The position numbers and the translations under genes are program-made. Positions 1 through 64,000 of a stretch of 64,000 bases of DNA are shown piece after piece. Under the pieces are notes generated by a model that saw nothing but the letters and a program-made list of their open reading frames with translations, did not search any database and was not told the origin of the DNA. The stretch comes from Methanorbis furvi (lineage in GTDB: Archaea > Halobacteriota > Methanomicrobia > Methanomicrobiales > Methanocorpusculaceae). How positions within the stretch are numbered: position 1 is the stretch's first letter; each line of letters begins with the position of its first letter. Where the stretch lies: the NCBI RefSeq assembly GCF_032714615.1, contig NZ_JAWDKA010000006.1, positions 62,001-126,000 of the forward strand, read 5' to 3'.

Positions 1-131
1 ATGGTGTAGCTGCCAAGAGCAGCACCGATTTTTTCCATTGCCTGCGCTGTTTCCTTTGCCGCGATAAGATCACGGACAGTTTTTTCAATAAAATATCTGG
101 ACTCGCTGTCCGAGAAGGACAGCACATTCAT
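1..131 (-). CDS. Hypothetical protein, N-terminal part
   Basis: The window cuts this gene after about 43 codons. It begins with an ATG at 131 that overlaps the stop codon of the upstream PEGA protein gene (ATGA), so the two are probably translationally coupled. The visible part begins MNVLSFSDSESRYFIEKTVR and is a soluble, helical, charged segment with no signal peptide. I do not recognise the family. The ATGA overlap and the in-frame run to the window edge are the support for calling it a gene. Confidence 0.6.
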   Translation of the reverse strand, partial: MNVLSFSDSESRYFIEKTVRDLIAAKETAQAMEKIGAALGSYT

Positions 132-802
132 CTTCGCACGACTGCTGCTGCACCAAGCAGTGCGAGTACCGGCAGAAGGGCACAGACCGGCGCTTTGGTC
201 GGAGCTGCTGGGACCGTTGATCCTGCCGCCGCCGTGGTAGTGGTTACTGCACCTGCTGTCGACTTGAGATCAGCAACAACATTTGCGGTTGCCAGATTTT
301 TCGGCTTCACATCAACCATCATCGCATAATCGTCGTACCCGTCCTTCTTTACCTGTACATAATGCAGACCAAGCTTCGCGTTGTCGATGGACAAGGATCC
401 GCCGGAGATTTTTCCATAGTAGCTGTTGTCCATGTACACCTCGGCATCCTCGGCATTTGAGCTGACCACGACAATACCGAAGTCCTTGGAGTGTTCTGTC
501 TTCTTGCTGACCGGAACCGTCATGCTGACATCCTGTCCTGCGGGAACATATGCCGAGCCTCTCCATATATCATACGTGTTTCCTGGAATTTCGACGCGGA
601 GATTGATCATTGCGTCACCCGGAACGATTACTGATACCGGAGCGTATCCGACAAACTTTCCTGATACCCAGACATCAGCTCCGTCTGGATCTGAGTTGAT
701 GGTCAGTCTTCCTTCATCGCTTTCCATTGCCGCAACCGCTGCCGCTCCAACGGATGCGAGGAGACATATGGATATAAGAATTATGCATATCTGTTTTTTC
801 AT
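128..802 (-). CDS. Secreted PEGA-domain surface protein
   Basis: A 224-residue protein with an N-terminal signal peptide (residues 1-25, ending near AAAVAA), two PEGA-like beta domains (about 33-98 and 108-180), a Thr/Ala/Pro linker and a C-terminal hydrophobic helix followed by RR. The second domain carries the phrase AEVYMDNSYYGK typical of PEGA repeats, which are found in cell-surface proteins. The tail APTKAP-helix-RR resembles the archaeal PGF-CTERM type of sorting signal that is removed and replaced by a lipid anchor; that assignment is by resemblance. GAGGTG lies 6 bases before the ATG and supports this start. It follows a paralogue (833-1492) by 30 bases and overlaps the next gene by ATGA, so the three form one operon. 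Confidence 0.85.
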   Translation of the reverse strand: MKKQICIILISICLLASVGAAAVAAMESDEGRLTINSDPDGADVWVSGKFVGYAPVSVIVPGDAMINLRVEIPGNTYDIWRGSAYVPAGQDVSMTVPVSKKTEHSKDFGIVVVSSNAEDAEVYMDNSYYGKISGGSLSIDNAKLGLHYVQVKKDGYDDYAMMVDVKPKNLATANVVADLKSTAGAVTTTTAAAGSTVPAAPTKAPVCALLPVLALLGAAAVVRR

Positions 803-832
803 ACTAACACCTCATCTTCGGATCTATTAAAC

Positions 833-1492
833 TCATCGCCCGATTTTTCGGACCGCTGCAAGGAGTCCGAGTACGGCAAATCCGATGAGGGGGCTTGGGG
901 ATTTGGTTGGTGCGGGGGGCACTGCTTCTGTTGTTGGGACCACTGTTGCGGCTGTTGCAAGCGGTGTGAGGTCTGCTTCAACGGTTGTTGTGGCAATATT
1001 TTTCGGCAGCACTTCAACGAGTTTGGTGTAGGTGGTGTAGCCGGGTTTTTGTACCAGTACCTGATGGAGTCCGAGCCGGATCTCATCTTTGGCGAGCCTT
1101 CCGTCCGTGATTACTCCGATGTATCCGTTGTCCAGATACACCTCAGCGCCTTCGGCGTTGGAGGTGACGACCAAGTAGCCGGTGGTGCGGATTTTGTCCT
1201 CGGTTTTGTAGAGTTTTGCGGTGTAGGTGATGTGTTCTCCTTTGGGAACATAGACCGATCCCCGCCAGATGTCATAGGATCCGCCGTGCCGCTGAATCAT
1301 GACCGAGACGGTTGATCCTCCGGGGACTTCGACTGTTGTTGGTGTGTAGCCGACGAACTGATCTGATATTCTGAGATCGGCTCCTCCGGGTATTGAGTCT
1401 ACTGTGAGTTTGCTGACGGTCTCGTCAGCCATTGCGGTTGGTACGGCAAGCAGGAGTACTAGGAGTGTCAGACTGATCAGATAGAGCTTCAT
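833..1492 (-). CDS. Secreted PEGA-domain surface protein, paralogue
   Basis: A 219-residue paralogue of the gene just downstream, with the same plan: signal peptide (1-22), two PEGA-like domains (about 27-92 and 103-170, with the phrases DLRISDQFVGYTPTTVEVPG and AEVYLDNGYIG), a short Pro/Thr linker and a C-terminal hydrophobic segment ending AVRKIGR. Both proteins contain the phrase YDIWRGS, so the pair arose by tandem duplication. The C-terminus APTKSPSPLIGF resembles the sorting tails of the two giant surface proteins at 41.6 and 46.2 kb. It is the first gene of the unit; a repeat-rich gap lies upstream. Confidence 0.85.
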   Translation of the reverse strand: MKLYLISLTLLVLLLAVPTAMADETVSKLTVDSIPGGADLRISDQFVGYTPTTVEVPGGSTVSVMIQRHGGSYDIWRGSVYVPKGEHITYTAKLYKTEDKIRTTGYLVVTSNAEGAEVYLDNGYIGVITDGRLAKDEIRLGLHQVLVQKPGYTTYTKLVEVLPKNIATTTVEADLTPLATAATVVPTTEAVPPAPTKSPSPLIGFAVLGLLAAVRKIGR

Positions 1493-1896
1493 GATGATTA
1501 GATCATATCCAGAAATGATAAAAGGATCGCACGTGACAAGGGGGTTGTGTCTTTATTTCTGAGCTGCTCACTGCTCCGCCCACGGAAAAACGGAACGCAT
1601 GCCTCCGGCCTGCTTACTGCTTCGCAGGAACACACGGAAATTTCACGGAAAAAAACATCACGGAGCAGACGTGAACAGTACGGAAATATTTCTAATACTG
1701 ATGTTCAAACCACCGAATGAAAATGGGATTGGAATTTGATTTTTCATATCAAATGAATTATTTTCTTGATTCCGTGATTTTTTTCCGTGCCTATTCCGTG
1801 TACTCAGTGTGTTCCGTGGGCGGAGCTATGACGAATAATGGGTAGTACAGTGCTGACCTGACCGGATGAGAGTATTAATTACATATCAGCCCAAAC
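1493..1896. repeat. Intergenic gap with family A inverted repeat (1573-1834)
   Basis: No gene is seen. The gap between divergent genes holds one copy of the family A repeat: a left part with CTCCGCCCACGGAA and ATCACGGAGCAGACGTGAAC, and a right part with TCCGTG units every 8 to 12 bases ending GTTCCGTGGGCGGAG. The two parts are imperfect inverted copies. The left arm carries an insert, CGCATGCCTCCGGCCTGC at 1596, that also occurs in the unrelated family C repeat at about 2928. Confidence 0.75.
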
Positions 1897-2865
1897 ATGT
1901 CCCTATTTACCATGGAGATTGCATACGCCGTACTGGTGGTACTCGGTCTTGTCGCGTTTGAGACGGTGGCAAGTATCGATAATGCAATCATCAATGCCGA
2001 TATTTTGTCCACGATGAAGGCATGGGCGCGCCGCTGGTTCCTGACCTGGGGTATTATCATCGCGGTTTTTGGTATCCGCGGTGTTCTGCCGTGGCTTATC
2101 ATCTGGTTTTCGACACCGTCCCTTGGCCCGATCGGTGCTCTGACGGCAACGTTTTCGGATGATGCAACTGCGTCTGCGGCGATTGAGCAGAGTGCACCGT
2201 TTTTGCTTTTGGCCGGAGGAATTTTTATGATATTTTTGTTCCTCCACTGGCTGATGGCGGAGCAGAAAAACTGTATTGTTCCGGGGGAGCGTGCGATGTC
2301 AAGGCAGGGTCCGTGGTTTTATGCGGTTGCGGCGATCGTGCTGTTCATTGTGTGTTATACTGCGGCCCAGATCAATGCTCTTCTTGCGGTTGCTGCCGTG
2401 GGCGGGTCGGCGATCTTTTTCATTATGCAGGGTTTCCGGCTGTTTGCTGATAAGAAGTCGGCCGAGCTTGAGAGCGGTTCTTCCAATCAGTCTGATATCA
2501 GTAAGCTGATGCTTCTTGAGGTGATTGATGCGACGTTTTCGATCGATGGCGTTATCGGTGCGTTTGCGTTTACGATGTCGGTTCCTTTGATTCTGATCGG
2601 TAATGGTATTGGTGCTATTATTGTGCGTGAGCTTACGGTTCGCAACATCGATAACATTCGTAAATACGCATATCTGAAAAACGGTGCGATGTACTCGATC
2701 TTTACGCTTGGTCTTATCATGTGCAGCGAAGGGTTCGGTATTGAGATTCCGATCTGGATTGCACCGATACTGACGATCGGTATTGTGTCGCTGTTCTTCT
2801 GGCTGTCTCTGCAGAGAATCAAGAAGGGCGACTTCGGCGTCTGTGAGGTCCCGAGAGAGCAGTAG
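1897..2865 (+). CDS. DUF475 / TerC-like integral membrane protein
   Basis: A 322-residue polytopic membrane protein. The motif ASIDNAIINADIL near residues 25-38 and a second acidic motif, LEVIDATFSIDGVIGAF, near 205-222 are the two diagnostic intramembrane acidic signatures of the DUF475 branch of the TerC/LysE superfamily. Members are predicted metal-ion or small-cation transporters; the substrate is unknown. About eight hydrophobic segments can be counted. The next gene is 300 bases away across a repeat, so it is probably monocistronic. An alternative ATG lies five codons downstream. Confidence 0.8.
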   Translation: MSLFTMEIAYAVLVVLGLVAFETVASIDNAIINADILSTMKAWARRWFLTWGIIIAVFGIRGVLPWLIIWFSTPSLGPIGALTATFSDDATASAAIEQSAPFLLLAGGIFMIFLFLHWLMAEQKNCIVPGERAMSRQGPWFYAVAAIVLFIVCYTAAQINALLAVAAVGGSAIFFIMQGFRLFADKKSAELESGSSNQSDISKLMLLEVIDATFSIDGVIGAFAFTMSVPLILIGNGIGAIIVRELTVRNIDNIRKYAYLKNGAMYSIFTLGLIMCSEGFGIEIPIWIAPILTIGIVSLFFWLSLQRIKKGDFGVCEVPREQ

Positions 2866-2870
2866 ATATC

Positions 2871-3112
2871 TGAAACGCGGAATTGCTTGCCTTTGGTGTT
2901 ATGTAGAGGAAACGCGAATAGCGCGAATCGCATGCCTGCGGCCTGCTCACCGCTTCGCGGAATGAAAAATCGCCAATGGCGATTTTTGAGAACTAACGTC
3001 ACAGAATGTTTGACAGATTTTTCTCATTCGAGACACAAATGTAATTTTTTTTGAAAAATCGCCATTGGCGATTTTTTTCATTCGCGCTATTTGTGCTATT
3101 CGCGTTTTAAAA
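2871..3112. repeat. Family C inverted repeat, copy 1
   Basis: This fills the gap between two co-directional genes. The left arm holds AACGCGAATAGCGCGAAT and AAAAATCGCCAATGGCGATT; the right arm (3049-3112) is the reverse complement, with ATCGCCATTGGCGAT and CATTCGCGCTATTTGTGC. Each arm also has its own short hairpin, ATCGCC-nn-GGCGAT. The left arm carries the CGCATGCCTGCGGCCTGC insert shared with family A at 1596. Confidence 0.75.
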
Positions 3113-3166
3113 AATCAACATGTCCAGTCAAAACATAATTGTACCATACCAGACATACAGATATCC

Positions 3167-3598
3167 ATGACCGGTGTTCTTCCGACCAGCACGCTGCTGC
3201 TTCACTTCATCAGCAGGCGTCCGGACGGCGAAGTGTTTGAGGATACCAGCAAGGGTGAACCGGTACTGGTCACGCTCGGCAAAAAACAGATCAATCCTGC
3301 ATTTGAAGAGGCTTTGCTCGGCAGAGCTGAAGGCGAGACCGTCACCGTCATCCTGCCGCCGGAAAAGGCGTACGGACGATATCACCGGAAACTCGTCGTC
3401 ACCATGAAGCGGAAAAAGCTCACGCTTGATCATGAGCCGGTCCCGGGTGAGATAATCAGGGTCGAGGTCATGAACAAGCCATGCCTTGTGATGGTTGTCA
3501 GCGTGACCGACAAAAGCGTCACGGTTGATGCGAACCATCCGCTTGCCGGCGAGACGATCACCTATGAGATAACCATCGTAAAAATTCTTGAGCCATGA
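3167..3598 (+). CDS. FKBP-type peptidyl-prolyl isomerase (SlyD-like)
   Basis: A 143-residue protein matching the archaeal short FKBP/SlyD group: an N-terminal half-FKBP strand ([20 protein letters not shown]), an insert-in-flap region in the middle and the closing signature [15 protein letters not shown] near the C-terminus. It should catalyse cis-trans isomerisation of prolyl bonds and act as a folding chaperone in the cytosol. I chose the ATG at 3167 because the longer in-frame reading from 3065 is encoded by the family C repeat. The stop overlaps the next start (ATGA at 3595), so it is coupled to the DNA methyltransferase gene. Confidence 0.85.
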
Positions 3599-4431
3599 CT
3601 GAACCAGGGATCATCCATCTGTGCGACTGCATCACCGGCATGAACAGGCTCCCTGCCGGTTCGGTTGACGTTATCGTGACCTCACCCCCCTATAATATCG
3701 GCAAACCCTATACGACCTATGACGACACCGTTCCCCGTAATGGGTATCTTCTTTGGATGGAGGATGTTGCCAGGGCTTCTGCAAGAGTTCTCTCTGATGC
3801 CGGATCCTTTTACCTGAATGTCGGCGGCAGTCTGAAGGACCCCTGGATTCCGATGGATGTTGCGATGCAGTTTCGGAGAAACGGTTTTGTTCTGCAGAAC
3901 ATGATCCACTGGATCAAATCCATTGCTCTTCCGAAGGCTGACATGGGAAGGTTCTACACTTCAGGCATTCCTGAAAACGGCGTTGCGGTCGGTCACTACA
4001 AGCCGATCAACAGTCTCCGGTTTCACAACGACTGCCATGAGTTTATCTTCCACTTCACGAAAACCGGCGAGGTTCCAATCGACCGGCTGGCAACGGGCGT
4101 CCCCTATCAGGACAAAAGTAATGTGAAGCGGTGGGTGAAGAAGAAACAGGATCTCCGTGACCGCGGAAACACCTGGTTCATCCCTTACGAAACGATCCGC
4201 GAGGAACGTCCCCACCCGGCGGTGTTTCCCGTGCGGTTACCGGAGATGTGCATTCAGGATCATGGCGTTGACCGGTGCGGTCTGGTGATGGATCCGTTCA
4301 TGGGAATCGGCAGCACAGCTGTTGCCGCGGTGCGGCTTGGTATTCCTTTCATCGGGTTTGAGATCGATGAGGGCTACAAAAAAATCGCCGAGGAACGGAT
4401 CGCCGCAGAACTTTCGGCACGCTCTCTCTAA
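3595..4431 (+). CDS. Solitary site-specific DNA methyltransferase (N6-A or N4-C)
   Basis: A 278-residue methyltransferase of the amino-methylating type. The catalytic motif TSPPYN (residues 29-34) precedes the SAM-binding motif DPFMGIGST (about 232-240), the order of the beta class that includes both N6-adenine and N4-cytosine enzymes; the base cannot be decided from sequence. No restriction endonuclease or specificity gene is adjacent, so this is an orphan enzyme that may mark DNA for regulation or replication or protect it from an unlinked nuclease. It overlaps the FKBP gene by ATGA. The coding DNA looks like that of its neighbours. Confidence 0.85.
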
Positions 4432-4768
4432 TTTTTTTTGCGGTGTGATATCACAATAGATTTGGTTGTTTTTCTGGAAAATTGATGTATCGTTTGAGTG
4501 GTCTATGTGGCCGCATGAGAAAAGAAAACCGCAAATCCACGTTCACCACTGACCCGTTTACTTTTTTCCAGAACAAATCGGCTAAATATTTTCGTGGTAT
4601 CACATATTTTTGAAAAAAATGAGGGAGGGGAAATATTGTATTGGTAATCTTTCCGTGCATTTCGGCGCCGCAGGCATTCTCTGTGCATTCAGTGAAGCTC
4701 AGTGAAATGTCCGTGTGATCCGTGGTTATTCCAAACGAGAGCCCAACATCCTCCACGAAAGACAAGCC
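4432..4768. repeat. Intergenic gap with family D and partial family A repeats
   Basis: No gene is supported. The perfect palindrome TGTGATATCACA lies at 4444-4455, 12 bases after the methyltransferase stop. 4508-4620 is a family D copy that shares AAGAAAACCGCAAATCCACG and a following TTTAC...AAATC(G)GCTAAATA block with 49641-49800. 4649-4743 is a one-armed family A relative with TTTCCGTGCAT and GATCCGTGGTTATTCC. The gap separates convergent genes. Confidence 0.65.
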
Positions 4769-6913
4769 TCAACGACCATCACTCACTCTCACTGAAGTTA
4801 TCCCTGCAATAACCTCAGGAAGCCGGTAGTACTCATCAGCCGTCATCTCGGCAAACATATCCCGCGGCAGCATACTGCCGAACTTCCATGTTGTGTCCGG
4901 CAGCTCAGGCAGTTCGGCTGCGAGTGCAGACAAATCTGTCTCTGAAATTTCCAGCAAAATTCTTGCAACCCTTTCTGCCGCGTCCGCACTGTCCCAGTCA
5001 AAGATGCGGATCGCAAACTGATCATAGCGAAGGCTGTGGCGCCCGCCGCCGTCGAGCCGGTTCTTCAGCAGTCGTGCGAGAACCATGTTGGCCCGTGCGC
5101 CAAGGAACGTCGCGACCACTACCGACCATCCGGTGACCTCAGGCTCCGCACGCACGTGAACTGTGTCTGGCACGAAGTCATCAGGCAGCATGCGGATGAG
5201 GTCGTTGAGCATCTCCTTTTGATCATCCGGCAGCGGAAGAATGGTTGAGCCCCGCTCCAGAATGTGACAGACCGCTCTGCAGACCGTGGGCGAAGCATCC
5301 CCCCCGCGGTTAGTGCCGCTTCCGCTCCAGAACGGCCGCTTTGCATCCCCGGGATACGCCGCAGGCTCCACAAGCGCACGTTTGTGGACATCATCGCGGA
5401 ACAGCAGACGCCAGCTTTTGCCGGTGAAGGAGAATGTTTTTCCCGGCTCACTGCCGACGAACCGCGGATCAAGCGTTCCAACAACCGTCCCGTCCGGAAG
5501 AACGGCAAGGTATCCTCCGGCATCATGAATCACCGAGATGAGTGCTATCCAGTTGGACTTGCCAAGCTCCCGCTCGGCACGGGGGCCCGGCGAGAAAAGA
5601 TCTCCGTCCCTGCTCAGATATTCTCTGTCTGCGAGATACTCCAGAAGCTGAGATATTTTTTCCGAAGGCACCGCTGCAAACGGTGCAAGAGACCGCATCT
5701 CTGTCTGAACTGTTTTTCTGCCAATCCCGCCGCACCGGTTTTTCAGAAGAAGAAACAGCTGCTGGATGAGGACATGGTATGCATGCGATGGTGCATGCAG
5801 CGGCTCAGTCTCGTGCAGCATCGCAGACTCGATCGCTGCTGCACTGATCAGAAGGTCGCAGGGTTTTTCCAGCACAAAGGTCATCGCCGCAGGTTTCCCG
5901 CGCCTGCCGGTGCGGCCCAGCCGCTGCAGAAATGAAGCGACGGTTTTCGGCGGCCCGTACTGCACGACGAGGTCGAGGTCGCCGATATCGATCCCAAGCT
6001 CCATCGTGCTCGTGCAGATAACACAGGTTCCGCCGCTTTGATCAAACGCGGCTTCGGCAGCCGCACGGTCGTCTGCTGAGACCGAGGAGTGATGGATATG
6101 CACGTTTGGCACCAGCTCTGCAAGCGGTGCCATCAGCCGCTCGGCAAAACTCCTGCTGTCCACAAACACGAGCGCTTTTTTTCCCCGGACGGCTGATGCG
6201 ACAGCCCTTACCTGTCGGAAAAAGTCCTCCTCCACCACGAACGTGAACTGTTTCGGCTGTTTGGGGGATGGTATCTGTACCAGCTGCTGTTTTCTTGCAG
6301 GTCCCGACATCCATGCGAGCAGCTCCTTTGGGTTGCCCACCGTTGCCGAAAGCCCGATTCGCTGGACATGGTTTTTGGAAAACTCAAGCCTGTCTAAAAG
6401 GCAGCGGAGGTGAACGCCGCGGTCGGTTTCCATGAATGCGTGAATCTCATCGATTATCACAAACCGCACCGCAGAAAATGCGGACCGCGAGTCCGGGTCG
6501 CCGAGCAGCACTTCGAGGGACTCTGGGGTTGTGAGAAGAATGTTCGGCAGGTCGCCTTCGCCGGAAAACTTCCACCGGTCGCGTGCTGCAACATCTCCGT
6601 GCTGCGAGGCGACCATGAGGCCTGCCCGTTCGCACATCAGCCGGATTCTATCCTCCTGATCATTGATGAGCGCTTTGAGGGGCGAGATGTAGATCAGTCC
6701 CAGGCCCTTTGATCCTGATTTGAGCAGGGCATCGATTGCCGGAATGAATGCGGACTCGGTTTTTCCTCCTGCGGTCGGCGCAAGCACCACGACGTCTGCG
6801 CCGCAAGCTACGGCGCGGCAGGTCTCCTCCTGCACGGGTCTGAGGTCGCTCCAGCCAAGTCCTGAGAGAAGCACCTCCTGCAGGGTCGGATGAAAGGACT
6901 CAAACAGTGTCAT
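4769..6913 (-). CDS. Lhr-like superfamily 2 ATP-dependent helicase
   Basis: A 714-residue DExH helicase. Visible motifs are Walker A APTAGGKTES (about 45-54), DEIH (about 155), SAT (GLSATVGNP), TSTMELGIDIGDLD (motif V) and QRLGRTGRRG (motif VI, about 335), followed by a winged-helix region and a C-terminal half of the Lhr-core type (TGWSVVVATFLGARANMVLA). Lhr proteins unwind DNA and RNA-DNA hybrids and are linked to genome maintenance; the role here is inferred. Its start lies 14 bases inside the end of the upstream thioredoxin gene, so the two are co-transcribed. Confidence 0.85.
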   Translation of the reverse strand: MTLFESFHPTLQEVLLSGLGWSDLRPVQEETCRAVACGADVVVLAPTAGGKTESAFIPAIDALLKSGSKGLGLIYISPLKALINDQEDRIRLMCERAGLMVASQHGDVAARDRWKFSGEGDLPNILLTTPESLEVLLGDPDSRSAFSAVRFVIIDEIHAFMETDRGVHLRCLLDRLEFSKNHVQRIGLSATVGNPKELLAWMSGPARKQQLVQIPSPKQPKQFTFVVEEDFFRQVRAVASAVRGKKALVFVDSRSFAERLMAPLAELVPNVHIHHSSVSADDRAAAEAAFDQSGGTCVICTSTMELGIDIGDLDLVVQYGPPKTVASFLQRLGRTGRRGKPAAMTFVLEKPCDLLISAAAIESAMLHETEPLHAPSHAYHVLIQQLFLLLKNRCGGIGRKTVQTEMRSLAPFAAVPSEKISQLLEYLADREYLSRDGDLFSPGPRAERELGKSNWIALISVIHDAGGYLAVLPDGTVVGTLDPRFVGSEPGKTFSFTGKSWRLLFRDDVHKRALVEPAAYPGDAKRPFWSGSGTNRGGDASPTVCRAVCHILERGSTILPLPDDQKEMLNDLIRMLPDDFVPDTVHVRAEPEVTGWSVVVATFLGARANMVLARLLKNRLDGGGRHSLRYDQFAIRIFDWDSADAAERVARILLEISETDLSALAAELPELPDTTWKFGSMLPRDMFAEMTADEYYRLPEVIAGITSVRVSDGR

Positions 6914-7310
6914 CAGTTCTGAATACCTGTGTCAGCTCTTCGCGGAACTTTTCCGCAGACATTGCTCCTGCCCGCATCCGGACGGCTGTTCCGTCACGGA
7001 TGTACATGACGAGCGGGATGTTGGTGATGTGCAGCTGGGTTGCGATGCCGTGGTTGCGGTCTGTGTCGCATTTGCAGAACTGAACCTCCGGGAACTCGGT
7101 TGACATCTCTTCAAAGATCGGCCCGAAGTACCGGCAGGGCCCGCACCATTCCGCCCAGAAGTCGATCACGACTTTTGGTCTCTGCAATGTCACCTGATTG
7201 AAGTTGTATTCCGTGAGATGCACTATCGGCCATCCCTCCGGCGGCGGGACCGCTACTGCGAGTTCCTCGAGACGCTTTTTTCTCAGCTGTTCCAGTTCGG
7301 GATCGTCCAT
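6900..7310 (-). CDS. Thioredoxin-domain protein
   Basis: A 136-residue thioredoxin-fold protein with the canonical active site WAEWCGPC (about residues 52-59) and the cis-proline region NIPLVMYI. It has an N-terminal charged extension of about 30 residues before the fold and no signal peptide, so it should work as a cytosolic disulphide reductase. It is the first gene of the unit with the helicase; the 14-base overlap suggests translational coupling. The partner reductase is not in this window. Confidence 0.88.
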   Translation of the reverse strand: MDDPELEQLRKKRLEELAVAVPPPEGWPIVHLTEYNFNQVTLQRPKVVIDFWAEWCGPCRYFGPIFEEMSTEFPEVQFCKCDTDRNHGIATQLHITNIPLVMYIRDGTAVRMRAGAMSAEKFREELTQVFRTDDTV

Positions 7311-7950
7311 ACAGAAAATATGGGCAGATTATCTTAATGAGTGTATGCCAAGATATTTCTGCGTCGCATGCCTTCGTCGTAGCTCCGTCCACGAGGCGTA
7401 TGCCTTCATCATAGCTCCGCCCACGGAACACACTGAGTACACGGAATAGGCACGGAAAAAAATCACGGAGCAGACGTGAACAGCACGGAACTCTTACTCA
7501 AAAAAATATTTTCGAACTCTCACGAAATAATTTTTGAAATTTTTTTCAAAAATATTTTATGAACGTGGACGGCCACAGAATTTCACCGAAAAAAACATCA
7601 CGGAACTCTCACTCAAAAAAATATTTTCAGACTCTCACGAAATAATTTTTGAAATTTTTTTCAGAAATATTTTGTGAAAGCGGACGGCCACTGAATTTCA
7701 CCGAAAAAAAACATCACGTAACTCTCACTCAAAAAAATATTTTCGAACTCTCGCAAAATAATTTTTGAAACTTTTTTTTAAATTTCCGTGATGTTCACGT
7801 CTGCTCCGTGATGTTTTTCTGTGAAATTTCCGTGTGTTCAGTGTGTTCCGTGGGCGGAGCTATGACGAAGACATGCGAATCGTGGGCGACTCATAAAAAA
7901 CAGAAACCTATTTATCTGCACACGGCGGATATGTTATCCCAAGCATTAGA
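7311..7950. repeat. Intergenic gap with family A repeat (7401-7870) and internal tandem array
   Basis: No gene is seen in these 640 bases. A family A long inverted repeat spans 7401-7870, from ATAGCTCCGCCCACGGAA on the left to its reverse complement ending TGGGCGGAGCTATGACGA on the right. Its centre has been expanded by a separate 115-116 base tandem repeat. A CTATTTATCT box near 7908-7917 may be part of the tRNA promoter. The gap lies between divergent transcription units. Confidence 0.8.
7486..7790. repeat. Tandem repeat, about 2.7 copies of 115-116 bases
   Basis: Copies start at 7486, 7601 and 7717, each opening with CG(G/T)AACTCT(T/C)ACTCAAAAA, continuing through ATAATTTTTGAAA, and ending in a GGACGGCCAC(A/T)GAATTTCACCG block. 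The third copy is truncated. Divergence is a few percent. The unit contains A/T-rich inverted segments (AAAAATATTTT and AATTTTTGAAATTTTTTTCA). It is not a CRISPR array: the whole unit repeats and there are no variable spacers. Confidence 0.85.
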
Positions 7951-8025
7951 AGCGAGGTGGGGTAGTCAGGAGATCCCGACGGGCTCATAACCCGTAGACC
8001 GATGGTTCAAATCCATTCCTCGCTA
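7951..8025 (+). tRNA. Initiator tRNA-Met (CAT)
   Basis: A full cloverleaf can be drawn: acceptor AGCGAGG with CCTCGCT, anticodon stem ACGGG/CCCGT around the loop CTCATAA, T-stem ATGG/CCAT with loop TTCAAAT. The anticodon is CAT. The A1-U72 end pair and the three G-C pairs (GGG/CCC) next to the anticodon loop are hallmarks of initiator tRNA, so this is tRNAi-Met rather than the elongator. No intron and no encoded CCA are seen. It is followed 69 bases later by apgM on the same strand. Confidence 0.93.
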
Positions 8026-8094
8026 CTGTTTTTCTTTGATCGTTTTCATACACAACACAATGCACTTAGTCTTACCCGTCCAACAGTTCTGGTA

Positions 8095-9318
8095 ATGACA
8101 GCATCCAAAATACTTCTTCTCATCATCGACGGCGTGGGTGACCGTCCATGCGAATGTCTGGATGGAAAAACACCGCTCGAGGCTGCCCGCATTCCCAACC
8201 TCGACGAACTTGCCGCAACCGGCATCTGCGGTATCATGGACCCGGTCGCCCCGGGAATCCGTGCAGGCTCAGACACCTCCCACTTAAGCATCCTCGGCTA
8301 TCCTCCCCAGCAATACTATACCGGCCGCGGACCTCTGGAGGCGGCAGGCTGCGGCATTCAGATGGAGCCGGGCATGATCGGGTTCCGTGCCAATTATGCG
8401 ACTCTTGACGATGCGGGCAATGTGATTGACCGCCGCGCCGGAAGAATTGCCGACACCACCGAGATATCTGCAGCAGTCCGCGACGGTGTTGACCTCAGCA
8501 AATACGGAGTCACCATCGAGTTCGAGCCGGGCACCGGCCACCGTGCGGCTCTTGCCCTTCGCGGCAAAGGCCTCTCGGCTGACGTCTCCAGCAACGACCC
8601 CAAAATCACCGGCATTCCGCCCAAGACCATTCATTCCGAAGGCTCTGACACTGATTCGGCATTGTTCACCGCCGAGGTCTGCAACGAGTTCTGCCGTCAG
8701 GCAGAAAACATTCTGAAGAATCATCCGGTCAACCTTGCCCGCAAAGCCGCAGGCAAAAATCCGGCGAACACCATCCTCATCCGGGGAAGCGGGGTCATGG
8801 GCGTCTACGAACCGTTCGAGGAACGTCACGGACTCTCCGGCAGTGTCGTTGCCGCAGCCGCCCTTATTGCCGGCATCGGCAGTTCGGTTGGTCTCAAACG
8901 TGTTCCGGTGAATCCTGACACTTCGCTTGATGAACAGGTCAGACTCGTTCTTAACGAGTTTGCAACGCAGGACTTTGTTCTCTTCAATATCAAAAACGCA
9001 GACGAGTACGGTCATGACGGCAAGGCTGCCGAAAAGAAGGACTTCCTTGAAAAGATCGACAAGGAACTTCGGCCGTTCATGGAGATGCCGGGGCTGATGA
9101 TCGCCGTCTGCGGTGACCACTCAACACCGTGCACCATTAAAGAGCACAGCGCCGACCCTGTCCCGCTGATCATCCGCGGCGACGGCACGAGAGTCGACCG
9201 CGTCACCGCGTACGATGAAATTTCCTGCGCGGCCGGCGCTCTGTGCCGGATTTCGGGCGGTGATCTCATGCCGATCCTTCTTGATCTCATTGACAAAACC
9301 CATAAGTACGGCGCATAA
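8095..9318 (+). CDS. apgM: 2,3-bisphosphoglycerate-independent phosphoglycerate mutase
   Basis: A 407-residue archaeal-type iPGM of the alkaline phosphatase superfamily. It interconverts 3- and 2-phosphoglycerate in glycolysis and gluconeogenesis. Visible signatures are the metal-binding LLLIIDGVGDRP at the N-terminus, SDTSHLSILGY (about 60-70) with the catalytic serine region, NIKNADEYGHDGKAAEK, and CGDHSTPC with C-terminal metal ligands. The start at 8095 gives the family N-terminus; a longer in-frame reading would run back into the tRNA gene. It is followed after 29 bases by a bactofilin-like gene. Confidence 0.93.
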   Translation: MTASKILLLIIDGVGDRPCECLDGKTPLEAARIPNLDELAATGICGIMDPVAPGIRAGSDTSHLSILGYPPQQYYTGRGPLEAAGCGIQMEPGMIGFRANYATLDDAGNVIDRRAGRIADTTEISAAVRDGVDLSKYGVTIEFEPGTGHRAALALRGKGLSADVSSNDPKITGIPPKTIHSEGSDTDSALFTAEVCNEFCRQAENILKNHPVNLARKAAGKNPANTILIRGSGVMGVYEPFEERHGLSGSVVAAAALIAGIGSSVGLKRVPVNPDTSLDEQVRLVLNEFATQDFVLFNIKNADEYGHDGKAAEKKDFLEKIDKELRPFMEMPGLMIAVCGDHSTPCTIKEHSADPVPLIIRGDGTRVDRVTAYDEISCAAGALCRISGGDLMPILLDLIDKTHKYGA

Positions 9319-9347
9319 CGATATTACTTATAAGACAGGGTGAAGCA

Positions 9348-10346
9348 ATGGCAGAAGGAAAAAAACGAATCATCGTCGCAGAACCCATTCCCGAAGCGGA
9401 GCTTTCCCAGGATGATGCAATACCTGCGGTAGAAATTGAGGAACAACCTGAGTGCGTCCCTGAAACGGAGACCGGATCAGCGTACCGCGAGGAGTCTGCG
9501 GTTGCGGCGATTGCGACCGCCGAGCTGTTTAAGAAGTGTATTCTGCCGGATAAAACCGAGCTGCAGGAGCGCATCCTCAAAACGAAGAACGATATTCTCG
9601 TGGGCGATCACTGCGACATTGACTACGGTCTTTACGGCAACGACATCGTCATCTGCGAGTTCTGTAAGCTGACCGGTGATGTTGTTGCCGAAGGGGATCT
9701 TCGAATTGATAACTTCTGCGAGATCAGCGGAACGGTCATCTGCAACGGCGATGCGTATCTCGGAGAGGGGGTAAAGGTTCACGGCAAGCTGACGGTCGGC
9801 GGGAATCTTGATATCGGCGATAATGTTTTCATCGAAAAGGAGTTCAAGGCGTTCGGCGACATCAGCATCAGAAATCCGATGCCGGTGATTCTTTATCTTC
9901 TGCTGTATGTGATGACGATGCTGCATCTTGACAACGAGGCCGAGGTGGAGAAGACGGTGAATGCGATGATCTCGGAAGCGAACAGTGAGCCGCTTGTGCT
10001 TCCGCCGCGGACGACGATGGATCTCCGTTACTTCTCGGTCTCAACCCCGATGGAGGTTGGTTCAAGCTCCCGTCTGCATGGAAACATTAAGGCGAAGTCT
10101 CTTGTTCTGCACAATGATGTGACGCTGTTCGGCGGTGTTCATGCGGTCCGCCGCGTGAAGGTCGGCGAGCGGACTGCGGTTCACGGTGATGTGATCGGCC
10201 ATTCGGTTCGGATTGAGCGGGGTGCTGATATTCTTGGCGATGTTTCAGGCGAGAAGGTCTGGCTGCATGAGGATGCTCTGGTGAGCGGGATTATTCGTTC
10301 GCCCGGGGGTCTGACGATCGGACGGTTTGAGGAGAAGAAGGGATGA
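9348..10346 (+). CDS. Bactofilin-like polymer-forming beta-helix protein
   Basis: A 332-residue protein. After an acidic, low-complexity N-terminus (1-75) come short repeats of about 17-20 residues with the rhythm of a right-handed beta-helix (VICEFCKLTGDVVAEGDLRI, TVICNGDAYLGEGVKVHG), a break around residues 175-225 with a hydrophobic helix, and a second set (SLVLHNDVTLFGGVHAVRR onward). This is typical of proteins annotated as polymer-forming cytoskeletal. The role, perhaps a scaffold for cell shape, is inferred. Its stop overlaps the ATG of the next gene, so the two are coupled. Confidence 0.75.
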   Translation: MAEGKKRIIVAEPIPEAELSQDDAIPAVEIEEQPECVPETETGSAYREESAVAAIATAELFKKCILPDKTELQERILKTKNDILVGDHCDIDYGLYGNDIVICEFCKLTGDVVAEGDLRIDNFCEISGTVICNGDAYLGEGVKVHGKLTVGGNLDIGDNVFIEKEFKAFGDISIRNPMPVILYLLLYVMTMLHLDNEAEVEKTVNAMISEANSEPLVLPPRTTMDLRYFSVSTPMEVGSSSRLHGNIKAKSLVLHNDVTLFGGVHAVRRVKVGERTAVHGDVIGHSVRIERGADILGDVSGEKVWLHEDALVSGIIRSPGGLTIGRFEEKKG

Positions 10347-11182
10347 GTGCCATTTCTGCAATGCTGGAGCTGGATTCTCTCCGGTTTTTAGAGCCTGATT
10401 ATGCGTCGCTGGTGAATAATGGTGAGCCGGGCGTTCTGATCTGTGAGGCGGAGCTGGAGTCTGGCGGCGCACGGATGCTGATTGATGATCTGGAGAATCC
10501 GGTGCTGTTTGCTGTTTGTGCTGAGGATGAGTGGGTTGGGACGAGCTGGTGTTTCCGGAGTCCTACCGAGCAGGAGTTTGCGCTGTTTTCTGCGGCTGAT
10601 GGTGATATTTATCAGGAGCCGCGATCTGCGATTGATGATGCGCTGCGTGCACATTTTTCCGAGATTCTTCTTGCGGAGGTTGCTCCTGCCCGTGAGGATC
10701 TGCCGGGTGACCGGATTGAGAAGGTTCGCGATCTGCTGCATGAGGTCTGGGGGAATTCTGCTCCGGGGCTTTGTCTTGATGCGTGCGCGGGTTCGGGTAT
10801 TGGTTCGATGATTGTTCGTGAGATGGGCGGTGTTCCGCTTGCGTATGATAATGATCCTGCACTGCTTGCGCTGGGTCTTTCGTCCGGCCGCCTGACGCCG
10901 GAAGGGACGGTCTGTATTGACGGGACGGTTGCGTCGGCATATCTGCCGGACGCGGACCGGGGTCTTGGAATTATGTTCGGCCAGATGTATGTGTATACGC
11001 AGGATCTGTGGCGGCCGATTGTTGAGGAGCTTGCAGGGATTACTGCGGAGACGCTTATCACGGTTGCAACTGAGGAGGAGGCGCAGTGGGTGAAGGGTTG
11101 GGCGCATGAGGTTGATCACGATCTTGAGATATGGGAGAATGAGCGCGATCCGATTTATGATCGCTGGGTCTGCTTCGGGTGA
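10343..11182 (+). CDS. Methyltransferase-like protein of unknown substrate
   Basis: A 279-residue protein with a Rossmann SAM-binding motif in its middle, LCLDACAGSGIGSMI (about 145-159), followed by an acidic loop, LAYDNDPALL, as expected for a class I methyltransferase. No catalytic motif such as NPPY is evident: the equivalent place reads IMFGQMYVY. The first 140 residues are acidic and unrecognised. It is coupled to the bactofilin-like gene by ATGA. It could be a methyltransferase or a degenerate SAM-binding protein; the substrate is unknown. Confidence 0.65.
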   Translation: MSAISAMLELDSLRFLEPDYASLVNNGEPGVLICEAELESGGARMLIDDLENPVLFAVCAEDEWVGTSWCFRSPTEQEFALFSAADGDIYQEPRSAIDDALRAHFSEILLAEVAPAREDLPGDRIEKVRDLLHEVWGNSAPGLCLDACAGSGIGSMIVREMGGVPLAYDNDPALLALGLSSGRLTPEGTVCIDGTVASAYLPDADRGLGIMFGQMYVYTQDLWRPIVEELAGITAETLITVATEEEAQWVKGWAHEVDHDLEIWENERDPIYDRWVCFG

Positions 11183-11254
11183 ACTGGTTTATTTTCCAAT
11201 AATTTTTTCTTCCCCGCTTCACCCAACAGCAAACTAATAACTCCTCTCTCTTCC

Positions 11255-11266
11255 TATAATATATAC
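11255..11266 (+). promoter_or_regulatory. TATA box of purL
   Basis: The AT-rich block TATAATATATAC lies about 35 bases before the purL ATG. Transcription would begin near 11286-11290, leaving a short leader with AAAAGGA close to the start codon. Confidence 0.55.
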
Positions 11267-11296
11267 CATATCGGAGACGAACAAAAGGAATTAACC

Positions 11297-14200
11297 ATGG
11301 TTTTCAGAGTATTCGTTGAGAAAAAACCGGCTCTTGCCAATGAAGCAAACGCAGTTCTTGGCGAGCTGCGCACACTGCTCGGCATGCAAAACATCACAAC
11401 GCTTCGGATCATCAACCGTTACGACGCCGACAACATCGACCGCGACCTCTTCGAATACGCCAAACACACCGTCTTCTCCGAACCCCAGCTTGACATCGTC
11501 TCTGACGCCGTCCCCCTCCGGAACAGTGAACGAATCTTCGCCGTCGAGTTCCTCCCCGGTCAGTTCGACCAGCGTGCCGACAGCGCAGCCCAGTGTATCC
11601 AGCTGATATCCCAAAAAGAACGCGCAATCATCAAAACCGCACGCATCTATGTCATCGGCGGAAACATCAGCGACGACGACCTCGCCGCCATCAAAAAATA
11701 CGTCATCAACCCGATCGAAAGCCGTGAAGCATCCCTCGAACTCCCTGCAACCCTTGGACTTGTTTGCGCAGCCCCGGAGAAAGTCTCCGTCATGACCGGT
11801 TTCTGCAGTCTCGACGCCGCAGGCCTTGCTGACTTCGTCAAATCATTCGGCCTTGCCATGGACGCAGGCGACATCGCCTTTTGCCAGCAGTACTTCAGAA
11901 CCGCAGGCCGCGACCCGACCATCACCGAAATTAAGATGATCGACACCTACTGGTCAGACCACTGCCGCCACACCACCTTCCTGACAACCCTCGACTCCGT
12001 AACAACAGAAAGCCCGCTCCTCCAAAAAGCCTTCGACGACTACCTTTCCGTGCGCAAAAAAATCAACCGCACCAAACCGGTCAACCTCATGGACATCGGC
12101 ACCATCGCCGTAAAATATCTGCGTTCCGAAGGTAAGCTCGAAAAGCTTGACGAGTCCGAAGAGGTCAACGCCTGCACCGTCAAAATAACCGTCACCGTTG
12201 ACGGCAAAGACGAAGACTGGCTGCTCTTATTCAAAAACGAAACCCACAACCACCCGACCGAGATCGAACCGTTCGGTGGTGCCGCAACCTGCATCGGCGG
12301 CGCAATCCGCGATCCGCTCTCCGGCAGAGCATACGTATACGCGGCCATGCGTCTGACCGGTGCTGGAAACCCGCTTGCGCCGGTTGACCAGACCCTCCCA
12401 GGCAAACTCCCCCAGAGAAAAATCGTCACCACCGCGGCAGCCGGCTACAGCTCCTACGGCAACCAGATTGGTCTGGCAACCGGCATGGTGGACGAACTCT
12501 ACCACCCCGGCTACGTCGCAAAACGCATGGAGGTCGGAGCCGTCATCGGTGCAGCGCCGGCCGCAAACGTCCGCCGCGAGTCCCCTGTTCCGGGCGACAA
12601 AATAATTCTCCTCGGCGGCCGGACCGGCAGGGACGGCTGCGGCGGTGCGACCGGCTCCTCCAAATCCCACACAGCCGAGTCCCTCGAATCCTGCGGTGCC
12701 GAGGTGCAGAAAGGAAACGCTCCTGAGGAACGAAAAATCCAGCGTCTGTTCAGAAACCCTGCCGCATCCACACTCATCAAACGCTGCAATGACTTTGGTG
12801 CAGGCGGCGTCTCGGTTGCGATCGGCGAACTCGCTGACGGCGTCTCGATCAATCTCAACGCGGTTCCGAAAAAGTACGACGGCCTTGACGGCACCGAGCT
12901 TGCCATCAGCGAGTCGCAGGAACGAATGGCTGTCGTCGTCGCAGCAGCTGATGCTGAAAAGTTCATCGCGCTTTCCCATGCGGAAAATCTTGAGGCAACA
13001 GTCGTTGCCGAGGTGACTGCTGAGCCGCGTGTCGTAATGACATGGAACGATGACGTGATCGTTGATATCTCCCGCGAGTTCCTGAACTCAAACGGCGTGG
13101 AAAAACACATCTCTGCTGATCTCGCCGTGCCGGAACCATTCACAAAGCCGTTTTCAGGAACATTCACCGAAAACTACTCCACACTTGTGGGGGACTTAAA
13201 CATCTGTTCCAAACGCGGACTCTCCGAGCGGTTCGACTCAACCATTGGTGCCGGTGCTGTTCTGATGCCGTTCGGTGGAAAGTATCAGCAGACGCCGGTG
13301 CAGGCAATGGTCACAAAGATTTCCGTTGAACGCGGCGACACCGATGACTGTTCCTTAATGGCATGGGGTTACAACCCTGCAATTGCAGAGAAGAGTCCGT
13401 ATCACAGCGCGTACCTCGCGGTCGTCGAGAGCGTTGCAAAGCTTGTTGCAACCGGCGCTGAGTTCTCTGATGTCTACCTGTCGTTTCAGGAGTATTTTGA
13501 ACGACTGGGTCTCGATTCGAAACGCTGGGGCAAACCGGCCTCTGCCCTGCTCGGCGCACTCTCGGCTCAGATGGGTCTTGGCATCGGGGCTATCGGCGGC
13601 AAGGACTCGATGAGCGGCTCGTTTGAGCAGCTCAATGTCCCGCCGACCCTGATATCGTTCGCGGTGACAACAGAAAAAATCCAAAACATCATCTCAAACG
13701 AGTTCAAAGGTCCCGGCCACCGCGTGGTCCTTCTCTCTCCTGCATACGATGCAGAGAGTTTGCCAACAACAGACTCGCTTCTGGAAATATTCTCTCGTGC
13801 AACTGAGCTGATGCGAAATGGTTCGGTCCTCTCCTGCTGGACACCGGTTACCGGCGGCATTGCCGAAGGAGTTTTCAAGATGGCTCTTGGCAACAACATC
13901 GGCTTTTCGTACGCTGACAGTGTGCCCCTCGCCGACCTCTTCTCCTACCGCTACGGCTCGTTCATTCTCGAGCTTGACGAAGGCACGGACGCGGTTGGCA
14001 CGCTTCTCGGCATGACAACTGACGTGCCGGAACTCCGGCTCGGCAGCGAAACTATTTCGCTCACAAACCTCCGGCAGGTGTATGAGGCAAAGCTTGAGTC
14101 GGTGTTCCCCTGCAACATCTCTCAAGAGTCTGCAGCGATTCCAAAGATCACCTTCCGCGACCGAAACACCGCAAAGCCGCGTGTCCGTGTTGCAAATCCC

Positions 14201-14992
14201 CGCGTTCTCATTCCGGTGTTTCCGGGAACGAACTGTGAGTATGACAGCGCAAAGGCTGTCGCACGTGCCGGTGCTGTTCCTGAGGTCATCGTCATCAACA
14301 ACATGACCGCAGAAGACACCGCAAACTCTGTCGACGCTGTGGCAGAAGCCATCCGCAGATCGCATGCGATCTTTATTCCGGGCGGCTTTTCCGGCGGCGA
14401 CGAGCCGGACGGCTCGGGCAAGTTCATCACCGCATTTTTCCGCAACGAAAAAATCAAGGATGCGGTGCATGATCTGCTGAAGAACCGCGATGGTCTGATC
14501 TGCGGTATCTGCAACGGGTTCCAGGCACTGATCAAGCTGGGTCTTGTTCCGTACGGCGAGATCGTTGACGTGGATGAAAACTCACCGACGCTCACCTTCA
14601 ACACCATCGGCCGCCACCAGTCAAGGATTGTGCGCACACGTGTCGCCTCGGTGAAGTCACCGTGGCTGTCGCACGTGAACGTGGACGACGTGTTCGCGGT
14701 CCCGATCTCACACGGCGAGGGACGTTTCCTCGCAGGCGCAGACGTCGTCGAAGCACTCATCGCAAACGGTCAGGTGGCAACGCAGTATGTCGACCTCGAT
14801 AACCAGTCGACATCTGACATCCACTTCAACCCGAACAACTCCTTCATGGCAATTGAAGCAATCACCTCACCGGATGGCCGCGTGCTCGGTAAAATGGGGC
14901 ACTCGGAACGTGTGGGCGAGGGACTGTACCGCAATGTCCCTGATAAGTTCATGATGCAGCTGTTTGAGTCGCTGGTTGCCTACTATCGGTGA
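11297..14992 (+). CDS. purL: Phosphoribosylformylglycinamidine synthase, long single-chain form
   Basis: A 1231-residue enzyme that converts FGAR, ATP and glutamine to FGAM in purine synthesis. The N-terminal PurS-like part (1-150), the two AIRS-related halves (signatures KNETHNHPTEIEPFGG near 315 and GAIGGKDSMSGSFEQ near 765) and a C-terminal class I glutaminase (VLIPVFPGTNCEYDSAKAV onward, nucleophile in GICNGFQALIKLG) lie on one chain. Most archaea encode PurS, PurL and PurQ separately. The length and the N-terminal phrase VFVEKKPALANEANAVLGEL match the fused type of Clostridia and Bacteroides, suggesting acquisition from bacteria. It is monocistronic, with a TATA box upstream and a hairpin terminator downstream. 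Confidence 0.93.
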   Translation: MVFRVFVEKKPALANEANAVLGELRTLLGMQNITTLRIINRYDADNIDRDLFEYAKHTVFSEPQLDIVSDAVPLRNSERIFAVEFLPGQFDQRADSAAQCIQLISQKERAIIKTARIYVIGGNISDDDLAAIKKYVINPIESREASLELPATLGLVCAAPEKVSVMTGFCSLDAAGLADFVKSFGLAMDAGDIAFCQQYFRTAGRDPTITEIKMIDTYWSDHCRHTTFLTTLDSVTTESPLLQKAFDDYLSVRKKINRTKPVNLMDIGTIAVKYLRSEGKLEKLDESEEVNACTVKITVTVDGKDEDWLLLFKNETHNHPTEIEPFGGAATCIGGAIRDPLSGRAYVYAAMRLTGAGNPLAPVDQTLPGKLPQRKIVTTAAAGYSSYGNQIGLATGMVDELYHPGYVAKRMEVGAVIGAAPAANVRRESPVPGDKIILLGGRTGRDGCGGATGSSKSHTAESLESCGAEVQKGNAPEERKIQRLFRNPAASTLIKRCNDFGAGGVSVAIGELADGVSINLNAVPKKYDGLDGTELAISESQERMAVVVAAADAEKFIALSHAENLEATVVAEVTAEPRVVMTWNDDVIVDISREFLNSNGVEKHISADLAVPEPFTKPFSGTFTENYSTLVGDLNICSKRGLSERFDSTIGAGAVLMPFGGKYQQTPVQAMVTKISVERGDTDDCSLMAWGYNPAIAEKSPYHSAYLAVVESVAKLVATGAEFSDVYLSFQEYFERLGLDSKRWGKPASALLGALSAQMGLGIGAIGGKDSMSGSFEQLNVPPTLISFAVTTEKIQNIISNEFKGPGHRVVLLSPAYDAESLPTTDSLLEIFSRATELMRNGSVLSCWTPVTGGIAEGVFKMALGNNIGFSYADSVPLADLFSYRYGSFILELDEGTDAVGTLLGMTTDVPELRLGSETISLTNLRQVYEAKLESVFPCNISQESAAIPKITFRDRNTAKPRVRVANPRVLIPVFPGTNCEYDSAKAVARAGAVPEVIVINNMTAEDTANSVDAVAEAIRRSHAIFIPGGFSGGDEPDGSGKFITAFFRNEKIKDAVHDLLKNRDGLICGICNGFQALIKLGLVPYGEIVDVDENSPTLTFNTIGRHQSRIVRTRVASVKSPWLSHVNVDDVFAVPISHGEGRFLAGADVVEALIANGQVATQYVDLDNQSTSDIHFNPNNSFMAIEAITSPDGRVLGKMGHSERVGEGLYRNVPDKFMMQLFESLVAYYR

Positions 14993-15000
14993 TATTTTTT

Positions 15001-15027
15001 GGTGTGATACACACCAGTATTTTTTTC
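15001..15027 (+). terminator. Hairpin plus T-run after purL
   Basis: GGTGTG-ATA-CACACC forms a 6-base-pair stem 9 bases after the purL stop, followed by AGTATTTTTTT. It resembles an intrinsic terminator; U-runs are the main element for archaeal termination. Confidence 0.5.
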
Positions 15028-15099
15028 CTTAAGTTTCATCCAACAGACAATTCAGAAAAATAATGTGAAGATATTTTTTTGAAGATTTTGAAAAACGAA

Positions 15100-15171
15100 T
15101 GGACCCGAGGAGATTCGAACTCCTGACCTTCTCCGTGTGAAGGAGACGTCATACCACTAGACCACGAGTCC
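15100..15171 (-). tRNA. tRNA-Val (CAC)
   Basis: The cloverleaf has acceptor GGACTCG with CGGGTCC (one G-U pair), anticodon stem TCTCC/GGAGA around TTCACAC, T-arm AGGAG-TTCGAAT-CTCCT and discriminator A. The anticodon CAC reads GUG. There is no intron and no encoded CCA. It lies 24 bases downstream of the tRNA-Gly gene on the same strand, so the pair is probably co-transcribed. Confidence 0.95.
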
Positions 15172-15195
15172 AAAGAAAAACCCACAAAAAGGGAG

Positions 15196-15266
15196 TGCAC
15201 CGACCGGGATTCGAACCCGGGCTATTGGCTTGGAAGGCCAAAGTCATGCCTCTAGACCATCAGTGC
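15196..15266 (-). tRNA. tRNA-Gly (TCC)
   Basis: The cloverleaf has acceptor GCACTGA with TCGGTGC (one U-G pair), anticodon stem TTGGC/GCCAA around CTTCCAA, T-arm CCGGG-TTCGAAT-CCCGG and discriminator A. The anticodon TCC reads GGA and GGG. It precedes tRNA-Val in the direction of transcription. Confidence 0.95.
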
Positions 15267-15594
15267 CTTGCGTTATATAGGTGTATATTTGAAGTAATTA
15301 AATCTGCCGGATTTTTCTCTCAAAGGAAAAATCGGTGTTGCCTATTAGTTCTTGACCTCCCACGAAAAAATGGAACACGCAGAAAATTTCACGGAAAAAA
15401 AAACATCACGGAGCAGACGTGGACATCACAGAAATATCGTTTCAAATCTGAGTTCCGTGATGTTCACGTCTACTCCGTGATATTTTTTCGGTGAAACTCC
15501 GTGTGTTCCGTTTTTCCGTGGGCTGAAATGCGATCAGCGTCGAACAGTGTTTATCGATAAACCCATTTATGGGCAAAACCGGAAAAATCAGGGA
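15267..15594. repeat. Intergenic gap with family A inverted repeat (15357-15524)
   Basis: No gene is seen. A compact family A copy has arms of about 75 bases: the left contains ATCACGGAGCAGACGTGGAC and the right its near reverse complement GTTCACGTCTACTCCGTGAT. The outer ends are CCTCCCACG and CGTGGG. It lies between two genes on the same strand (htpX and the tRNA pair). Confidence 0.78.
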
Positions 15595-16515
15595 TTAGTA
15601 TCCCTGCATCTCCATCTTAACCTTCTCAAGATTTGCAATACGCTTCTCAAGAGGCGGGTGCGTAGAGAACAGCTCCATCACCGACTCGCCGGAGATTGCC
15701 GGAATAATATAGAATGAATTCTCTGCAGAAATCTCGCGCTTCTTGTCCGGCGGGATCGTCTCCATCTTACCGGAGATCTTTTTCAGCGCACGAATCAGTG
15801 CATCCGGATCGCGGGTGATATAGGCACTGCCGCGGTCTGCGGAGAACTCACGGTACCGGGAAATTGCCATCGTAACCATTGTTCCAACAATATACACGAT
15901 AACAATCACTACCATTGCAACAATGAAGACAATAATGCCGCCGCCGTTCTCGCTGTCGCGGTTGCTGCTCAGAAGTGCCATGATAAAGGCATTGTTGATG
16001 ATCATCGCTGCGATTGAAACCAGGAAACTTCCAATCGTCATCGTCAGCATGTCGCGGTTTTTCACGTGCGCCAGTTCATGGGCAAGCACAGCCTCCAGTT
16101 CCTCATCGGTCAGAATGCCTCTGATCGCCTGGGTCACGGCAACAACCGCATGCTTCGGGCTTCTGCCGGTTGCAAATGCGTTCGGCACCGGCGAGGGCAT
16201 AATTGCCACGCGCGGCATCGGAAGGTCCGCCTCATCAGCGAGTTTTTTTACCATCGCATACAGCTTCGGCTCCTCATCCTCGGTGACAACCTTGGCCTTC
16301 GTTGACATCAGCACCAGCTTGTCGGAAAGGAAGTACTGGACGAGCGCCATAACTCCTGCCATTCCGATGATCATATACAGGTAGTACGAGCCGAACATGC
16401 CGGTTCCGGCAAGCCACCAGCCGATCACGGAGAACAGTACCACGTAGATAAGGCCTATAACAGCCCATGCCAGAATCTGACGGGCAATGAGACCATAGTC
16501 ACGCTTCCATATCAT
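15595..16515 (-). CDS. htpX: HtpX-family membrane zinc metalloprotease
   Basis: A 306-residue M48 peptidase. It has two N-terminal membrane segments (about 17-36 and 40-64), the zinc motif HELAH (about 145-149) with the third ligand in the FSADRGSAY region (about 220), and two further hydrophobic segments between them. HtpX proteins degrade damaged membrane proteins from the cytosolic side. The length fits the family. It is divergent from the DUF1917 gene, sharing a 133-base promoter region. Confidence 0.92.
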   Translation of the reverse strand: MIWKRDYGLIARQILAWAVIGLIYVVLFSVIGWWLAGTGMFGSYYLYMIIGMAGVMALVQYFLSDKLVLMSTKAKVVTEDEEPKLYAMVKKLADEADLPMPRVAIMPSPVPNAFATGRSPKHAVVAVTQAIRGILTDEELEAVLAHELAHVKNRDMLTMTIGSFLVSIAAMIINNAFIMALLSSNRDSENGGGIIVFIVAMVVIVIVYIVGTMVTMAISRYREFSADRGSAYITRDPDALIRALKKISGKMETIPPDKKREISAENSFYIIPAISGESVMELFSTHPPLEKRIANLEKVKMEMQGY

Positions 16516-16563
16516 TGTATCTAAGTAATAGAACGCTCGGGATAATATGTTTCGTGTCTTCGC

Positions 16564-16634
16564 AATACGAAAGGCTTTTCATTTTTGTTCATGACGCGCC
16601 AATACGAAATCTAAAGATGTATCGAAATGATACA
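16564..16634. promoter_or_regulatory. Candidate regulatory sites in the htpX/DUF1917 divergent promoter
   Basis: The region contains two direct AATACGAAA sites (16564-16572 and 16601-16609) and an inverted repeat TGTATC-GAAAT-GATACA (16618-16634) placed 15 bases before the DUF1917 ATG. These could be operator sites; no regulator is identified. Confidence 0.35.
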
Positions 16635-16648
16635 ATAGTTCACCAATC

Positions 16649-17323
16649 ATGTTCGAAGACGAAGTCACAGAGACCGAAGAAGAGATCATGACAGAGGAAC
16701 TGACTGATCTGGCGTTCGGAATGTTTACCATCTTCATGGAGCGGCAACTGGAAAAGGAGGATACCTGTCTCTACCGTGAGGTGGAGGCAGGTGCGGATCT
16801 GATCGACCGCTGTGCATCCTGTCTAACTATCTTTGAAGACACTTATCCCCCGCTGGTTTCTGCACTGTCTGCTCTTGGAACAGCCGCAGACATTGCCGCA
16901 CTCTATATCGCAGGCGAAGGCATCGTTCCAACCAGAACCACCCGGTCCTACTGGATACAACAGGACCGCCCCGGTGTTGCTACCGGCGTTTCGGGTGCGG
17001 AGGAAGCAGGTAAGTGGCTGATATTTTTACCGCCCGAAGAAATTGATGCCGCATGGCAGAAGGTTCGCAACGCAACCGTTCTTGGAACTCTTGGCATTGG
17101 TGCAAAGGTCAGCACCGCAAAGGAGAATGATGACTCGTACGACGAACGCAAAGTCATCTATGTGTTCACCGCAGACTGGTCTGACGAAGCGGATGTGATG
17201 CGGGTGCGCGAAGAGCTTAAGCAGCTCGGCTTTGTTGACCGAATCGGCTACAAGCGCAATCTTGACACCTATGCGGGCGAGTATCGGGAGAAGGGAAAGC
17301 GCGTGGCCTACTACTCGGTCTAA
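16649..17323 (+). CDS. DUF1917-family protein
   Basis: A 224-residue protein. After an acidic N-terminal helical part (1-85), residues 95-224 match the DUF1917 family related to eukaryotic BLES03/C11orf68: YWIQQDRP, KWLIFLPPEEIDAAWQKV, LGIGAKVSTAKEN, VIYVFTADWSDEADVMRVRE and a C-terminal LDTYAGEYREKGK. The fold has been linked by name to phosphothreonine lyases; no activity is established for archaeal members as far as I know. No partner gene is adjacent on the same strand. Confidence 0.7.
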   Translation: MFEDEVTETEEEIMTEELTDLAFGMFTIFMERQLEKEDTCLYREVEAGADLIDRCASCLTIFEDTYPPLVSALSALGTAADIAALYIAGEGIVPTRTTRSYWIQQDRPGVATGVSGAEEAGKWLIFLPPEEIDAAWQKVRNATVLGTLGIGAKVSTAKENDDSYDERKVIYVFTADWSDEADVMRVREELKQLGFVDRIGYKRNLDTYAGEYREKGKRVAYYSV

Positions 17324-17350
17324 ACTTTTTTTTGTATAGAACTCACTTGA

Positions 17351-17388
17351 AGTAACCACGATTCACAGGCATGCGAATCGTGGTTACT
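17351..17388. repeat. Perfect 14-base inverted repeat between convergent genes
   Basis: AGTAACCACGATTC and its exact reverse complement are separated by 10 bases. It could form a strong hairpin in either transcript and serve as a bidirectional terminator. The outer phrase GTAACCACG also occurs at the ends of family A relatives, so it may be a reduced copy. Confidence 0.6.
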
Positions 17389-17511
17389 CCAAGCAAAGCC
17401 ACATGCATCAGAATCACATCACGTAACTCTTCTTTACAAAAAAACATTTTCAAAACAGACTGAAGGAAAAATTGAACGGTGACGGAAAAACCGCACCGAA
17501 AATATTGAAGA

Positions 17512-17655
17512 TTATGCCTTGCGTTCCTTGTTCTTCGGGCGAAGGGACGTTGAGCCGCACTTGCGGCAGGTGGTTGCGCGGAAAGCGTTACGTGCATTGC
17601 ATTTCATGCAAACTTGTACATTAAGAAGTCTTGCCTCTGCTTCTGGGAATCTCAT
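17512..17655 (-). CDS. rpl40e: Large-subunit ribosomal protein L40e
   Basis: A 47-residue zinc-ribbon protein starting [20 protein letters not shown], with CMKCN and CRKCG pairs spaced as in eukaryotic L40, and a basic C-terminus. It is a structural protein of the large ribosomal subunit. It is transcribed after rdgB on the same strand, 64 bases downstream of it, at the end of the information-processing cluster. Confidence 0.92.
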
Positions 17656-17719
17656 CTATGAATAACCCCGTTATATTGAGTTCTATAATGTGGGTGCTGA
17701 GTCATATTAACCATTACGC

Positions 17720-18262
17720 TCATCGCGAGGTTATGTACCACTCACGAAACGCCGCAAGAGCACGGGCGCGGTGGGACAGGCTGTTCTTTTCCTCCATCGA
17801 CATCTCGGCAAGCGTGCTCACGCCCACCGCAAATATCGGATCATAGCCAAACCCTTCCGTCCCGCGTTCGGCAGTCGTTATCTCTCCTTCAACGGTTCCG
17901 GAAAATACGCGGACACCGCTCTCGTCCGCATAAGCAACCGCGGTCGCAAAACGTGCACGTCTGTCGGCAACCCCGTTCATCAGCCGGAGAACACCTGCAT
18001 TACGAATCGTATCCTGCACATATGCCGCATAAGGGCCGGGAAACCCGGACAGCGCATCAATGAAGAGTCCGGTATCATCCACGATTAACGGCACGTTCAG
18101 CGCCGCATATGCCTGCTCTGCCTTCGCGCGTGCAATCTCCTCCACCGTGTCGGCCTGAGGCTCAATGCAGGTGAAGTCGACATGCGTCACTTCAGCAATG
18201 CCTGCGAAGAATGCCGCAACCTCGGCTGCCTTGTTTTTGTTTCCGGTAACAACCGTGATCAC
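17720..18262 (-). CDS. XTP/dITP pyrophosphatase (RdgB/HAM1 family)
   Basis: A 180-residue nucleotide-pool cleanup enzyme that hydrolyses non-canonical purine triphosphates such as dITP and XTP to monophosphates. Family signatures are VVTGNKNKAAEV at the N-terminus, VDDTGLFIDALSGFPGPYAA (about 60-80), EGEITTAERGTEGFGYDPIF and the closing LSHRARAL. Its start overlaps the stop of kae1-bud32 (ATGA), a coupling that is common in archaea. Confidence 0.92.
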   Translation of the reverse strand: MITVVTGNKNKAAEVAAFFAGIAEVTHVDFTCIEPQADTVEEIARAKAEQAYAALNVPLIVDDTGLFIDALSGFPGPYAAYVQDTIRNAGVLRLMNGVADRRARFATAVAYADESGVRVFSGTVEGEITTAERGTEGFGYDPIFAVGVSTLAEMSMEEKNSLSHRARALAAFREWYITSR

Positions 18263-19836
18263 AGATACCGCCCCCTCAGCTCAATCTCAACCTCGCGTTC
18301 GATCACCGCATCCGCATCGGCAAATGCCGAGCGGTATCCGTCACAGAACGCCTGCTTCAGGGGTTTTGGCGAAGCCGTCGTGCTCTCCAGCGTCTGGAAC
18401 AGCACATGCAGATCTACACCGCGCGGCTCAATCTCATCCGTCATCTGGGCAAGACCGAAGTCGATCAGATACACGCGTCCATTCTGCCAGATCATATTCG
18501 AGGTTGTCAGATCCCCGTGCACGATGCCTGTCTTGTGCAGTTTGCCAACCGAGACTCCGGCTGCGAATGCGTACGCATCGTTGATAACATACTTCAGCAC
18601 ATCGCCGTCCAGTTTTTCCATCACAATCGTATGCTCCGTAACATCGCGGATCACCGGCACCGGCACGCCTCCCCTGCGCGCTGCAGCAATACAGCGCGCT
18701 TCGGCACGTGTCCGCTCCGCAATCAGCGCCGCATCCAGCTGAGGCACGCGGTATCCCTTTGACAGCCGCGTCTTCACCGCGTCGGTTCCGGTCAGGTCCA
18801 CGGCGGCTTCTGCTCCGCGCTCCGCAGTCTCGGACTGACCAGGGGCAAACAGCTCGCCCGCATCGCTCCGCCAGGTCACCTCAACCTGATCGGACCGAAA
18901 TCCAGGATTCACCACAGAGTCTGCAACAGAGATCGTGGAGCCTGCCTCCAGCATGATTTTTCCGGTGTAGGCGATCATCGCACCGTTATCGCCCATGTAG
19001 ACCCGCGGCGGTGCCATGAAGCGTGCGCCGCGCTCCTCGCACATGAGCCTGAGCATCTCCTGAAGGCGGCTGTTTGCACCAACACCGCCGACGAGAATTA
19101 CCTCATCCTTTCCGGTGTGGGCGAGCGCACGTTCCGTGACCTCGACACACATCGCAAACGCAGTCTCCTGAAAACTGAAGCACACATCCTCCATCGACTC
19201 GCCGCGTGCGGTTGCCTCCTTTGCCGCGCTCATCAGACCGGAGAAGGCCAGATCCATTCCTTTCACTGTATAGGGAAGCGGAATGTAGCTTCCTTTCTTC
19301 GCCATCTCCTCGATGATCGGCCCTCCCGGATGCGGGAGATCATGACTGCGGGCAAACTTGTCCAGAGCGTTCCCTAATCCGATGTCCAGTGTTTCACCAA
19401 AAATTCGGTAGCGTCCGTTCAAAAACCCGAGCACCTGCGTGTTTGCACCTGATGCATAGAGCACAATCGGGTCGGAAAACTTCGTGTACCAGCGTCCGAT
19501 CTCCACATGAGCAACACAATGGTTCACGCCGATTAACGGAACGCCGAATTTCAGCGCAAGAGACCGTGCCGCAGTCGCTGCTGTCCGCAGTGACGGACCA
19601 AGACCCGGCCCGATCGAGAACGCGACCGCATCGATATCATCTCCGGCTTTTTCGAGAACTTTTCCAATCACATCAGCAGCGACCGCCGCATGATGCTGGG
19701 CAGCTTCGCGCGGATGAATTCCTCCGTGCGGAGGTACGTACGGCGAGGATTCAAGACAGACCAGATCCTCATCAAAAACAGCGGCACTGAAGTTCCATGC
19801 TGTTCCTTCAATGCCAAGAACCCTTGTTTCGGGCAT
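18259..19836 (-). CDS. Kae1-Bud32 fusion: t6A synthase catalytic subunit plus kinase
   Basis: A 525-residue fusion of the two core KEOPS subunits. Residues 1-325 are Kae1, with NHCVAHVEIGR holding the HxxxH metal site and the ASKHA-fold sugar-phosphate motifs (IVLYASGANTQVL). Residues 335-525 are the Bud32 kinase, with HGDLTTSNMIW as catalytic loop and LIDFGLA as the DFG motif. The complex transfers threonylcarbamoyl to A37 of ANN-decoding tRNAs. The fusion is typical of many euryarchaea. It lies between rps27ae and the RdgB gene on one strand. Confidence 0.95.
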   Translation of the reverse strand: MPETRVLGIEGTAWNFSAAVFDEDLVCLESSPYVPPHGGIHPREAAQHHAAVAADVIGKVLEKAGDDIDAVAFSIGPGLGPSLRTAATAARSLALKFGVPLIGVNHCVAHVEIGRWYTKFSDPIVLYASGANTQVLGFLNGRYRIFGETLDIGLGNALDKFARSHDLPHPGGPIIEEMAKKGSYIPLPYTVKGMDLAFSGLMSAAKEATARGESMEDVCFSFQETAFAMCVEVTERALAHTGKDEVILVGGVGANSRLQEMLRLMCEERGARFMAPPRVYMGDNGAMIAYTGKIMLEAGSTISVADSVVNPGFRSDQVEVTWRSDAGELFAPGQSETAERGAEAAVDLTGTDAVKTRLSKGYRVPQLDAALIAERTRAEARCIAAARRGGVPVPVIRDVTEHTIVMEKLDGDVLKYVINDAYAFAAGVSVGKLHKTGIVHGDLTTSNMIWQNGRVYLIDFGLAQMTDEIEPRGVDLHVLFQTLESTTASPKPLKQAFCDGYRSAFADADAVIEREVEIELRGRYL

Positions 19837-19847
19837 AATAATGTATT

Positions 19848-20033
19848 TTATTGCTTAAACTCAGTATATCCGCATTTACCGCAGGCGAAACGGTCAGAGT
19901 GTTCGCCCATAAAGACTCCCGGACCGCAGCGCGGGCAGTGGCGGTGAGCGGTGGTTGCCTTTCCCTGTCCATCAACGGAGTAAAGTTCACTGCGTTTCTG
20001 GGATTCCTTTGCTGCCTTCTTCTTTGCTGCCAT
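19848..20033 (-). CDS. rps27ae: Small-subunit ribosomal protein S27ae
   Basis: A 61-residue zinc-binding ribosomal protein: basic N-terminus [14 protein letters not shown] and CPRCGPG ... CGKCGYTEF carrying four cysteines. A longer in-frame reading exists, but the ATG at 20033 gives the normal N-terminus and lies 4 bases after the rps24e stop. It is co-transcribed with rps24e and kae1-bud32, the classical archaeal order. Confidence 0.94.
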
Positions 20034-20037
20034 GATA

Positions 20038-20331
20038 TTACTCCTCCTTTTCTGCCTTTGGCTTTCCGCGGGCAATCAGGAATGCACGCTCAGTTGCATT
20101 CAGTGCGTCAACAGAGTCATAGATGCGTGCAACGCCGGTAACGGCTTTGGTTCCGAAGCGTCCCTTCAGGGAAGAGAGGATCAGACTTTCGACCGGGGTA
20201 TTCTGCATTGCTGCGATTTTTGCTCCGATATCTGCACGGGCTGGGGTTGCGCCGTCATATACTGCGGTAAACGCAACCTCATTACGGCTTAAAAGCTCGT
20301 TTCTGGTATTTGAGGTGATCTTAATCTCCAT
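20038..20331 (-). CDS. rps24e: Small-subunit ribosomal protein S24e
   Basis: A 97-residue protein starting [19 protein letters not shown], with the family phrases [20 protein letters not shown] and [14 protein letters not shown] chose the ATG at 20331 because it gives the conserved N-terminus; the longer reading runs into a repeat. It is the first gene of the rps24e-rps27ae-kae1/bud32-rdgB unit. Family A repeat DNA separates it from the dephospho-CoA kinase gene that normally precedes it directly. Confidence 0.94.
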
Positions 20332-20405
20332 CGATATCCCACAATTATTGGAATGCAGGATATTTAATACTGGTGCATTCTTAGGCGTAGCACCTCTATT
20401 CATGA

Positions 20406-20565
20406 GCCGCCCACGGAAAACACCGAACACACGGAAATTATCAACATCACGGAGCAGACGTGAACAACACGGAATAGATTATTTAGTATTCTGTGATGTT
20501 CACGTCTGCTCCGTGATGTTTTTTTTTCTGTGGAATTCGGTGTGTTCAGTGTTTTCCGTGGGCGA
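20406..20565. repeat. Family A inverted repeat
   Basis: A compact copy with arms of about 70 bases, GCCGCCCACGGAAAA to ATCACGGAGCAGACGTGAAC on the left and the reverse complement GTTCACGTCTGCTCCGTGAT to TTTTCCGTGGGCG on the right. It is inserted within an otherwise tight cluster, between the dephospho-CoA kinase gene and rps24e. Confidence 0.8.
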
Positions 20566-20596
20566 CACAGAATTAAAAATGAACAAGTGGCCCAGT

Positions 20597-21082
20597 TCAA
20601 CAACGAACAAAACAGGACAAAAGATAATCCGCACGCTGCCGCAGCTCAGGCGTCACTGAACAGAGAACCACACCTTCGTTTGGCTGGCCGTAGATCACCA
20701 GTGCATCATCAGGCAGAAGCCCGATCAGCGGGAGAACCGCAAGATCCTCTTCTCCATCCACCATAATCACGCATGGCGTCGATGTGACCGCCTCTGCAAG
20801 CGTTTCCACCAGCTCATCGGTGATCGTTCCGGCAGGATTTTTCACATGCAGAATATGCTGGGAGATCTCAGGCATCTCAAGATACGGGGACCGCATCGTC
20901 AGACCATCGATAACCCCTACAGCAGGAATAATTCCGCGCGACAGCGCCGAATGTGTCACCACATCACCAACCGTACACAGCATTCTGCCGGAGATCATCG
21001 GAACAATATCAGAAAATTCGGGAAAAAGGGTTCCAAAAGGCTGCTTGAACAGCCCTCGGTGTTCCGACGGGAGAACAAGCAT
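20597..21082 (-). CDS. GTP-dependent dephospho-CoA kinase (DUF359 type)
   Basis: A 161-residue protein of the archaeal DUF359 family, which performs the last step of CoA synthesis with GTP as phosphate donor. Typical phrases are MISGRMLCTVGDVVTHSALSRG, PAVGVIDGLTMR, ILHVKNPAGTIT, VIMVDGEEDLAVLPLIGLLP and VIYGQPNEGVVLC. It follows spt4 with a 1-base overlap, matching the usual rpo7-spt4-DPCK-rps24e order. Confidence 0.93.
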   Translation of the reverse strand: MLVLPSEHRGLFKQPFGTLFPEFSDIVPMISGRMLCTVGDVVTHSALSRGIIPAVGVIDGLTMRSPYLEMPEISQHILHVKNPAGTITDELVETLAEAVTSTPCVIMVDGEEDLAVLPLIGLLPDDALVIYGQPNEGVVLCSVTPELRQRADYLLSCFVRC

Positions 21083-21297
21083 TATCTGACCTTAAGGGCG
21101 TAACGGCCGTTGTAGTCGATATTCATCTTTTTCGCAACATCCGAATGGCGGGAATCGATGATAACCAGATACCCGAACCACTCGGTTGTCAGTGCATTAC
21201 CCTGACACTCCGGACACTGGACCTTATCGGCCTCAAGCACCTTGTGACAGTTCCGGCATGCCTGCAGCATCTTCTTCGACGTCCGCTTCGGTGCCAT
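21082..21297 (-). CDS. spt4: RNA polymerase subunit E'' / elongation factor Spt4
   Basis: A 71-residue zinc-ribbon protein with CRNCHKV and CPECQG cysteine pairs and the family closing segment VIIDSRHSDVAKKMNI...YALKV. It forms the Spt4-Spt5 clamp that makes RNA polymerase processive. Its ATG overlaps the rpo7 stop by one base (TAATG); an internal ATG at codon 10 is an alternative start. Confidence 0.93.
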   Translation of the reverse strand: MAPKRTSKKMLQACRNCHKVLEADKVQCPECQGNALTTEWFGYLVIIDSRHSDVAKKMNIDYNGRYALKVR

Positions 21298-21869
21298 TAC
21301 TTCCGCTCCTTCTCAGCCTGCTCGCGGTTGCGCTCATCCTCAATCCATGCAAGCGTTCCAAGACCCGGCTGACGCATGGTAAGACCGATCTTCGACTCAC
21401 GCGGCTCGCGTTCGTTCAGCGACAGAGCAACCACGCGTGCGCGCACCGTGTCGCCGACCGCAAGTGTCCTGCCGGTGTCCTTACAGACAAGCCGGGAGTT
21501 CTTCTCATCATAATCGATGTACTCATCAGTTATCTGACTCATGTGCAGCATCGCATCAATCGGGCCCAGGGAGATGAACGCACCAAAGCTCGTCGTCTCC
21601 ACGACAACGCCTTCGATAACTTCCTGCAGCGACAGACGAAGCGTCACTGCCTCAAAGTCCACATCATAATACACACCGCCGTCGCTGTAGATGATCTCAC
21701 CATCGCCAACACGGTCTACACCGGTCACCGCGATGAAGATACCCATCTCCTTGTCAACGCTTCCCTCGAACTGCTCCTGCAGAACATCAAGAATAACGGT
21801 GTTCAGATCCTCGCCCATGCGCTCCGGCGGAACTCTGACCTTATCGTTTAATTTCAGCTTATAATACAT
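21297..21869 (-). CDS. rpo7: DNA-directed RNA polymerase subunit Rpo7 (RpoE)
   Basis: A 190-residue stalk subunit of archaeal RNA polymerase. The N-terminal half (MYYKLKLNDKVRVPPERMG onward) is the RNP-like domain and residues 80-165 form the S1 RNA-binding domain (EGVVVETTSFGAFISLGPID). With Rpo4 it forms the stalk that helps open the promoter and binds nascent RNA. The C-terminus is charged. It is the first of a tightly overlapping set with spt4 and the CoA kinase. Confidence 0.95.
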   Translation of the reverse strand: MYYKLKLNDKVRVPPERMGEDLNTVILDVLQEQFEGSVDKEMGIFIAVTGVDRVGDGEIIYSDGGVYYDVDFEAVTLRLSLQEVIEGVVVETTSFGAFISLGPIDAMLHMSQITDEYIDYDEKNSRLVCKDTGRTLAVGDTVRARVVALSLNEREPRESKIGLTMRQPGLGTLAWIEDERNREQAEKERK

Positions 21870-21890
21870 ATCCTTAGCTCCTCGTCGAAA

Positions 21891-22304
21891 TCATTTTCCT
21901 ATCAGCTCAAGCCTTGTCCGCGACCGGAGTACAACAACCGGAATGCGGAGACTGAGCAGGCGGTCTCTTAACTTTCTATCATTGGTCACTACAACAGCAT
22001 TAAACATCTCTGCTGTCCGGATCACTTTGTCATCCACCGGGACATCCTCATCGATTGGGGGAAGAACCGTGCAGCGTCCGGCAACGGTTAGACCGAACCG
22101 TGCCGCCGCCGCATTTTTCCCGCACCCCTGTGTCAGACCGCGCAGCTCGTACACCACCTCGGCAGGTACGATGACATCACATCCCCCAAGCAGTTCGCGC
22201 AGACCTTCAAAAAGGTCCACGCCAAACTGGGCAGGCATCATCAGAGCATTGGTATCCAGAACGACCGTTACTCGGTCAGGATGCCCATACCGATCAGACG
22301 CCAT
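21891..22304 (-). CDS. PIN-domain ribonuclease, Fcf1/Utp24-like
   Basis: A 137-residue PIN domain with the acidic residues expected of an active RNase: [13 protein letters not shown] near the N-terminus, the E in VVYELRGL, and [11 protein letters not shown]. The archaeal cluster aIF2-gamma, PIN, rpo7 suggests a role in rRNA processing comparable to eukaryotic Fcf1/Utp24, not a toxin; no antitoxin gene is present. The start overlaps the 3' end of the aIF2-gamma gene by 37 bases. Confidence 0.85.
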
Positions 22305-23503
22305 CTGCCACCAACCTGCCGGCTGATTGCAATCCGGGAACCGAGTTCCGCACAGACCGGGCGTTTGAGGATAACCTCTGCCTGATTTTTCTTTGCAGCC
22401 ATGACGATACCGACCGTAACGGCGGTGCCGACAGACAACATCAGCGGCTCTTTCAGCCGCAGCGGCTCAATGTTCTGTTCTGATGCAGAACCTACCACGC
22501 GGTCCATTAAGGTCATGTCAAACTTCAGTTTGTCCCAGACCGGCGGAAGGGATCCGATCGCTCCGGCAACCTGTCCGACAAGTGTGTCGCTTTTGGTGAT
22601 CGCCGGATCAAGTTTCGTACCAATTGCCGAAAGACCGCCCGGGGTTGCCACGGCAACTTTGTGGGAGGCCTTGTTCGTGGAGGTAATCTTGGTTGTAATC
22701 GGCTCCCATTTTGCCTTGTTCTCAGACATGTACTGTCTGCCCGGACGGATTTCAATATCGTCCCCTTCACGGAACTCACCGCGGATCAAAGACCCGCCGA
22801 TGACACCGCCCTTGATGTCGCGCCAAGAACTTCCCGGACGGTTGACATCAAAGGACCGCGCGATCAGCATGATCGGCGGAACATCAGCATCACGTTCTGT
22901 GTCCGGGATGATGGTGTTCAGCGCATCGATTAAGACACCGAAGTTGATCTTTTTCTGGGCTGAGACCGGAATGATCGGTGCGTTTTCTGCAACCGTTCCC
23001 TTCACAAACGCTTTGATCTGTTTGTAGTTTTCAATTGCCTGCTTCTGGGGCACCACGTCAATCTTATTCTGAACGATGATGATGTTGGTGATGCCGGTCA
23101 GTTCAAGCGCCATCAGATGCTCTTTTGTCTGCGGCTGCGGACACGGCTCGTTTGCGGCAATGACCAGCATTGCGCCGTCCATGATTGCAGAGCCTGAAAG
23201 CATGGTTGCCATCAGGGTTTCGTGGCCGGGTGCGTCTACAAAGGAGACGGACCGGACCGGTTCAAGTTTTCCGCCGCAAATTTGGCATGTATCAGTATTC
23301 GACCAGGACTCCGGGCCCTGGCATTTCGGGCATTTGTAAAACGTCGCGTCAGCGTAACCGAGACGGATGGAGATACCGCGCTTCAGCTCTTCACTGTGGC
23401 GGTCTGTCCATGAGCCGGTAAGCTGGCTGACCAGGGTGGTCTTCCCGTGGTCAACGTGGCCTACCACGCCGATATTTACGTTTGGTATTGTAGGATCATG
23501 CAA
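22268..23503 (-). CDS. Translation initiation factor aIF2 subunit gamma
   Basis: A 411-residue GTPase that brings initiator Met-tRNA to the small subunit. G1 GHVDHGKT, a zinc knuckle CPKCQ...CQICGG in the insert, G3 DAPGHE, G4 NKID and the two C-terminal beta-barrels are present. I place the start at a TTG (23503) because GAGGAGG lies 10 bases upstream and the protein then begins [17 protein letters not shown] as in relatives; the longer reading to an ATG at 23650 has a non-conserved N-terminus. It is followed by the PIN gene on the same strand. Confidence 0.94.
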
Positions 23504-23814
23504 AGAAACCAAAACCTCCTCAACCTTATATAATCGACTTCCGAACAGATATATTTGTGTGATAAACCGTCTTTGCATTATTATTGCCGGGTCGCCTGCG
23601 AAACGCATGTTCGCGACCCGCGATTCCCATTTCTCATTTTTATTTTGCACATATCCGGGCCAATTCGAAGACTCTCACACGTCAAAAATTTCTGCAGATA
23701 AATCTGTCATATCGGTGAACATAATTCTTAGCAGACTTCGTATGACAAATCTTCCCGCAACATAAGATTACGTAAGAAGAATAAAATATGAACAGACAGA
23801 TATGATAATATATT
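23504..23814. promoter_or_regulatory. Divergent promoter region, aIF2-gamma and nikR
   Basis: No gene is seen. On the minus strand TTATATAA (about 23524-23532) is a TATA box candidate for aIF2-gamma. An inverted repeat AATCTT-CCCGCAACAT-AAGATT (23748-23769) and AATAAAATATG and GATAATATATTATG blocks precede nikR. The inverted repeat could be a NikR operator, though it is not the bacterial GTATGA-type site. Confidence 0.45.
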
Positions 23815-24234
23815 ATGGTTGGAGACTCGGAGCTTTCACGCATAGGAATATCCCTTCCACAGAATTTACTGGATAAATTCGACGGAATCATCGGACTTCG
23901 CGGTTACTCCTCACGATCGGAAGGCATCCGCGATGCAATCCGCAGCTATATCACGTATTATGAATGGATGTCTGATGTAAAAGGTGAACGTCAGGGCGTG
24001 ATCACCATGGTTTATGATCATGATCACCGCGGCCTGATGCAGACGATTACAGAGATCCAGCACGAACACCGTGACACCATTCAGTCCACCCTGCATGCGC
24101 ATGTGAATGACGAGCGCTGTCTTGAGGTTATTCTTGTCCGTGGTGACGGTGTGAAACTCAAGGAGGTCGCAGAAAAACTGATGGCTCTCAAAGGTGTTGA
24201 GTCGGTAAAGCTGACAACAATTCCGGTCAATTAA
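23815..24234 (+). CDS. nikR: NikR-type nickel-responsive regulator
   Basis: A 139-residue protein: N-terminal ribbon-helix-helix (RIGISLPQNLLDKFDGII...RSEGIRDAIRSYI, 9-45) and a C-terminal ACT-like domain with the square-planar nickel ligands: H of QHEHRD, H-x-H in TLHAH and C of DERCLEV. It should repress nickel-uptake genes when nickel is ample, which matters for methanogen F430, hydrogenase and CODH enzymes. No nickel transporter is adjacent. The ATG lies within an AT-rich promoter, so the leader must be very short. Confidence 0.92.
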   Translation: MVGDSELSRIGISLPQNLLDKFDGIIGLRGYSSRSEGIRDAIRSYITYYEWMSDVKGERQGVITMVYDHDHRGLMQTITEIQHEHRDTIQSTLHAHVNDERCLEVILVRGDGVKLKEVAEKLMALKGVESVKLTTIPVN

Positions 24235-24285
24235 TTTTTTTCAAAAAAGAGGAAAAACACACGGGCCAAAGGCCCGGAGTTTTGT

Positions 24286-24567
24286 TTATCCTCCGCCTTC
24301 GCAACTCTGGTCGGTGTTTTGCCAGGCGCTTTCATTCATCTCGCGGAACTTTTCCTGTTCCTGTTCGAGATCCTTTCTGAAATCCCTGTTTTCGGTTTCT
24401 TTATGGACAACATCACTGATTGCAGTGAGCTGGTCGATACGGTAGTAGAGTCCGGTACTGTCAAGCTCGGCAAATGCGGATCCGTTCTCCTCAGTCAGAG
24501 CAACAATTTTCCCGACGGTTCCTGTCCTTCCGTATCGCACCGTCTGCCCGATCGCAAGCGTGCTCAT
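24286..24567 (-). CDS. DUF2098-type small protein
   Basis: A 93-residue protein beginning MSTLAIGQTVRYGRTGTVGK, followed by a small beta-barrel-like domain (FAELDSTGLYYRIDQL) and a charged helical C-terminus. It matches a short conserved archaeal family catalogued as DUF2098, common in methanogens, of unknown function. I chose the internal ATG at 24567 because the conserved part begins there. It is convergent with nikR and 117 bases downstream of aglB on the same strand. Confidence 0.65.
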   Translation of the reverse strand: MSTLAIGQTVRYGRTGTVGKIVALTEENGSAFAELDSTGLYYRIDQLTAISDVVHKETENRDFRKDLEQEQEKFREMNESAWQNTDQSCEGGG

Positions 24568-24684
24568 AATAGTATGTTGGATACTTGCTGGGTATAAAGA
24601 TGTGGTTACGGGAGGCTTTGCACCTTTATTCATGAGCCATACAGGAATTCAGGTCTAAAACAACTCTGCGAATTAAAAAAAGAT

Positions 24685-27282
24685 TTAGTTGATGGAGAGG
24701 CCGTTCATCACAGCCTCTTCAGAGACCTCAAAGGTCTTGCCGGTACCAACAATCGTATAGGGCCCGGTAGTCTTTACATCGTATGTGCTGCCTGAGGTGG
24801 AGTATGGGACAATGAACTGGCCGTCCACACTCTCCTGACGATAGGTGAAGGTCCTTCCATTGTTGGTGACAACGTTCACCTCAATGATGCCGTCTCCTTT
24901 AATCACTGCGCTGGGCACATACTCAAAGCTCTTGACCCATGCGTTGCCGCCTTCAATCGGCTGGTTTGCCGCCTGACCATTGGTCATCACATAGGTTGGG
25001 GACTCATGCACGAGGCGGAAGTGCTGGAGTGCAGGAATGGTCACACTCGGGAGATATCCCTTTGTGACACTTGACGGATTTGCAACAACATAGGCATGCT
25101 TTGTTGTCGATGCCGAAAGGGAGTTGTACTGATCAGCCGCCGCCCATGCATCCGATGCATTGGCGAATGCTTTCATGTTGGTGATGACCGGATAGCCGTA
25201 ACCAGCCGAAGAATCGGTCTCAATATATGCCACGTCTCCAGGGCTCGTCATCGATCCGTCAAAGTTCTGCAGCCTAACAGTCAGCGTGTTATAGTACTCG
25301 GGCGTGTATGCCTGCACATAGGAGAGCTGGCCGTTGCTGTTCTGCAGCAACGTGTAGAAGTACGGGCTCAGCTGTGCAACCGAGTCGTTCCAGATTGCCA
25401 TTGCACCGAACTTGCCGCCTGCCATCTGGTAGTCGGTCATGACATAGCGGGTGCCAAGGTGATCCAGTTTTTCCATGACAGCCGACTCGTTGGTGCTCGT
25501 CAGCACTGCTGCAGCACCGTACTCTCCGGCTACTCCTGCCTGGAAAGGATTGCTGTTCGGGATGCGTTTTGCGATGGTAGTGATATAGTGGCCATAGTCC
25601 CACCAGGACATAACACCATAGGACTCTTCAGGATACACAAAACCGTCTTTTTCATAGATGGTGAGATAGTCAACACCGGTCTCCGGAGTTCCATTCAGCA
25701 TCCAGGTTGTTTCTGAGATCCAGTCTTTTTCGGTTCCGCCGTACTTGCCGTAATTTGAGCCGGTCTGTACTGCAGCTGCGGCAGAGGTTGCCACAAATCC
25801 TATGGCGATGACTGCTACAATTGCAAAAATACCGACTTTGATCCAGTCAGGTCCTGCTGCTGCTTTTGCCGCAGTTTTTTTGCCTTTCTTTGCCGGAGTT
25901 TCATCCGAGGTTTTGGATTCCTGCTTTCCGACTATCTTGAGAAGATCCTTTTGCGCAAAATCAATTGCCCATCCGACTGCGACTGCTGCAAGAAGTGCGA
26001 TGTTTGCCGCGACATAATACTCCCACCGGACATGCTGGATGGTTGCAAGTATCATGAGGGCTGACCAGATGAGAACAAACAATGCTCCCGGCTCCTCGTG
26101 TTTCCAGACCTGGTAGAGGAGATAGATAAATCCACCTGCTGCAAGCAGGATGCCCCAGTTGTAGGAGTTGAATGCTCCTTCCATGGACCAGGATGCCATT
26201 TCGGCGATGGTGGACTGGGCTGCTCCCTGAGAGAAGAACATATTAAGGGAACCCACTGCCGAACTGAAGAGAGTCGGAAGGGCAACTGCCACGATGCCAA
26301 CTCCAATGATAACGATGCCGGCGAGGGCTGCCGGGAAGTAATACCATGGCTGTTTTTTCTTTGTCAGTATCTTCGATATCGCATAGAGGACGATCGTTCC
26401 AATGATCAGGCCGATATGAGCAAAAAGTACTCCAAGCGAGTATGATACAAAACCAAAGCCGGTATCCTGTATTCCGTAGATCAGCATGCCGATTACAACA
26501 ATAGCAAATGTGATCACATTCAGAACAAGTAAATACTCTGTTGGCTTCCCGGCACGATGGTCAAGGATGAACTGAATCAGGGTGAAGAGTGCAACAAACA
26601 GACCGAACACGACCATAGTTGACATGGTCAGGAGACTGAGCAGGTAGGCAATGCCACAGATGATTCCATATAGCACCGGAATTTTCAGGGTTGCATACTC
26701 TTTAAAATTGATTTTGTGCTCCTTCAGAGCATAGAGGGATACCACATACAGGAGGCAGAAGAATGTTGAAAACAATGTTTCTGCAATATGGTGATCCAGG
26801 TGTCCGTAGAGAGATCTGGACAGATACTGACCACCGATCACGGCAATAAACAAGGCTGAGATAAGACCAGTTTTCCAGTTGCCGATTCTGGCGCCAAACC
26901 AGTACATAACCGGAACCATTGCAGCACCCATCAGGGCTGGGACCCATCCGGCCGCATCAATTATTTCTGGGCGAGTTGCTGCTCCTGCAACTGCTGCGAC
27001 TGCTGCTGCAATCCAGGTGAACAGAGGACCCCAGACAATATCCTGACCGGTCGGGTACAACGTCATCGCTTCAAAATGAATGAATCCGAAGTTGTTTGCA
27101 AGTGCTGCTTCGATAAGCCGGAGATTGTACCAGGCATCCGGTCCTGCAATCATATCGCCGGTTCCGGCCAGATCCGGAAACGGCAGTATGCGTATCCAGA
27201 AGGCCAGTACCGTAAGGATAAGTACTACTCCTCCAAGGATTCCATAACGATATCGACGATCGTTCCAAAAGCTCATATCCAT
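24685..27282 (-). CDS. aglB: Oligosaccharyltransferase AglB (STT3 family)
   Basis: An 865-residue membrane enzyme that transfers lipid-linked glycan to Asn in N-X-S/T sequons of exported proteins. The acidic loop GTGDMIAGPDAWYNLR (about 38-53) holds a metal-binding Asp, about 13 membrane helices follow to residue 500, and the external domain has the catalytic signature WWDYGHY. I start it at 27282 because a TATA box (27301-27314) is centred about 25 bases upstream, implying a leaderless mRNA. The S-layer-like proteins at 41.6 and 46.2 kb are likely substrates. It is divergent from a glycosyltransferase. Confidence 0.94.
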   Translation of the reverse strand: MDMSFWNDRRYRYGILGGVVLILTVLAFWIRILPFPDLAGTGDMIAGPDAWYNLRLIEAALANNFGFIHFEAMTLYPTGQDIVWGPLFTWIAAAVAAVAGAATRPEIIDAAGWVPALMGAAMVPVMYWFGARIGNWKTGLISALFIAVIGGQYLSRSLYGHLDHHIAETLFSTFFCLLYVVSLYALKEHKINFKEYATLKIPVLYGIICGIAYLLSLLTMSTMVVFGLFVALFTLIQFILDHRAGKPTEYLLVLNVITFAIVVIGMLIYGIQDTGFGFVSYSLGVLFAHIGLIIGTIVLYAISKILTKKKQPWYYFPAALAGIVIIGVGIVAVALPTLFSSAVGSLNMFFSQGAAQSTIAEMASWSMEGAFNSYNWGILLAAGGFIYLLYQVWKHEEPGALFVLIWSALMILATIQHVRWEYYVAANIALLAAVAVGWAIDFAQKDLLKIVGKQESKTSDETPAKKGKKTAAKAAAGPDWIKVGIFAIVAVIAIGFVATSAAAAVQTGSNYGKYGGTEKDWISETTWMLNGTPETGVDYLTIYEKDGFVYPEESYGVMSWWDYGHYITTIAKRIPNSNPFQAGVAGEYGAAAVLTSTNESAVMEKLDHLGTRYVMTDYQMAGGKFGAMAIWNDSVAQLSPYFYTLLQNSNGQLSYVQAYTPEYYNTLTVRLQNFDGSMTSPGDVAYIETDSSAGYGYPVITNMKAFANASDAWAAADQYNSLSASTTKHAYVVANPSSVTKGYLPSVTIPALQHFRLVHESPTYVMTNGQAANQPIEGGNAWVKSFEYVPSAVIKGDGIIEVNVVTNNGRTFTYRQESVDGQFIVPYSTSGSTYDVKTTGPYTIVGTGKTFEVSEEAVMNGLSIN

Positions 27283-27300
27283 ACGTATCACTGGGGATGA

Positions 27301-27314
27301 ATTATATCTATAAT
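27301..27314 (-). promoter_or_regulatory. TATA box of aglB
   Basis: On the minus strand ATTATAGATATAAT is centred about 25 bases before the ATG at 27282, the normal distance from TATA box to transcription start, so the transcript probably begins at the start codon. Confidence 0.55.
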
Positions 27315-27391
27315 CTGAGTGTCTCATTAGATAAAGTAGTTGGGGAAAGCGGAACAATCATTTCATCCAACCTGCAATAACAATAGAATAT

Positions 27392-28519
27392 ATGATAGCT
27401 GTACCATCTCTCATCCTGATAATATGCGGACTTGGCATCGGATGTGCTGCAGTATATCCTTACCTCTCTTATCTTTTGAAAATCAGAACACTACCCTCTG
27501 TTTCTGCTCCGGAGATCATCTCCTATCCGTCGATCAGTGTTGTGATCAATGCTTATAAAGAGGGTAATCTCGTTAAAACACGTATTGAGGACGTTTTTCA
27601 GTCCCAGTATCCTAAAGACCGGCTTACTTTGTATGTGGTCAATGACGGAGCAGACCCTGCAACAAGTGCTGCCGCAAAAGAGTCTCTGCTGCACAGCCCG
27701 ATTAAATCACAGTTGATCGAACCGAAATCGCGCCTTGGAAAGATACGATGTCAGAATATGATGCTTTCAGCAGTTGAGGATGATATCATTGTATTCACTG
27801 ATGCGGATATCACTACAAAACCAGATGCTCTTGCAAAACTTGTGGCATATCTTCAGGACCCTGAAGTTGGTGCTGTGTGTGCTGATCTGATTCCGGTTGG
27901 TTCAACCCGGAGTGTTACCGGTTCGGAGGGTGCTTACCGTTCTGTTTACGGAAAAATGTGCGAGTACGACAGTACAATCGACTCAACATACAACTTCAAC
28001 GGTCCGCTGATTGCTTTCAAAAAATCTGCCGTACCACAGATTGAAGAGGCTACCGGTGCTGATGATGCAAATCTTGCACTAACCTGTATTGCAAATGGAT
28101 ACCGGGCAATATATGCTGCTGATGCAGTGGCGTACGAGCTGCAGCCGGTGTCATTTCGTGAACAGTATCATCAGAAAATTCGTCGTGCTGATGGTCTGAT
28201 ACACAGTACCTGTCATTTTCAGTCATCATATAGTGATAAGAGAAAACTGTTCTGGAAGCAGATTTTTCCTCTCCGCAAATGGATGCTGCTGTACTCACCG
28301 CTGTTGTTTGTGGCCTCTGCAGTACTTCTTTGTGCAGGTTTTTTCCTCTGGTCAGTACTCTACGGTCTGGCAGTTGTACTGCTTGTTATTATAGTGCTGA
28401 TCTTCTCTGTGATAAAACCGGATAATCTCCTGAGCAGTTTTGTCCTCAATCAGTTTTATCTGTTGATAGGGCTTCTCAGGCGGAAAAACATTCAGTTATG
28501 GGATCGGGTTGAAAAATAG
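27392..28519 (+). CDS. Membrane-bound family 2 glycosyltransferase
   Basis: A 375-residue GT-A enzyme with one N-terminal membrane helix (4-28), nucleotide-sugar motifs VVINAYKEG, VVNDGAD and the metal-binding TDAD (about 135-138), the acceptor ADDANLAL and QKIRRADG (a Q/RxxRW-like site), and two C-terminal membrane helices. It probably adds a sugar to a lipid carrier at the cytosolic face. The divergent neighbour aglB suggests a role in N-glycan assembly; that link is inferred from position. Confidence 0.85.
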   Translation: MIAVPSLILIICGLGIGCAAVYPYLSYLLKIRTLPSVSAPEIISYPSISVVINAYKEGNLVKTRIEDVFQSQYPKDRLTLYVVNDGADPATSAAAKESLLHSPIKSQLIEPKSRLGKIRCQNMMLSAVEDDIIVFTDADITTKPDALAKLVAYLQDPEVGAVCADLIPVGSTRSVTGSEGAYRSVYGKMCEYDSTIDSTYNFNGPLIAFKKSAVPQIEEATGADDANLALTCIANGYRAIYAADAVAYELQPVSFREQYHQKIRRADGLIHSTCHFQSSYSDKRKLFWKQIFPLRKWMLLYSPLLFVASAVLLCAGFFLWSVLYGLAVVLLVIIVLIFSVIKPDNLLSSFVLNQFYLLIGLLRRKNIQLWDRVEK

Positions 28520-29110
28520 TTACGTCCCGTACGGACACCAGTGCTCCAGCCCGAGCAGTCCGGCAACACCTGACCACTCAGGTCCGAGAAACAGCATCTC
28601 CTTACCAAGAACACGCGCCTCATCAATCTCGGCCAGCCCCTCATCAGTCAGAAGGGCATCGCCGGTCACAACCACCAGCTCAGCCTCTTCGGCGAACAAT
28701 GCCTGACGAATACCTGGAATATCATCGCCGATAACATACACAAGCTTTCCTGCGCAGCGGCTGACGAGTTCCTCCAGACAGTCATCGAAGTTCACCGTTG
28801 GGCACGGCCCGAGCTTTCGCGTGATCATCAGAAACCCCGCAGCAGCAGTCAGTGCGCCGGCAGCCGCCGCCCGCGTTTTCTCTGACTTCAGCGGCGCATC
28901 ATACAGATGGGCAAGCATCATTCGCGCCGAAAACGGTTCGGTTGAACTGATCTCAGCAACCCGCCCGCCGTACTCAACACCAAGACAACTGCCGCGGCAA
29001 AACCGGCAGACGTGATGCTTCGGCAGCGGAGCATACTGTAAATCTCCATCCTCGCATCCTGCGCCTGCAGAAACCTCCTGCAGGCGTGAAACTGCATCAT
29101 GTAAAATCAT
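28520..29110 (-). CDS. Cys-rich protein of unknown function downstream of suf genes
   Basis: A 196-residue protein I do not recognise with confidence. An N-terminal cysteine cluster HVCRFCRGSC is followed by an alpha/beta region with the phrases GKLVYVIGDDIPGIRQALF and ARVLGKEMLFLGPEWSG, loosely reminiscent of DUF364-type proteins. Two more Cys lie at GPCPTVNFDDC. The start overlaps the stop of the cyclase gene (ATGA), placing it last in the sufC-sufB-cyclase unit. The cysteines and the suf context would fit a Fe-S or metal protein; this is inference. Confidence 0.6.
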   Translation of the reverse strand: MILHDAVSRLQEVSAGAGCEDGDLQYAPLPKHHVCRFCRGSCLGVEYGGRVAEISSTEPFSARMMLAHLYDAPLKSEKTRAAAAGALTAAAGFLMITRKLGPCPTVNFDDCLEELVSRCAGKLVYVIGDDIPGIRQALFAEEAELVVVTGDALLTDEGLAEIDEARVLGKEMLFLGPEWSGVAGLLGLEHWCPYGT

Positions 29111-29661
29111 TCCTCATCCTCCAGCAGCACAACCCGCGCAGGAGCCGCGTCAGCTCCTCGGATTTTCAGCGGCAGAGCAAACATGTGATACATTCCGTCG
29201 GGAACCTGGGCCAGGTCCAGCAGCTCAATAATTGCGATACCTGCTGCGAGCAGAATGCGGTGAACCGCACCGCTGCCGATTGACGGCGTATCGCAGCCGA
29301 CAACCTTTACTCCGGAGGAGATCAGATACTCTGCCTCCTTCTCGGAAAGCTCAGGATAATTTTCGTCCGCGTCATGATATCCTGAGCGGAACAGAACAGC
29401 AGAACTCGTGTGGGAAAACAGAGCGCCGAACGAAACAACCTCGGCGATCGTAATCAATGAACTAAGTGGCAGTTCATCAATGGTTGTGCCCGCAGGAAAG
29501 TAATGCGCTGGTGCATCGATGTGGGTTCCGGTATGTGTGCCGAGCGAGAGAGCTGAGATCGTTGATTCTCCCGATTTTTGCGCAGTTCGCACAAACTCGG
29601 GATCGCCGGGGTACACATACATCCCGGGAGCAAGCGCCCGGGTCACATCATAAATTTTCAT
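29107..29661 (-). CDS. Cyclase-family metal-dependent hydrolase
   Basis: A 184-residue member of the family that includes bacterial kynurenine formamidase. The zinc motif HTGTHIDAPAHYF (about 42-54) is intact, with the N-terminal YPGDPEF and the C-terminal GADAAPARVVLLE. It probably hydrolyses an amide or related bond in a small molecule; tryptophan catabolism is not expected here, so the substrate is unknown. The ATG at 29661 lies one base after the sufB stop; an alternative ATG four codons upstream would overlap sufB. Confidence 0.82.
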   Translation of the reverse strand: MKIYDVTRALAPGMYVYPGDPEFVRTAQKSGESTISALSLGTHTGTHIDAPAHYFPAGTTIDELPLSSLITIAEVVSFGALFSHTSSAVLFRSGYHDADENYPELSEKEAEYLISSGVKVVGCDTPSIGSGAVHRILLAAGIAIIELLDLAQVPDGMYHMFALPLKIRGADAAPARVVLLEDEE

Positions 29662-29662
29662 C

Positions 29663-30781
29663 TTAGAATCCATGATCTGCAGAGTCGATCGCATCGTCGA
29701 TCTGCTTCTGCAGTGCGTCCGGGAGTCCCTCGATGCGCACATCAAGGAATCCGCGGATGATCGTTGCCGTTGCCTCTTCTTCTGAAAGACCGCGCGCCAT
29801 CAGGTACTCGATCTCATCGCGGGCGATTTTGCCGACCGCTGCTTCGTGAGAGAGTTCCACATCCGTAACACGGCCGTCGATCTCAGGGATCGCATGCATA
29901 ATGCCGTCTTTTAGGATAAGGCCGCGACACTCAATGTGTCCCTTCGTCTGCGGCACATGGGCAATGATTGCACCGCGCGAGATGATCGTTCCGCCGTTTG
30001 TGATGGCGCGGGTGATCAGCTCTGCACTCGTTTCGGGTGCCTCGAGAACTGCGCGCGATCCTGAGTCGATGTGCGAGCCCGGGCCCGCCACAATCACGCC
30101 TGAGAATCTGGCGACCGCTCCTTTACCGCGGAGATAGGCGGTCGGGTACATCTGCACCATCTTTGTCGGCTTCATGCAGACATAGTTTGAGATGAAGGTT
30201 CCGCCTTCTTCCACGATCGATGCGGTCCGCGGGAACACCTCGATCTGTTCGCCCCAGGTGTGAATCATCGTTGAGGTGACTTTTGCGTCCTTGCCGACAT
30301 AGATCTCATTGATACCGTAGTGAGCTCCTTCTTTGGTTGCAAACGAACTCGCGCAGCCTGCAATCAAGTGAACCTCAGCTCCCTCTTCGGCGATTACAAT
30401 ATTGTGCACTGCCTGAATGGAGTCTCCCTGAAGGAACATGCAGCTCTGGAGAGGGAAGGTGGTCTTTGCTCCTTTGCGGGCGATGATGACGTAGCCTCTC
30501 TGCGGATGGTCGGCGACATATTGGGTATACTGGTCTTTGTCCTTTGGAACAATTTTCCAGCAGTATTCCGACAACCACGAGTATTTTTCGAGGGCTTTGT
30601 CGATCATCATGACTTCAACGCCTTCTGCGTTGGAGCCTGCGTGCAGAACATGGTCGTTGACCAGAAGGAAACTTCCTGCCCGTCCTTCGAGTGAATCGGT
30701 CTGGATTCCGGTGAGTGCGAGGCGTTCCTTATCTTCTTTGCTGATGGCGTCAAAGCCGTTCATTTCTGGCATGCGATACAC
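29663..30781 (-). CDS. sufB: SufB/SufD-family Fe-S scaffold protein
   Basis: A 372-residue beta-helix scaffold protein of the Suf system. The central region with HTWGEQIEVFPRTASIVEEGG, SGVIVAGPGSHIDSGSRAVLEA and the C-terminal signature LSHEAAVGKIARDEIEYLMARGLSEEEA mark the family. Archaea commonly carry one SufBD protein that partners SufC to build Fe-S clusters, heavily needed in methanogens. It overlaps sufC by 22 bases; a second ATG three codons downstream is an alternative start. Confidence 0.93.
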   Translation of the reverse strand: MYRMPEMNGFDAISKEDKERLALTGIQTDSLEGRAGSFLLVNDHVLHAGSNAEGVEVMMIDKALEKYSWLSEYCWKIVPKDKDQYTQYVADHPQRGYVIIARKGAKTTFPLQSCMFLQGDSIQAVHNIVIAEEGAEVHLIAGCASSFATKEGAHYGINEIYVGKDAKVTSTMIHTWGEQIEVFPRTASIVEEGGTFISNYVCMKPTKMVQMYPTAYLRGKGAVARFSGVIVAGPGSHIDSGSRAVLEAPETSAELITRAITNGGTIISRGAIIAHVPQTKGHIECRGLILKDGIMHAIPEIDGRVTDVELSHEAAVGKIARDEIEYLMARGLSEEEATATIIRGFLDVRIEGLPDALQKQIDDAIDSADHGF

Positions 30782-31488
30782 TCCTTGTAGCCGGATGTCT
30801 TGACACTCCGGAGAATTTCCCGCGGGTTTCCGCTACACCGCATCTGTCCGTCGATTAAGACATGGCCGACGTCAGCCTCAATGTAGTCGAGGATGTAGCC
30901 GGTATGGGTGATGATAAGGCCGGATTTGGTGCGGTTGATCATGTGCTGGTCTTTTTCGAGGAGGGTTGCTGCGGCGTTGCCGAGCAGCTCCATGTTTTCG
31001 ACGTCGACACCGCTTTCGGGTTCGTCGAGCATGACAAAGGACGGGTTCTGGACCATGAGCTGGAGGACTTCGCTGCGTTTGATCTCGCCGCCGGAGAATC
31101 CTGCGTTGACGTCGCGGTCAAGGAACTTGGTCATGTGCATCCGCTCTGCAAGTTCGGGGATATGTTCTTCGCCTATCTTGGTGGTCGCGGTGAGGAACTT
31201 GCCGAGCTTTAAGCCGGAGATGGTGGGCGGCCGCTGGAACATGATGCCCATTCCAAGCTCTGCCCGTTCGTGGACTGCCTTGTCGGTGACGTCAACGCCG
31301 TTGAAGAGTATTTTGCCGCTGGTGACCCGGGAGCTGCCAAATCCCATTATTGTGCGCAGAAGGGTGGTTTTTCCCGAGCCGTTCGGGCCAAGGAGGACAT
31401 GGGTTTCGCCGTCGTTAATCTTCAGACTAACGCCGTGAAGGACTTCGCGTCCGCCAACTTCCACATGAAGATTGCTGATCTCAAGCAT
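30760..31488 (-). CDS. sufC: SufC ATPase
   Basis: A 242-residue ABC-type ATPase: Walker A GPNGSGKTT, Q-loop MFQRPP, signature FSGGEIKRSE, Walker B FVMLDEPESGVD and the switch His in IITHTG. SufC drives structural change in SufBD during Fe-S assembly. It heads the unit sufC-sufB-cyclase-Cys-rich protein. Upstream is a repeat-containing gap. Confidence 0.95.
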   Translation of the reverse strand: MLEISNLHVEVGGREVLHGVSLKINDGETHVLLGPNGSGKTTLLRTIMGFGSSRVTSGKILFNGVDVTDKAVHERAELGMGIMFQRPPTISGLKLGKFLTATTKIGEEHIPELAERMHMTKFLDRDVNAGFSGGEIKRSEVLQLMVQNPSFVMLDEPESGVDVENMELLGNAAATLLEKDQHMINRTKSGLIITHTGYILDYIEADVGHVLIDGQMRCSGNPREILRSVKTSGYKECIACQK

Positions 31489-31861
31489 GGAAAATCTATT
31501 TTATTGTTGGGTGCGGTGGGTTGTAAAGATACGGGTTTGGGGTGTTTGTTTGTAATGTCTGAAAAGTGATTTTCGTTTTTTGGGTCCTTTTTGGATGTGG
31601 CTTCGTTTGAGGCAACCACGGAATGCACGGAGTACACGGAGCTTCACGGAAAATATGATAATGCACGGAGAACGCCTGCGGCGCCGGAATGCACTGAAGA
31701 GCTAAGGAAGTCGTCATTTCCAAACGATAACAGACACACATACTCATATTCTTACTTTTTCCGTGCATTCCGTGGTTATTTCAAACGAGGCCACATGCGA
31801 AAACGGGCACTTTCAGTACGCGCGGTCCGGGGTTTATATTCTCTCATTCTGATGTTTGATC
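31489..31861. repeat. Intergenic gap with family A-related inverted repeat (31596-31795)
   Basis: Arms start GTGGCTTCGTTTGAGGCAAC followed by CACGGAATGCACGGAG, and end with the reverse complement CCGTGCATTCCGTGGTTATT then TCAAACGAGGCCAC. This subgroup differs from the main family A at its ends. The TATA-like TTTATATT (31833-31840) near the right edge belongs to the small gene at 31862. Confidence 0.7.
31833..31840 (+). promoter_or_regulatory. TATA box of the small ORF-mrfB-mrfA unit
   Basis: TTTATATT is centred about 25 bases before the ATG at 31862, which places the expected transcription start at that codon. This predicts a leaderless transcript beginning with the 51-residue ORF. Confidence 0.5.
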
Positions 31862-32017
31862 ATGACAAGTACAGCATTAGTTTCAATGGCAGAACGTGCA
31901 GCACAGTACACAGCAATTCAGCGCAAAAACCAGCTTTCCAAGCTCTGCTGGTATGCTGCGGGAACGCCTGGCAACATGATCTCTTCGCTTCGCGACCCGA
32001 GCTATCTTATTGCATAA
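31862..32017 (+). CDS. Small 51-residue protein at the head of the mrfBA unit
   Basis: A short ORF beginning MTSTALVSMAERAAQYTAIQ and ending DPSYLIA, with a TATA box at leaderless distance upstream. It is amphipathic-helical in the first half, has a single Cys (KLCWYAAG) and no signal peptide. It ends 26 bases before the ATG of the nuclease gene. I do not recognise it. Support is the promoter spacing, the sense codon pattern and the position; homologues were not checked. Confidence 0.5.
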   Translation: MTSTALVSMAERAAQYTAIQRKNQLSKLCWYAAGTPGNMISSLRDPSYLIA

Positions 32018-32043
32018 ACTGCCGGATGTCGGAGAGTCCCGGA

Positions 32044-32994
32044 ATGATTCAGGCACTGGAACAGACATTCACGCAGGCACTGTCGCTGAGAACTGCGGCA
32101 GCAGGCCGGCGAAACAGTAAGGCAGAGGTATGGGAGACAGAAACACCAAACGGCTCCTGCCTTGCTGTTGAGTCAGTACATCCGATGCCGGATGTTTTTC
32201 TCGCTGAAGAGGCTCTCCGTGAGCGGCTGATGCAGGAGCTCAGCCTTGTCCGCGGTATCGGACCGGAACGGGAGCGAATGTGCAGACGCCGCGGCATTCA
32301 GACGCTGGACGATCTGCGGCGCACCAACTGGAAGGCCGAGGCGAACGAAATTAAAGAAATCATCAGAAACGGTTCGCCCAAAGAGATCATCCGGTTGTTT
32401 ACGAACAAAGGCCGCGGTGCAGATCCCCTCCTCACCGGATTTGGTGCGGTTGTTCCGCGGGATGATCTTCTCTTCTTCGACATCGAGACGCTCGGCATGG
32501 TGCACTCGCCGATAATTCTCTTCGGCTGCGGTATCTGCGACGGAGAAAACCTCCGCGTCACCCAGTATCTGCTGCGAAACATCGGCGAAGAACTGCCGGC
32601 CCTCGAAGTTGTTGCAGACACCATGCGAAACCATCCGGTGCTCGTCACTTACAACGGCAGATCTTTCGATCTTCCGTTCACCAACAACCGTCTCGCCTAC
32701 TACGGCGAACGCGAGTGCAGACCAAACCTTCATTTCGACCTCCTTCACCCCTCACGGAGATTGTTCAGAGCCGACCTGCCTGACTGCTGTCTTGGCACGG
32801 TTGAGGAGTATGTGCTCGGCTGCGGCAGAGAGGACGACCTCCCCGGCTACCTCGTGCCGGTTTACTATCAGAGATATCTGCGGACCGGTAATCCCGACCC
32901 GCTCAAAGAAATTGTTGATCACAACAGAAGCGATGTCACAAGCCTTGCCCTGCTGCTCGCAAAACAGACGGAGATAATGTATGGAAATTCCTGA
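32044..32994 (+). CDS. MrfB-like exonuclease (RNase H fold)
   Basis: A 316-residue protein. Residues 66-95 hold a helix-hairpin-helix-like segment (LVRGIGPERERMCRRRGIQ); residues 138-310 are an RNase H-like 3'-5' exonuclease domain with the acidic residues D146 and E148 (FFDIETLG), D in YNGRSFDLPF and D in DHNRSDVTSL. This is the YprB/MrfB family; in Bacillus subtilis MrfB works with the MrfA helicase in mitomycin-damage repair. The ATG at 32044 follows GGAGAG by 7 bases; 32026 is an alternative. Its end overlaps the helicase start by 14 bases, preserving the bacterial gene pairing. Confidence 0.8.
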   Translation: MIQALEQTFTQALSLRTAAAGRRNSKAEVWETETPNGSCLAVESVHPMPDVFLAEEALRERLMQELSLVRGIGPERERMCRRRGIQTLDDLRRTNWKAEANEIKEIIRNGSPKEIIRLFTNKGRGADPLLTGFGAVVPRDDLLFFDIETLGMVHSPIILFGCGICDGENLRVTQYLLRNIGEELPALEVVADTMRNHPVLVTYNGRSFDLPFTNNRLAYYGERECRPNLHFDLLHPSRRLFRADLPDCCLGTVEEYVLGCGREDDLPGYLVPVYYQRYLRTGNPDPLKEIVDHNRSDVTSLALLLAKQTEIMYGNS

Positions 32995-35155
32995 GATGCA
33001 TACACGGGTGTTTGAAGCCCGACCCGCCGCATACAAAACCCCGGCGACACAGATGTCGCCCGCGGTTGCAGGATATCTGGCGAACCGCGGAATCTCGCTC
33101 TACACCCATCAGGCTGATGCGTATGACGCAGTCACCGCCGGAAAAAATATCATCCTCACAACACCCACGGCGTCAGGAAAAACCCTTGCCTACGCGTTGC
33201 CGGTCTTTGAAAAGCTGATGCAGAATCGTGATGCGACCGCGCTTTTCATCTACCCGACGAAAGCTCTGACCCGCGACCAGCTTGCAGTCTTCGATAAACT
33301 CGACAAAGATCTCGGCGCAAAAACACGGCCTGCGATCTATGATGGTGACACGCCCCGCGAAGCCAGAGGCAGGATCAGATCAAGCTCCCGAATAATTCTC
33401 ACCAACATGTACGAGCTGCACCAGATTCTCGCGTGGAGAACGCAGTGGGGCGATTTCTGGACGAATCTTGGCGCGGTCGTCATCGACGAAGCTCACCGTT
33501 ACCGCGGGGTCTTCGGCTCCCATATCGCCCTCCTCCTCAGAAGGCTTCGGCGCATCTGCAGCTACTATGACGCTCGTCCGCAGTTTGTCTTATCGTCGGC
33601 AACCATCGGAGGAGCCGAAACGTTTGCAGAAACTCTCACCGGCCTTCCGGCAGTTGAGATAGCCAATGACGGATCACCTCGTGCGAAGCAGACGTTCCGG
33701 CTCTACAATCCTTCAGCATCCGGCAAGAGCAGCATTACCGCGACCGCTGATCTCATCCGCGATCAGGTGCAGAGCGGCATGCAGACACTCTGCTTCACCA
33801 AATCCCGCAACATGGCTGAGATTACTGCCATGAGATGCCGCGAGGATATGCCAAACACCGGCATCTCCTCCTATCGCGGCGGATACCGCCCGAATGAACG
33901 GCGAAACATCGAGAAAAATCTGAAAGAAGGCGATCTCTCAGGTGTCATCAGCACGAATGCCCTTGAGCTCGGCATCGATGTCGGCGGTCTTGACTCGGTG
34001 ATCATCAGCGGATTTCCGGGAACCATGATGTCGGTCCGTCAGCAGGCAGGTCGGGCAGGCCGCGCCGGAAAGGACGCGCTCATCACCTTTGTTGCCCAGC
34101 AGAATCCACTCGACCAGTATTTTATGCGTCACCCGGACGCCTTCTTTGACGCACCGTGCGAACAGCCGATTCTGGATCTGGAGAATCCTTACGTCCTGCG
34201 TGACCATCTTCTCTGTGCAGCGGCCGAGCTCCCGTACCGCACCGAACGCGATGCTGCATACTTCGGCGAGACCGCCGCAGATATTCTTCCGGCCCTCAAA
34301 GACGAACATCTCATCGCCAGCACTCCCAAAGGTTTTGTCTACTGCGGCACCGAACCTCCTGCGCAGAAGGTCTCGCTCTCCGGCAAAAGTTCCGGCACAT
34401 GGACGGTTGTTTTCAAAAACACGGTGCTCGAAACAATGGATGAGTACCAGATGTTTCGCGAGGCATATCCCGGAGCCGTCATCTTTCATCAGGGCGAGCG
34501 GTACGTTGTGGAAGAGACCGACCGCAAAAATCTCGTCATCCGCGTGAAAAAATCCCAGGACAACTACCGCACGCGTTCGCTTCACACAACCGATATCCGC
34601 ATCCTCTCGCGCGAAAAAACCTGCAAACACGGCAGCCTTTTCGTTCACTACGGCTCGGTCCTCGTCTCAACCCAGATGCTCGGCTACTCGGTCCTTGAGT
34701 ACGATCAGATTGTGGCAACTCATCCTCTGGAGACTCCTGCGATGGAGTTCACCACCAAAGCCTGCTGGATCACCCCTGATGCCGAAGGCGTCATCACGCC
34801 TGCCGAAATTGCCGGAGCTCTGCATGGTGCAGAACATGCCCTGATTGCCGCAATGCCGGTCCATGTCCTCTGCGACCGCTCGGATATCGGCGGCGTGTCA
34901 ACACCCTTCCACCCTGATGCAGGAGACGCAGCGATCTTCATCTATGATGGAGTCCCTGGCGGCGTCGGTCTCGCAGAAAAAGCCGCCGCCATTTTTCCTG
35001 AGATCATCCGGCTCGCCCGCGACATGGTGGCAGGCTGCTCGTGTGAAACCGGCTGCCCGTCCTGCATCCATTCACCGAAATGCGGAAACAACAACCAGCC
35101 GCTGAGCAAAGCAGGCACGGTCGCTCTCCTCTCCTCGCTTGTTTCCGGGCTGTAG
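32981..35155 (+). CDS. MrfA-like DExH helicase with C-terminal Cys cluster
   Basis: A 724-residue superfamily 2 helicase: Walker A TTPTASGKT (about 60-68), DEAH in VVIDEAHRYRG, SAT, STNALELGIDVGGLD and QQAGRAGRAG, then a C-terminal DUF1998-type domain with the cysteine cluster CSCETGCPSCIHSPKC (near residue 690). Length and plan match YprA/MrfA of Bacillus, which needs its four-cysteine metal site. It overlaps the MrfB-like gene, so the two are probably made together and act in a common DNA repair pathway; in this archaeon that is inference by homology. Confidence 0.85.
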   Translation: MEIPEMHTRVFEARPAAYKTPATQMSPAVAGYLANRGISLYTHQADAYDAVTAGKNIILTTPTASGKTLAYALPVFEKLMQNRDATALFIYPTKALTRDQLAVFDKLDKDLGAKTRPAIYDGDTPREARGRIRSSSRIILTNMYELHQILAWRTQWGDFWTNLGAVVIDEAHRYRGVFGSHIALLLRRLRRICSYYDARPQFVLSSATIGGAETFAETLTGLPAVEIANDGSPRAKQTFRLYNPSASGKSSITATADLIRDQVQSGMQTLCFTKSRNMAEITAMRCREDMPNTGISSYRGGYRPNERRNIEKNLKEGDLSGVISTNALELGIDVGGLDSVIISGFPGTMMSVRQQAGRAGRAGKDALITFVAQQNPLDQYFMRHPDAFFDAPCEQPILDLENPYVLRDHLLCAAAELPYRTERDAAYFGETAADILPALKDEHLIASTPKGFVYCGTEPPAQKVSLSGKSSGTWTVVFKNTVLETMDEYQMFREAYPGAVIFHQGERYVVEETDRKNLVIRVKKSQDNYRTRSLHTTDIRILSREKTCKHGSLFVHYGSVLVSTQMLGYSVLEYDQIVATHPLETPAMEFTTKACWITPDAEGVITPAEIAGALHGAEHALIAAMPVHVLCDRSDIGGVSTPFHPDAGDAAIFIYDGVPGGVGLAEKAAAIFPEIIRLARDMVAGCSCETGCPSCIHSPKCGNNNQPLSKAGTVALLSSLVSGL

Positions 35156-35327
35156 TTCAGTCAACGGAATTTCACGAAAAAATATCATGGAAATGAATTT
35201 TTTCTGACTTCGTGAAATTTTACGTGCCCTGTTTTTTTTGTGAAAGACTCGGGGTTAAAAAAATGCAGCGCACCGAAAACCCATGGATATATATGGGTGA
35301 AATGTAAATGCTAACTAAGGTATAACC

Positions 35328-35621
35328 ATGAAAATCGAGTATATTGGTGTCTCGTCCGCCGCATTTGTTCTTGGCGGTATCTTCGCTGTCCTTGGTGCTA
35401 TTGGCGGATTCCTTGAAGGAATCGGTAAAATGATCGGACTTTCGTTTAGTATCGGTGTCATCCCGGGACTTGGTGTGGGTCTTCTGGAAACTCTCATGCT
35501 GATCATTCTTTACGCCATCCTCGGCCTCTTTATCGGTCTCATCGTCGGCGCAATCTCTGCCTGGGCGTTTAACCACTCCTCCAGACTCTTTGGCGGCATC
35601 GAGATCAAAATTAAGGAATAA
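35328..35621 (+). CDS. Small membrane protein of unknown function
   Basis: A 97-residue protein with two or three hydrophobic segments (about 10-30, 38-58, 58-80) rich in Gly and Ala, a short charged N-terminus (MKIEYIG) and a C-terminus ending KIKE. It loosely resembles DUF3566-type transmembrane domains. A TATA-like GGATATATATGG lies at 35283-35294 and AAGGT lies 7 bases before the ATG. No neighbour suggests a function. Confidence 0.7.
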   Translation: MKIEYIGVSSAAFVLGGIFAVLGAIGGFLEGIGKMIGLSFSIGVIPGLGVGLLETLMLIILYAILGLFIGLIVGAISAWAFNHSSRLFGGIEIKIKE

Positions 35622-35810
35622 TTTTTCCTTGACAATCTTTTTTTTTGAAAATATTTTGAAACGCGAATTCTGAAACGTGATTTTTGAAACGCGAATAGCA
35701 CGAATAGCGCGAATAAAAAAATCGCCAAAGGCGATTTTAGAAATTTATTAAAATTATTTTTCAGTAGGAGTTACGTGGTGTACTGTTGAGTGATGAAGTG
35801 TTGTCTCGTG

Positions 35811-35956
35811 AAAAAACCGCCACGGATTCACACGGATTCCAAATTTGCCAATCGTCATTATCTTGCGTTCGGTCGGGACTTCGGCTAATCGCCTCCGTCC
35901 TTTTCGACCTCACTGGATAATGACTGGCAAATTTTTTCGGTTTTTTGTTGAGTGGT
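35811..35956 (+). repeat. Structured repeat element, left copy
   Basis: The element runs from AAAAAACCGCCACGGATT through a core, TTGCGTTCGGTCGGGACT ... GTCCTTTTCGACCTCAC, to AAATTTTTTCGGTTTTTTG and AGTGGT. Within it GTCATTATC and GATAATGAC can pair, enclosing the core, which itself can pair through GGTCG/CGACC and GGC-TAATC-GCC. The right copy is its reverse complement with about 90 percent identity. Confidence 0.85.
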
Positions 35957-36056
35957 ACATGTGGCTTTGTTTGGAGAAAAATCAATTACAGATTCACACA
36001 TATTGTATTTTCGGAAAAAAATGTGAGTGAGTACGATGAGAAAAACAACACTCACC

Positions 36057-36202
36057 ACTCCAACAAAAAACCGAAAAAATTTGCCAGCTGTTATCCAGTG
36101 AGGTCGAAAAGGACGGAGGCGATTAGCCGGAGTCCCGACCGAACGCAAGATAACAGCGATTGGCAAATTAAACATCTGTGTAAATCCGTGGCGGTTTTTT
36201 TT
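36057..36202 (-). repeat. Structured repeat element, right copy (inverted)
   Basis: Read on the minus strand this copy aligns end to end with the left copy. The internal stem has changed on both sides, from GTCATTATC/GATAATGAC to GCTGTTATC/GATAACAGC, so three adjacent base pairs differ and pairing is kept. The core between them is almost unchanged (one T to C). Confidence 0.85.
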
Positions 36203-36397
36203 ACATGAGACCACGTTCATCAGTTACCCGTTTACAATTTTCAGAAAAAAAGGAACTGAGATATTTTTGCAATATCACACCGCGTAAGTCCTATTTCAGA
36301 TAAATCCATTCGCTTTGGGAATGCGGAAAATTTCTTTTTTTTGAAAAATCGCCATTGGCGATTTTTTATTCGCGTTATTCGCGTTTCAAAAAAAATA

Positions 36398-37981
36398 TTA
36401 TTCCACAATCTTCGACGAAACCGTCATGAACACCGGGCCGCGGAGATCCAGCTTTCTCTTATTATCCGTAATATACCGCATCGCATACTCCTCGATTTTG
36501 AGATTCACGTCACTCGGGTGCTTGGACATCTTCACCTGCACACTCGTCTCCTCGCCGAGGCGGGCAGCCTCTTCGATACGGGCGACTGCAAGATTTGCCA
36601 CCGCATACAGGAACGAAATTCCGGTCGGGATACCTTCAGCCCGTACATCCGCGAACTTCTCATTATCCGGCACGCCAAGAATCGCACCATTGCGCACAAA
36701 CACCTCATTCAGCGCCGCAGGACCAAGAAGATTCGAGTTTTCTTCCAGCTCGCTTACGGTGATCTCAACCTTCTTGTCGTACAGCTCGCCGGTCCATGCC
36801 GAAAATTCGCACGGAGACTTCACTGCTGCGTTTGGTGTGGCTGCCGCAATAATTGCAGTGACCGCGCGGCGGCCTTCAATCGTTTTTGGCTCCTCGCGAA
36901 GACCAACCGCCTTCGCAAGCTCCGTATCCGAGTACACCGGCGGGAACAGCTGCGCAAACGAAAGCCTGCGCACATCCTCGGCCTCAGTCAGCACCATCGC
37001 CAGCCGCTCAACACCCATACCAAGATTCATCACCGGCACACCGACCCCGTACTCGGCAAGAGCCGCGGGCGAGTAAATACCAAACGTCGCCACCTCAACC
37101 CAGCCGTGAACCGGATGCTTGCCGTAAACCTCGGTCTGTGTTTCCGGCATATAATACTTCGACCGCTTCTCATCAGGCTGGAACCGGAACTCCGTAAACC
37201 CGAACGCCGAAAGGAGAGCTTCTGCGACCGCCTTACCTTCATCAACCGTCACATCCTCGCCCGCAACAATACAGGACGCAGAGTGATACGTCCGCAGATG
37301 CGTTGCGTCCTCCTCCTGCTCGCGGCGGAAACAGCGGTCAACCGAAAACATCCGGATCGGCATCGGCCGCTTGTCCCACATCTGGGCAAGCGACAAAAAC
37401 CAGCCGCTCGTCATGTGCGAGCGCAGCGTCGTCCGCGACGACTCGGGCGCGAGTTCCTTGAACTCAGGGAACACCGAATCCAGAATGTGGACGACCACAC
37501 CGTCGTCCACTTTCAGCGCGACTGACATCTCGTGCGTCAGATCATCGCCGTCGAACTTGCCCTTCTTGTAACCGTGCAGACACTTCATCAGCTTCTCTTC
37601 AGTTGCCGTGTCAACAGGCGTTCCGGTAATTGCCGCGATTGCATCAAGCCGCTCGCGGGAAATCCCCACGTTTGGTCTTGGCAGACCGCCGACATAATAG
37701 ACGCGGTCGAGAACCGCGGCGGCTTCCGGACCGAACTGGCGGTACACATCCTGCTCGTCGATGAATACCGGAACCATCGCCTCATCAAAACCCATCGAGA
37801 GATAGGCCGCACGAAGGCGTGCGATGGTGTCAAAGATCGGGTGAACTTTTGCTCTGCGGTATGCGTAGCGCGGATACACTCCCGCGGCCGCGGGCGGCGT
37901 GATAACTGAGGGGCCGGCGTGCCAGGCTCCTTCAAAGTCGGTCTTTCTGCGCTGTCTGAACTCTTCAATATCGAATTTCAT
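36398..37981 (-). CDS. sepS: O-phosphoseryl-tRNA(Cys) synthetase (SepRS)
   Basis: A 527-residue class II aminoacyl-tRNA synthetase that charges tRNA-Cys with phosphoserine, the first step of the indirect Cys route of methanogens; SepCysS then makes Cys-tRNA. Motif 2 is in [20 protein letters not shown] and motif 3 in [17 protein letters not shown]; phosphate-binding [11 protein letters not shown] is intact. The family N-terminus [17 protein letters not shown] fixes the start at 37981, overlapping the taw1 stop (ATGA). A C-terminal anticodon-binding region follows residue 350. Confidence 0.95.
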
Positions 37982-38916
37982 GGTTTTCTCACAAGACATA
38001 CCACCCGGCTGGGTGCGTTTTCGTCCAGTATCTGGTACTCTGCATGCTCTGCAACGCGGGCCGCAAAGGATCGGATTTCGTCCATTTGTGGCACGGCAGT
38101 TTCTGGTAATCTGGTTCGACTGTATCCAAGATACATGTATCCCTTGATCTCGACGAAGTTGGGCGCGGCATCCTTGATGAGTGCGGCGATGCCGCAGGCA
38201 GCGCCGCTGCCGTCATTGTATCCTTTGACGAGCGTGGTGCGAACCGCGGTCCGCACGCCTTCCTCCTCCTTCTGCCTGAGCATGCCGAGGGATCTCTGAA
38301 TGTTTCCCCACATTATTGTGGGATCTCCTGCGGGCCGGCAGAGCTCGGCGTAGCTGTTGGCGTCTGCTGCGTCAAGCGAGAGGTAGAGCTGGCTGGGCCG
38401 GACTTTTTGAATCATTTCCGGAACGGTGCCGTTTGAGACAAGGAAAACGCTGTTGCCTGCCTCGCGAAGCAGATCGATCAGTTCGGGGAGACGGGAGTAG
38501 AGCGTCGGCTCACCGGAAAGGGATATCGCGTACTGATTCGGGTGGCTGGTGGCCGTTTCCCAGCGGTCAGGATCGCTCCATGGCTTGTCGCCGGAGAGTC
38601 CTTTTCTCTGGACGCGGGGGATGGCGTCGATGATTTCTTTGGGGTCGAGTTCGACCTCTTCGGTGATTTCGTGCTCCATGCTTCGCCAGCAGAAGAGGCA
38701 TCGCTGGTTGCAGCGAAGGGTTGGTGTCATCTGGACGCACCGCCAGCTCTCGATTCCGTAGAACTGATGTTTGTAACACTGCTCTCCGCCGCGAAGCGCG
38801 CGTTTACACCACATGCAGGGTTTGACGGCTGCCGAAGATCCTGCGGCGATGAAGTTGTAACCCTGCCGGTGAAGGGAATCTTTGGGAGTTTTGGGGGGTG
38901 AGATGGTTCTGGGCAT
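37978..38916 (-). CDS. taw1: 4-demethylwyosine synthase Taw1 (TYW1 homologue)
   Basis: A 312-residue radical SAM enzyme that builds the tricyclic ring of wyosine on G37 of tRNA-Phe from pyruvate. The cluster motif is CNQRCLFCW (CxxxCxxC, about 69-77). A second N-terminal cysteine set, [20 protein letters not shown], belongs to the extra Fe-S cluster of this family. [19 protein letters not shown] follows. It sits between the RHH protein gene (2-base gap) and sepS (ATGA overlap), in one unit of tRNA-related genes. Confidence 0.94.
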
Positions 38917-38918
38917 GA

Positions 38919-39557
38919 TTAGTCGGCGGTGAGTTTGCGGGTAAGCTCAGCGTTGCTTTCGATGGTATGCTCGGCACGACCTTCGAGGTACTCGAGTTCG
39001 GCGAGTCTGTGCGAGATTCTGCCGATCATGTCAGGAAGAAGGGACTGGTCAGGGTCCTCAAGAAGGGCTTCTGCTTCGCGGATGTCTTTGGAGAGGTCGG
39101 CGGTTCCGCTGAGGATGAGGGCTTTCTGAATTTCTTTGAGGGTGAGGTAACTGTCGCCGATATGAAATTTGAGGAAGGGTTTTTGTTCGGCGGAGATTTC
39201 TTCTTCGAGTTCTTCGAGGCTGAAGATGGAGGATTCGAGTCTGGTTTCAACGTCGCAGAGCTGTCTCTGGCGGAAGATGAGTTCGTCGGTATCAGTTCGG
39301 AGTTTTTCGACCCACTGGTCGGGACGGACGAGCCGCGCACCACAGAGTGCGCATTTTTTGCCGGACTGGGGGTTGAGGGTGCCGCATTCGGTACAGGGGA
39401 CTGCGGTGATGTAGTGACGGCAGGATTTTTCAATAATATCTGAGCGGTCGGTTCGGTGTTTCCAGGCAAAGGTGTCGATCTCTTCGAGAAGGGGAAGGGG
39501 GAGACGAAGGGAGATGAGTTTTTTTTCGGGTTTTCCACCGAGAGGTTCTGATGTCAT
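38919..39557 (-). CDS. Ribbon-helix-helix, zinc-ribbon and coiled-coil protein
   Basis: A 212-residue protein of unknown role with three parts: a CopG-like ribbon-helix-helix (LISLRLPLPLLEEIDTFAWK...RSDIIEKSCRHYI, 14-50), a zinc ribbon CTEC-x11-CALC (about 55-73) and a long Glu-rich helical region (80-212) predicted to form a coiled coil. The first part suggests DNA binding. It is co-directional with taw1 and sepS, 2 bases upstream of taw1, and divergent from the SF3 helicase gene, so the site at 39592-39625 may be its operator. Confidence 0.75.
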   Translation of the reverse strand: MTSEPLGGKPEKKLISLRLPLPLLEEIDTFAWKHRTDRSDIIEKSCRHYITAVPCTECGTLNPQSGKKCALCGARLVRPDQWVEKLRTDTDELIFRQRQLCDVETRLESSIFSLEELEEEISAEQKPFLKFHIGDSYLTLKEIQKALILSGTADLSKDIREAEALLEDPDQSLLPDMIGRISHRLAELEYLEGRAEHTIESNAELTRKLTAD

Positions 39558-39591
39558 GATGGTATGCTACTCGGTACTATGTATGACAGTA

Positions 39592-39625
39592 AATACATTT
39601 AATACTTATGGAATACAAATGTATT
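39592..39625. promoter_or_regulatory. Candidate operator between the RHH gene and the SF3 helicase gene
   Basis: AATACATTT (39592-39600) and AAATGTATT (39617-39625) form a perfect 9-base inverted repeat with a 16-base spacer. It covers the likely promoter of the helicase gene and the upstream ATG at 39608. Binding by the neighbouring ribbon-helix-helix protein would control both divergent genes; that is inference. Confidence 0.4.
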
Positions 39626-39637
39626 ACAGGAAATCAA

Positions 39638-41155
39638 ATGAACATCAACTCCGAATATCAGGATGTGGACCTTGCATCTTTTGCGGGTCCGATTTGCCCG
39701 GCAGAGTCTTCTGCTGAGGTTTGTATCGTTGAGAGCGATCCCCTTGCTCTTCCGAAGAACACGCTGCGGCTCGGCGAGCTGCGCGCGGACATTTTCTATG
39801 CTGATGATCTTGGACGCTGCCGCGTGCGGTCTCTGTCGTTTTCGCAGTATCTGTGCGAGCTGTTCCGGCCGGTTACGGTTGGCGGCAAGCTGTTTGTGTA
39901 TGATGCGGAGACTGGTCTGTATGCGGAGAATGCGCGAACAGTTGAGTCTGAGATTCAGCGGCTGGTGGACGCGTCCGGCTATACCGGGCCGGTGCGGGAT
40001 ATGAAGTCTGATCTTCTGTCGCGCGTTACTGATTTTCGGGTGCGGAGTGTGAGTCCGTTCGATCAGGTGATGGGGATTCCTGCGGCTGATTGTGTGGTTG
40101 AGTTTGGAGAGGATGGATGCGTAAGTAAGGTTCCCTACGGGCCGAGTCTGTTTGTGCGGAGCCGGGCTGCGACCAGCTTTGCGGACGCGCCCGCAGATTT
40201 TCCTGAAGGGGAGAAGTTTTTTGCTGAGATTTCGTGCGGCGACCCGGACTGGGTGCGGGATGTGTTCAAAATTCTCGGGTACTGTCTGCTGCTCGGGAAT
40301 CCCTCTCAGAAGTTTTTTGTGTTTCACGGCTCGGGCGGGAACGGGAAAGGGGTTCTGATTGAGTGGGTGATGCGTGCGCTCGGGGAGCTTGCGGGACGAG
40401 TATCTGCCCGGGAGCTGTTTGTGAACTCTTCTTCGCAGCGTGAGACAAGTCTTGCGAGTCATGTGCATCGGCGGCTGCTGGTGGTGAGTGAGGCTGGTGG
40501 CGGCGTGCTGAATGATGATCTGGTGAAGCGGCTGACGGGAGATGCGAATGTGGTGCTGAATGCGATTTACCGGGGCGAGGCTGAGTATCGGGTGAACGGG
40601 ACGCTGGTGTTTGTGACAAATTCGCTGCCGATGTTTTCTACCGGCGGGCGGGGGATGATGCGGCGGGAGGTGTGCGTTCCGTTTGATCTGGATGTTCCTG
40701 TGGAGATGCAGGATGAGGGGCTGCTTGAGCGGCTGGCAACTCCTGAGGGGAACCGCTGGCTGTTTGCGAAGCTGGTTGCGGGCGCTCAGGAGTATGTGGA
40801 CGCGGAGAGTAAGGCAGGGTTCTGGGCGTCTCTGTGTCCGAGGATTACGGGGGATTCGCGAACTGTGATTGCGGGTCAGGATAGTCTCGGGGAGTTTGTG
40901 CGGGTGTGTCTGGTTCCAGAGGAGGGGGCACGGACTCCGGGGCGTGTGGTGTTTGAGCGCTGGTATTCGTGGGAGTTCGGGGATGAGCAGGGGATGCATG
41001 AGTCACGGGGCGGGCGTGGTCTGCGGAGGAATGTGAGTGCGTCTGAGCTGTATTCCGGGCTTCGGCTGCGAGGGGTCGAGGTGCAGAGGCGGATGCGGGT
41101 TTCCGGGAGGCTGGAGAGTAATGTTCTGGTTGGCTGGCGTCTGCGTGATGAGTGA
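39638..41155 (+). CDS. SF3 helicase / D5-like primase-helicase of a mobile replicon
   Basis: A 505-residue protein of the phage/plasmid D5/P4 type. The N-terminal 200 residues match the D5-N region loosely. Residues 235-380 are a superfamily 3 helicase: Walker A FHGSGGNGKG, Walker B near LLVVSEAGGG, the typical KRLTGDANVVLNAIYRGE and motif C FVTNSLP. No palm-type primase domain is evident, so it may be helicase only. The C-terminus resembles a winged-helix tail. The gene is G-rich on its strand (many GGG and CGG codons) and stands alone among archaeal housekeeping genes. The ATG at 39638 has AGGA upstream; 39608 is an alternative start. Confidence 0.82.
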   Translation: MNINSEYQDVDLASFAGPICPAESSAEVCIVESDPLALPKNTLRLGELRADIFYADDLGRCRVRSLSFSQYLCELFRPVTVGGKLFVYDAETGLYAENARTVESEIQRLVDASGYTGPVRDMKSDLLSRVTDFRVRSVSPFDQVMGIPAADCVVEFGEDGCVSKVPYGPSLFVRSRAATSFADAPADFPEGEKFFAEISCGDPDWVRDVFKILGYCLLLGNPSQKFFVFHGSGGNGKGVLIEWVMRALGELAGRVSARELFVNSSSQRETSLASHVHRRLLVVSEAGGGVLNDDLVKRLTGDANVVLNAIYRGEAEYRVNGTLVFVTNSLPMFSTGGRGMMRREVCVPFDLDVPVEMQDEGLLERLATPEGNRWLFAKLVAGAQEYVDAESKAGFWASLCPRITGDSRTVIAGQDSLGEFVRVCLVPEEGARTPGRVVFERWYSWEFGDEQGMHESRGGRGLRRNVSASELYSGLRLRGVEVQRRMRVSGRLESNVLVGWRLRDE

Positions 41156-41158
41156 GTT

Positions 41159-41193
41159 TGTTGCCGGATGGTGCGGCAACATTTTTTTCTTTT
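41159..41193 (+). terminator. Hairpin with T-run after the SF3 helicase gene
   Basis: TGTTGCCG-GATGGTG-CGGCAACA makes an 8-base-pair stem 4 bases after the stop codon, followed by TTTTTTTCTTTT. It can serve as a terminator, but its two arms are also the first two of the six iteron-like sites. Confidence 0.6.
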
Positions 41194-41398
41194 GTGCGGG
41201 GTTTGTTTTTTGTTTGGTGATGTTTTTGGGTTTTGTTTTTTTGTGTTGCCGATGGTTGAGTATTGTTGGTTCTGGTTATGGTTTGGTTGATAGGAGAGTA
41301 CTGTTTTTGCGGCAACATCGGCAACATTTTTGGTGATTTCTGTTTTGTTGGAGTTGTTTTTGGTTTGGTGTGATTTTTGCGGGTTTGTTTTGTTGCCG
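41159..41398. repeat. Iteron-like array of six GTTGCC sites
   Basis: TGTTGCCG occurs at 41159, 41244 and 41391 and its reverse complement CGGCAACA at 41174, 41310 and 41319. Sites 41310 and 41319 are direct repeats 9 bases apart. The 16-base TTGTTGCCGGATGGTG occurs twice (41158 and 41390). Confidence 0.7.
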
Positions 41399-41587
41399 GA
41401 TGGTGTTCTTTTGTTTTGTGTGGTATTCCTTAGGTATTTCTTTTGTGTTTTTGCGGATATTTTTTTATTTTTTGGATATTTTTTGGTCTGTTTGGATATG
41501 TTGATATAGGTGGGGGTGCTAATGTTATGGTTATCTCCCGGGGGCGATGGATAGTTTTACCGATTTGTTTCGGCCTCGCTCCCGCGG

Positions 41588-44500
41588 GTGTGTGCTGATA
41601 TTATGCGATTTATTTGTTTCGATATGGATAGTTCTACGGCTGGAACGAAGCTCAGGCGTAGGGTTGTGCTGACTGTTTTGATGCTTGTTTTCTGCTGTGT
41701 GCTGATGGCGGGAGCTGTGAGTGCGGGGGATACGGATTACTGGGTTAGTCCGGATGGTAAGGGTGGTGGTGAAACTGAAAGTGATCCTACGAATCTTCAA
41801 GATGCCCTGACGACGATTTATAATGCTGCATCTGCATCTTCTGTGACGTACACTATACACATGTCAGGGGGTGAGTACAACTTCAGGACTAGCGGATTGA
41901 ATTACATCATGATAAATCAAACCAAGTATCAGAATCTGATTCTTGTTGGTGATGGGCCAGGCACAGTAGATGTGCGAAGTCAGATCTTTATTAATGGTGG
42001 ATCCAACAAAAATTTTGGACCGGAAACCTTAGCTTTCAAAAATATTACCTTCAATCTCTCTGCCCCTGAGTACGGAAAAACGATTTCAAGTGATAGCAAG
42101 AATGGTAGTGTGGTCCTGAGCAACCTGTCTGGTTCGATTGTTTTCGGTGCTACTGGTGGCACTGATGCGACGCGCTATGGACACAACGTCCTCGTTGAAA
42201 ATTGTACTTTTCTGGGTAACCACACAGTAGGGCAGGATACCAAAAATCTAACATACGGTATTCTGTCGCTCTCAGGCTCTGGACCTAAGAATGTCACCGT
42301 TATTTCTTCAACGTTTACGGGAGGATTCACTGGTATTTCTTTCTACGGTGAAGGTCTGACCGTTATATCCTCTGAGATTTCCGGGACGGGGGAAGGAGGC
42401 ATTAATATTGCAGAAAATCAAGGGATAAATGTCATTATTTCTGATTCGAATATTAGCTCAAGAGAATACGCGGTTCGTACATCCAAAAATATCACGATCG
42501 ACAACAGTACTCTTTCCTCCTCTCTTGATAAAAGTGGTACAGTATTTTTGCGTAATACTGGTGGTGATGTGTTGATTCGAGATAGTATCCTGCTCGGTTC
42601 TACATTGATCTACTTTGACCCTGTTAAGACTCCGTTGTATAAACCCACCTCATTCGCTGCTCCAAATAATTTCTGGGGAACAGCGGGGGGAGTTGCAAAA
42701 AATCCTACCGGGGATGGTATCTTTGGTGGCAATGCAGCCTCATATCCAGACAGAACATCTGTACTTCCTTACTATACTGCTCTGAATAATGATGGGACGA
42801 TTAATAAGAGCAGCCTGAGTACAACGATACCTCTGACTCCGGGCACAACTCTTCCGGGCGTTGCGTGGACCGATAATGGCAACGGTAGCTGGAATCTGAC
42901 TCTTAGTGATGCTGCCTCTGGTACTGCCGGCTCACCAAAAAATTATCAGATTACAACGTCATTCATCTTTGATCGAATCTCAATCGACGCAAAATACGTC
43001 CGCATTGACGGTGCCAATGTTCCGCTTACGCTGAAAACAACAATAGCTGATTCGTACAATGTTCCGTTTTTGGTTTCGAAAGAAAATGTAGTTCTTGAAA
43101 ATCTCAATATCACTGCAGTTACCCCTAATGGAAAACTCAATACCTGGGGTATTGTTCAGTTTGGTGCCAACGCCAAAAATGGTATTCTGAAAAACAGTAT
43201 TATTGATGCCAGTGCGGTTACGGAGACAGACGGAACTGCAGTGGTGAATCTTTATGCAGAGAACACTACCGTGGAAAGCTGTGTCCTTTATGCAGCTAAC
43301 TCTGTGAACAGCAGCAGTCAGTGTATTTTTGTACACAAAGATGAATGCAAGGTGATAAACAACAGACTGTACCCAGGAAAATCACTTGCTGAACCAAAGA
43401 CAAAGACGGTAGATGGTTCAATATATTATAGGACTACTTCAAGCAGTGCCGGAGTTCGGTTGATTCATGGGGTAACTGATACCCTCATCACAGACAATTT
43501 AATCGTTAGTGATCATGGTGCATCTGACGCTACCCGGAACAGTGGAATTTCATTCGATGGCACGAGTGGTTCTACGATTACCCTTACGGTCACGAACAAC
43601 ACCTTTGACCTTTCAACCAAAGTAAAGACAGTGAATACGAATTACAAAGGCTTGAACGGCATGACGCTCGTCGGCGGAGGATATGGAACCGTCTTCTATC
43701 TGAACCCGGACACAGCACCCACTATCATTCTGAAGATGGACAACAACACAGTGAAAGGCGCTGCATATCTTGTTGATGCAGACAATGAATCCAGCATTCA
43801 GTCCATTACTCTGAAAGGTACGATTTACAATAATGACTTCTCTGGTATAGGCACCGGTAAAGATATTATTGTCAATAACTCCAATAAAGAAAATTTCCTT
43901 GTCTATACGGATTTGAAATTTAATATCACGCCGACAGATGGTAAGAACATCAAAGGTGGAAATTATCTTTCAGGCAACTGGTGGGGAACATGGTCCTCTG
44001 TCAAAAAGAGCACCACCGGCTACCTGACCTATGCCAACGCCGCTGAGGCAAAAGCCGCAGGGCTTCCGGTCGCTGACCTTGCCCCACTCGTCAGCGTGGG
44101 AACTCCGACCGGAACAATCAAGATCACCGGCAATTTGTCCGTTGAAAACAAAAACAGCGCTCCCACACTCCTTACTGCCACGTTCAGCGACGGAACTCTG
44201 GCAACCAATGCGGTATGGACTGTCGAACCTACAGGCGTTATCACACTGTCCGGAACTTCCGGATCTTCTGTGTCCTACACTCCGCTAAAAGTCGGCAATG
44301 CCACGGTAACGGCAACTGCCGATGTGGGTGGTAGTCAGGTCACGACGTCTGTTATCATCACAGTGTACGAAAAGGCAGAGCCGCATATTCCGATCGCAGA
44401 ACCAACGAAGAAAGAGAATGGCGAGACTGTTATAACATCCCTTGCTGGCGGCAGTCCGATTGAAGTTCCTGCAGGCAATCCAAACATCGCTGTTATCGAG

Positions 44501-45544
44501 GATACGTCCTCCGGTACAACGATGATAGTGTTCTTCAAGGAACCCCAAACAACAGGGACTCATGCCTCTGTGGAAGGAAATGTAACCGAAGTTGTCGTTG
44601 CCTACAAGGAATCTCAGGCTGTTCCTCCGGCATCTGGAGACAAAATGCCGACCAGTGTGAAGTATCAGCTGAACCTGAGTCTGGAGAATGTAACCACCAT
44701 ACTGCCAACAATTAACCCTGCCTTTAACACCACAGTCGCAGGAAAAATTCCTGCAGGATACGCTGCCGCTGCCATGATCACTGCTGAAGGCGATCTGGAC
44801 CAGATCAATTACAATCTCAGCAAGTCCGGATATACCATTGAAGTAACCTTCATCGTTCCAAAATCCTGGATTGATCAGATGGGCGGCAGTAAGAGTCCGA
44901 AGATCAAAGGATATCACATCAAAGGAGATTTGGTTGAGGAAGTTCCTCTTGGCGATATCAGTCCAACCGATGACGGAAACTACTTCCGTGTCACGTTGAA
45001 AGGAAAATCCTTCTCGAACTATGTTATGGCCGGATCTACTGCAAGTCCAGGTCCGAACCCGGGACCCCAGCCTGTTCCCTCATCCAGCTCCTCTGACGGC
45101 AACATGGAGGACGCCTTCCGCGTCCTCTTCGACACAAATGGCGGCAGCTTCGTACAGCCGGCAACCGGCCTCTCCTATGGTGACCGTGTGCCGGAACCGG
45201 GCACGCCAACGAAGGACGGTTATGTCTTTGGCGGCTGGTACAAGGATGAGGCGATGAACATTCTCTGGATCTTCAAAGAAGATGCTCTTCCGGGCGACAT
45301 GACGTTGTATGCGAAATGGATCTCGGGCAGCACTGTCACAGCCACTTCCCCGAAGAGTGACTCAGCCACACAGCCGGTCGCCGCAGCAATGCAGCAGCAG
45401 ACCACCTCTTCAACGCAGAGCACAGCGTCGTCTCCGACAACACCTGCCGGCATTTCGCCGACTATGACACAGGCACCCGCTCCGGTACTTGGTATGCTGG
45501 TCGGTCTGCTTGCGGCGGGAATCTTCCTCAGAAGGAGAGAGTGA
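41588..45544 (+). CDS. Giant modular surface protein (beta-helix, Ig-like, InlB-type repeat, CTERM anchor)
   Basis: A 1318-residue secreted protein. A long signal peptide ends near AGAVSAG (about 46). Residues 50-800 are Asn/Ser/Thr/Gly-rich short strands typical of a right-handed beta-helix, with many N-x-S/T sequons. About 835-920 is a group 2 Ig-like domain, 940-1150 a domain like those found before PGF-CTERM tails, and about 1180-1245 a Listeria-Bacteroides (InlB B-repeat) module, VLFDTNGGSFVQPA to YAKWIS. A Ser/Thr/Gln linker leads to MTQAPAPVLGMLVGLLAAGI and RRRE, a sorting tail. It probably belongs to the cell envelope or acts as an adhesin. The start is uncertain: GTG at 41588 matches the paralogue, ATG at 41603 is an alternative. 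Confidence 0.82.
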   Translation: MCADIMRFICFDMDSSTAGTKLRRRVVLTVLMLVFCCVLMAGAVSAGDTDYWVSPDGKGGGETESDPTNLQDALTTIYNAASASSVTYTIHMSGGEYNFRTSGLNYIMINQTKYQNLILVGDGPGTVDVRSQIFINGGSNKNFGPETLAFKNITFNLSAPEYGKTISSDSKNGSVVLSNLSGSIVFGATGGTDATRYGHNVLVENCTFLGNHTVGQDTKNLTYGILSLSGSGPKNVTVISSTFTGGFTGISFYGEGLTVISSEISGTGEGGINIAENQGINVIISDSNISSREYAVRTSKNITIDNSTLSSSLDKSGTVFLRNTGGDVLIRDSILLGSTLIYFDPVKTPLYKPTSFAAPNNFWGTAGGVAKNPTGDGIFGGNAASYPDRTSVLPYYTALNNDGTINKSSLSTTIPLTPGTTLPGVAWTDNGNGSWNLTLSDAASGTAGSPKNYQITTSFIFDRISIDAKYVRIDGANVPLTLKTTIADSYNVPFLVSKENVVLENLNITAVTPNGKLNTWGIVQFGANAKNGILKNSIIDASAVTETDGTAVVNLYAENTTVESCVLYAANSVNSSSQCIFVHKDECKVINNRLYPGKSLAEPKTKTVDGSIYYRTTSSSAGVRLIHGVTDTLITDNLIVSDHGASDATRNSGISFDGTSGSTITLTVTNNTFDLSTKVKTVNTNYKGLNGMTLVGGGYGTVFYLNPDTAPTIILKMDNNTVKGAAYLVDADNESSIQSITLKGTIYNNDFSGIGTGKDIIVNNSNKENFLVYTDLKFNITPTDGKNIKGGNYLSGNWWGTWSSVKKSTTGYLTYANAAEAKAAGLPVADLAPLVSVGTPTGTIKITGNLSVENKNSAPTLLTATFSDGTLATNAVWTVEPTGVITLSGTSGSSVSYTPLKVGNATVTATADVGGSQVTTSVIITVYEKAEPHIPIAEPTKKENGETVITSLAGGSPIEVPAGNPNIAVIEDTSSGTTMIVFFKEPQTTGTHASVEGNVTEVVVAYKESQAVPPASGDKMPTSVKYQLNLSLENVTTILPTINPAFNTTVAGKIPAGYAAAAMITAEGDLDQINYNLSKSGYTIEVTFIVPKSWIDQMGGSKSPKIKGYHIKGDLVEEVPLGDISPTDDGNYFRVTLKGKSFSNYVMAGSTASPGPNPGPQPVPSSSSSDGNMEDAFRVLFDTNGGSFVQPATGLSYGDRVPEPGTPTKDGYVFGGWYKDEAMNILWIFKEDALPGDMTLYAKWISGSTVTATSPKSDSATQPVAAAMQQQTTSSTQSTASSPTTPAGISPTMTQAPAPVLGMLVGLLAAGIFLRRRE

Positions 45545-45605
45545 GTACTCTCATCATCCGCTGCGTTCGAGCCGCAGGCGAGTGAATCCGAGCCGGTTTG
45601 ATTCT

Positions 45606-45643
45606 GTGGGCTGCTCCGCCCGTTTCGGGCGGGAGCTGCCCAC
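45606..45643 (+). terminator. GC-rich hairpin after the first surface gene
   Basis: GTGGGCTGCTCCGCCCG and CGGGCGGGAGCTGCCCAC are imperfect inverted copies around a TTT loop, 62 bases after the stop. No T-run follows, so it may act in mRNA stability as much as in termination. Confidence 0.4.
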
Positions 45644-45664
45644 ATTAGAATCGAAGCGGGGCGG

Positions 45665-45745
45665 ATGACTCAGGCACCCGCTCCGGTACTTGGTATGCTG
45701 GTCGGTCTGCTTGCGGCGGGAATCTTCCTCAGAAGAAGAGAGTGA
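45665..45745 (+). pseudogene. Orphan 26-codon C-terminal anchor fragment
   Basis: An in-frame ATG-to-stop segment encoding MTQAPAPVLGMLVGLLAAGI through RRRE, identical at the protein level to the last 26 residues of the gene ending at 45544. The flanking DNA after both stops is also the same (GTACTCTCATCATCCGCTGC). It is the leftover 3' end of a lost surface gene, or a partial tandem duplication. Confidence 0.8.
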
Positions 45746-46158
45746 GTACTCTCATCATCCGCTGCGTTCGACCTTCATGCGAGTGTGACCCTGTTTACCG
45801 GGGAAACCGGGCATGATGCAGGAGCGGCATGCGAGTAAGAAAATAAATTATTTTTTTTTCAAAGAGTTTTTTTGATGTATTTTGATGGTATAATTACGGC
45901 TTCAGATTTTCCGATTTTTTGTTTGTTTTTGGTTTGCGGGATTTGGTTAGGGTTGTTTTGTGGCTGCGGGTGTTCTGAGCAGTTCGGGTTTTATTTTGTG
46001 CGGTATTCCCTAGGTATTTCCTTTATGTTTTTTGTATATTTTTTATTTTTTCATTATTTTTTGTTCTGTTCGGATATGTTGATATAGGTGGGAGTGCTAA
46101 TGTTATGGTTATCTCTCGGGGGCGTGGGATAGTTATTTCTGGCTGATCTGCTTTTCCG

Positions 46159-49100
46159 ATGTGTGCTGATATTATGCGACTTACGAGTTTAGATACGGAT
46201 AGTTCTACGGCTGGAACGAAGTTCAGGCGTAGGGTCGGGCTGACGATTTTGGTATTGATTTGCAGCTGTGTGCTTATGGCGGGAGCTGTGAGTGCGGCGG
46301 AACCAATTGATGGTGTTGCGTATGTGGAAAATTCTTTGGTGACTGATCCTGGGAACAATTATACTACGCTGAATGATGCTGTGAAGGCTGCCAATGCGGC
46401 GACCTCCGAAATCACGAAGATTGTTCTCAAAGCTGGGGATCATTATTCCGGTGGCGTCCAAACTATCGACTCTAATTTGGTGGCTGAGCAGATAGAGATA
46501 AAACGCAAAGATCTGATAATCACTGGTGAAGGAGCTATTGGTGCGGACGATTTCTATCCTTCGGTGCTTTATTGCCATAATGAGACTGAGGCTAATTCGA
46601 TGGCTCGTGGGCTGGACATAGCTTCTGGTGCGACCGATGTGACTCTCAAAAATTTCAGTATTGTTGTGAGTGATAAATCACTGTATGGAGCAGTTATTGC
46701 GGCGTATGCAAACGATTTTGTTATGGAAAATTGTACGGTTGACCTGAAAGGAAATATTGGTGAGAGCAAATACATTTTCGATGCAGCCTCTTTGAATGCT
46801 GGTGGAACCCACATCATTCGAAACAACATTTTCCGCTCCGAGACAACCAAGACGGCGTGGACCGTTTATGCTGGTAACTACAAAGTTCAACGTACTGGTT
46901 TGCTCACTTTTACCAATAATACCATTATCGGTAATTTCACCTATGGTCTCAATCAGATTGTCGGAAATTATATCATCACTAACAATAACTTTTCCCTTGA
47001 TTCAGGTAGTTTCGCTGGTATCAGAATTGTGGTGACTGACAATGAGAGCACGGGTGCTGTGTACTCGTACAGAAATATCACCAACAATATCTTCGGAGCT
47101 AATCTGCCAACAGCCGTCCATATTTATCCGATGAATATTACTAAGACAGAGCCAAAAGTCTTCATACCTGTCACGATGTACGATAATATGATCCCTTCCA
47201 TCACTGGAAATCAGATTAAGAACACGTCAGGTTACATTGTTGATATCAGCCTCGTGAGATTCGCGGACTATTTTGCGGAATTAACATCGATACCTCAGAT
47301 ATCAACAAATACGAATATCCACTCGGGTGGTGGGGTTCCAATCATATTATCCGCAGACAAAACACATCGTTATCTCGCCCCTGCCGACGGCACAACCATG
47401 CCGCTGGTTCCGGGTGTTAATCTGTCTGGTGTAACGTGGACTGGTGACGACACAAGCGGATACACGCTTACGATCAGCAAAGACGGCACGTATAAGCTGA
47501 TGAGTGATGTTACGCTTACTGAGATGTCGGTGATCCAAAATGTGGTCACACTCGATCTGAACGGACACACTATGTCTACTATTTCGGATATGCACAGCGG
47601 AGCCAATGGATCTAAGGACAACACCGCACTGCTTCAGAATTTGGGAACACTGATAATTACTGACAGTAGTTCCGGCAAACCCGGAAAACTGGAGGTGATG
47701 GCGATAAACAATGCGGCTTGGAACTCTGCGTCCGCTGTTATCTCGAATGGAGGAACACTCACCATTGCGGGAGGAAACATTGTGCATAAGGGAGGGACAG
47801 ATATGTCCTATGCCATCGACAGCCTATCTGGAAGTTCTAACGTGAATCTCACAGTGAATGGCGGGACTCTCAGATCTGAAAAATATGTTACCATCCGTGC
47901 GTTTGCAAACTCACCTGCTGTATGGTCCAATATCACGATAACTGGAGGAGAACTCATCGGAGCAAAACGGGTTGTCTGTATTCAGGAGCCGAGCAGTACA
48001 GTGGATAGTTTAAGTTATCTGAATATCACCGGCGGAACCTTCAAGCTTGATAATACCAGCGATACAGCAGTTCCGCAGCAGGGAATTGTTGTCTTTGAGC
48101 ACTATAAAAATGGTACCGGACTTTTCGCTGATATTTCCGGCGGAACCTTTGAGGCCGATCCGATTTGGGGTATGATCACCTTCGGTGATGATAGTCCTAA
48201 AGGGGGTGACGGTAAAAATACGACAGTACGCGTCACTGGCGGAACGTTCACATATGGTGGGTCTAAAAAAGCAGTCTACAATGTAACTGGTGCATCCAAT
48301 ACACCTGACAAGACAAGTAATGTAAGAATCCTCATGGGCGGATTCTACTTACAGGACGTGACTGAGTTCTGTGCCCCTGGCTACGCTACATCCACAATCC
48401 AGATGAATGGGAAGGGCTACTATGCTGTAGTCAAAGGTGTCGCCCCAAGTATCGCCAAGGACACTGTAACAACAACCGGCGACGGTCAAGCCACTGTAAA
48501 ATTATCCGAGAATGAGGGAACCTATGATTCTACAACCAACACAGCGAGCCTGTCTGCCGGTCAGGGAGTAACGTTGAATATCACCTTCGACGGAACTCAA
48601 ACCGGTGATATTTCGAGTGGTATATCCGGTCCCGTTGCGTCGATGGAAGTGGTCTATAAGGATTTAGAGCTGGATACTGGCAAGACCGTAACTGTAGATG
48701 TTCCTCTGACATCTAACGATCCGGCAAAAATTACTCAGATACTTCCAACACTCATCTCACCACCAGAAAGCACGATAACCAATGTGGACAACTCGCTCAA
48801 AGGTCAGTATACCAACATTGTACTCTATGCACTCGTTGAGGCTTCTTCAAGCAATATGGCGGCTTTCAACGCTGCAATTCCCAGTGGCGGCATGACCCTT
48901 ACCTTCAAAATTCCCGCATCAGTACTTGGTGAGAGTCCCACATTCCTCATTGCACACTTTGGTGAAAATGGCGTATTGAAGGAAGTACTTACACCCTCCA
49001 GCGCAGTAAAAGAAGGAGATGTATGGGTAGTCACAGTAATCGGACATAATTTCTCCGGATACGGAGTGTTTACCGGTAATAAAATATCCAATCAGGGCGG

Positions 49101-49593
49101 CAGTGGCATACCAGTCAATCCACCAGTTTACAGTTCCTCTGACGGCAACATGGAGAACGCCTTCCGTGTCCTCTTCGACACAAATGGCGGCAGCTTCGTA
49201 CAGCCGGCAACCGGTCTCTCCTATGGTGACCGTGTGCCGGAACCGGGCACGCCAACGAAGGACGGTTACGTCTTTGGCGGCTGGTACAAGGATGAAGCGC
49301 TGAACATTCTCTGGATCTTTAAGGAGGACGCTCTTCCGGGCGACATGACGTTGTATGCGAAGTGGATCTCAGGCAGCACTGTCACAGCAAGTTCCCCGAA
49401 GAGTGACTCGGCCATGCAGCCAGTTGCCGCAGCAATGCAGCAGCAGACCACCTCTGCGACCGCGGCTGTTTCATCCGCGGCGACAACTTCGCCTGCCGGC
49501 ATTTCGCCGACTATGACCCAGGCTCCTGCACCTGTTGTTGGTATGCTGGTTGGTCTGCTTGCGGCGGGAATCTTCCTCAGAAGAAAAATCTAA
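46159..49593 (+). CDS. Giant modular surface protein, paralogue
   Basis: A 1144-residue paralogue of the gene at 41.6 kb. The first 45 residues (MCADIMR, SSTAGTKFRRR, VLMAGAVSA) and the last 155 (InlB-type module VLFDTNGGSFVQPA to YAKWIS, linker and MTQAPAPVVGMLVGLLAAG tail) are nearly identical to it, even in DNA, whereas the middle is different: a short-strand beta-helix in 60-420, then a second set of repeats with GGT/GGTF motifs (470-760) and a domain of about 200 residues before the InlB module. Many N-glycosylation sequons suggest AglB modifies it. It probably stands on the cell surface. Confidence 0.82.
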   Translation: MCADIMRLTSLDTDSSTAGTKFRRRVGLTILVLICSCVLMAGAVSAAEPIDGVAYVENSLVTDPGNNYTTLNDAVKAANAATSEITKIVLKAGDHYSGGVQTIDSNLVAEQIEIKRKDLIITGEGAIGADDFYPSVLYCHNETEANSMARGLDIASGATDVTLKNFSIVVSDKSLYGAVIAAYANDFVMENCTVDLKGNIGESKYIFDAASLNAGGTHIIRNNIFRSETTKTAWTVYAGNYKVQRTGLLTFTNNTIIGNFTYGLNQIVGNYIITNNNFSLDSGSFAGIRIVVTDNESTGAVYSYRNITNNIFGANLPTAVHIYPMNITKTEPKVFIPVTMYDNMIPSITGNQIKNTSGYIVDISLVRFADYFAELTSIPQISTNTNIHSGGGVPIILSADKTHRYLAPADGTTMPLVPGVNLSGVTWTGDDTSGYTLTISKDGTYKLMSDVTLTEMSVIQNVVTLDLNGHTMSTISDMHSGANGSKDNTALLQNLGTLIITDSSSGKPGKLEVMAINNAAWNSASAVISNGGTLTIAGGNIVHKGGTDMSYAIDSLSGSSNVNLTVNGGTLRSEKYVTIRAFANSPAVWSNITITGGELIGAKRVVCIQEPSSTVDSLSYLNITGGTFKLDNTSDTAVPQQGIVVFEHYKNGTGLFADISGGTFEADPIWGMITFGDDSPKGGDGKNTTVRVTGGTFTYGGSKKAVYNVTGASNTPDKTSNVRILMGGFYLQDVTEFCAPGYATSTIQMNGKGYYAVVKGVAPSIAKDTVTTTGDGQATVKLSENEGTYDSTTNTASLSAGQGVTLNITFDGTQTGDISSGISGPVASMEVVYKDLELDTGKTVTVDVPLTSNDPAKITQILPTLISPPESTITNVDNSLKGQYTNIVLYALVEASSSNMAAFNAAIPSGGMTLTFKIPASVLGESPTFLIAHFGENGVLKEVLTPSSAVKEGDVWVVTVIGHNFSGYGVFTGNKISNQGGSGIPVNPPVYSSSDGNMENAFRVLFDTNGGSFVQPATGLSYGDRVPEPGTPTKDGYVFGGWYKDEALNILWIFKEDALPGDMTLYAKWISGSTVTASSPKSDSAMQPVAAAMQQQTTSATAAVSSAATTSPAGISPTMTQAPAPVVGMLVGLLAAGIFLRRKI

Positions 49594-49803
49594 ATCTATT
49601 TTTTTTTTGAAAAAAGTAAGTGAGTCAATGGTGAGTGCGGCCTCGTGTGAAAAGAAAACCGCAAATCCACGCAAATGCGGTTTCTTTTTCTCATCATGCC
49701 CACTCACCACTAACCCGCTTACATTTTTCAGAAAAAAATCGACTAAATCTTTTTGTGAGAGTACACACAATGTGAAACTCCTATTTTTTTCAAAAAAAGA
49801 AAA
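49594..49803. repeat. Family D repeat with hairpin
   Basis: Contains AAGAAAACCGCAAATCCACG shared with 4522-4541. AAAGAAAACCGCA and TGCGGTTTCTTT (49651-49689) pair as a hairpin. The segment TTTTTCAGAAAAAAATCGAC and TAAATCTTTTTGTGAGAGTA (about 49724-49763) recurs at about 53503-53534. It lies between convergent genes. Confidence 0.7.
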
Positions 49804-50028
49804 TTACATGTTTTCCAGAAACTTCTTCAAAGCACTCCAGTCACGAACAGTGAGAATGCCTGCGGCAGTCTGCTTCTCATGATGATTCAGTTCCTTTGAG
49901 TTGTGAATACCATCGGAAAGCTTCGCAATCCGCACCTCAAGAACATCATTATCACCCTCTTTCAAAATCGCAGCAACCTGCTCAAGATATGCCACAATCT
50001 CTGCCTTCTTAGCTGCACTTGTTGTCAT
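49804..50028 (-). CDS. Small helical protein of unknown function
   Basis: A 74-residue acidic protein made of predicted helices (AEIVAYLEQVAAILKEGDND, SKELNHHEKQTAAGILTVRD), without Cys, membrane segment or known motif. The TATA-like GTATATTGC (about 50050-50058, minus strand) sits at leaderless distance from the ATG at 50028, supporting a real gene with its own promoter. I do not recognise the family. Confidence 0.6.
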   Translation of the reverse strand: MTTSAAKKAEIVAYLEQVAAILKEGDNDVLEVRIAKLSDGIHNSKELNHHEKQTAAGILTVRDWSALKKFLENM

Positions 50029-50077
50029 ACGTTATAATCATCCCTCATGCAATATACACGCTTTGGTCGTAGCACAT

Positions 50078-50737
50078 TCACAGATCAACCTCCACGTATT
50101 TTCTCACCGATATCAGATAAAATGCAAAAATTACCGGCACAGAAACCAAAATCGGCACCCAGCAAAACGATTCCAGCATTCCAAGAAATTCCGACAGATT
50201 TCCATGCAGCGCCAGAACATAAAACATCAGAGAGAACAGCGGCCCGTTAGTCAGAAGAACAAGCATCACCAAAAATATCCACGTAGCTGACCTCTCCCCA
50301 AAATAATAAATTCCGGCAAGAGCGGCCGAACAACAGATCAGAGCAGCTCCCGAAAAAATCAAAATCCCGGCAAACGGACTCGTGAAAATATCTCCCCAAA
50401 TCTCAAAACCAAAAACCATCATGGCCATGGCAAGAGCTGTTGCAAAAACTGCCGCAGCAGCAGTCAGCACAACCATCTCCAAAAACCGTGCACGCACAAT
50501 CTCCTCTCGTGTCATTGGCAGAGCTGCCGCATACAATCTCCACCTCGTCTTTGAATCCTCATTAATTGCAATAAGCGGAAACGCAGCGCCGAAAAAGATC
50601 AGTATCCCGTATACCGTAATCCACAAACCAATTGCGCTGAAAAACATCAGCAGAATTACCGCAGCCACAATCACCGCCACAGCAAGCAGCGCTTTTCGCA
50701 TCATCAGAAAATCCTTCACAAACAATCCCCGCATCAT
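50078..50737 (-). CDS. ABC-2-type transporter permease, third
   Basis: A 219-residue membrane protein with six hydrophobic segments and the family N-terminus MRGLFVKDFLMMRKALL. A conserved internal phrase, ALPMTREEIVRARFLE, follows the second segment, as in its two upstream paralogues. It is the last gene of the GntR-ATPase-permease-permease-permease operon, one base from the preceding gene. Confidence 0.82.
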   Translation of the reverse strand: MMRGLFVKDFLMMRKALLAVAVIVAAVILLMFFSAIGLWITVYGILIFFGAAFPLIAINEDSKTRWRLYAAALPMTREEIVRARFLEMVVLTAAAAVFATALAMAMMVFGFEIWGDIFTSPFAGILIFSGAALICCSAALAGIYYFGERSATWIFLVMLVLLTNGPLFSLMFYVLALHGNLSEFLGMLESFCWVPILVSVPVIFAFYLISVRKYVEVDL

Positions 50738-50738
50738 C

Positions 50739-51365
50739 TCAGTTCACATCCCACCGCTCATACGCAGCCAGCGAAACCCGCCATGACACCGGCAGCCCGA
50801 CAAGACCGGCAACTGCGAGCGCAGCAGCAATCCAGCCAACCATCGGCTGGATCATCATATATGGTGCATACACTGCAAGATTCGGCAGTATCGCAACAGC
50901 AATAATCGCAAAAACACCGATGTTCATCCGGTACCGGTAAAACACCGCAAGCGTCACATCAAACACCAGCAGCGCTCCCCCCATAATTCCTATCCACCAC
51001 ACAAGCGGAGAAATCCCCAGCAGGTCTGCATGACCTGCCGGCAGAAAAATTTCGGCAAGGAGGGCGGACGCAAAACAAAGTGTGGCGACAGCCCCGAAAC
51101 AGAGAAGACCGAACTGATACCTGGCAGCCACAATCTCCCGTCGCGTCCGCGGCAGAGCAAGAGCATACCGGTCAAAACGGCTGGTCGTATCCATAGTCAT
51201 AGCATTAAGCGGCATCAAAATCGCAAAAAATGCCATAATCAGATACGAAACACATCCGATCCCAAGCGGCACCAGAAATCCTGCAATGATAACCGATGCC
51301 CCTCCCAGAATAAGGAATGCCTTTCGCAGATACAACCAGTCCTTCAGGATCAGCCCGTTCATCAT
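50739..51365 (-). CDS. ABC-2-type transporter permease, second
   Basis: A 208-residue paralogue of the neighbouring permeases: six hydrophobic segments, N-terminus NGLILKDWLYLRKAFLIL and the phrase ALPRTRREIVAARYQ between segments 2 and 3. Three paralogous permeases with one ATPase suggests alternative heteromers or a gene family expanded in place. The substrate is unknown. Confidence 0.82.
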   Translation of the reverse strand: MMNGLILKDWLYLRKAFLILGGASVIIAGFLVPLGIGCVSYLIMAFFAILMPLNAMTMDTTSRFDRYALALPRTRREIVAARYQFGLLCFGAVATLCFASALLAEIFLPAGHADLLGISPLVWWIGIMGGALLVFDVTLAVFYRYRMNIGVFAIIAVAILPNLAVYAPYMMIQPMVGWIAAALAVAGLVGLPVSWRVSLAAYERWDVN

Positions 51366-51372
51366 TTTCGCC

Positions 51373-52017
51373 TCAGAACTCTTTCTTCGTGTAAATTCCT
51401 GCCGAAATCCGGTACGATGCCCAGACCGCAGCAGCAGTTATCACAGCTGCCGCGACAATCAGCACCATGGGAGGCGGCATATTGATCTCAATGCCTATCG
51501 AGTGCACCGCAGCCGACAGTCCGACAGCCAGCATAATCGGCACCAGAGCAATAATCAGAATGATGTACTGCATCTTTTCCGCACCGAGCTTGAACACCAG
51601 CGGCAGTACAGTACTGCCAAGCAAGAGCCCGCAGACCACAAACAAAGCGATCAGCGGGATTGGATCAATTACTGAAAGGAAGATACCTTTGCCTGGCATC
51701 AGGATGGTCATTATCAGGGAAATTGCGAGACAAATTACTCCTGCTCCAACAGTTGCCATCAGCATCAGGAGATACTTGCTTTTTACAATCTCCTTTCTCG
51801 TGAGCGGCAGGGTTATTGCGTACTTGTCCCATCGTGCGGTCGTATCGTAGTTGATCGCTGTAACCGGCAGCATAGCTCCGGACATCGCGAGAATGATGAA
51901 CACCGGCAGCTCGTTTCCCATGGGAATGAATATGATGGAAAATACCAGTGTCATCAGTGCTAGATACTTCAGCGTGGAGTTGAGGTTCGTCAGGTCTTTG
52001 TAGAGCAGTCCGTTCAA
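51373..52017 (-). CDS. ABC-2-type transporter permease, first
   Basis: A 214-residue membrane protein with six hydrophobic segments, N-terminus MNGLLYKDLTNLNSTLKYLA and the phrase ITLPLTRKEIVKSKYLL. Its start overlaps the ATPase stop (ATGA at 52014-52017), so it is translated with the ATPase. In related bacterial GntR/YtrA-type systems such exporters respond to cell-envelope stress. Confidence 0.84.
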   Translation of the reverse strand: MNGLLYKDLTNLNSTLKYLALMTLVFSIIFIPMGNELPVFIILAMSGAMLPVTAINYDTTARWDKYAITLPLTRKEIVKSKYLLMLMATVGAGVICLAISLIMTILMPGKGIFLSVIDPIPLIALFVVCGLLLGSTVLPLVFKLGAEKMQYIILIIALVPIMLAVGLSAAVHSIGIEINMPPPMVLIVAAAVITAAAVWASYRISAGIYTKKEF

Positions 52018-52874
52018 ATCTCCTCACCTCGCGAGTAAAACAGCATGATCGACTCGGTCGTTACCGGATCAAGAATCATTTCAGGATGTGCTGCGACAAA
52101 ACTCTCTCTGTTTTTGATCAGTATTTCGCAGCCGAACTGGTTTTTGCGGTATCTGATGATCATCTCTTTGCTGATTCTTGCAAGGTCGTCACTGCTGCAC
52201 TTCACAATACCCATGTCATCCATCAGTTCATCACGGCCTGCCGAGAAGACGATTTTGCCGTGATGAATAAACGTGAGATAGTCGGCAATCTTGTCAAGGT
52301 CGCTCGTGATGTGTGATGAGATCAGCACTGCATGGTTTTCGTTCTGAATAAATTCGAGAAATATGTCGAGAATTTCTTCGCGGACGACCGGATCGAGACC
52401 GCTTGTTGCCTCGTCAAGGATCAATAGTTCAGGTTTGTGCGCCAAGGCTGCTGCAATGCTGAGCTTCATCTTCATGCCGCGGGAAAAGTCCTTGATCTTT
52501 TTGTTTTCCGGCAGTCCGAACTTTTTGAGATACGTTTGATATAGTTGGTCGTCCCAATTCTGATAGATGTTTCCAAGTATTTTGGAGATGTCAGCTGGAG
52601 TGAGATTGTCGTGGAAGCAGCATTCATCAAATACCACGCCAATTTTCTCCTTTATCTGTTTCTCCTGACTGTCAAGGTCCATCCCGAGAATCTCAATGGT
52701 TCCCGCATCGCGGTGGATGAGGTTGAGGATTGCTTTGATTGTTGTTGATTTTCCTGCTCCGTTTTCTCCGATGAATCCCATGATGCTGCCTTTCGGCACA
52801 ACAAAGGATACCTTGTCCAGAGTAAAGTCCTGATAGGCCTTGGTGAGACCTGTTACCTGTATTGCATACTCCAT
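52014..52874 (-). CDS. ABC transporter ATP-binding protein
   Basis: A 286-residue ATPase: Walker A GENGAGKST, Q-loop VVFDECCF (in place of the usual Gln, giving an Asp-Glu), signature DFSRGMKMKLS, Walker B LLILDEATSGLD and H-loop ISSHITSD. The C-terminal 70 residues are a small extension. The signature has SRG instead of SGG, as in several GntR-linked exporters. It lies 3 bases after the GntR gene and is coupled to the first permease. Confidence 0.88.
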   Translation of the reverse strand: MEYAIQVTGLTKAYQDFTLDKVSFVVPKGSIMGFIGENGAGKSTTIKAILNLIHRDAGTIEILGMDLDSQEKQIKEKIGVVFDECCFHDNLTPADISKILGNIYQNWDDQLYQTYLKKFGLPENKKIKDFSRGMKMKLSIAAALAHKPELLILDEATSGLDPVVREEILDIFLEFIQNENHAVLISSHITSDLDKIADYLTFIHHGKIVFSAGRDELMDDMGIVKCSSDDLARISKEMIIRYRKNQFGCEILIKNRESFVAAHPEMILDPVTTESIMLFYSRGEEI

Positions 52875-52877
52875 GTG

Positions 52878-53270
52878 TTACTCTCCATTGTAAAGCAGCT
52901 CGAGCATTTCTGTGAGCTCTTCGTAGGTGATACCGCTTTGAAGAGCGGTGTCGACTGCTTTCTGCAGATGTTCTTCGCAGAGTCGCATCTGCTCCTCTTT
53001 GATGATTTCAAGATTCGAGCCTGCGACAAAACTTCCTTTGCCGGTGACTGTTTCGATGAATCCGTCGCGTTCCAGATCAGTGTAGGCACGTTTGGTGGTG
53101 ATGACACTGATGCGCAGTTCCTTTGCAAGAAGACGCATGCTGGGAAGAGCTGACCCTTCAGGCAGTTCTCCGCTGATGATCATGCGTTTGATCTGCGAGG
53201 TGATCTGCTCGTAAATGGGTTTATCACTTGCATTGCTGATGATGATGTTCACGAGTACCTCCTGCGTCAT
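52878..53270 (-). CDS. GntR/YtrA-family transcriptional regulator
   Basis: A 130-residue regulator with an N-terminal winged helix-turn-helix (KPIYEQITSQIKRMIISGEL ... PSMRLLAKELRISVITTKRAY, 17-65) and a short helical C-terminus. That plan, with an ABC exporter downstream, is the YtrA subgroup. I start it at 53270 because the longer reading runs into a family C repeat. A palindrome covers the region just upstream, so autorepression is likely. Confidence 0.86.
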   Translation of the reverse strand: MTQEVLVNIIISNASDKPIYEQITSQIKRMIISGELPEGSALPSMRLLAKELRISVITTKRAYTDLERDGFIETVTGKGSFVAGSNLEIIKEEQMRLCEEHLQKAVDTALQSGITYEELTEMLELLYNGE

Positions 53271-53272
53271 AC

Positions 53273-53293
53273 TGTATATATCGTGTATATACA
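53273..53293. promoter_or_regulatory. Palindromic operator and promoter of the ABC operon
   Basis: TGTATATA-TCGTG-TATATACA is a perfect 8-5-8 inverted repeat that starts 3 bases before the regulator ATG and also supplies TATA-like sequence. Binding of the GntR-type protein there would block transcription of its own operon. Confidence 0.6.
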
Positions 53294-53719
53294 TTAATAC
53301 TTCGCTGCGGTTTTCGCTTTGGGATGAAACGCGAAGAACGCGAATAGCGCGAATGAAAAAAATCACCAATGGCGATTTTTCAAAAAAAAATTGTCAATGT
53401 TTTTTCCGTGTAATTCCGTGTGTTCCGTGGTTGCCCCAAATAAAACCAAGGACAGAGAATCCCTTTTTCTTATGCTATTTCATACCGAGTAAGTCCTATT
53501 CAGAAAAAATCGACTAAATCTTTTTGTGAGAGTACATAGACTCCTAAAAATCGCCATTGGAGATTTTTTCATTCGCGCTATTCGTGCTATTCGCGTTCTT
53601 CGCGTTTCATCTACACCCCAAAACCAAGCCACTTTTCAAACATTCCGGACAAAGTAACCCTATCAGGCATGTTTATCATATCACAGGGCTAATATATACC
53701 ACAAACAGGGGTAGATATT
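53294..53719. repeat. Intergenic region: family C pair around A and D fragments
   Basis: A large inverted structure: the left family C arm 53325-53390 (GCGAAGAACGCGAATAGCGC, CACCAATGGCGAT) and the right arm 53545-53611 (CGCCATTGGAGAT, TATTCGCGTTCTTCGCGTTT) flank a family A right end (53403-53448) and a family D fragment (53485-53540). AATATATACC at 53691-53700 is the TATA box of the aIF1A gene. No gene is seen. Confidence 0.75.
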
Positions 53720-54037
53720 CTGGGCTATATTGAAAATAAAAATCAGTCCGTCGCAGAAGACGGCAGCATCATCCGTGTAAGGCTTCCGAACAAACGTTCA
53801 AAGGAACAGTTCGCTCAGGCTGAACTGATGCTTGGATCCAATCACATCCGTGTTCGCTGCTCTGACGGTGTAACGCGTCTCGGAAGAATCAAGGGAACCA
53901 TCAAGAAACGTGTCTGGATCCGCGAGGGCGACATTCTGGTCGTCACTCCCTGGGACTTCCAGGACGACAAATGTGATATCGTCTACCGGTACACTACCCC
54001 GCAGGTAGACTGGCTCCGTTCACACAAATATCTCTGA
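53720..54037 (+). CDS. Translation initiation factor aIF1A, non-AUG start
   Basis: About 105 residues. From RVRLPNKRSKEQFAQAELML on, the sequence is a complete S1-like aIF1A (LGSNHIRVRCSDGVTRLGRI, KRVWIREGDILVVTPWDFQD, DIVYRYTTPQVDWLRSHKYL). The only in-frame ATG is inside the conserved domain at 53828, which would remove its first strands. Upstream in frame there is no ATG or GTG before a TATA box; the candidates are CTG at 53720 (giving GYIENKNQSVAED) and ATT at 53717 or 53729. The TATA box is about 25 bases upstream of 53720, suggesting a leaderless or nearly leaderless mRNA. The factor helps scanning and subunit binding of initiator tRNA. Confidence 0.85.
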   Translation: MGYIENKNQSVAEDGSIIRVRLPNKRSKEQFAQAELMLGSNHIRVRCSDGVTRLGRIKGTIKKRVWIREGDILVVTPWDFQDDKCDIVYRYTTPQVDWLRSHKYL

Positions 54038-54068
54038 ACAGATACATTCCATTTTTTTCCACAGCATC

Positions 54069-54515
54069 ATGGTACAGATTCCAGCATTTGAAGCCGTGGC
54101 ACAAGCTCACGGTCACACCTGTCCCGGTATTGCCCTTGGCTACAAAATCGCCGTGGTCGTGGCAAAATGGGCAGGGGAGTATGACGACGTCAGAATTGTC
54201 TCTCACACCACCCGCTGTCCGCTTGACGCACTGAAGGTCACGTTTGACACCAAACATCATCCTGAACGCATCATCGTGGAAAATACCGGCACCGTGAGCT
54301 TTGTGATCACGAGGCCCGACGGAAAAAAACTGTTCATCGACGAGGTCCCCGGGACTCATCTCACCACCGATGAACTGACTGATCTCAAAAAGAAGGTCGA
54401 GGCAGGAACTGCCGGCCCTGCTGACATGCAGCGCATGAACGAGATTAAGCACGAACTTTTTCTAATAATGCAGGCGATGGACGACACCGCGCTATTTTCT
54501 GTTCGCGAAGAGTAA
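54069..54515 (+). CDS. FmdE-family protein
   Basis: A 148-residue protein of the formylmethanofuran dehydrogenase subunit E family: the N-terminal motif HGHTCPGIALGYK (14-26) and a conserved cysteine in HTTRCPLDALKVTF. The family name comes from co-purification in some methanogens; the C-terminal zinc ribbon of the longer members is missing here. A role in methanogenesis is possible but not shown. It follows aIF1A by 31 bases, probably by read-through. Confidence 0.8.
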   Translation: MVQIPAFEAVAQAHGHTCPGIALGYKIAVVVAKWAGEYDDVRIVSHTTRCPLDALKVTFDTKHHPERIIVENTGTVSFVITRPDGKKLFIDEVPGTHLTTDELTDLKKKVEAGTAGPADMQRMNEIKHELFLIMQAMDDTALFSVREE

Positions 54516-54571
54516 TATCGGTCAAACGATATTCTTTTTACGTCTCAGCCCCCACGTGAAAGTGTATAACT

Positions 54572-55834
54572 ATGGAGGATATCACTTCAACGGTCGAGTT
54601 CCAGATGAGTCTTCTGCTCTTCGTGGCACTTGGCGGGTATCTCCTGGCAACACGCATTCATCAGTCCGCAGTTATTGGTGAGATCATCGTTGGTCTGATT
54701 GTCGGCCCGAGCGTTCTGGGCCTGATTACCTACACCGACTTTGTCCAAAGTCTTGCAGGACTTGGTGCGATTATTCTTTTGTTTGTTGTTGGTTTTGAGT
54801 TCGAGCTTAGTGATATCACCAACTGGCGGTACGGGGTGATAGCCCTTGTGGGGGTTATTGTCCCCTGGATAGGAGGCTATGCGACATCCATGTTCTTCGG
54901 CATGGACTTCTATACTGCGATATTTATCGGAACAGCCCTTACCGCGACAAGTATTGCGATCACTGCGAATGTTTTGCGGGAGATGGGCAAACTGCACCAG
55001 CCGGTCGCAAAAGCGATCATTGGCGCTGCGGTCATCGACGATGTGCTGAGTCTGATCGTGTTGTCCATCTGTAAGGATCTCGGCGCTACCGGCGAACTGG
55101 TGCCGGTGGCCGTGGTGTTTACGGTGATCAAGTCCATCGGGTTTGTGGTGATTGCTGCCCTTGTCGGCATCAAAGTCATTCCACCGCTGATCTCCCGGAT
55201 GGACCGGACCAAACTTGCGAGACAGTTCCCTGAGTTTGTGTTCATCTTTGCGATGATGATCGCGTTCCTCTATGCGATGGCAGCGGAGTTTGTCGGTGTG
55301 TCTGCCATTGTCGGTGCGTTCCTTGCGGGTGTGTGCGTGAATCGGGTGAGTCTGAAGCACAGTCTTGACATCAAGCTGGGTGCCGAGTATCTCTACATCA
55401 TCTTTGCGGCAATCTTCTTTGTATCGCTGGGTATCATTGTGGATCTGCAGTATCTGTTCGAGAAGCCCGAGATGATCTGGTTCATCATCGTGCTGATTGT
55501 TATTGCCATCATCACCAAAGTTGTCGGCTGCGGTTTACCTGCCAAGTTCCTTGGCATGAACACCCGCGACTCGCTGATTATTGGTTTTGGGATGGTGCCG
55601 CGCGGCGAGGTTGCGATGATTGTTGGTCTGATTGCGCTGACGCATTTCCAGGAGATGGCAGCAGCTGCAACTGATCTTGTCCAGAGGGAGCTTCTGCTTC
55701 AGCAGGGCAACGAGGTGTTCATTGCTATCGTGCTAATGTCACTGGTGACAACTATTGTTGTGCCGCTCGTGTATCGGGGATGGCTGTTTAAACCCAGAAA
55801 AATACCGGATGATGTGTGTGAGACGACGGATTAA
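54572..55834 (+). CDS. Monovalent cation:proton antiporter, CPA2 family
   Basis: A 420-residue membrane protein with about 12-13 helices. The ion-binding motif AAVIDDVLSLIVL (about 147-160) has two adjacent Asp, as in electrogenic Na+/H+ antiporters of the NapA/CPA2 type, and the unwound-helix region ALTATSIAITANVLREMG precedes it. There is no C-terminal TrkA-N domain, so the KefB-type regulatory part is absent. It probably exports Na+ or K+ in exchange for protons, which suits a methanogen living on sodium gradients. Confidence 0.87.
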   Translation: MEDITSTVEFQMSLLLFVALGGYLLATRIHQSAVIGEIIVGLIVGPSVLGLITYTDFVQSLAGLGAIILLFVVGFEFELSDITNWRYGVIALVGVIVPWIGGYATSMFFGMDFYTAIFIGTALTATSIAITANVLREMGKLHQPVAKAIIGAAVIDDVLSLIVLSICKDLGATGELVPVAVVFTVIKSIGFVVIAALVGIKVIPPLISRMDRTKLARQFPEFVFIFAMMIAFLYAMAAEFVGVSAIVGAFLAGVCVNRVSLKHSLDIKLGAEYLYIIFAAIFFVSLGIIVDLQYLFEKPEMIWFIIVLIVIAIITKVVGCGLPAKFLGMNTRDSLIIGFGMVPRGEVAMIVGLIALTHFQEMAAAATDLVQRELLLQQGNEVFIAIVLMSLVTTIVVPLVYRGWLFKPRKIPDDVCETTD

Positions 55835-55894
55835 AAAAATAAATGGGACGTACCGCTGTGATGAATATTTTTCAATCACCGCAGTGTGATGCCA

Positions 55895-55941
55895 TAAAAA
55901 AATTTAGTTTCTTTTTTAGAAAAAAGAAACTAAATTTTTTG
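55895..55941. terminator. Bidirectional hairpin terminator
   Basis: AAAAATTTAGTTTCTTTTTT and its reverse complement around AGA form a stem of about 20 base pairs with A-runs and T-runs at both ends, placed between the convergent antiporter and YgiQ genes. It can terminate from either side. Confidence 0.7.
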
Positions 55942-55954
55942 CGGCATTCCAAAA

Positions 55955-57781
55955 TTATTTTTTCAGCCTTCTCTTTACCTCAGACTTGGGAACAAGATCA
56001 CCGATCAGGTCCTTCCTTCCTGCTCTGGCAAGGCCGGAAACAACATAATCGTACTTGGATGGATCTTTCCAGTGCAGTATAGCACGCTGTATCAGCTTTT
56101 CATTGCCGACCGGCACATGAACTTTACATCCTGTCAGAGGATTCAGACCGCTGTAGTACATCGCCGTTGAAAGAGTCATTGGAACCGGCGTAAAATCCTG
56201 CACCTGTTCGGTATAGAGATTTTTTTCGCGGAGATACAGGGCAAGTTCAATCATATCATTGATGGTACATCCGGGATGCGATGACATCATATACGGCAGA
56301 AGATACATGCGTTTACCGGTTTTTTTCTCCAGTTTGTCCCGGACCTGTTCAAAGTGATTGATGAAGACATCGAACTTGAACTTGGTTGGTTTGTGCATCA
56401 GCTCCGTAACCTTGGAGGCGATGTGTTCGGGTGCAATCTTCATGTGACCTGAGATGTGATACCGCATGATCTCGGTAAGATATTTGTCGCCTTTGGGGTC
56501 AGGGGGTATGAGATCATACCGGATTCCGGAACTGATGAACACATGTTTTACGCCCGGCAGTTCCCGAAGATTTCGCAGAAGGGAGATATGGCTCTCTGCT
56601 CCACTTTCACGCTCTTTGCAGGAGGTACACTGTTTGTTGCGGCAGGGTCCTTCTTCTTCCCACTTTTGACAGATGGCCGCATACATATTCGCCGTAGGAC
56701 CGCCGACATCCTGAATGGTTCCCCGGAACTCCGGCATTTTGATCATCCGTTTCGCTTCCCGGATCAGTGACTCCTCGCTTCTGGAGGTAATTATTCTTCC
56801 CTGATGATGCGTGATTGCGCAGAACGAACAGTTGCCGAAGCATCCGCGATGGGTGACAAGGGAAAACTGAACCGGTTCAAGTGCGGGAATTTTCTCTTTG
56901 TAGATCGGGTGCTGTTTGCGGGTGAACGGCAGTTCATAGAGATGGTCCAGCTCTTCTGTTGTCATCGGCCGCATGGGGGTGTTTGCAACGATGACGGTTT
57001 TCGGGTGCTGCTGGACAATCGGTTTTTTCGTCTCCTGATAGAAACTGGCAAATGATTTGCCGTAAATTTCCCGGTTGGTAACGTTTGGGTATGCCGGAAG
57101 GATCACCGCATCCTCCATCGGATTTTTCCGGTACTCGCCAACACTCATCGTCCAGCAGGTTCCCGGGACATCCCTGATCTCTTTTACCGGAGTTCTCGCG
57201 CGCAGTTTATTTGCGATCTCGATCAGGGCAAGTTCTCCCATGCCGTAGACAAGAAGCGATGCCGGTGCGTCGGCAAGTATTCCCTGTCGTACGCTGTCGC
57301 TCCAGTAGTCGTAATGGGCGAATCTGCGCATACTTGCTTCGATGCCGCCAATCACGATCGGCATCTGCGGGTACATCTTGTGGATTGCGTTGGTGTAGAC
57401 GATTGTTGTCCGCTCGGGCCTGTTCAGTTTTCCGCCCGGTGAGTAGGAGTCCTGTGATCTTTTCTTGAGAGCAGGGGTGTATGCGTTGACCATTGGGTCA
57501 ACCGCTCCGGGTACGACGGCGAAGAAAAGTTTTGGTCTGCCGAGTTTGGTGAAGTGTTTATAGTCTCTATCCCTCCACTCAGGCTGGGTGATGATACCTA
57601 CGGTGAATCCTGCGTCCCAGAGTGCACGCCCGAGGAGTGCGGCGGCGAAGGAGGGGTGATCTACGTAGGCGTCGCCTGAGATCAGGATTACATCCGGACG
57701 GTCAATGCCGCAGTTTTTGAGCTCTGCCGGTGTCATTGGTAAAAATTCCGGTTGCGGCAGATGTTTTTCGACTGTGACCAT
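55955..57781 (-). CDS. YgiQ-type radical SAM protein
   Basis: A 608-residue protein. An N-terminal B12-binding-like fold (VILISGDAYVDHPSF, VVIGGIEASMRRFAHYDYW) is followed by the radical SAM core with CFGNCSFCAITHHQGR (CxxxCxxC, about 312-327) and IAPEHIASKV. A cysteine set, CRNKQCTSCKERE, near residue 385 may hold a further cluster. The YgiQ family is widespread in bacteria and methanogens; its substrate is unknown as far as I know. It is convergent with the antiporter gene. Confidence 0.88.
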   Translation of the reverse strand: MVTVEKHLPQPEFLPMTPAELKNCGIDRPDVILISGDAYVDHPSFAAALLGRALWDAGFTVGIITQPEWRDRDYKHFTKLGRPKLFFAVVPGAVDPMVNAYTPALKKRSQDSYSPGGKLNRPERTTIVYTNAIHKMYPQMPIVIGGIEASMRRFAHYDYWSDSVRQGILADAPASLLVYGMGELALIEIANKLRARTPVKEIRDVPGTCWTMSVGEYRKNPMEDAVILPAYPNVTNREIYGKSFASFYQETKKPIVQQHPKTVIVANTPMRPMTTEELDHLYELPFTRKQHPIYKEKIPALEPVQFSLVTHRGCFGNCSFCAITHHQGRIITSRSEESLIREAKRMIKMPEFRGTIQDVGGPTANMYAAICQKWEEEGPCRNKQCTSCKERESGAESHISLLRNLRELPGVKHVFISSGIRYDLIPPDPKGDKYLTEIMRYHISGHMKIAPEHIASKVTELMHKPTKFKFDVFINHFEQVRDKLEKKTGKRMYLLPYMMSSHPGCTINDMIELALYLREKNLYTEQVQDFTPVPMTLSTAMYYSGLNPLTGCKVHVPVGNEKLIQRAILHWKDPSKYDYVVSGLARAGRKDLIGDLVPKSEVKRRLKK

Positions 57782-58307
57782 ATATTTTTTCTATATTGGT
57801 CTGCGTGAGTGATAAGTATCTCGGATAATGTCCATTATGGGAAACTATATATCACATTATGTAAAACATACTATACACTGAAGAAACAGGATGAGCCGGA
57901 AAACATGTTCCCCGCATGCGGGTTGTCTCTGTTTCTCCAGGAATAGATAGATGAAAATTCCTCCTCTATACAAGCACCAACAGCAAGAAATCTGACCACA
58001 CACCAAGGTTCAGGTAAGAATCAGTCATACACACCCATACACCACACACATAAAATAGACGAGCGGTTCACTGCCGACACACCCCATGAGGCGGCAGAAT
58101 CCTTCGTCTGCCTCTTTTCGATTGGTGTTTTCCAATTTTCCGTGGACGGAGTAGTGAAGCAGGTATTTGTCTTGCGACGACATGGAATAACAAATGCAAA
58201 GCCGGTCATGAGAAAAATAATAATACCCGTGTATACAATTGTATTATGTAAAAGATTGCATACATGACCGCTCTCTTCGACGGAATCTCTATCTGAGTTG
58301 AACAATT
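57782..58307. other. Intergenic region with candidate structured RNA and operator
   Basis: No protein gene is supported. A TATA-like AACTATATAT (57843-57852) precedes, by about 30 bases, a segment with AGAAACAG/CTGTTTCT arms (57882-57889, 57929-57936) enclosing the perfect palindrome CCCGCATGCGGG (57911-57922). The palindrome ATACAATTGTAT (58233-58244) lies 64 bases before the DUF2178 gene. ATTATGTAAAA occurs at both sites (57857, 58243). Confidence 0.4.
58233..58244. promoter_or_regulatory. Palindrome before the DUF2178/XRE operon
   Basis: ATACAATTGTAT is a perfect 12-base palindrome 64 bases before the start codon, next to TATTATGTA. It is a plausible operator for the XRE regulator encoded second in the operon. 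Confidence 0.4.
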
Positions 58308-58949
58308 ATGAAACAAAATACCTTCTATATTATCATAGGCATCATTGGGCTTCTTGAGGTTCTGCTTTTCTGGGCATCCATTCAGTTTTCCAATCCGTTT
58401 ATCATTGCAATTGGATTTATTGCCGGAGCATGTCTGTACTTTGGCCTGCGAAGGACGGTAACTGACTGTTATGAGGATGAGCGCCAGAACATGATTAACA
58501 TGAAAACAGCTTCAGCAACGCTCAAAGCGTTCTGGGTCAGCTTTTTTACCGTTAATCTTGCAACTGTTGTCTATGTTTTCAGTGTTCCTCTCGGTTTTAA
58601 GAATATCACTTACAATGTGATTTCTCCTACTACCGGTGCGGGCCCTGAGATTGCGAATGCGACCGGCAAGCTTGCTCACAATATGGCCGCCTATCAGCCT
58701 CCGGTTGACGCTTACTCGGTAGCAATCACTCTGCATCCGAGTGCAAACGATGCCCTCGCTGTTGTGAATTCGACCCAGATGGAGGTTGTAACTCTCTTTC
58801 CGGGACCCCCTGAGATGATCGCGATATCACATCTTGGCATCTTTGGTGTGATTCAGATCCTTTTGCTTGTGCTGATGATATTCATCTACGCTGCATTCAG
58901 AATTTATTACTCTCACAAGTTCGGTGAGTGGGACGACGATGAAGAATAA
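58308..58949 (+). CDS. DUF2178-type membrane protein
   Basis: A 213-residue protein with four hydrophobic segments (about 6-23, 29-48, 76-96, 170-195). Between segments 2 and 3 is the family phrase VTDCYEDERQNMINMKTASAT; between 3 and 4 is a probable external domain of 70 residues. It is often paired in archaea and Firmicutes with a small XRE regulator, as here, where the two reading frames overlap by 11 bases. The function is unknown; it may sense or be controlled through the regulator. Confidence 0.72.
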   Translation: MKQNTFYIIIGIIGLLEVLLFWASIQFSNPFIIAIGFIAGACLYFGLRRTVTDCYEDERQNMINMKTASATLKAFWVSFFTVNLATVVYVFSVPLGFKNITYNVISPTTGAGPEIANATGKLAHNMAAYQPPVDAYSVAITLHPSANDALAVVNSTQMEVVTLFPGPPEMIAISHLGIFGVIQILLLVLMIFIYAAFRIYYSHKFGEWDDDEE

Positions 58950-59133
58950 GATCAAAGTCTACCGGGCGATGAACGACCTCACGCAGGAGGGGCTCGCTCA
59001 GGCTCTTGGCGTTACGCGGCAGACGATTCTGGCCATTGAAAAAGGTAAGTACGATCCGTCGCTGGAGCTGGCGTTCCGCATGGCAAAGTACTTCAATACA
59101 ACCATTGAGGAGATCTTCACCTTCGAAGGGTGA
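58939..59133 (+). CDS. XRE-family transcriptional regulator
   Basis: A 64-residue single helix-turn-helix protein (LTQEGLAQALGVTRQTILAIEKGKYDPSLELAFRMAK) ending TIEEIFTFEG, the size and ending typical of YozG-like regulators. The ATG at 58939 overlaps the end of the membrane protein gene by 11 bases. It probably represses its own operon through the upstream palindrome. Confidence 0.88.
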   Translation: MKNKIKVYRAMNDLTQEGLAQALGVTRQTILAIEKGKYDPSLELAFRMAKYFNTTIEEIFTFEG

Positions 59134-59436
59134 GGATTTTTTTATTTTTTCTGAAAAATTATTTCACAATATTTTTTTCTGTATTTTATTGGCAAACACT
59201 GTTTGACATTGTTCGTTGCTCCGCCCACGGAAAACACAGACCACACGGATATTTCACAGAAAAACATCACGGAGCAGACGTGAACATCACGGAAATGAAT
59301 TGTTTTCGGATTCAGTGTTGTTCTCGTCTGCTCCGTGATGTTTTTATTTCAGTGTTTTCCGTTTTTCCGTGGGAGGCAGGAATTAATGGGCAACACCTAT
59401 TTTATTTTGAAAATTTACAAACAAATAAAAAAAATA
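59134..59436. repeat. Intergenic gap with family A inverted repeat (59218-59376)
   Basis: No gene is seen. A compact family A copy has arms from GCTCCGCCCACGGAAAAC to ATCACGGAGCAGACGTGAAC and from CTCGTCTGCTCCGTGATG to TTTTCCGTGGG. It lies between convergent genes. The flanks are A/T-rich. Confidence 0.8.
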
Positions 59437-60114
59437 TCAGGCAGCAGCTCTGCGCCGCTCCCACTCGTCCAGCACTTCCTGGCCCTCGATGAAGATCAGT
59501 CCATGCTTTTTCGCGTACGCCTTTGCCCCTTCTTTATCCAGAGCAAATCCGTCATCAGCCATCATCTCACAGATCGTTACCGCAGGCGTTACTCCTGCCA
59601 TATCAGCAAGAGCGACCGACAATTCAGTCTGTCCGCGGCGCTGATCCAGCAGACCGTCAGCCGCACGCAGCAGTGCCATGTGGCCCGGAGTTCTAAACTC
59701 ATCTGAGAACTTTCCGTGCGCTCCTGCCTCAAAATCCCTGACGTATCGTGCGATCGACGTAACCGTCAGCGCACGATCACGGTCCGTCACGCCGGTATAG
59801 GTATCGCGGTGATTTACCCACAGAGAAAACGACGAATGATTCCGCCGGTCATAGGGAACATCCCCCTCCTTCTCCACAATATCTCCGGTAAACCGCAGCG
59901 CGTCCGATGCAAACGGCAGGCCGAACGCTTTTGCCGACTCGCCTGAAATAGCAGTACAGATCAGACCGCCGCCGTCTTTTCGAAACATCCGGATCGTCTC
60001 CGGCGTCACTGCCGAGGAAAGTACCGCAAAATCCGTCTCCTTCTCACGGTTATCAAAATCGTACAACAAAATTACCTTGCCCTGCTTCAGGGCTTCTAAC
60101 GCCTGCTCAATCAT
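59437..60114 (-). CDS. ribB: 3,4-dihydroxy-2-butanone 4-phosphate synthase
   Basis: A 225-residue enzyme that makes the four-carbon unit of riboflavin from ribulose 5-phosphate. Active-site signatures are DFDNREKETDF (about 20-30), DGGGLIC, the substrate-binding RTPGHMALLRA and QRRGQTELSVALADMAG, and ICEMM at the C-terminus. The loop reads RRGQTE where many have RRGHTE; the Gln for His change is worth noting. It overlaps the ribK stop by 8 bases, forming a riboflavin operon, important for F420 and flavin supply. Confidence 0.9.
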   Translation of the reverse strand: MIEQALEALKQGKVILLYDFDNREKETDFAVLSSAVTPETIRMFRKDGGGLICTAISGESAKAFGLPFASDALRFTGDIVEKEGDVPYDRRNHSSFSLWVNHRDTYTGVTDRDRALTVTSIARYVRDFEAGAHGKFSDEFRTPGHMALLRAADGLLDQRRGQTELSVALADMAGVTPAVTICEMMADDGFALDKEGAKAYAKKHGLIFIEGQEVLDEWERRRAAA

Positions 60115-60781
60115 ATCCTATCTCCACAACAACTTCCTTTCCATCCTCAAGACCAAGTGTCGCACGAAGCGGCACACCTGAGATCACCTCAATGATATCC
60201 TCAGGATAATGCGTTCGTCCCGGCACCACAATCGCACACGGAACATTCTCAATCCTGCACGGAATACATCGCGCCTCGCCAAACGTTCGGTGCTCATCCG
60301 AAAAACCCGGAACACTCGTCCACTCCAGCGTATCAATCCGTTTCCGGACCAGAACACTCTGCGGATTCAGCTTCAGATTCAATGTTCCCGGGTACGGAGC
60401 GAACCCGCAAAGTTCACTGAACTTCTCCTGATAATGGGGGATTGACATATAATATCTGCCTTCGCCGACACCTGAGATCACACTGCCGGTCAGCACATAA
60501 TGTCCACCGATCCTGTCAAATATTTTACAGTACTCGGAAAACTCACGGCGAAGCAGATCCTCGCCTGACTTTGTCACCAGCACAAACTGACCTGATGGCT
60601 CGGTCGTCCGTGAGATCAAATGCGCAGTTTCCAGCGCACGTAACCTGCGCGACGCAGTCTGCTGGCTGATGCCAAGCTGATCGCCAAGGCTCTGGGTCGA
60701 TAGACGAACCGGCCCCTTGCATCCTCCCATTGCTGCAATACGCTTCAGACAGAGTGTATCCTCTGCGTCGACTGTATCCAT
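60107..60781 (-). CDS. ribK: CTP-dependent riboflavin kinase with N-terminal winged helix
   Basis: A 224-residue archaeal fusion: residues 1-90 are a MarR-like winged helix (LSTQSLGDQLGISQQTASRRLRALE), residues 95-224 the RibK domain (GEGRYYMSIPHYQEKFSELC, YPGTLNLKL, VPGRTHY and GLEDGKEVVVEIGYD). It makes FMN from riboflavin with CTP. The winged helix suggests it also controls its own operon. I start it at 60781 where a TATA box lies 26 bases upstream on the minus strand. Confidence 0.92.
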   Translation of the reverse strand: MDTVDAEDTLCLKRIAAMGGCKGPVRLSTQSLGDQLGISQQTASRRLRALETAHLISRTTEPSGQFVLVTKSGEDLLRREFSEYCKIFDRIGGHYVLTGSVISGVGEGRYYMSIPHYQEKFSELCGFAPYPGTLNLKLNPQSVLVRKRIDTLEWTSVPGFSDEHRTFGEARCIPCRIENVPCAIVVPGRTHYPEDIIEVISGVPLRATLGLEDGKEVVVEIGYD

Positions 60782-60800
60782 GATACTCACTATTGGGTGG

Positions 60801-60870
60801 TTTCTTATATATGAGTTCTGATACAACAATTCGTGTATTGACGAATTCGACGACCAGCCTTTTATGTAAG
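60801..60870. promoter_or_regulatory. Divergent promoters with palindrome, ribK and mevalonate regulator
   Basis: On the minus strand CATATATAAGAAA (60801-60813) is centred 26 bases before the ribK ATG at 60781; on the plus strand CTTTTATGTAA (60859-60869) is centred 27 bases before the regulator ATG at 60892. Both transcripts are probably leaderless. Between them AATTCGT-GTATTG-ACGAATT (60828-60847) is a perfect 7-6-7 inverted repeat. Confidence 0.6.
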
Positions 60871-60891
60871 GAACGAAATACAATATCATGT

Positions 60892-61602
60892 ATGAAACCG
60901 GGACTGCGTCAACAGCTTGCCGAAAAAATGGCAGGTGAAATAACTCTCTCAGACGCGCCCGGGAAAGCGCTGAAAAAATGGAGATCCAGTTTTCAGATCG
61001 CTCCCGGTGTGTTAGCAGACCACCTTGGCATATCTCCGTCCGTTATTAGTGACTATGAAAGCGGCCGGAGAAAAAGCCCGGGTACGGGAGTGGTTGGAAA
61101 AATTGTAGACACCCTTTTAGACATTGATGAAGAGAACGGCGGCAAGTACATTCAGAAGTACGGCAAACTGCTCTTCTCAGATTACGATGACGAAGTAATC
61201 TATGATATCCATGATTTCGCCTCATCAATTCCGATTCGGGAGTTATCGGAACTGATCGACTGCACCCTTCTCTGCGGCTCTGAAGATCATCAAATCTTCG
61301 GCTACACTGTGGTGAACAGTCAGAATGCGATCCTTAACCTTTCACCAAACGAGTTCAACCGTATCTACGGCTGGAGCACTGAACGTGCCTTAATTTTCAC
61401 GGATGTTTCAACCGGCAAATCGCCGATGATTGCAATCCGTGTAACTCCGTTCAAACCCCCGTACGTCATTCTTCAGGGAATCGACGCCGAACACGTGCAC
61501 CCGCTGGTGAAAATGCTCGCAGAAAAGGATCGCATCACTGTCTTATGCACATCCCTTGATGTGCAGGAAATTATTACCCGCCTGAGGAATACAGAATGGT
61601 AG
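60892..61602 (+). CDS. Helix-turn-helix regulator of the mevalonate operon
   Basis: A 236-residue protein with an N-terminal XRE-like helix-turn-helix ([32 protein letters not shown], about 30-62) and a C-terminal ligand-type domain of 150 residues ([60 protein letters not shown]). It is the archaeal type often found before HMG-CoA synthase, so it probably senses a mevalonate-pathway metabolite; that is inference. The ATG at 60892 was preferred over an upstream one at 60793 because of the TATA box. It overlaps the HMGS start by 7 bases. Confidence 0.86.
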
Positions 61603-62639
61603 GAATCATTACCTATGGGGCATACGTCCCCAGTTACCGGATTAAGGTCGAGGAGATCGCACGCGTCTGGGGCGCCAACGCCGCAGAGATCACCGGCGGT
61701 CTTGGCGTTCGCGAGAAAGCCGTACCCGACTACGATGAAAACACCGCAACCTTTGCGGTTGAATCCACCCGCAGTGCTCTTGCCCGCAGACCGGTTGATC
61801 CAAAAGAGATCAAAGCGGTCTATGTCGGCTCTGAGTCGCACCCGTACGCTGTCAAGCCGACTGCCGTCACGGTTGGTGAAGCTATCGGCGCAACGCCGGT
61901 TATGACCGCGGCAGACTACGAGTTCGCCTGCAAAGCAGGAACCGCAGGTATTCAGACTGCAATGGGTCTGGTCTCCTCCGGCATGATGAAGTATGCCGTT
62001 GCTGTTGGTGCCGACACAGCGCAGGGTGCTCCGGGCGATGCCCTTGAGTACACTGCGGCAGCTGGAGGAGCCTCCTACATCATCGGCAACGATGATCCGA
62101 TCGCAGTCATCAACCACACCTGCTCGTTTACCAGCGACACGCCTGACTTCTGGCGCCGCGAAGGAGAGGACTATCCCCGTCACGGCGGAAGATTCTCCGG
62201 CGAACCTGGATACTTCAAGCATGTGATCGGCTGTGCCAACATGATGCTTGAGGATATGGGGACCAAACCCGCAGACTATGATTATGCGGTGTTCCACCAG
62301 CCGAACGCAAAGTTCCCGCAGAAGGCTGCAGCATCGCTTGGGTTCACACCTGAACAGATCAAGACCGGTCTTCTTGTGCCAAGACTCGGCAACACCTACA
62401 GCGGTGCTGTCCCTCTCGGCCTTGCAGCAATTCTTGACGTTGCAAAACCGGGCGAGAAGATCTTTGTCACCAGCTACGGCAGCGGTTCAGGATCAGATGC
62501 GTTCGACATCACCGTGACCGATGCAATCCTTTCCAAGATCGATCGCAGCAAAGGACCTTCGGTTGAGTCGATGCTTGCCAAGGCAAAGTATCTGGACTAT
62601 GCAGTGTATGCACGCCACAAAGGAAAGATCAAGGTGTGA
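61596..62639 (+). CDS. Hydroxymethylglutaryl-CoA synthase
   Basis: A 347-residue thiolase-fold enzyme that condenses acetoacetyl-CoA and acetyl-CoA to HMG-CoA, the committed precursor of archaeal isoprenoid lipids. The nucleophile cysteine is in [12 protein letters not shown] (about 111), the catalytic His in [10 protein letters not shown] and the Glu in the N-terminal half ([10 protein letters not shown]). It lies between its regulator and the thiolase gene. In archaea these enzymes form one complex with the thiolase and the DUF35 protein encoded next. Confidence 0.94.
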
Positions 62640-62650
62640 GGTGCGGAAAA

Positions 62651-63814
62651 ATGAGAGAAGTAGCAGTTATTGGTGCCGGTATCACGGCATTTGGAGAGCT
62701 TTGGGACACCTCGTTCCGCGACATGTGTGCAGAAGCTGGTGTGAAGGCACTTGAAGATGCAAACGTTGTCGGTGAGCAGATCGATGCGATGTTTGTCGGT
62801 TCGATGTCTGCCGGCAGATTCATCGGTCAGGAACATGTTGGTGCGCTCGTCGCAGACTACGTAGGACTCGGCGGCGACCTGCATGTGCCGGCAACCCGTG
62901 TGGAAGCGGCATGTGCGTCCGGTGGTCTTGCGTTCCGTCAGGCAGTGGCAGCAGTTGCGTCAGGAATGTCCGACATTGTTGTTGCAGCAGGTGTTGAGAA
63001 GATGACTGATGTTGCAGACGCGACTGATGTTTTAGCAGGCGCAGCAGACAGAGAGTGGGAGAGTTTTGCAGGAGCAACGTTCCCGGGTTTGTATGCGATG
63101 ATCGCATGCGACTACATGAACAAGTACGGTCTTACCCGCGAACAGCTGGCACAGGTTGCAGTGAAGAATCACTATCACGGCGCAAGAAATCCATATGCAC
63201 AGTTCAGATCCGAGATTACTCAGTCCACTGTGCTGAAGTCAACGCTTGTTGCGTCGCCTCTGCGTTTGTTTGACTGTTCTCCGGTTTCTGACGGTGCAGC
63301 CGCTGTGATCGTCTGTCCGCTTGATCGTGCAAAGGAGTTCACCGACACGCCGATTAAGGTTCTGGCATCTGCTCAGGCAGGCGACACGATTGCCCTGCAT
63401 GACCGTCCGGACTTTTCGACGATGGGTGCAACGGTTGCCGCAGGTAACTCTGCATTCAAGCAGGCGAAGCTGGAGAGAAAGGCAGTGAACTTTGTTGAGG
63501 TTCACGACTGTTTCACGATTGCTGAGCTTTGTGCTATCGAGGATCTTGGTTTTGTCCAGAAGGGAACGGCAGGAAAGTTCACTGAGGAAGGCCAGACACA
63601 GATTGGCGGAAAACTGCCGGTCAATACGTCCGGCGGTCTGAAGTCCTGCGGTCACCCGGTTGGCGCAACCGGTATCAAACAGGTCTGGGAGGCTGTTCAG
63701 CAGCTTCGCGGCGAGGCCGGCAAGCGTCAGGTTGACGGAGCTGAAATCGGTATGACCCAGAACGTGGGCGGTACCGGAGCGACGGTTGTGTCGCATATTT
63801 TCGGGAGGGTGTAA
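62651..63814 (+). CDS. Acetyl-CoA C-acetyltransferase (thiolase)
   Basis: A 387-residue thiolase of the archaeal type making acetoacetyl-CoA. The nucleophile is in [14 protein letters not shown] (about 84), with the closing signatures [10 protein letters not shown] and CGHPVGATG. The ATG at 62651 follows GAGGTG by 7 bases, so I reject the upstream GTG. It is the third gene of the mevalonate operon and the acetoacetyl-CoA supplier within the AACT/HMGS/DUF35 complex known from a thermophilic methanogen. Confidence 0.94.
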
Positions 63815-63817
63815 GCG

Positions 63818-64000
63818 ATGACAGTTGCACGATTCTGGAGAGCAATCCCCCAGAGATACAACATGGTCGGCACGAAGTGCGAGACCTGCGGAGCGGTGTT
63901 TTTCCCGCCGCGCTCGGTCTGTCCGCACTGCCGCCGTGACGGTAAGATTGTTGAGTATCAGTGTTCCGGCAAGGGAAAGGTCATGACTTTTTCCGTTGTC
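63818..64000 (+). CDS. DUF35 OB-fold zinc-ribbon protein, N-terminal part
   Basis: The window ends after 61 codons. The visible part starts MTVARFWRAIPQRYNMVGTK and has the rubredoxin-like zinc knuckle CETCGAVFFPPRSVCPHC, followed by the start of the OB-fold (YQCSGKGKVMTFSVV). DUF35 proteins bridge thiolase and HMGS so that the unfavourable first step is coupled to the second. It starts 3 bases after the thiolase stop, with GGAGGGTG upstream. Confidence 0.92.
   Translation, partial: MTVARFWRAIPQRYNMVGTKCETCGAVFFPPRSVCPHCRRDGKIVEYQCSGKGKVMTFSVV

Follow-up and report, generated by a model that had tools for sequence, protein, structure and literature searches.

Structure and extent of the element

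Within the window, which is the whole stretch of 64,000 nucleotides that was analysed, two arms in inverted orientation were found at 35811-35950 and 36061-36200, being 91% complementary and separated by 110 nt. The inverted pair described in an earlier note on this DNA was thus real, although the arms measured 140 nt and not the 146 nt given there. Moreover, the unit marked in that note was too short, since the arms are nested inside a longer element of 529 bp bounded by terminal inverted repeats (TIRs). When the copies of the own genome were aligned, conservation ran past the arms and stopped at the terminal repeat TAGGAGTTACGCGGTGT, of which 3 matches were present in the 64-kb window (0.09 expected). 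The parts of the locus are as follows:

35759..35764: left target-site duplication TTTCAG, with exact 6-bp identity to 36294-36299 just beyond the TIRs
35765..36293: whole non-autonomous TIR-bounded element, 529 bp, defined by the TIR pair and the target-site duplication; multicopy in the own genome and absent from the orthologous region of G019
35765..35781, plus strand: left terminal inverted repeat TAGGAGTTACGTGGTGT, 17 bp, with 1 mismatch to the family consensus
35811..35950, plus strand: left 140-nt arm of the UCA type, inverted repeat, fold z -5.9
35844..35931, plus strand: left structured hairpin, 88-nt core, covariance model match G000:C6:97844-97931 (the window starts at C6:62001)
35951..36060: spacer between the arms, 110 nt, in its empty form, with no ORF of 80 aa or more wholly inside; cargo genes occupy the same place in relatives
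36061..36200, minus strand: right 140-nt arm of the CUG type, inverted repeat, fold z -5.2 to -6.5
36080..36167, minus strand: right structured hairpin, 88-nt core, covariance model match G000:C6:98080-98167
36277..36293, minus strand: right terminal inverted repeat TAGGACTTACGCGGTGT
36294..36299: right target-site duplication TTTCAG

No transposase gene was recognisable within the 529-bp element when the ORF list was inspected by eye. Elsewhere in the window, a solitary degenerate copy of the terminal repeat with 3 mismatches was seen at 53482-53498. Outside the element, further inverted repeats appeared at 35716-35743 and 36340-36367 (AAAATCGCC..GGCGATTTT), together with GCGAATAGC repeats at 35681-35706 and 36367-36392, and in G019 the stretch between these outer inverted repeats runs in the opposite orientation.

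Copies, mobility and the transposase

The 140-nt arm had 32 matches in the own genome, mainly in inverted pairs (best E 1e-68), and approximately 13 paired copies of the element were present there. Allowing up to 3 mismatches, the terminal repeat was located at 87 genome sites, compared with 6 for the reversed control, and target duplications, mostly 5-7 bp long and AT-rich, accompanied 19 of the 27 elements, compared with 5 in the mispaired control. Furthermore, the element was absent in the closest relative (G019) from the orthologous gap between a 97-aa gene and a large neighbouring gene, which presumably resembles an O-phosphoseryl-tRNA synthetase. On the 3' side of this same gene, a separate insertion was common to G003 and G017, the corresponding site of G015 being empty, and in the G017 copy the hairpin pair had been deleted between two GAGATT repeats. 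The TIRs, the excess of target duplications and the sites of relatives lacking the element support the earlier proposal of a transposable hairpin element.

The same TIRs bound a 1103-bp element (G000:C4:185483-186585) with a TTTTA duplication, which holds an interrupted and decayed transposase matching NF049921 IS701 (E 1e-62) and the Pfam families DDE_5 and DDE_Tnp_1; the NF049921 match, from a broken gene copy, reached 213 bits and stayed under the family cut-off of 250 bits. No intact transposase of the NF049921 family with matching TIRs was found among the 25 genomes of the genus, where the only traces were a G014 fragment and the decayed own-genome copy. As the ends are common to both elements, mobilisation in trans by an IS701-like transposase is suggested, and the decayed IS701-type gene is likely a remnant of the past mobiliser. 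However, target duplications of the IS701 family are 4 bp long, and the observed duplications of 5-7 bp fail this expectation for an IS701 derivative. Also counting against a TIR transposon, many hairpin elements of G015 and G017 lacked recognisable TIRs. The idea that all the cargo cassettes described below move via TIRs was dropped, as several cargo elements were devoid of them.

Fold and covariation of the hairpins

Both arms folded locally on either strand (z -5.2 to -6.5), with none of the shuffles being equally good. The three adjacent compensated changes reported in the earlier note were confirmed, the pairing being GTCATTATC/GATAATGAC in one form and GCTGTTATC/GATAACAGC in the other. 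A search for the core in the host and its relatives, which that note had proposed, revealed recurrence across the genus, and the aligned copies showed covariation. In particular, using a covariance model built from 15 hairpins and an alignment of 150 hairpins from several species, stem pairing was observed in 84.7% of the cells (33-55% with the partners slid), two-sided change at 18 of the 29 stem pairs, and double changes in 276 cells (78 after shuffling). This covariation supports selection on structure, as the earlier note had held. Regarding the refuting condition set in the earlier note, namely further copies lacking covariation in the stem, the older copies did covary, while the recent ones of the own genome also bore unpaired stem changes. 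In recent copies, 12 change events fell in 58 stem sites against 13 in 30 loop sites. Moreover, when the own genome was compared with the M. labreanum-like group, the stem sequences had diverged widely, while the apical loop and part of an internal loop were kept.

Distribution and the two hairpin lineages

Matches to the hairpin model were present in 13 of the 25 Methanocorpusculum genomes, with up to 58 matches per genome, and a scan of 120 genomes of the order with the covariance model gave no match in any other genus. The hairpin core also occurred in public contigs, including those of M. parvum XII and Methanocorpusculum sp. UBA424, while the core pattern was not found in viral contigs. 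Two loci labelled as an Acholeplasmataceae MAG (L426) and a Bacteroidaceae MAG (L383) resembled Methanocorpusculum contamination. In Opitutae (Verrucomicrobiota), a 21-nt apical core, GCTYCGGCTNATCGCCTNCGC, was seen in dozens of hairpin repeats (L365-L440), some of them in inverted pairs; homology to the hairpin family is not claimed, as the match is limited to those 21 nt, and GxxExxY appeared in 1 of 40 loci, far from the motif.

Hairpin pairs were mostly heterotypic, the M. labreanum-like group combining types X and Y and the own genome UCA with CUG; therefore, the arms in the window represent two old hairpin lineages and not a fresh duplication. In G017, the core at one orthologous site was inverted with respect to G015 and G003, and this site holds a chimeric hairpin of both types, as expected from strand exchange near the apical loop. 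Another site presented a single fused hairpin in G017 where G015 has two.

Two kinds of small insert were observed within the hairpins. One of them, 52-55 nt long and cloverleaf-like (GTCC-[hairpin]-GAGACGTCTC-[hairpin]-GGAC), had stems wholly unlike between species; own-genome copies bore it in the apical loop, those of M. labreanum-like genomes in the 3' strand of the stem. It appeared in the right arms of L002 and L017, in L178 (around 620-690), and in L222, L261, L263, L267, L268 and L272, and is possibly a tiny mobile hairpin element in its own right. The other one, a two-hairpin insert of 57 nt in the apical loop (L178:489-636, L238:1654-1803, L342:834-982 and others), varied in presence among orthologous copies (L238 vs. 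L266) and had its own covarying stem, CAGGC/GCCTG vs. TGGGC/GCCCA, with the loops TTT, TAT and ATA.

Regarding genomic placement, with gene orientation taken from a simple codon-score gene call, 37 loci lay between convergent genes, 27 between co-directional genes and 4 between divergent genes (P-value of 1e-7 on raw counts); counting apparent orthologous sites once, approximately 29 convergent against 4 divergent sites resulted. This convergent bias may reflect either function or the purging of insertions near promoters, which the orientation control of TIR-only elements (3 convergent, 2 co-directional and 1 divergent) is too small to separate, with n=6.

Cargo genes in relatives

The window element carries no cargo, while hairpin pairs in its relatives enclose genes, of which several resemble defence genes. 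The cargo included two KAP NTPases with matches to PADLOC PDC-S20, a protein of 1278 aa that matched PD-Lambda-4_A, and GxxExxY nucleases, found between hairpins in three cases. One DUF4062 and one YdjM protein were also enclosed but had no PADLOC match, so not all the cargo is demonstrably defensive. At one host site, near-identical hairpins enclosed unlike cargo, a KAP NTPase in G017 (L168) and YdjM in G015 (L171); in other species, no full hairpin was found at this site within the stretch read. The DUF4062 cargo of L170 had TIR-like sites at both ends, and G004 and G018 also encode KAP proteins of the cargo family. L168 also showed, at 2770-2815, the remnant 3' half of a third hairpin and a stem-loop, lying between its KAP gene and its right-hand hairpin, as if the cargo had been inserted beside a pre-existing hairpin.

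A parallel arrangement was found in one Methanocorpusculum clade (G002, G007, G010, G018 and G023), where PD-(D/E)XK genes of the GxxExxY family form inverted pairs of two distinct types with approximately 60% mutual identity (L326-L339, e.g. L326:958-3043 and L338:864-9514). These pairs flank a DpnI-like enzyme, type IIG, type II and type I restriction-modification systems, and other defence-like genes. L326 and L338 represent a single host site, where the flank and both arms correspond and the cargo differs. In some of these arms, the apical module of the window hairpin family, GCTTCGGCTAATCGCCTACGC, lies beside the start codon of GxxExxY, the model giving a weak, local match (best E 0.014). 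A possible link between the hairpin family and these arms is suggested.

Interpretation of the element

The features that define the window element make it MITE-like: it is small and multicopy, has TIRs and target-site duplications but no transposase gene, and shares its ends with an element holding a transposase remnant. The paired structured hairpins and the gene-carrying relatives set it apart. On balance, we lean towards regarding it as a cargo-free, non-autonomous Methanocorpusculum transposon with hairpin boundary modules. An IS701-like DDE transposase would have acted in trans on the 17-bp TIRs, generating the AT-rich duplications of 5-7 bp. The two inverted hairpins inside the element are of unlike lineage, and each is kept by compensatory change. 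As to the function of these hairpins, we infer that they work mainly as boundary modules at the level of DNA or cruciform. Together with the adjoining T-rich stem-loops, they may shield the cargo and the neighbouring genes from read-through, which fits the position of hairpins between convergent genes; however, the conserved internal loops exceed the needs of a terminator, and recent hairpins of the own genome bear unpaired stem mutations, both of which count against this reading. Furthermore, the conserved hairpin sequence would allow the swapping of cargo by recombination in the arms, while the unlikeness of the arms may avert a long perfect palindrome, which replication would delete.

Other readings share part of this evidence. 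The hairpin might be a site that an enzyme recognises as folded DNA, the PD-(D/E)XK protein GxxExxY being the most plausible candidate, with cassette capture following an integron-like logic. Although we consider this unlikely, it would agree with conserved loops on covarying stems, with the hairpin pairs bracketing 3 of the 5 GxxExxY genes in G015, with the inverted heterotypic GxxExxY pairs that flank restriction-modification cargo in the other clade, some of whose arms have the same apical module, and with the like arms and unlike cargo of L326 and L338 at one host site. However, the recombinase is putative, GxxExxY is absent near most hairpin pairs and may be mere cargo or a defence nuclease, the common apical module is short (best E 0.014 in the arms adjoining GxxExxY), and homologous recombination can account for the swaps. 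An equally low probability is given to a broader version, namely a Methanocorpusculum system of defence-gene cassettes with unlike inverted arms (GxxExxY-bearing in one clade), where that nuclease would act on the hairpin to swap the cargo and the window element would be an empty slot.

A structured non-coding RNA encoded by the hairpin, for example a small RNA or a site of processing within mRNA 3' ends, seems distinctly unlikely. The stable fold, the covariation, the conserved internal and apical loops, and the T-rich stem-loop directly 3' of the hairpin in the M. labreanum-like group are consistent with it. On the other hand, single-step mismatches on the hairpin strand amounted to 6 G-U and 13 A-C, as read off the per-pair table excluding the outer helix (helix 1), subtype-fixed columns and insertion-made cells. 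As G-U was not favoured over A-C, the RNA that the earlier note had offered is not specifically supported; moreover, a candidate upstream TATA-like sequence varied between copies by eye, and no Rfam family matched. At a permissive threshold, a few Rfam models, mostly miRNA precursors, hit the long inverted repeat, and were rejected as all were far below the gathering threshold. Even less probable, in our judgement, is that the compensatory changes arose unselected, with template switching or gene conversion in quasi-palindromes copying one stem strand onto the other. Such copying would explain the adjacent multi-base double changes (UCA to CUG), the near absence of one-sided G-U intermediates, and the chimeric and fused hairpins as signs of active rearrangement, but T-G and C-A single-step intermediates do occur, the internal loops are kept while the stems diverge between clades, and recent copies change less at stem sites (12 in 58) than at loop sites (13 in 30).

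Relation to known systems and significance

REP/BIME palindromes associated with RAYT are imperfect palindromes of approximately 35 nt which, like the hairpins described here, form intergenic inverted pairs, while the latter are multi-loop structures of approximately 90 nt. Integron gene cassettes carry attC sites in arrays of direct orientation; the likeness lies in structured, recombination-prone hairpins beside single defence-type genes and in cargo differing at one site, whereas here the hairpins occur in inverted pairs, with no attC core motif seen by eye and no integrase noted in the fetched loci. Mobile insertion cassettes have IS-type ends and a passenger gene without a transposase, as does L170, but in the present family passenger genes are framed by structured hairpins and the majority of copies lack cargo. 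The term 'mobile insertion cassettes', for IS-derived elements with passenger genes, is used in PMC2266710 and PMC6542083. The window element also resembles Correia/NEMIS, ERIC and RUP elements (PMC10969869) in being short, multicopy, TIR-bounded and intergenic, with AT-rich target duplications, predicted stem-loop transcripts and ends common to a transposase-bearing element. It differs from them in holding two distinct hairpins, heterotypic and covarying, whose loops are conserved, and in having related elements with genes between the hairpins.

To our knowledge, few vehicles for the movement of defence genes have been described in methanogens. A family of elements with hairpin arms, spread across the genus, empty in most cases but at times carrying defence-like genes, and differing in cargo between species at some sites, would be a tractable archaeal example of defence-cassette exchange, and would give a possible role to the GxxExxY nuclease family, which is widespread yet unexplained. 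Furthermore, the hairpin set offers a test case for telling apart selection on RNA, selection on DNA structure and palindrome-driven mutation.
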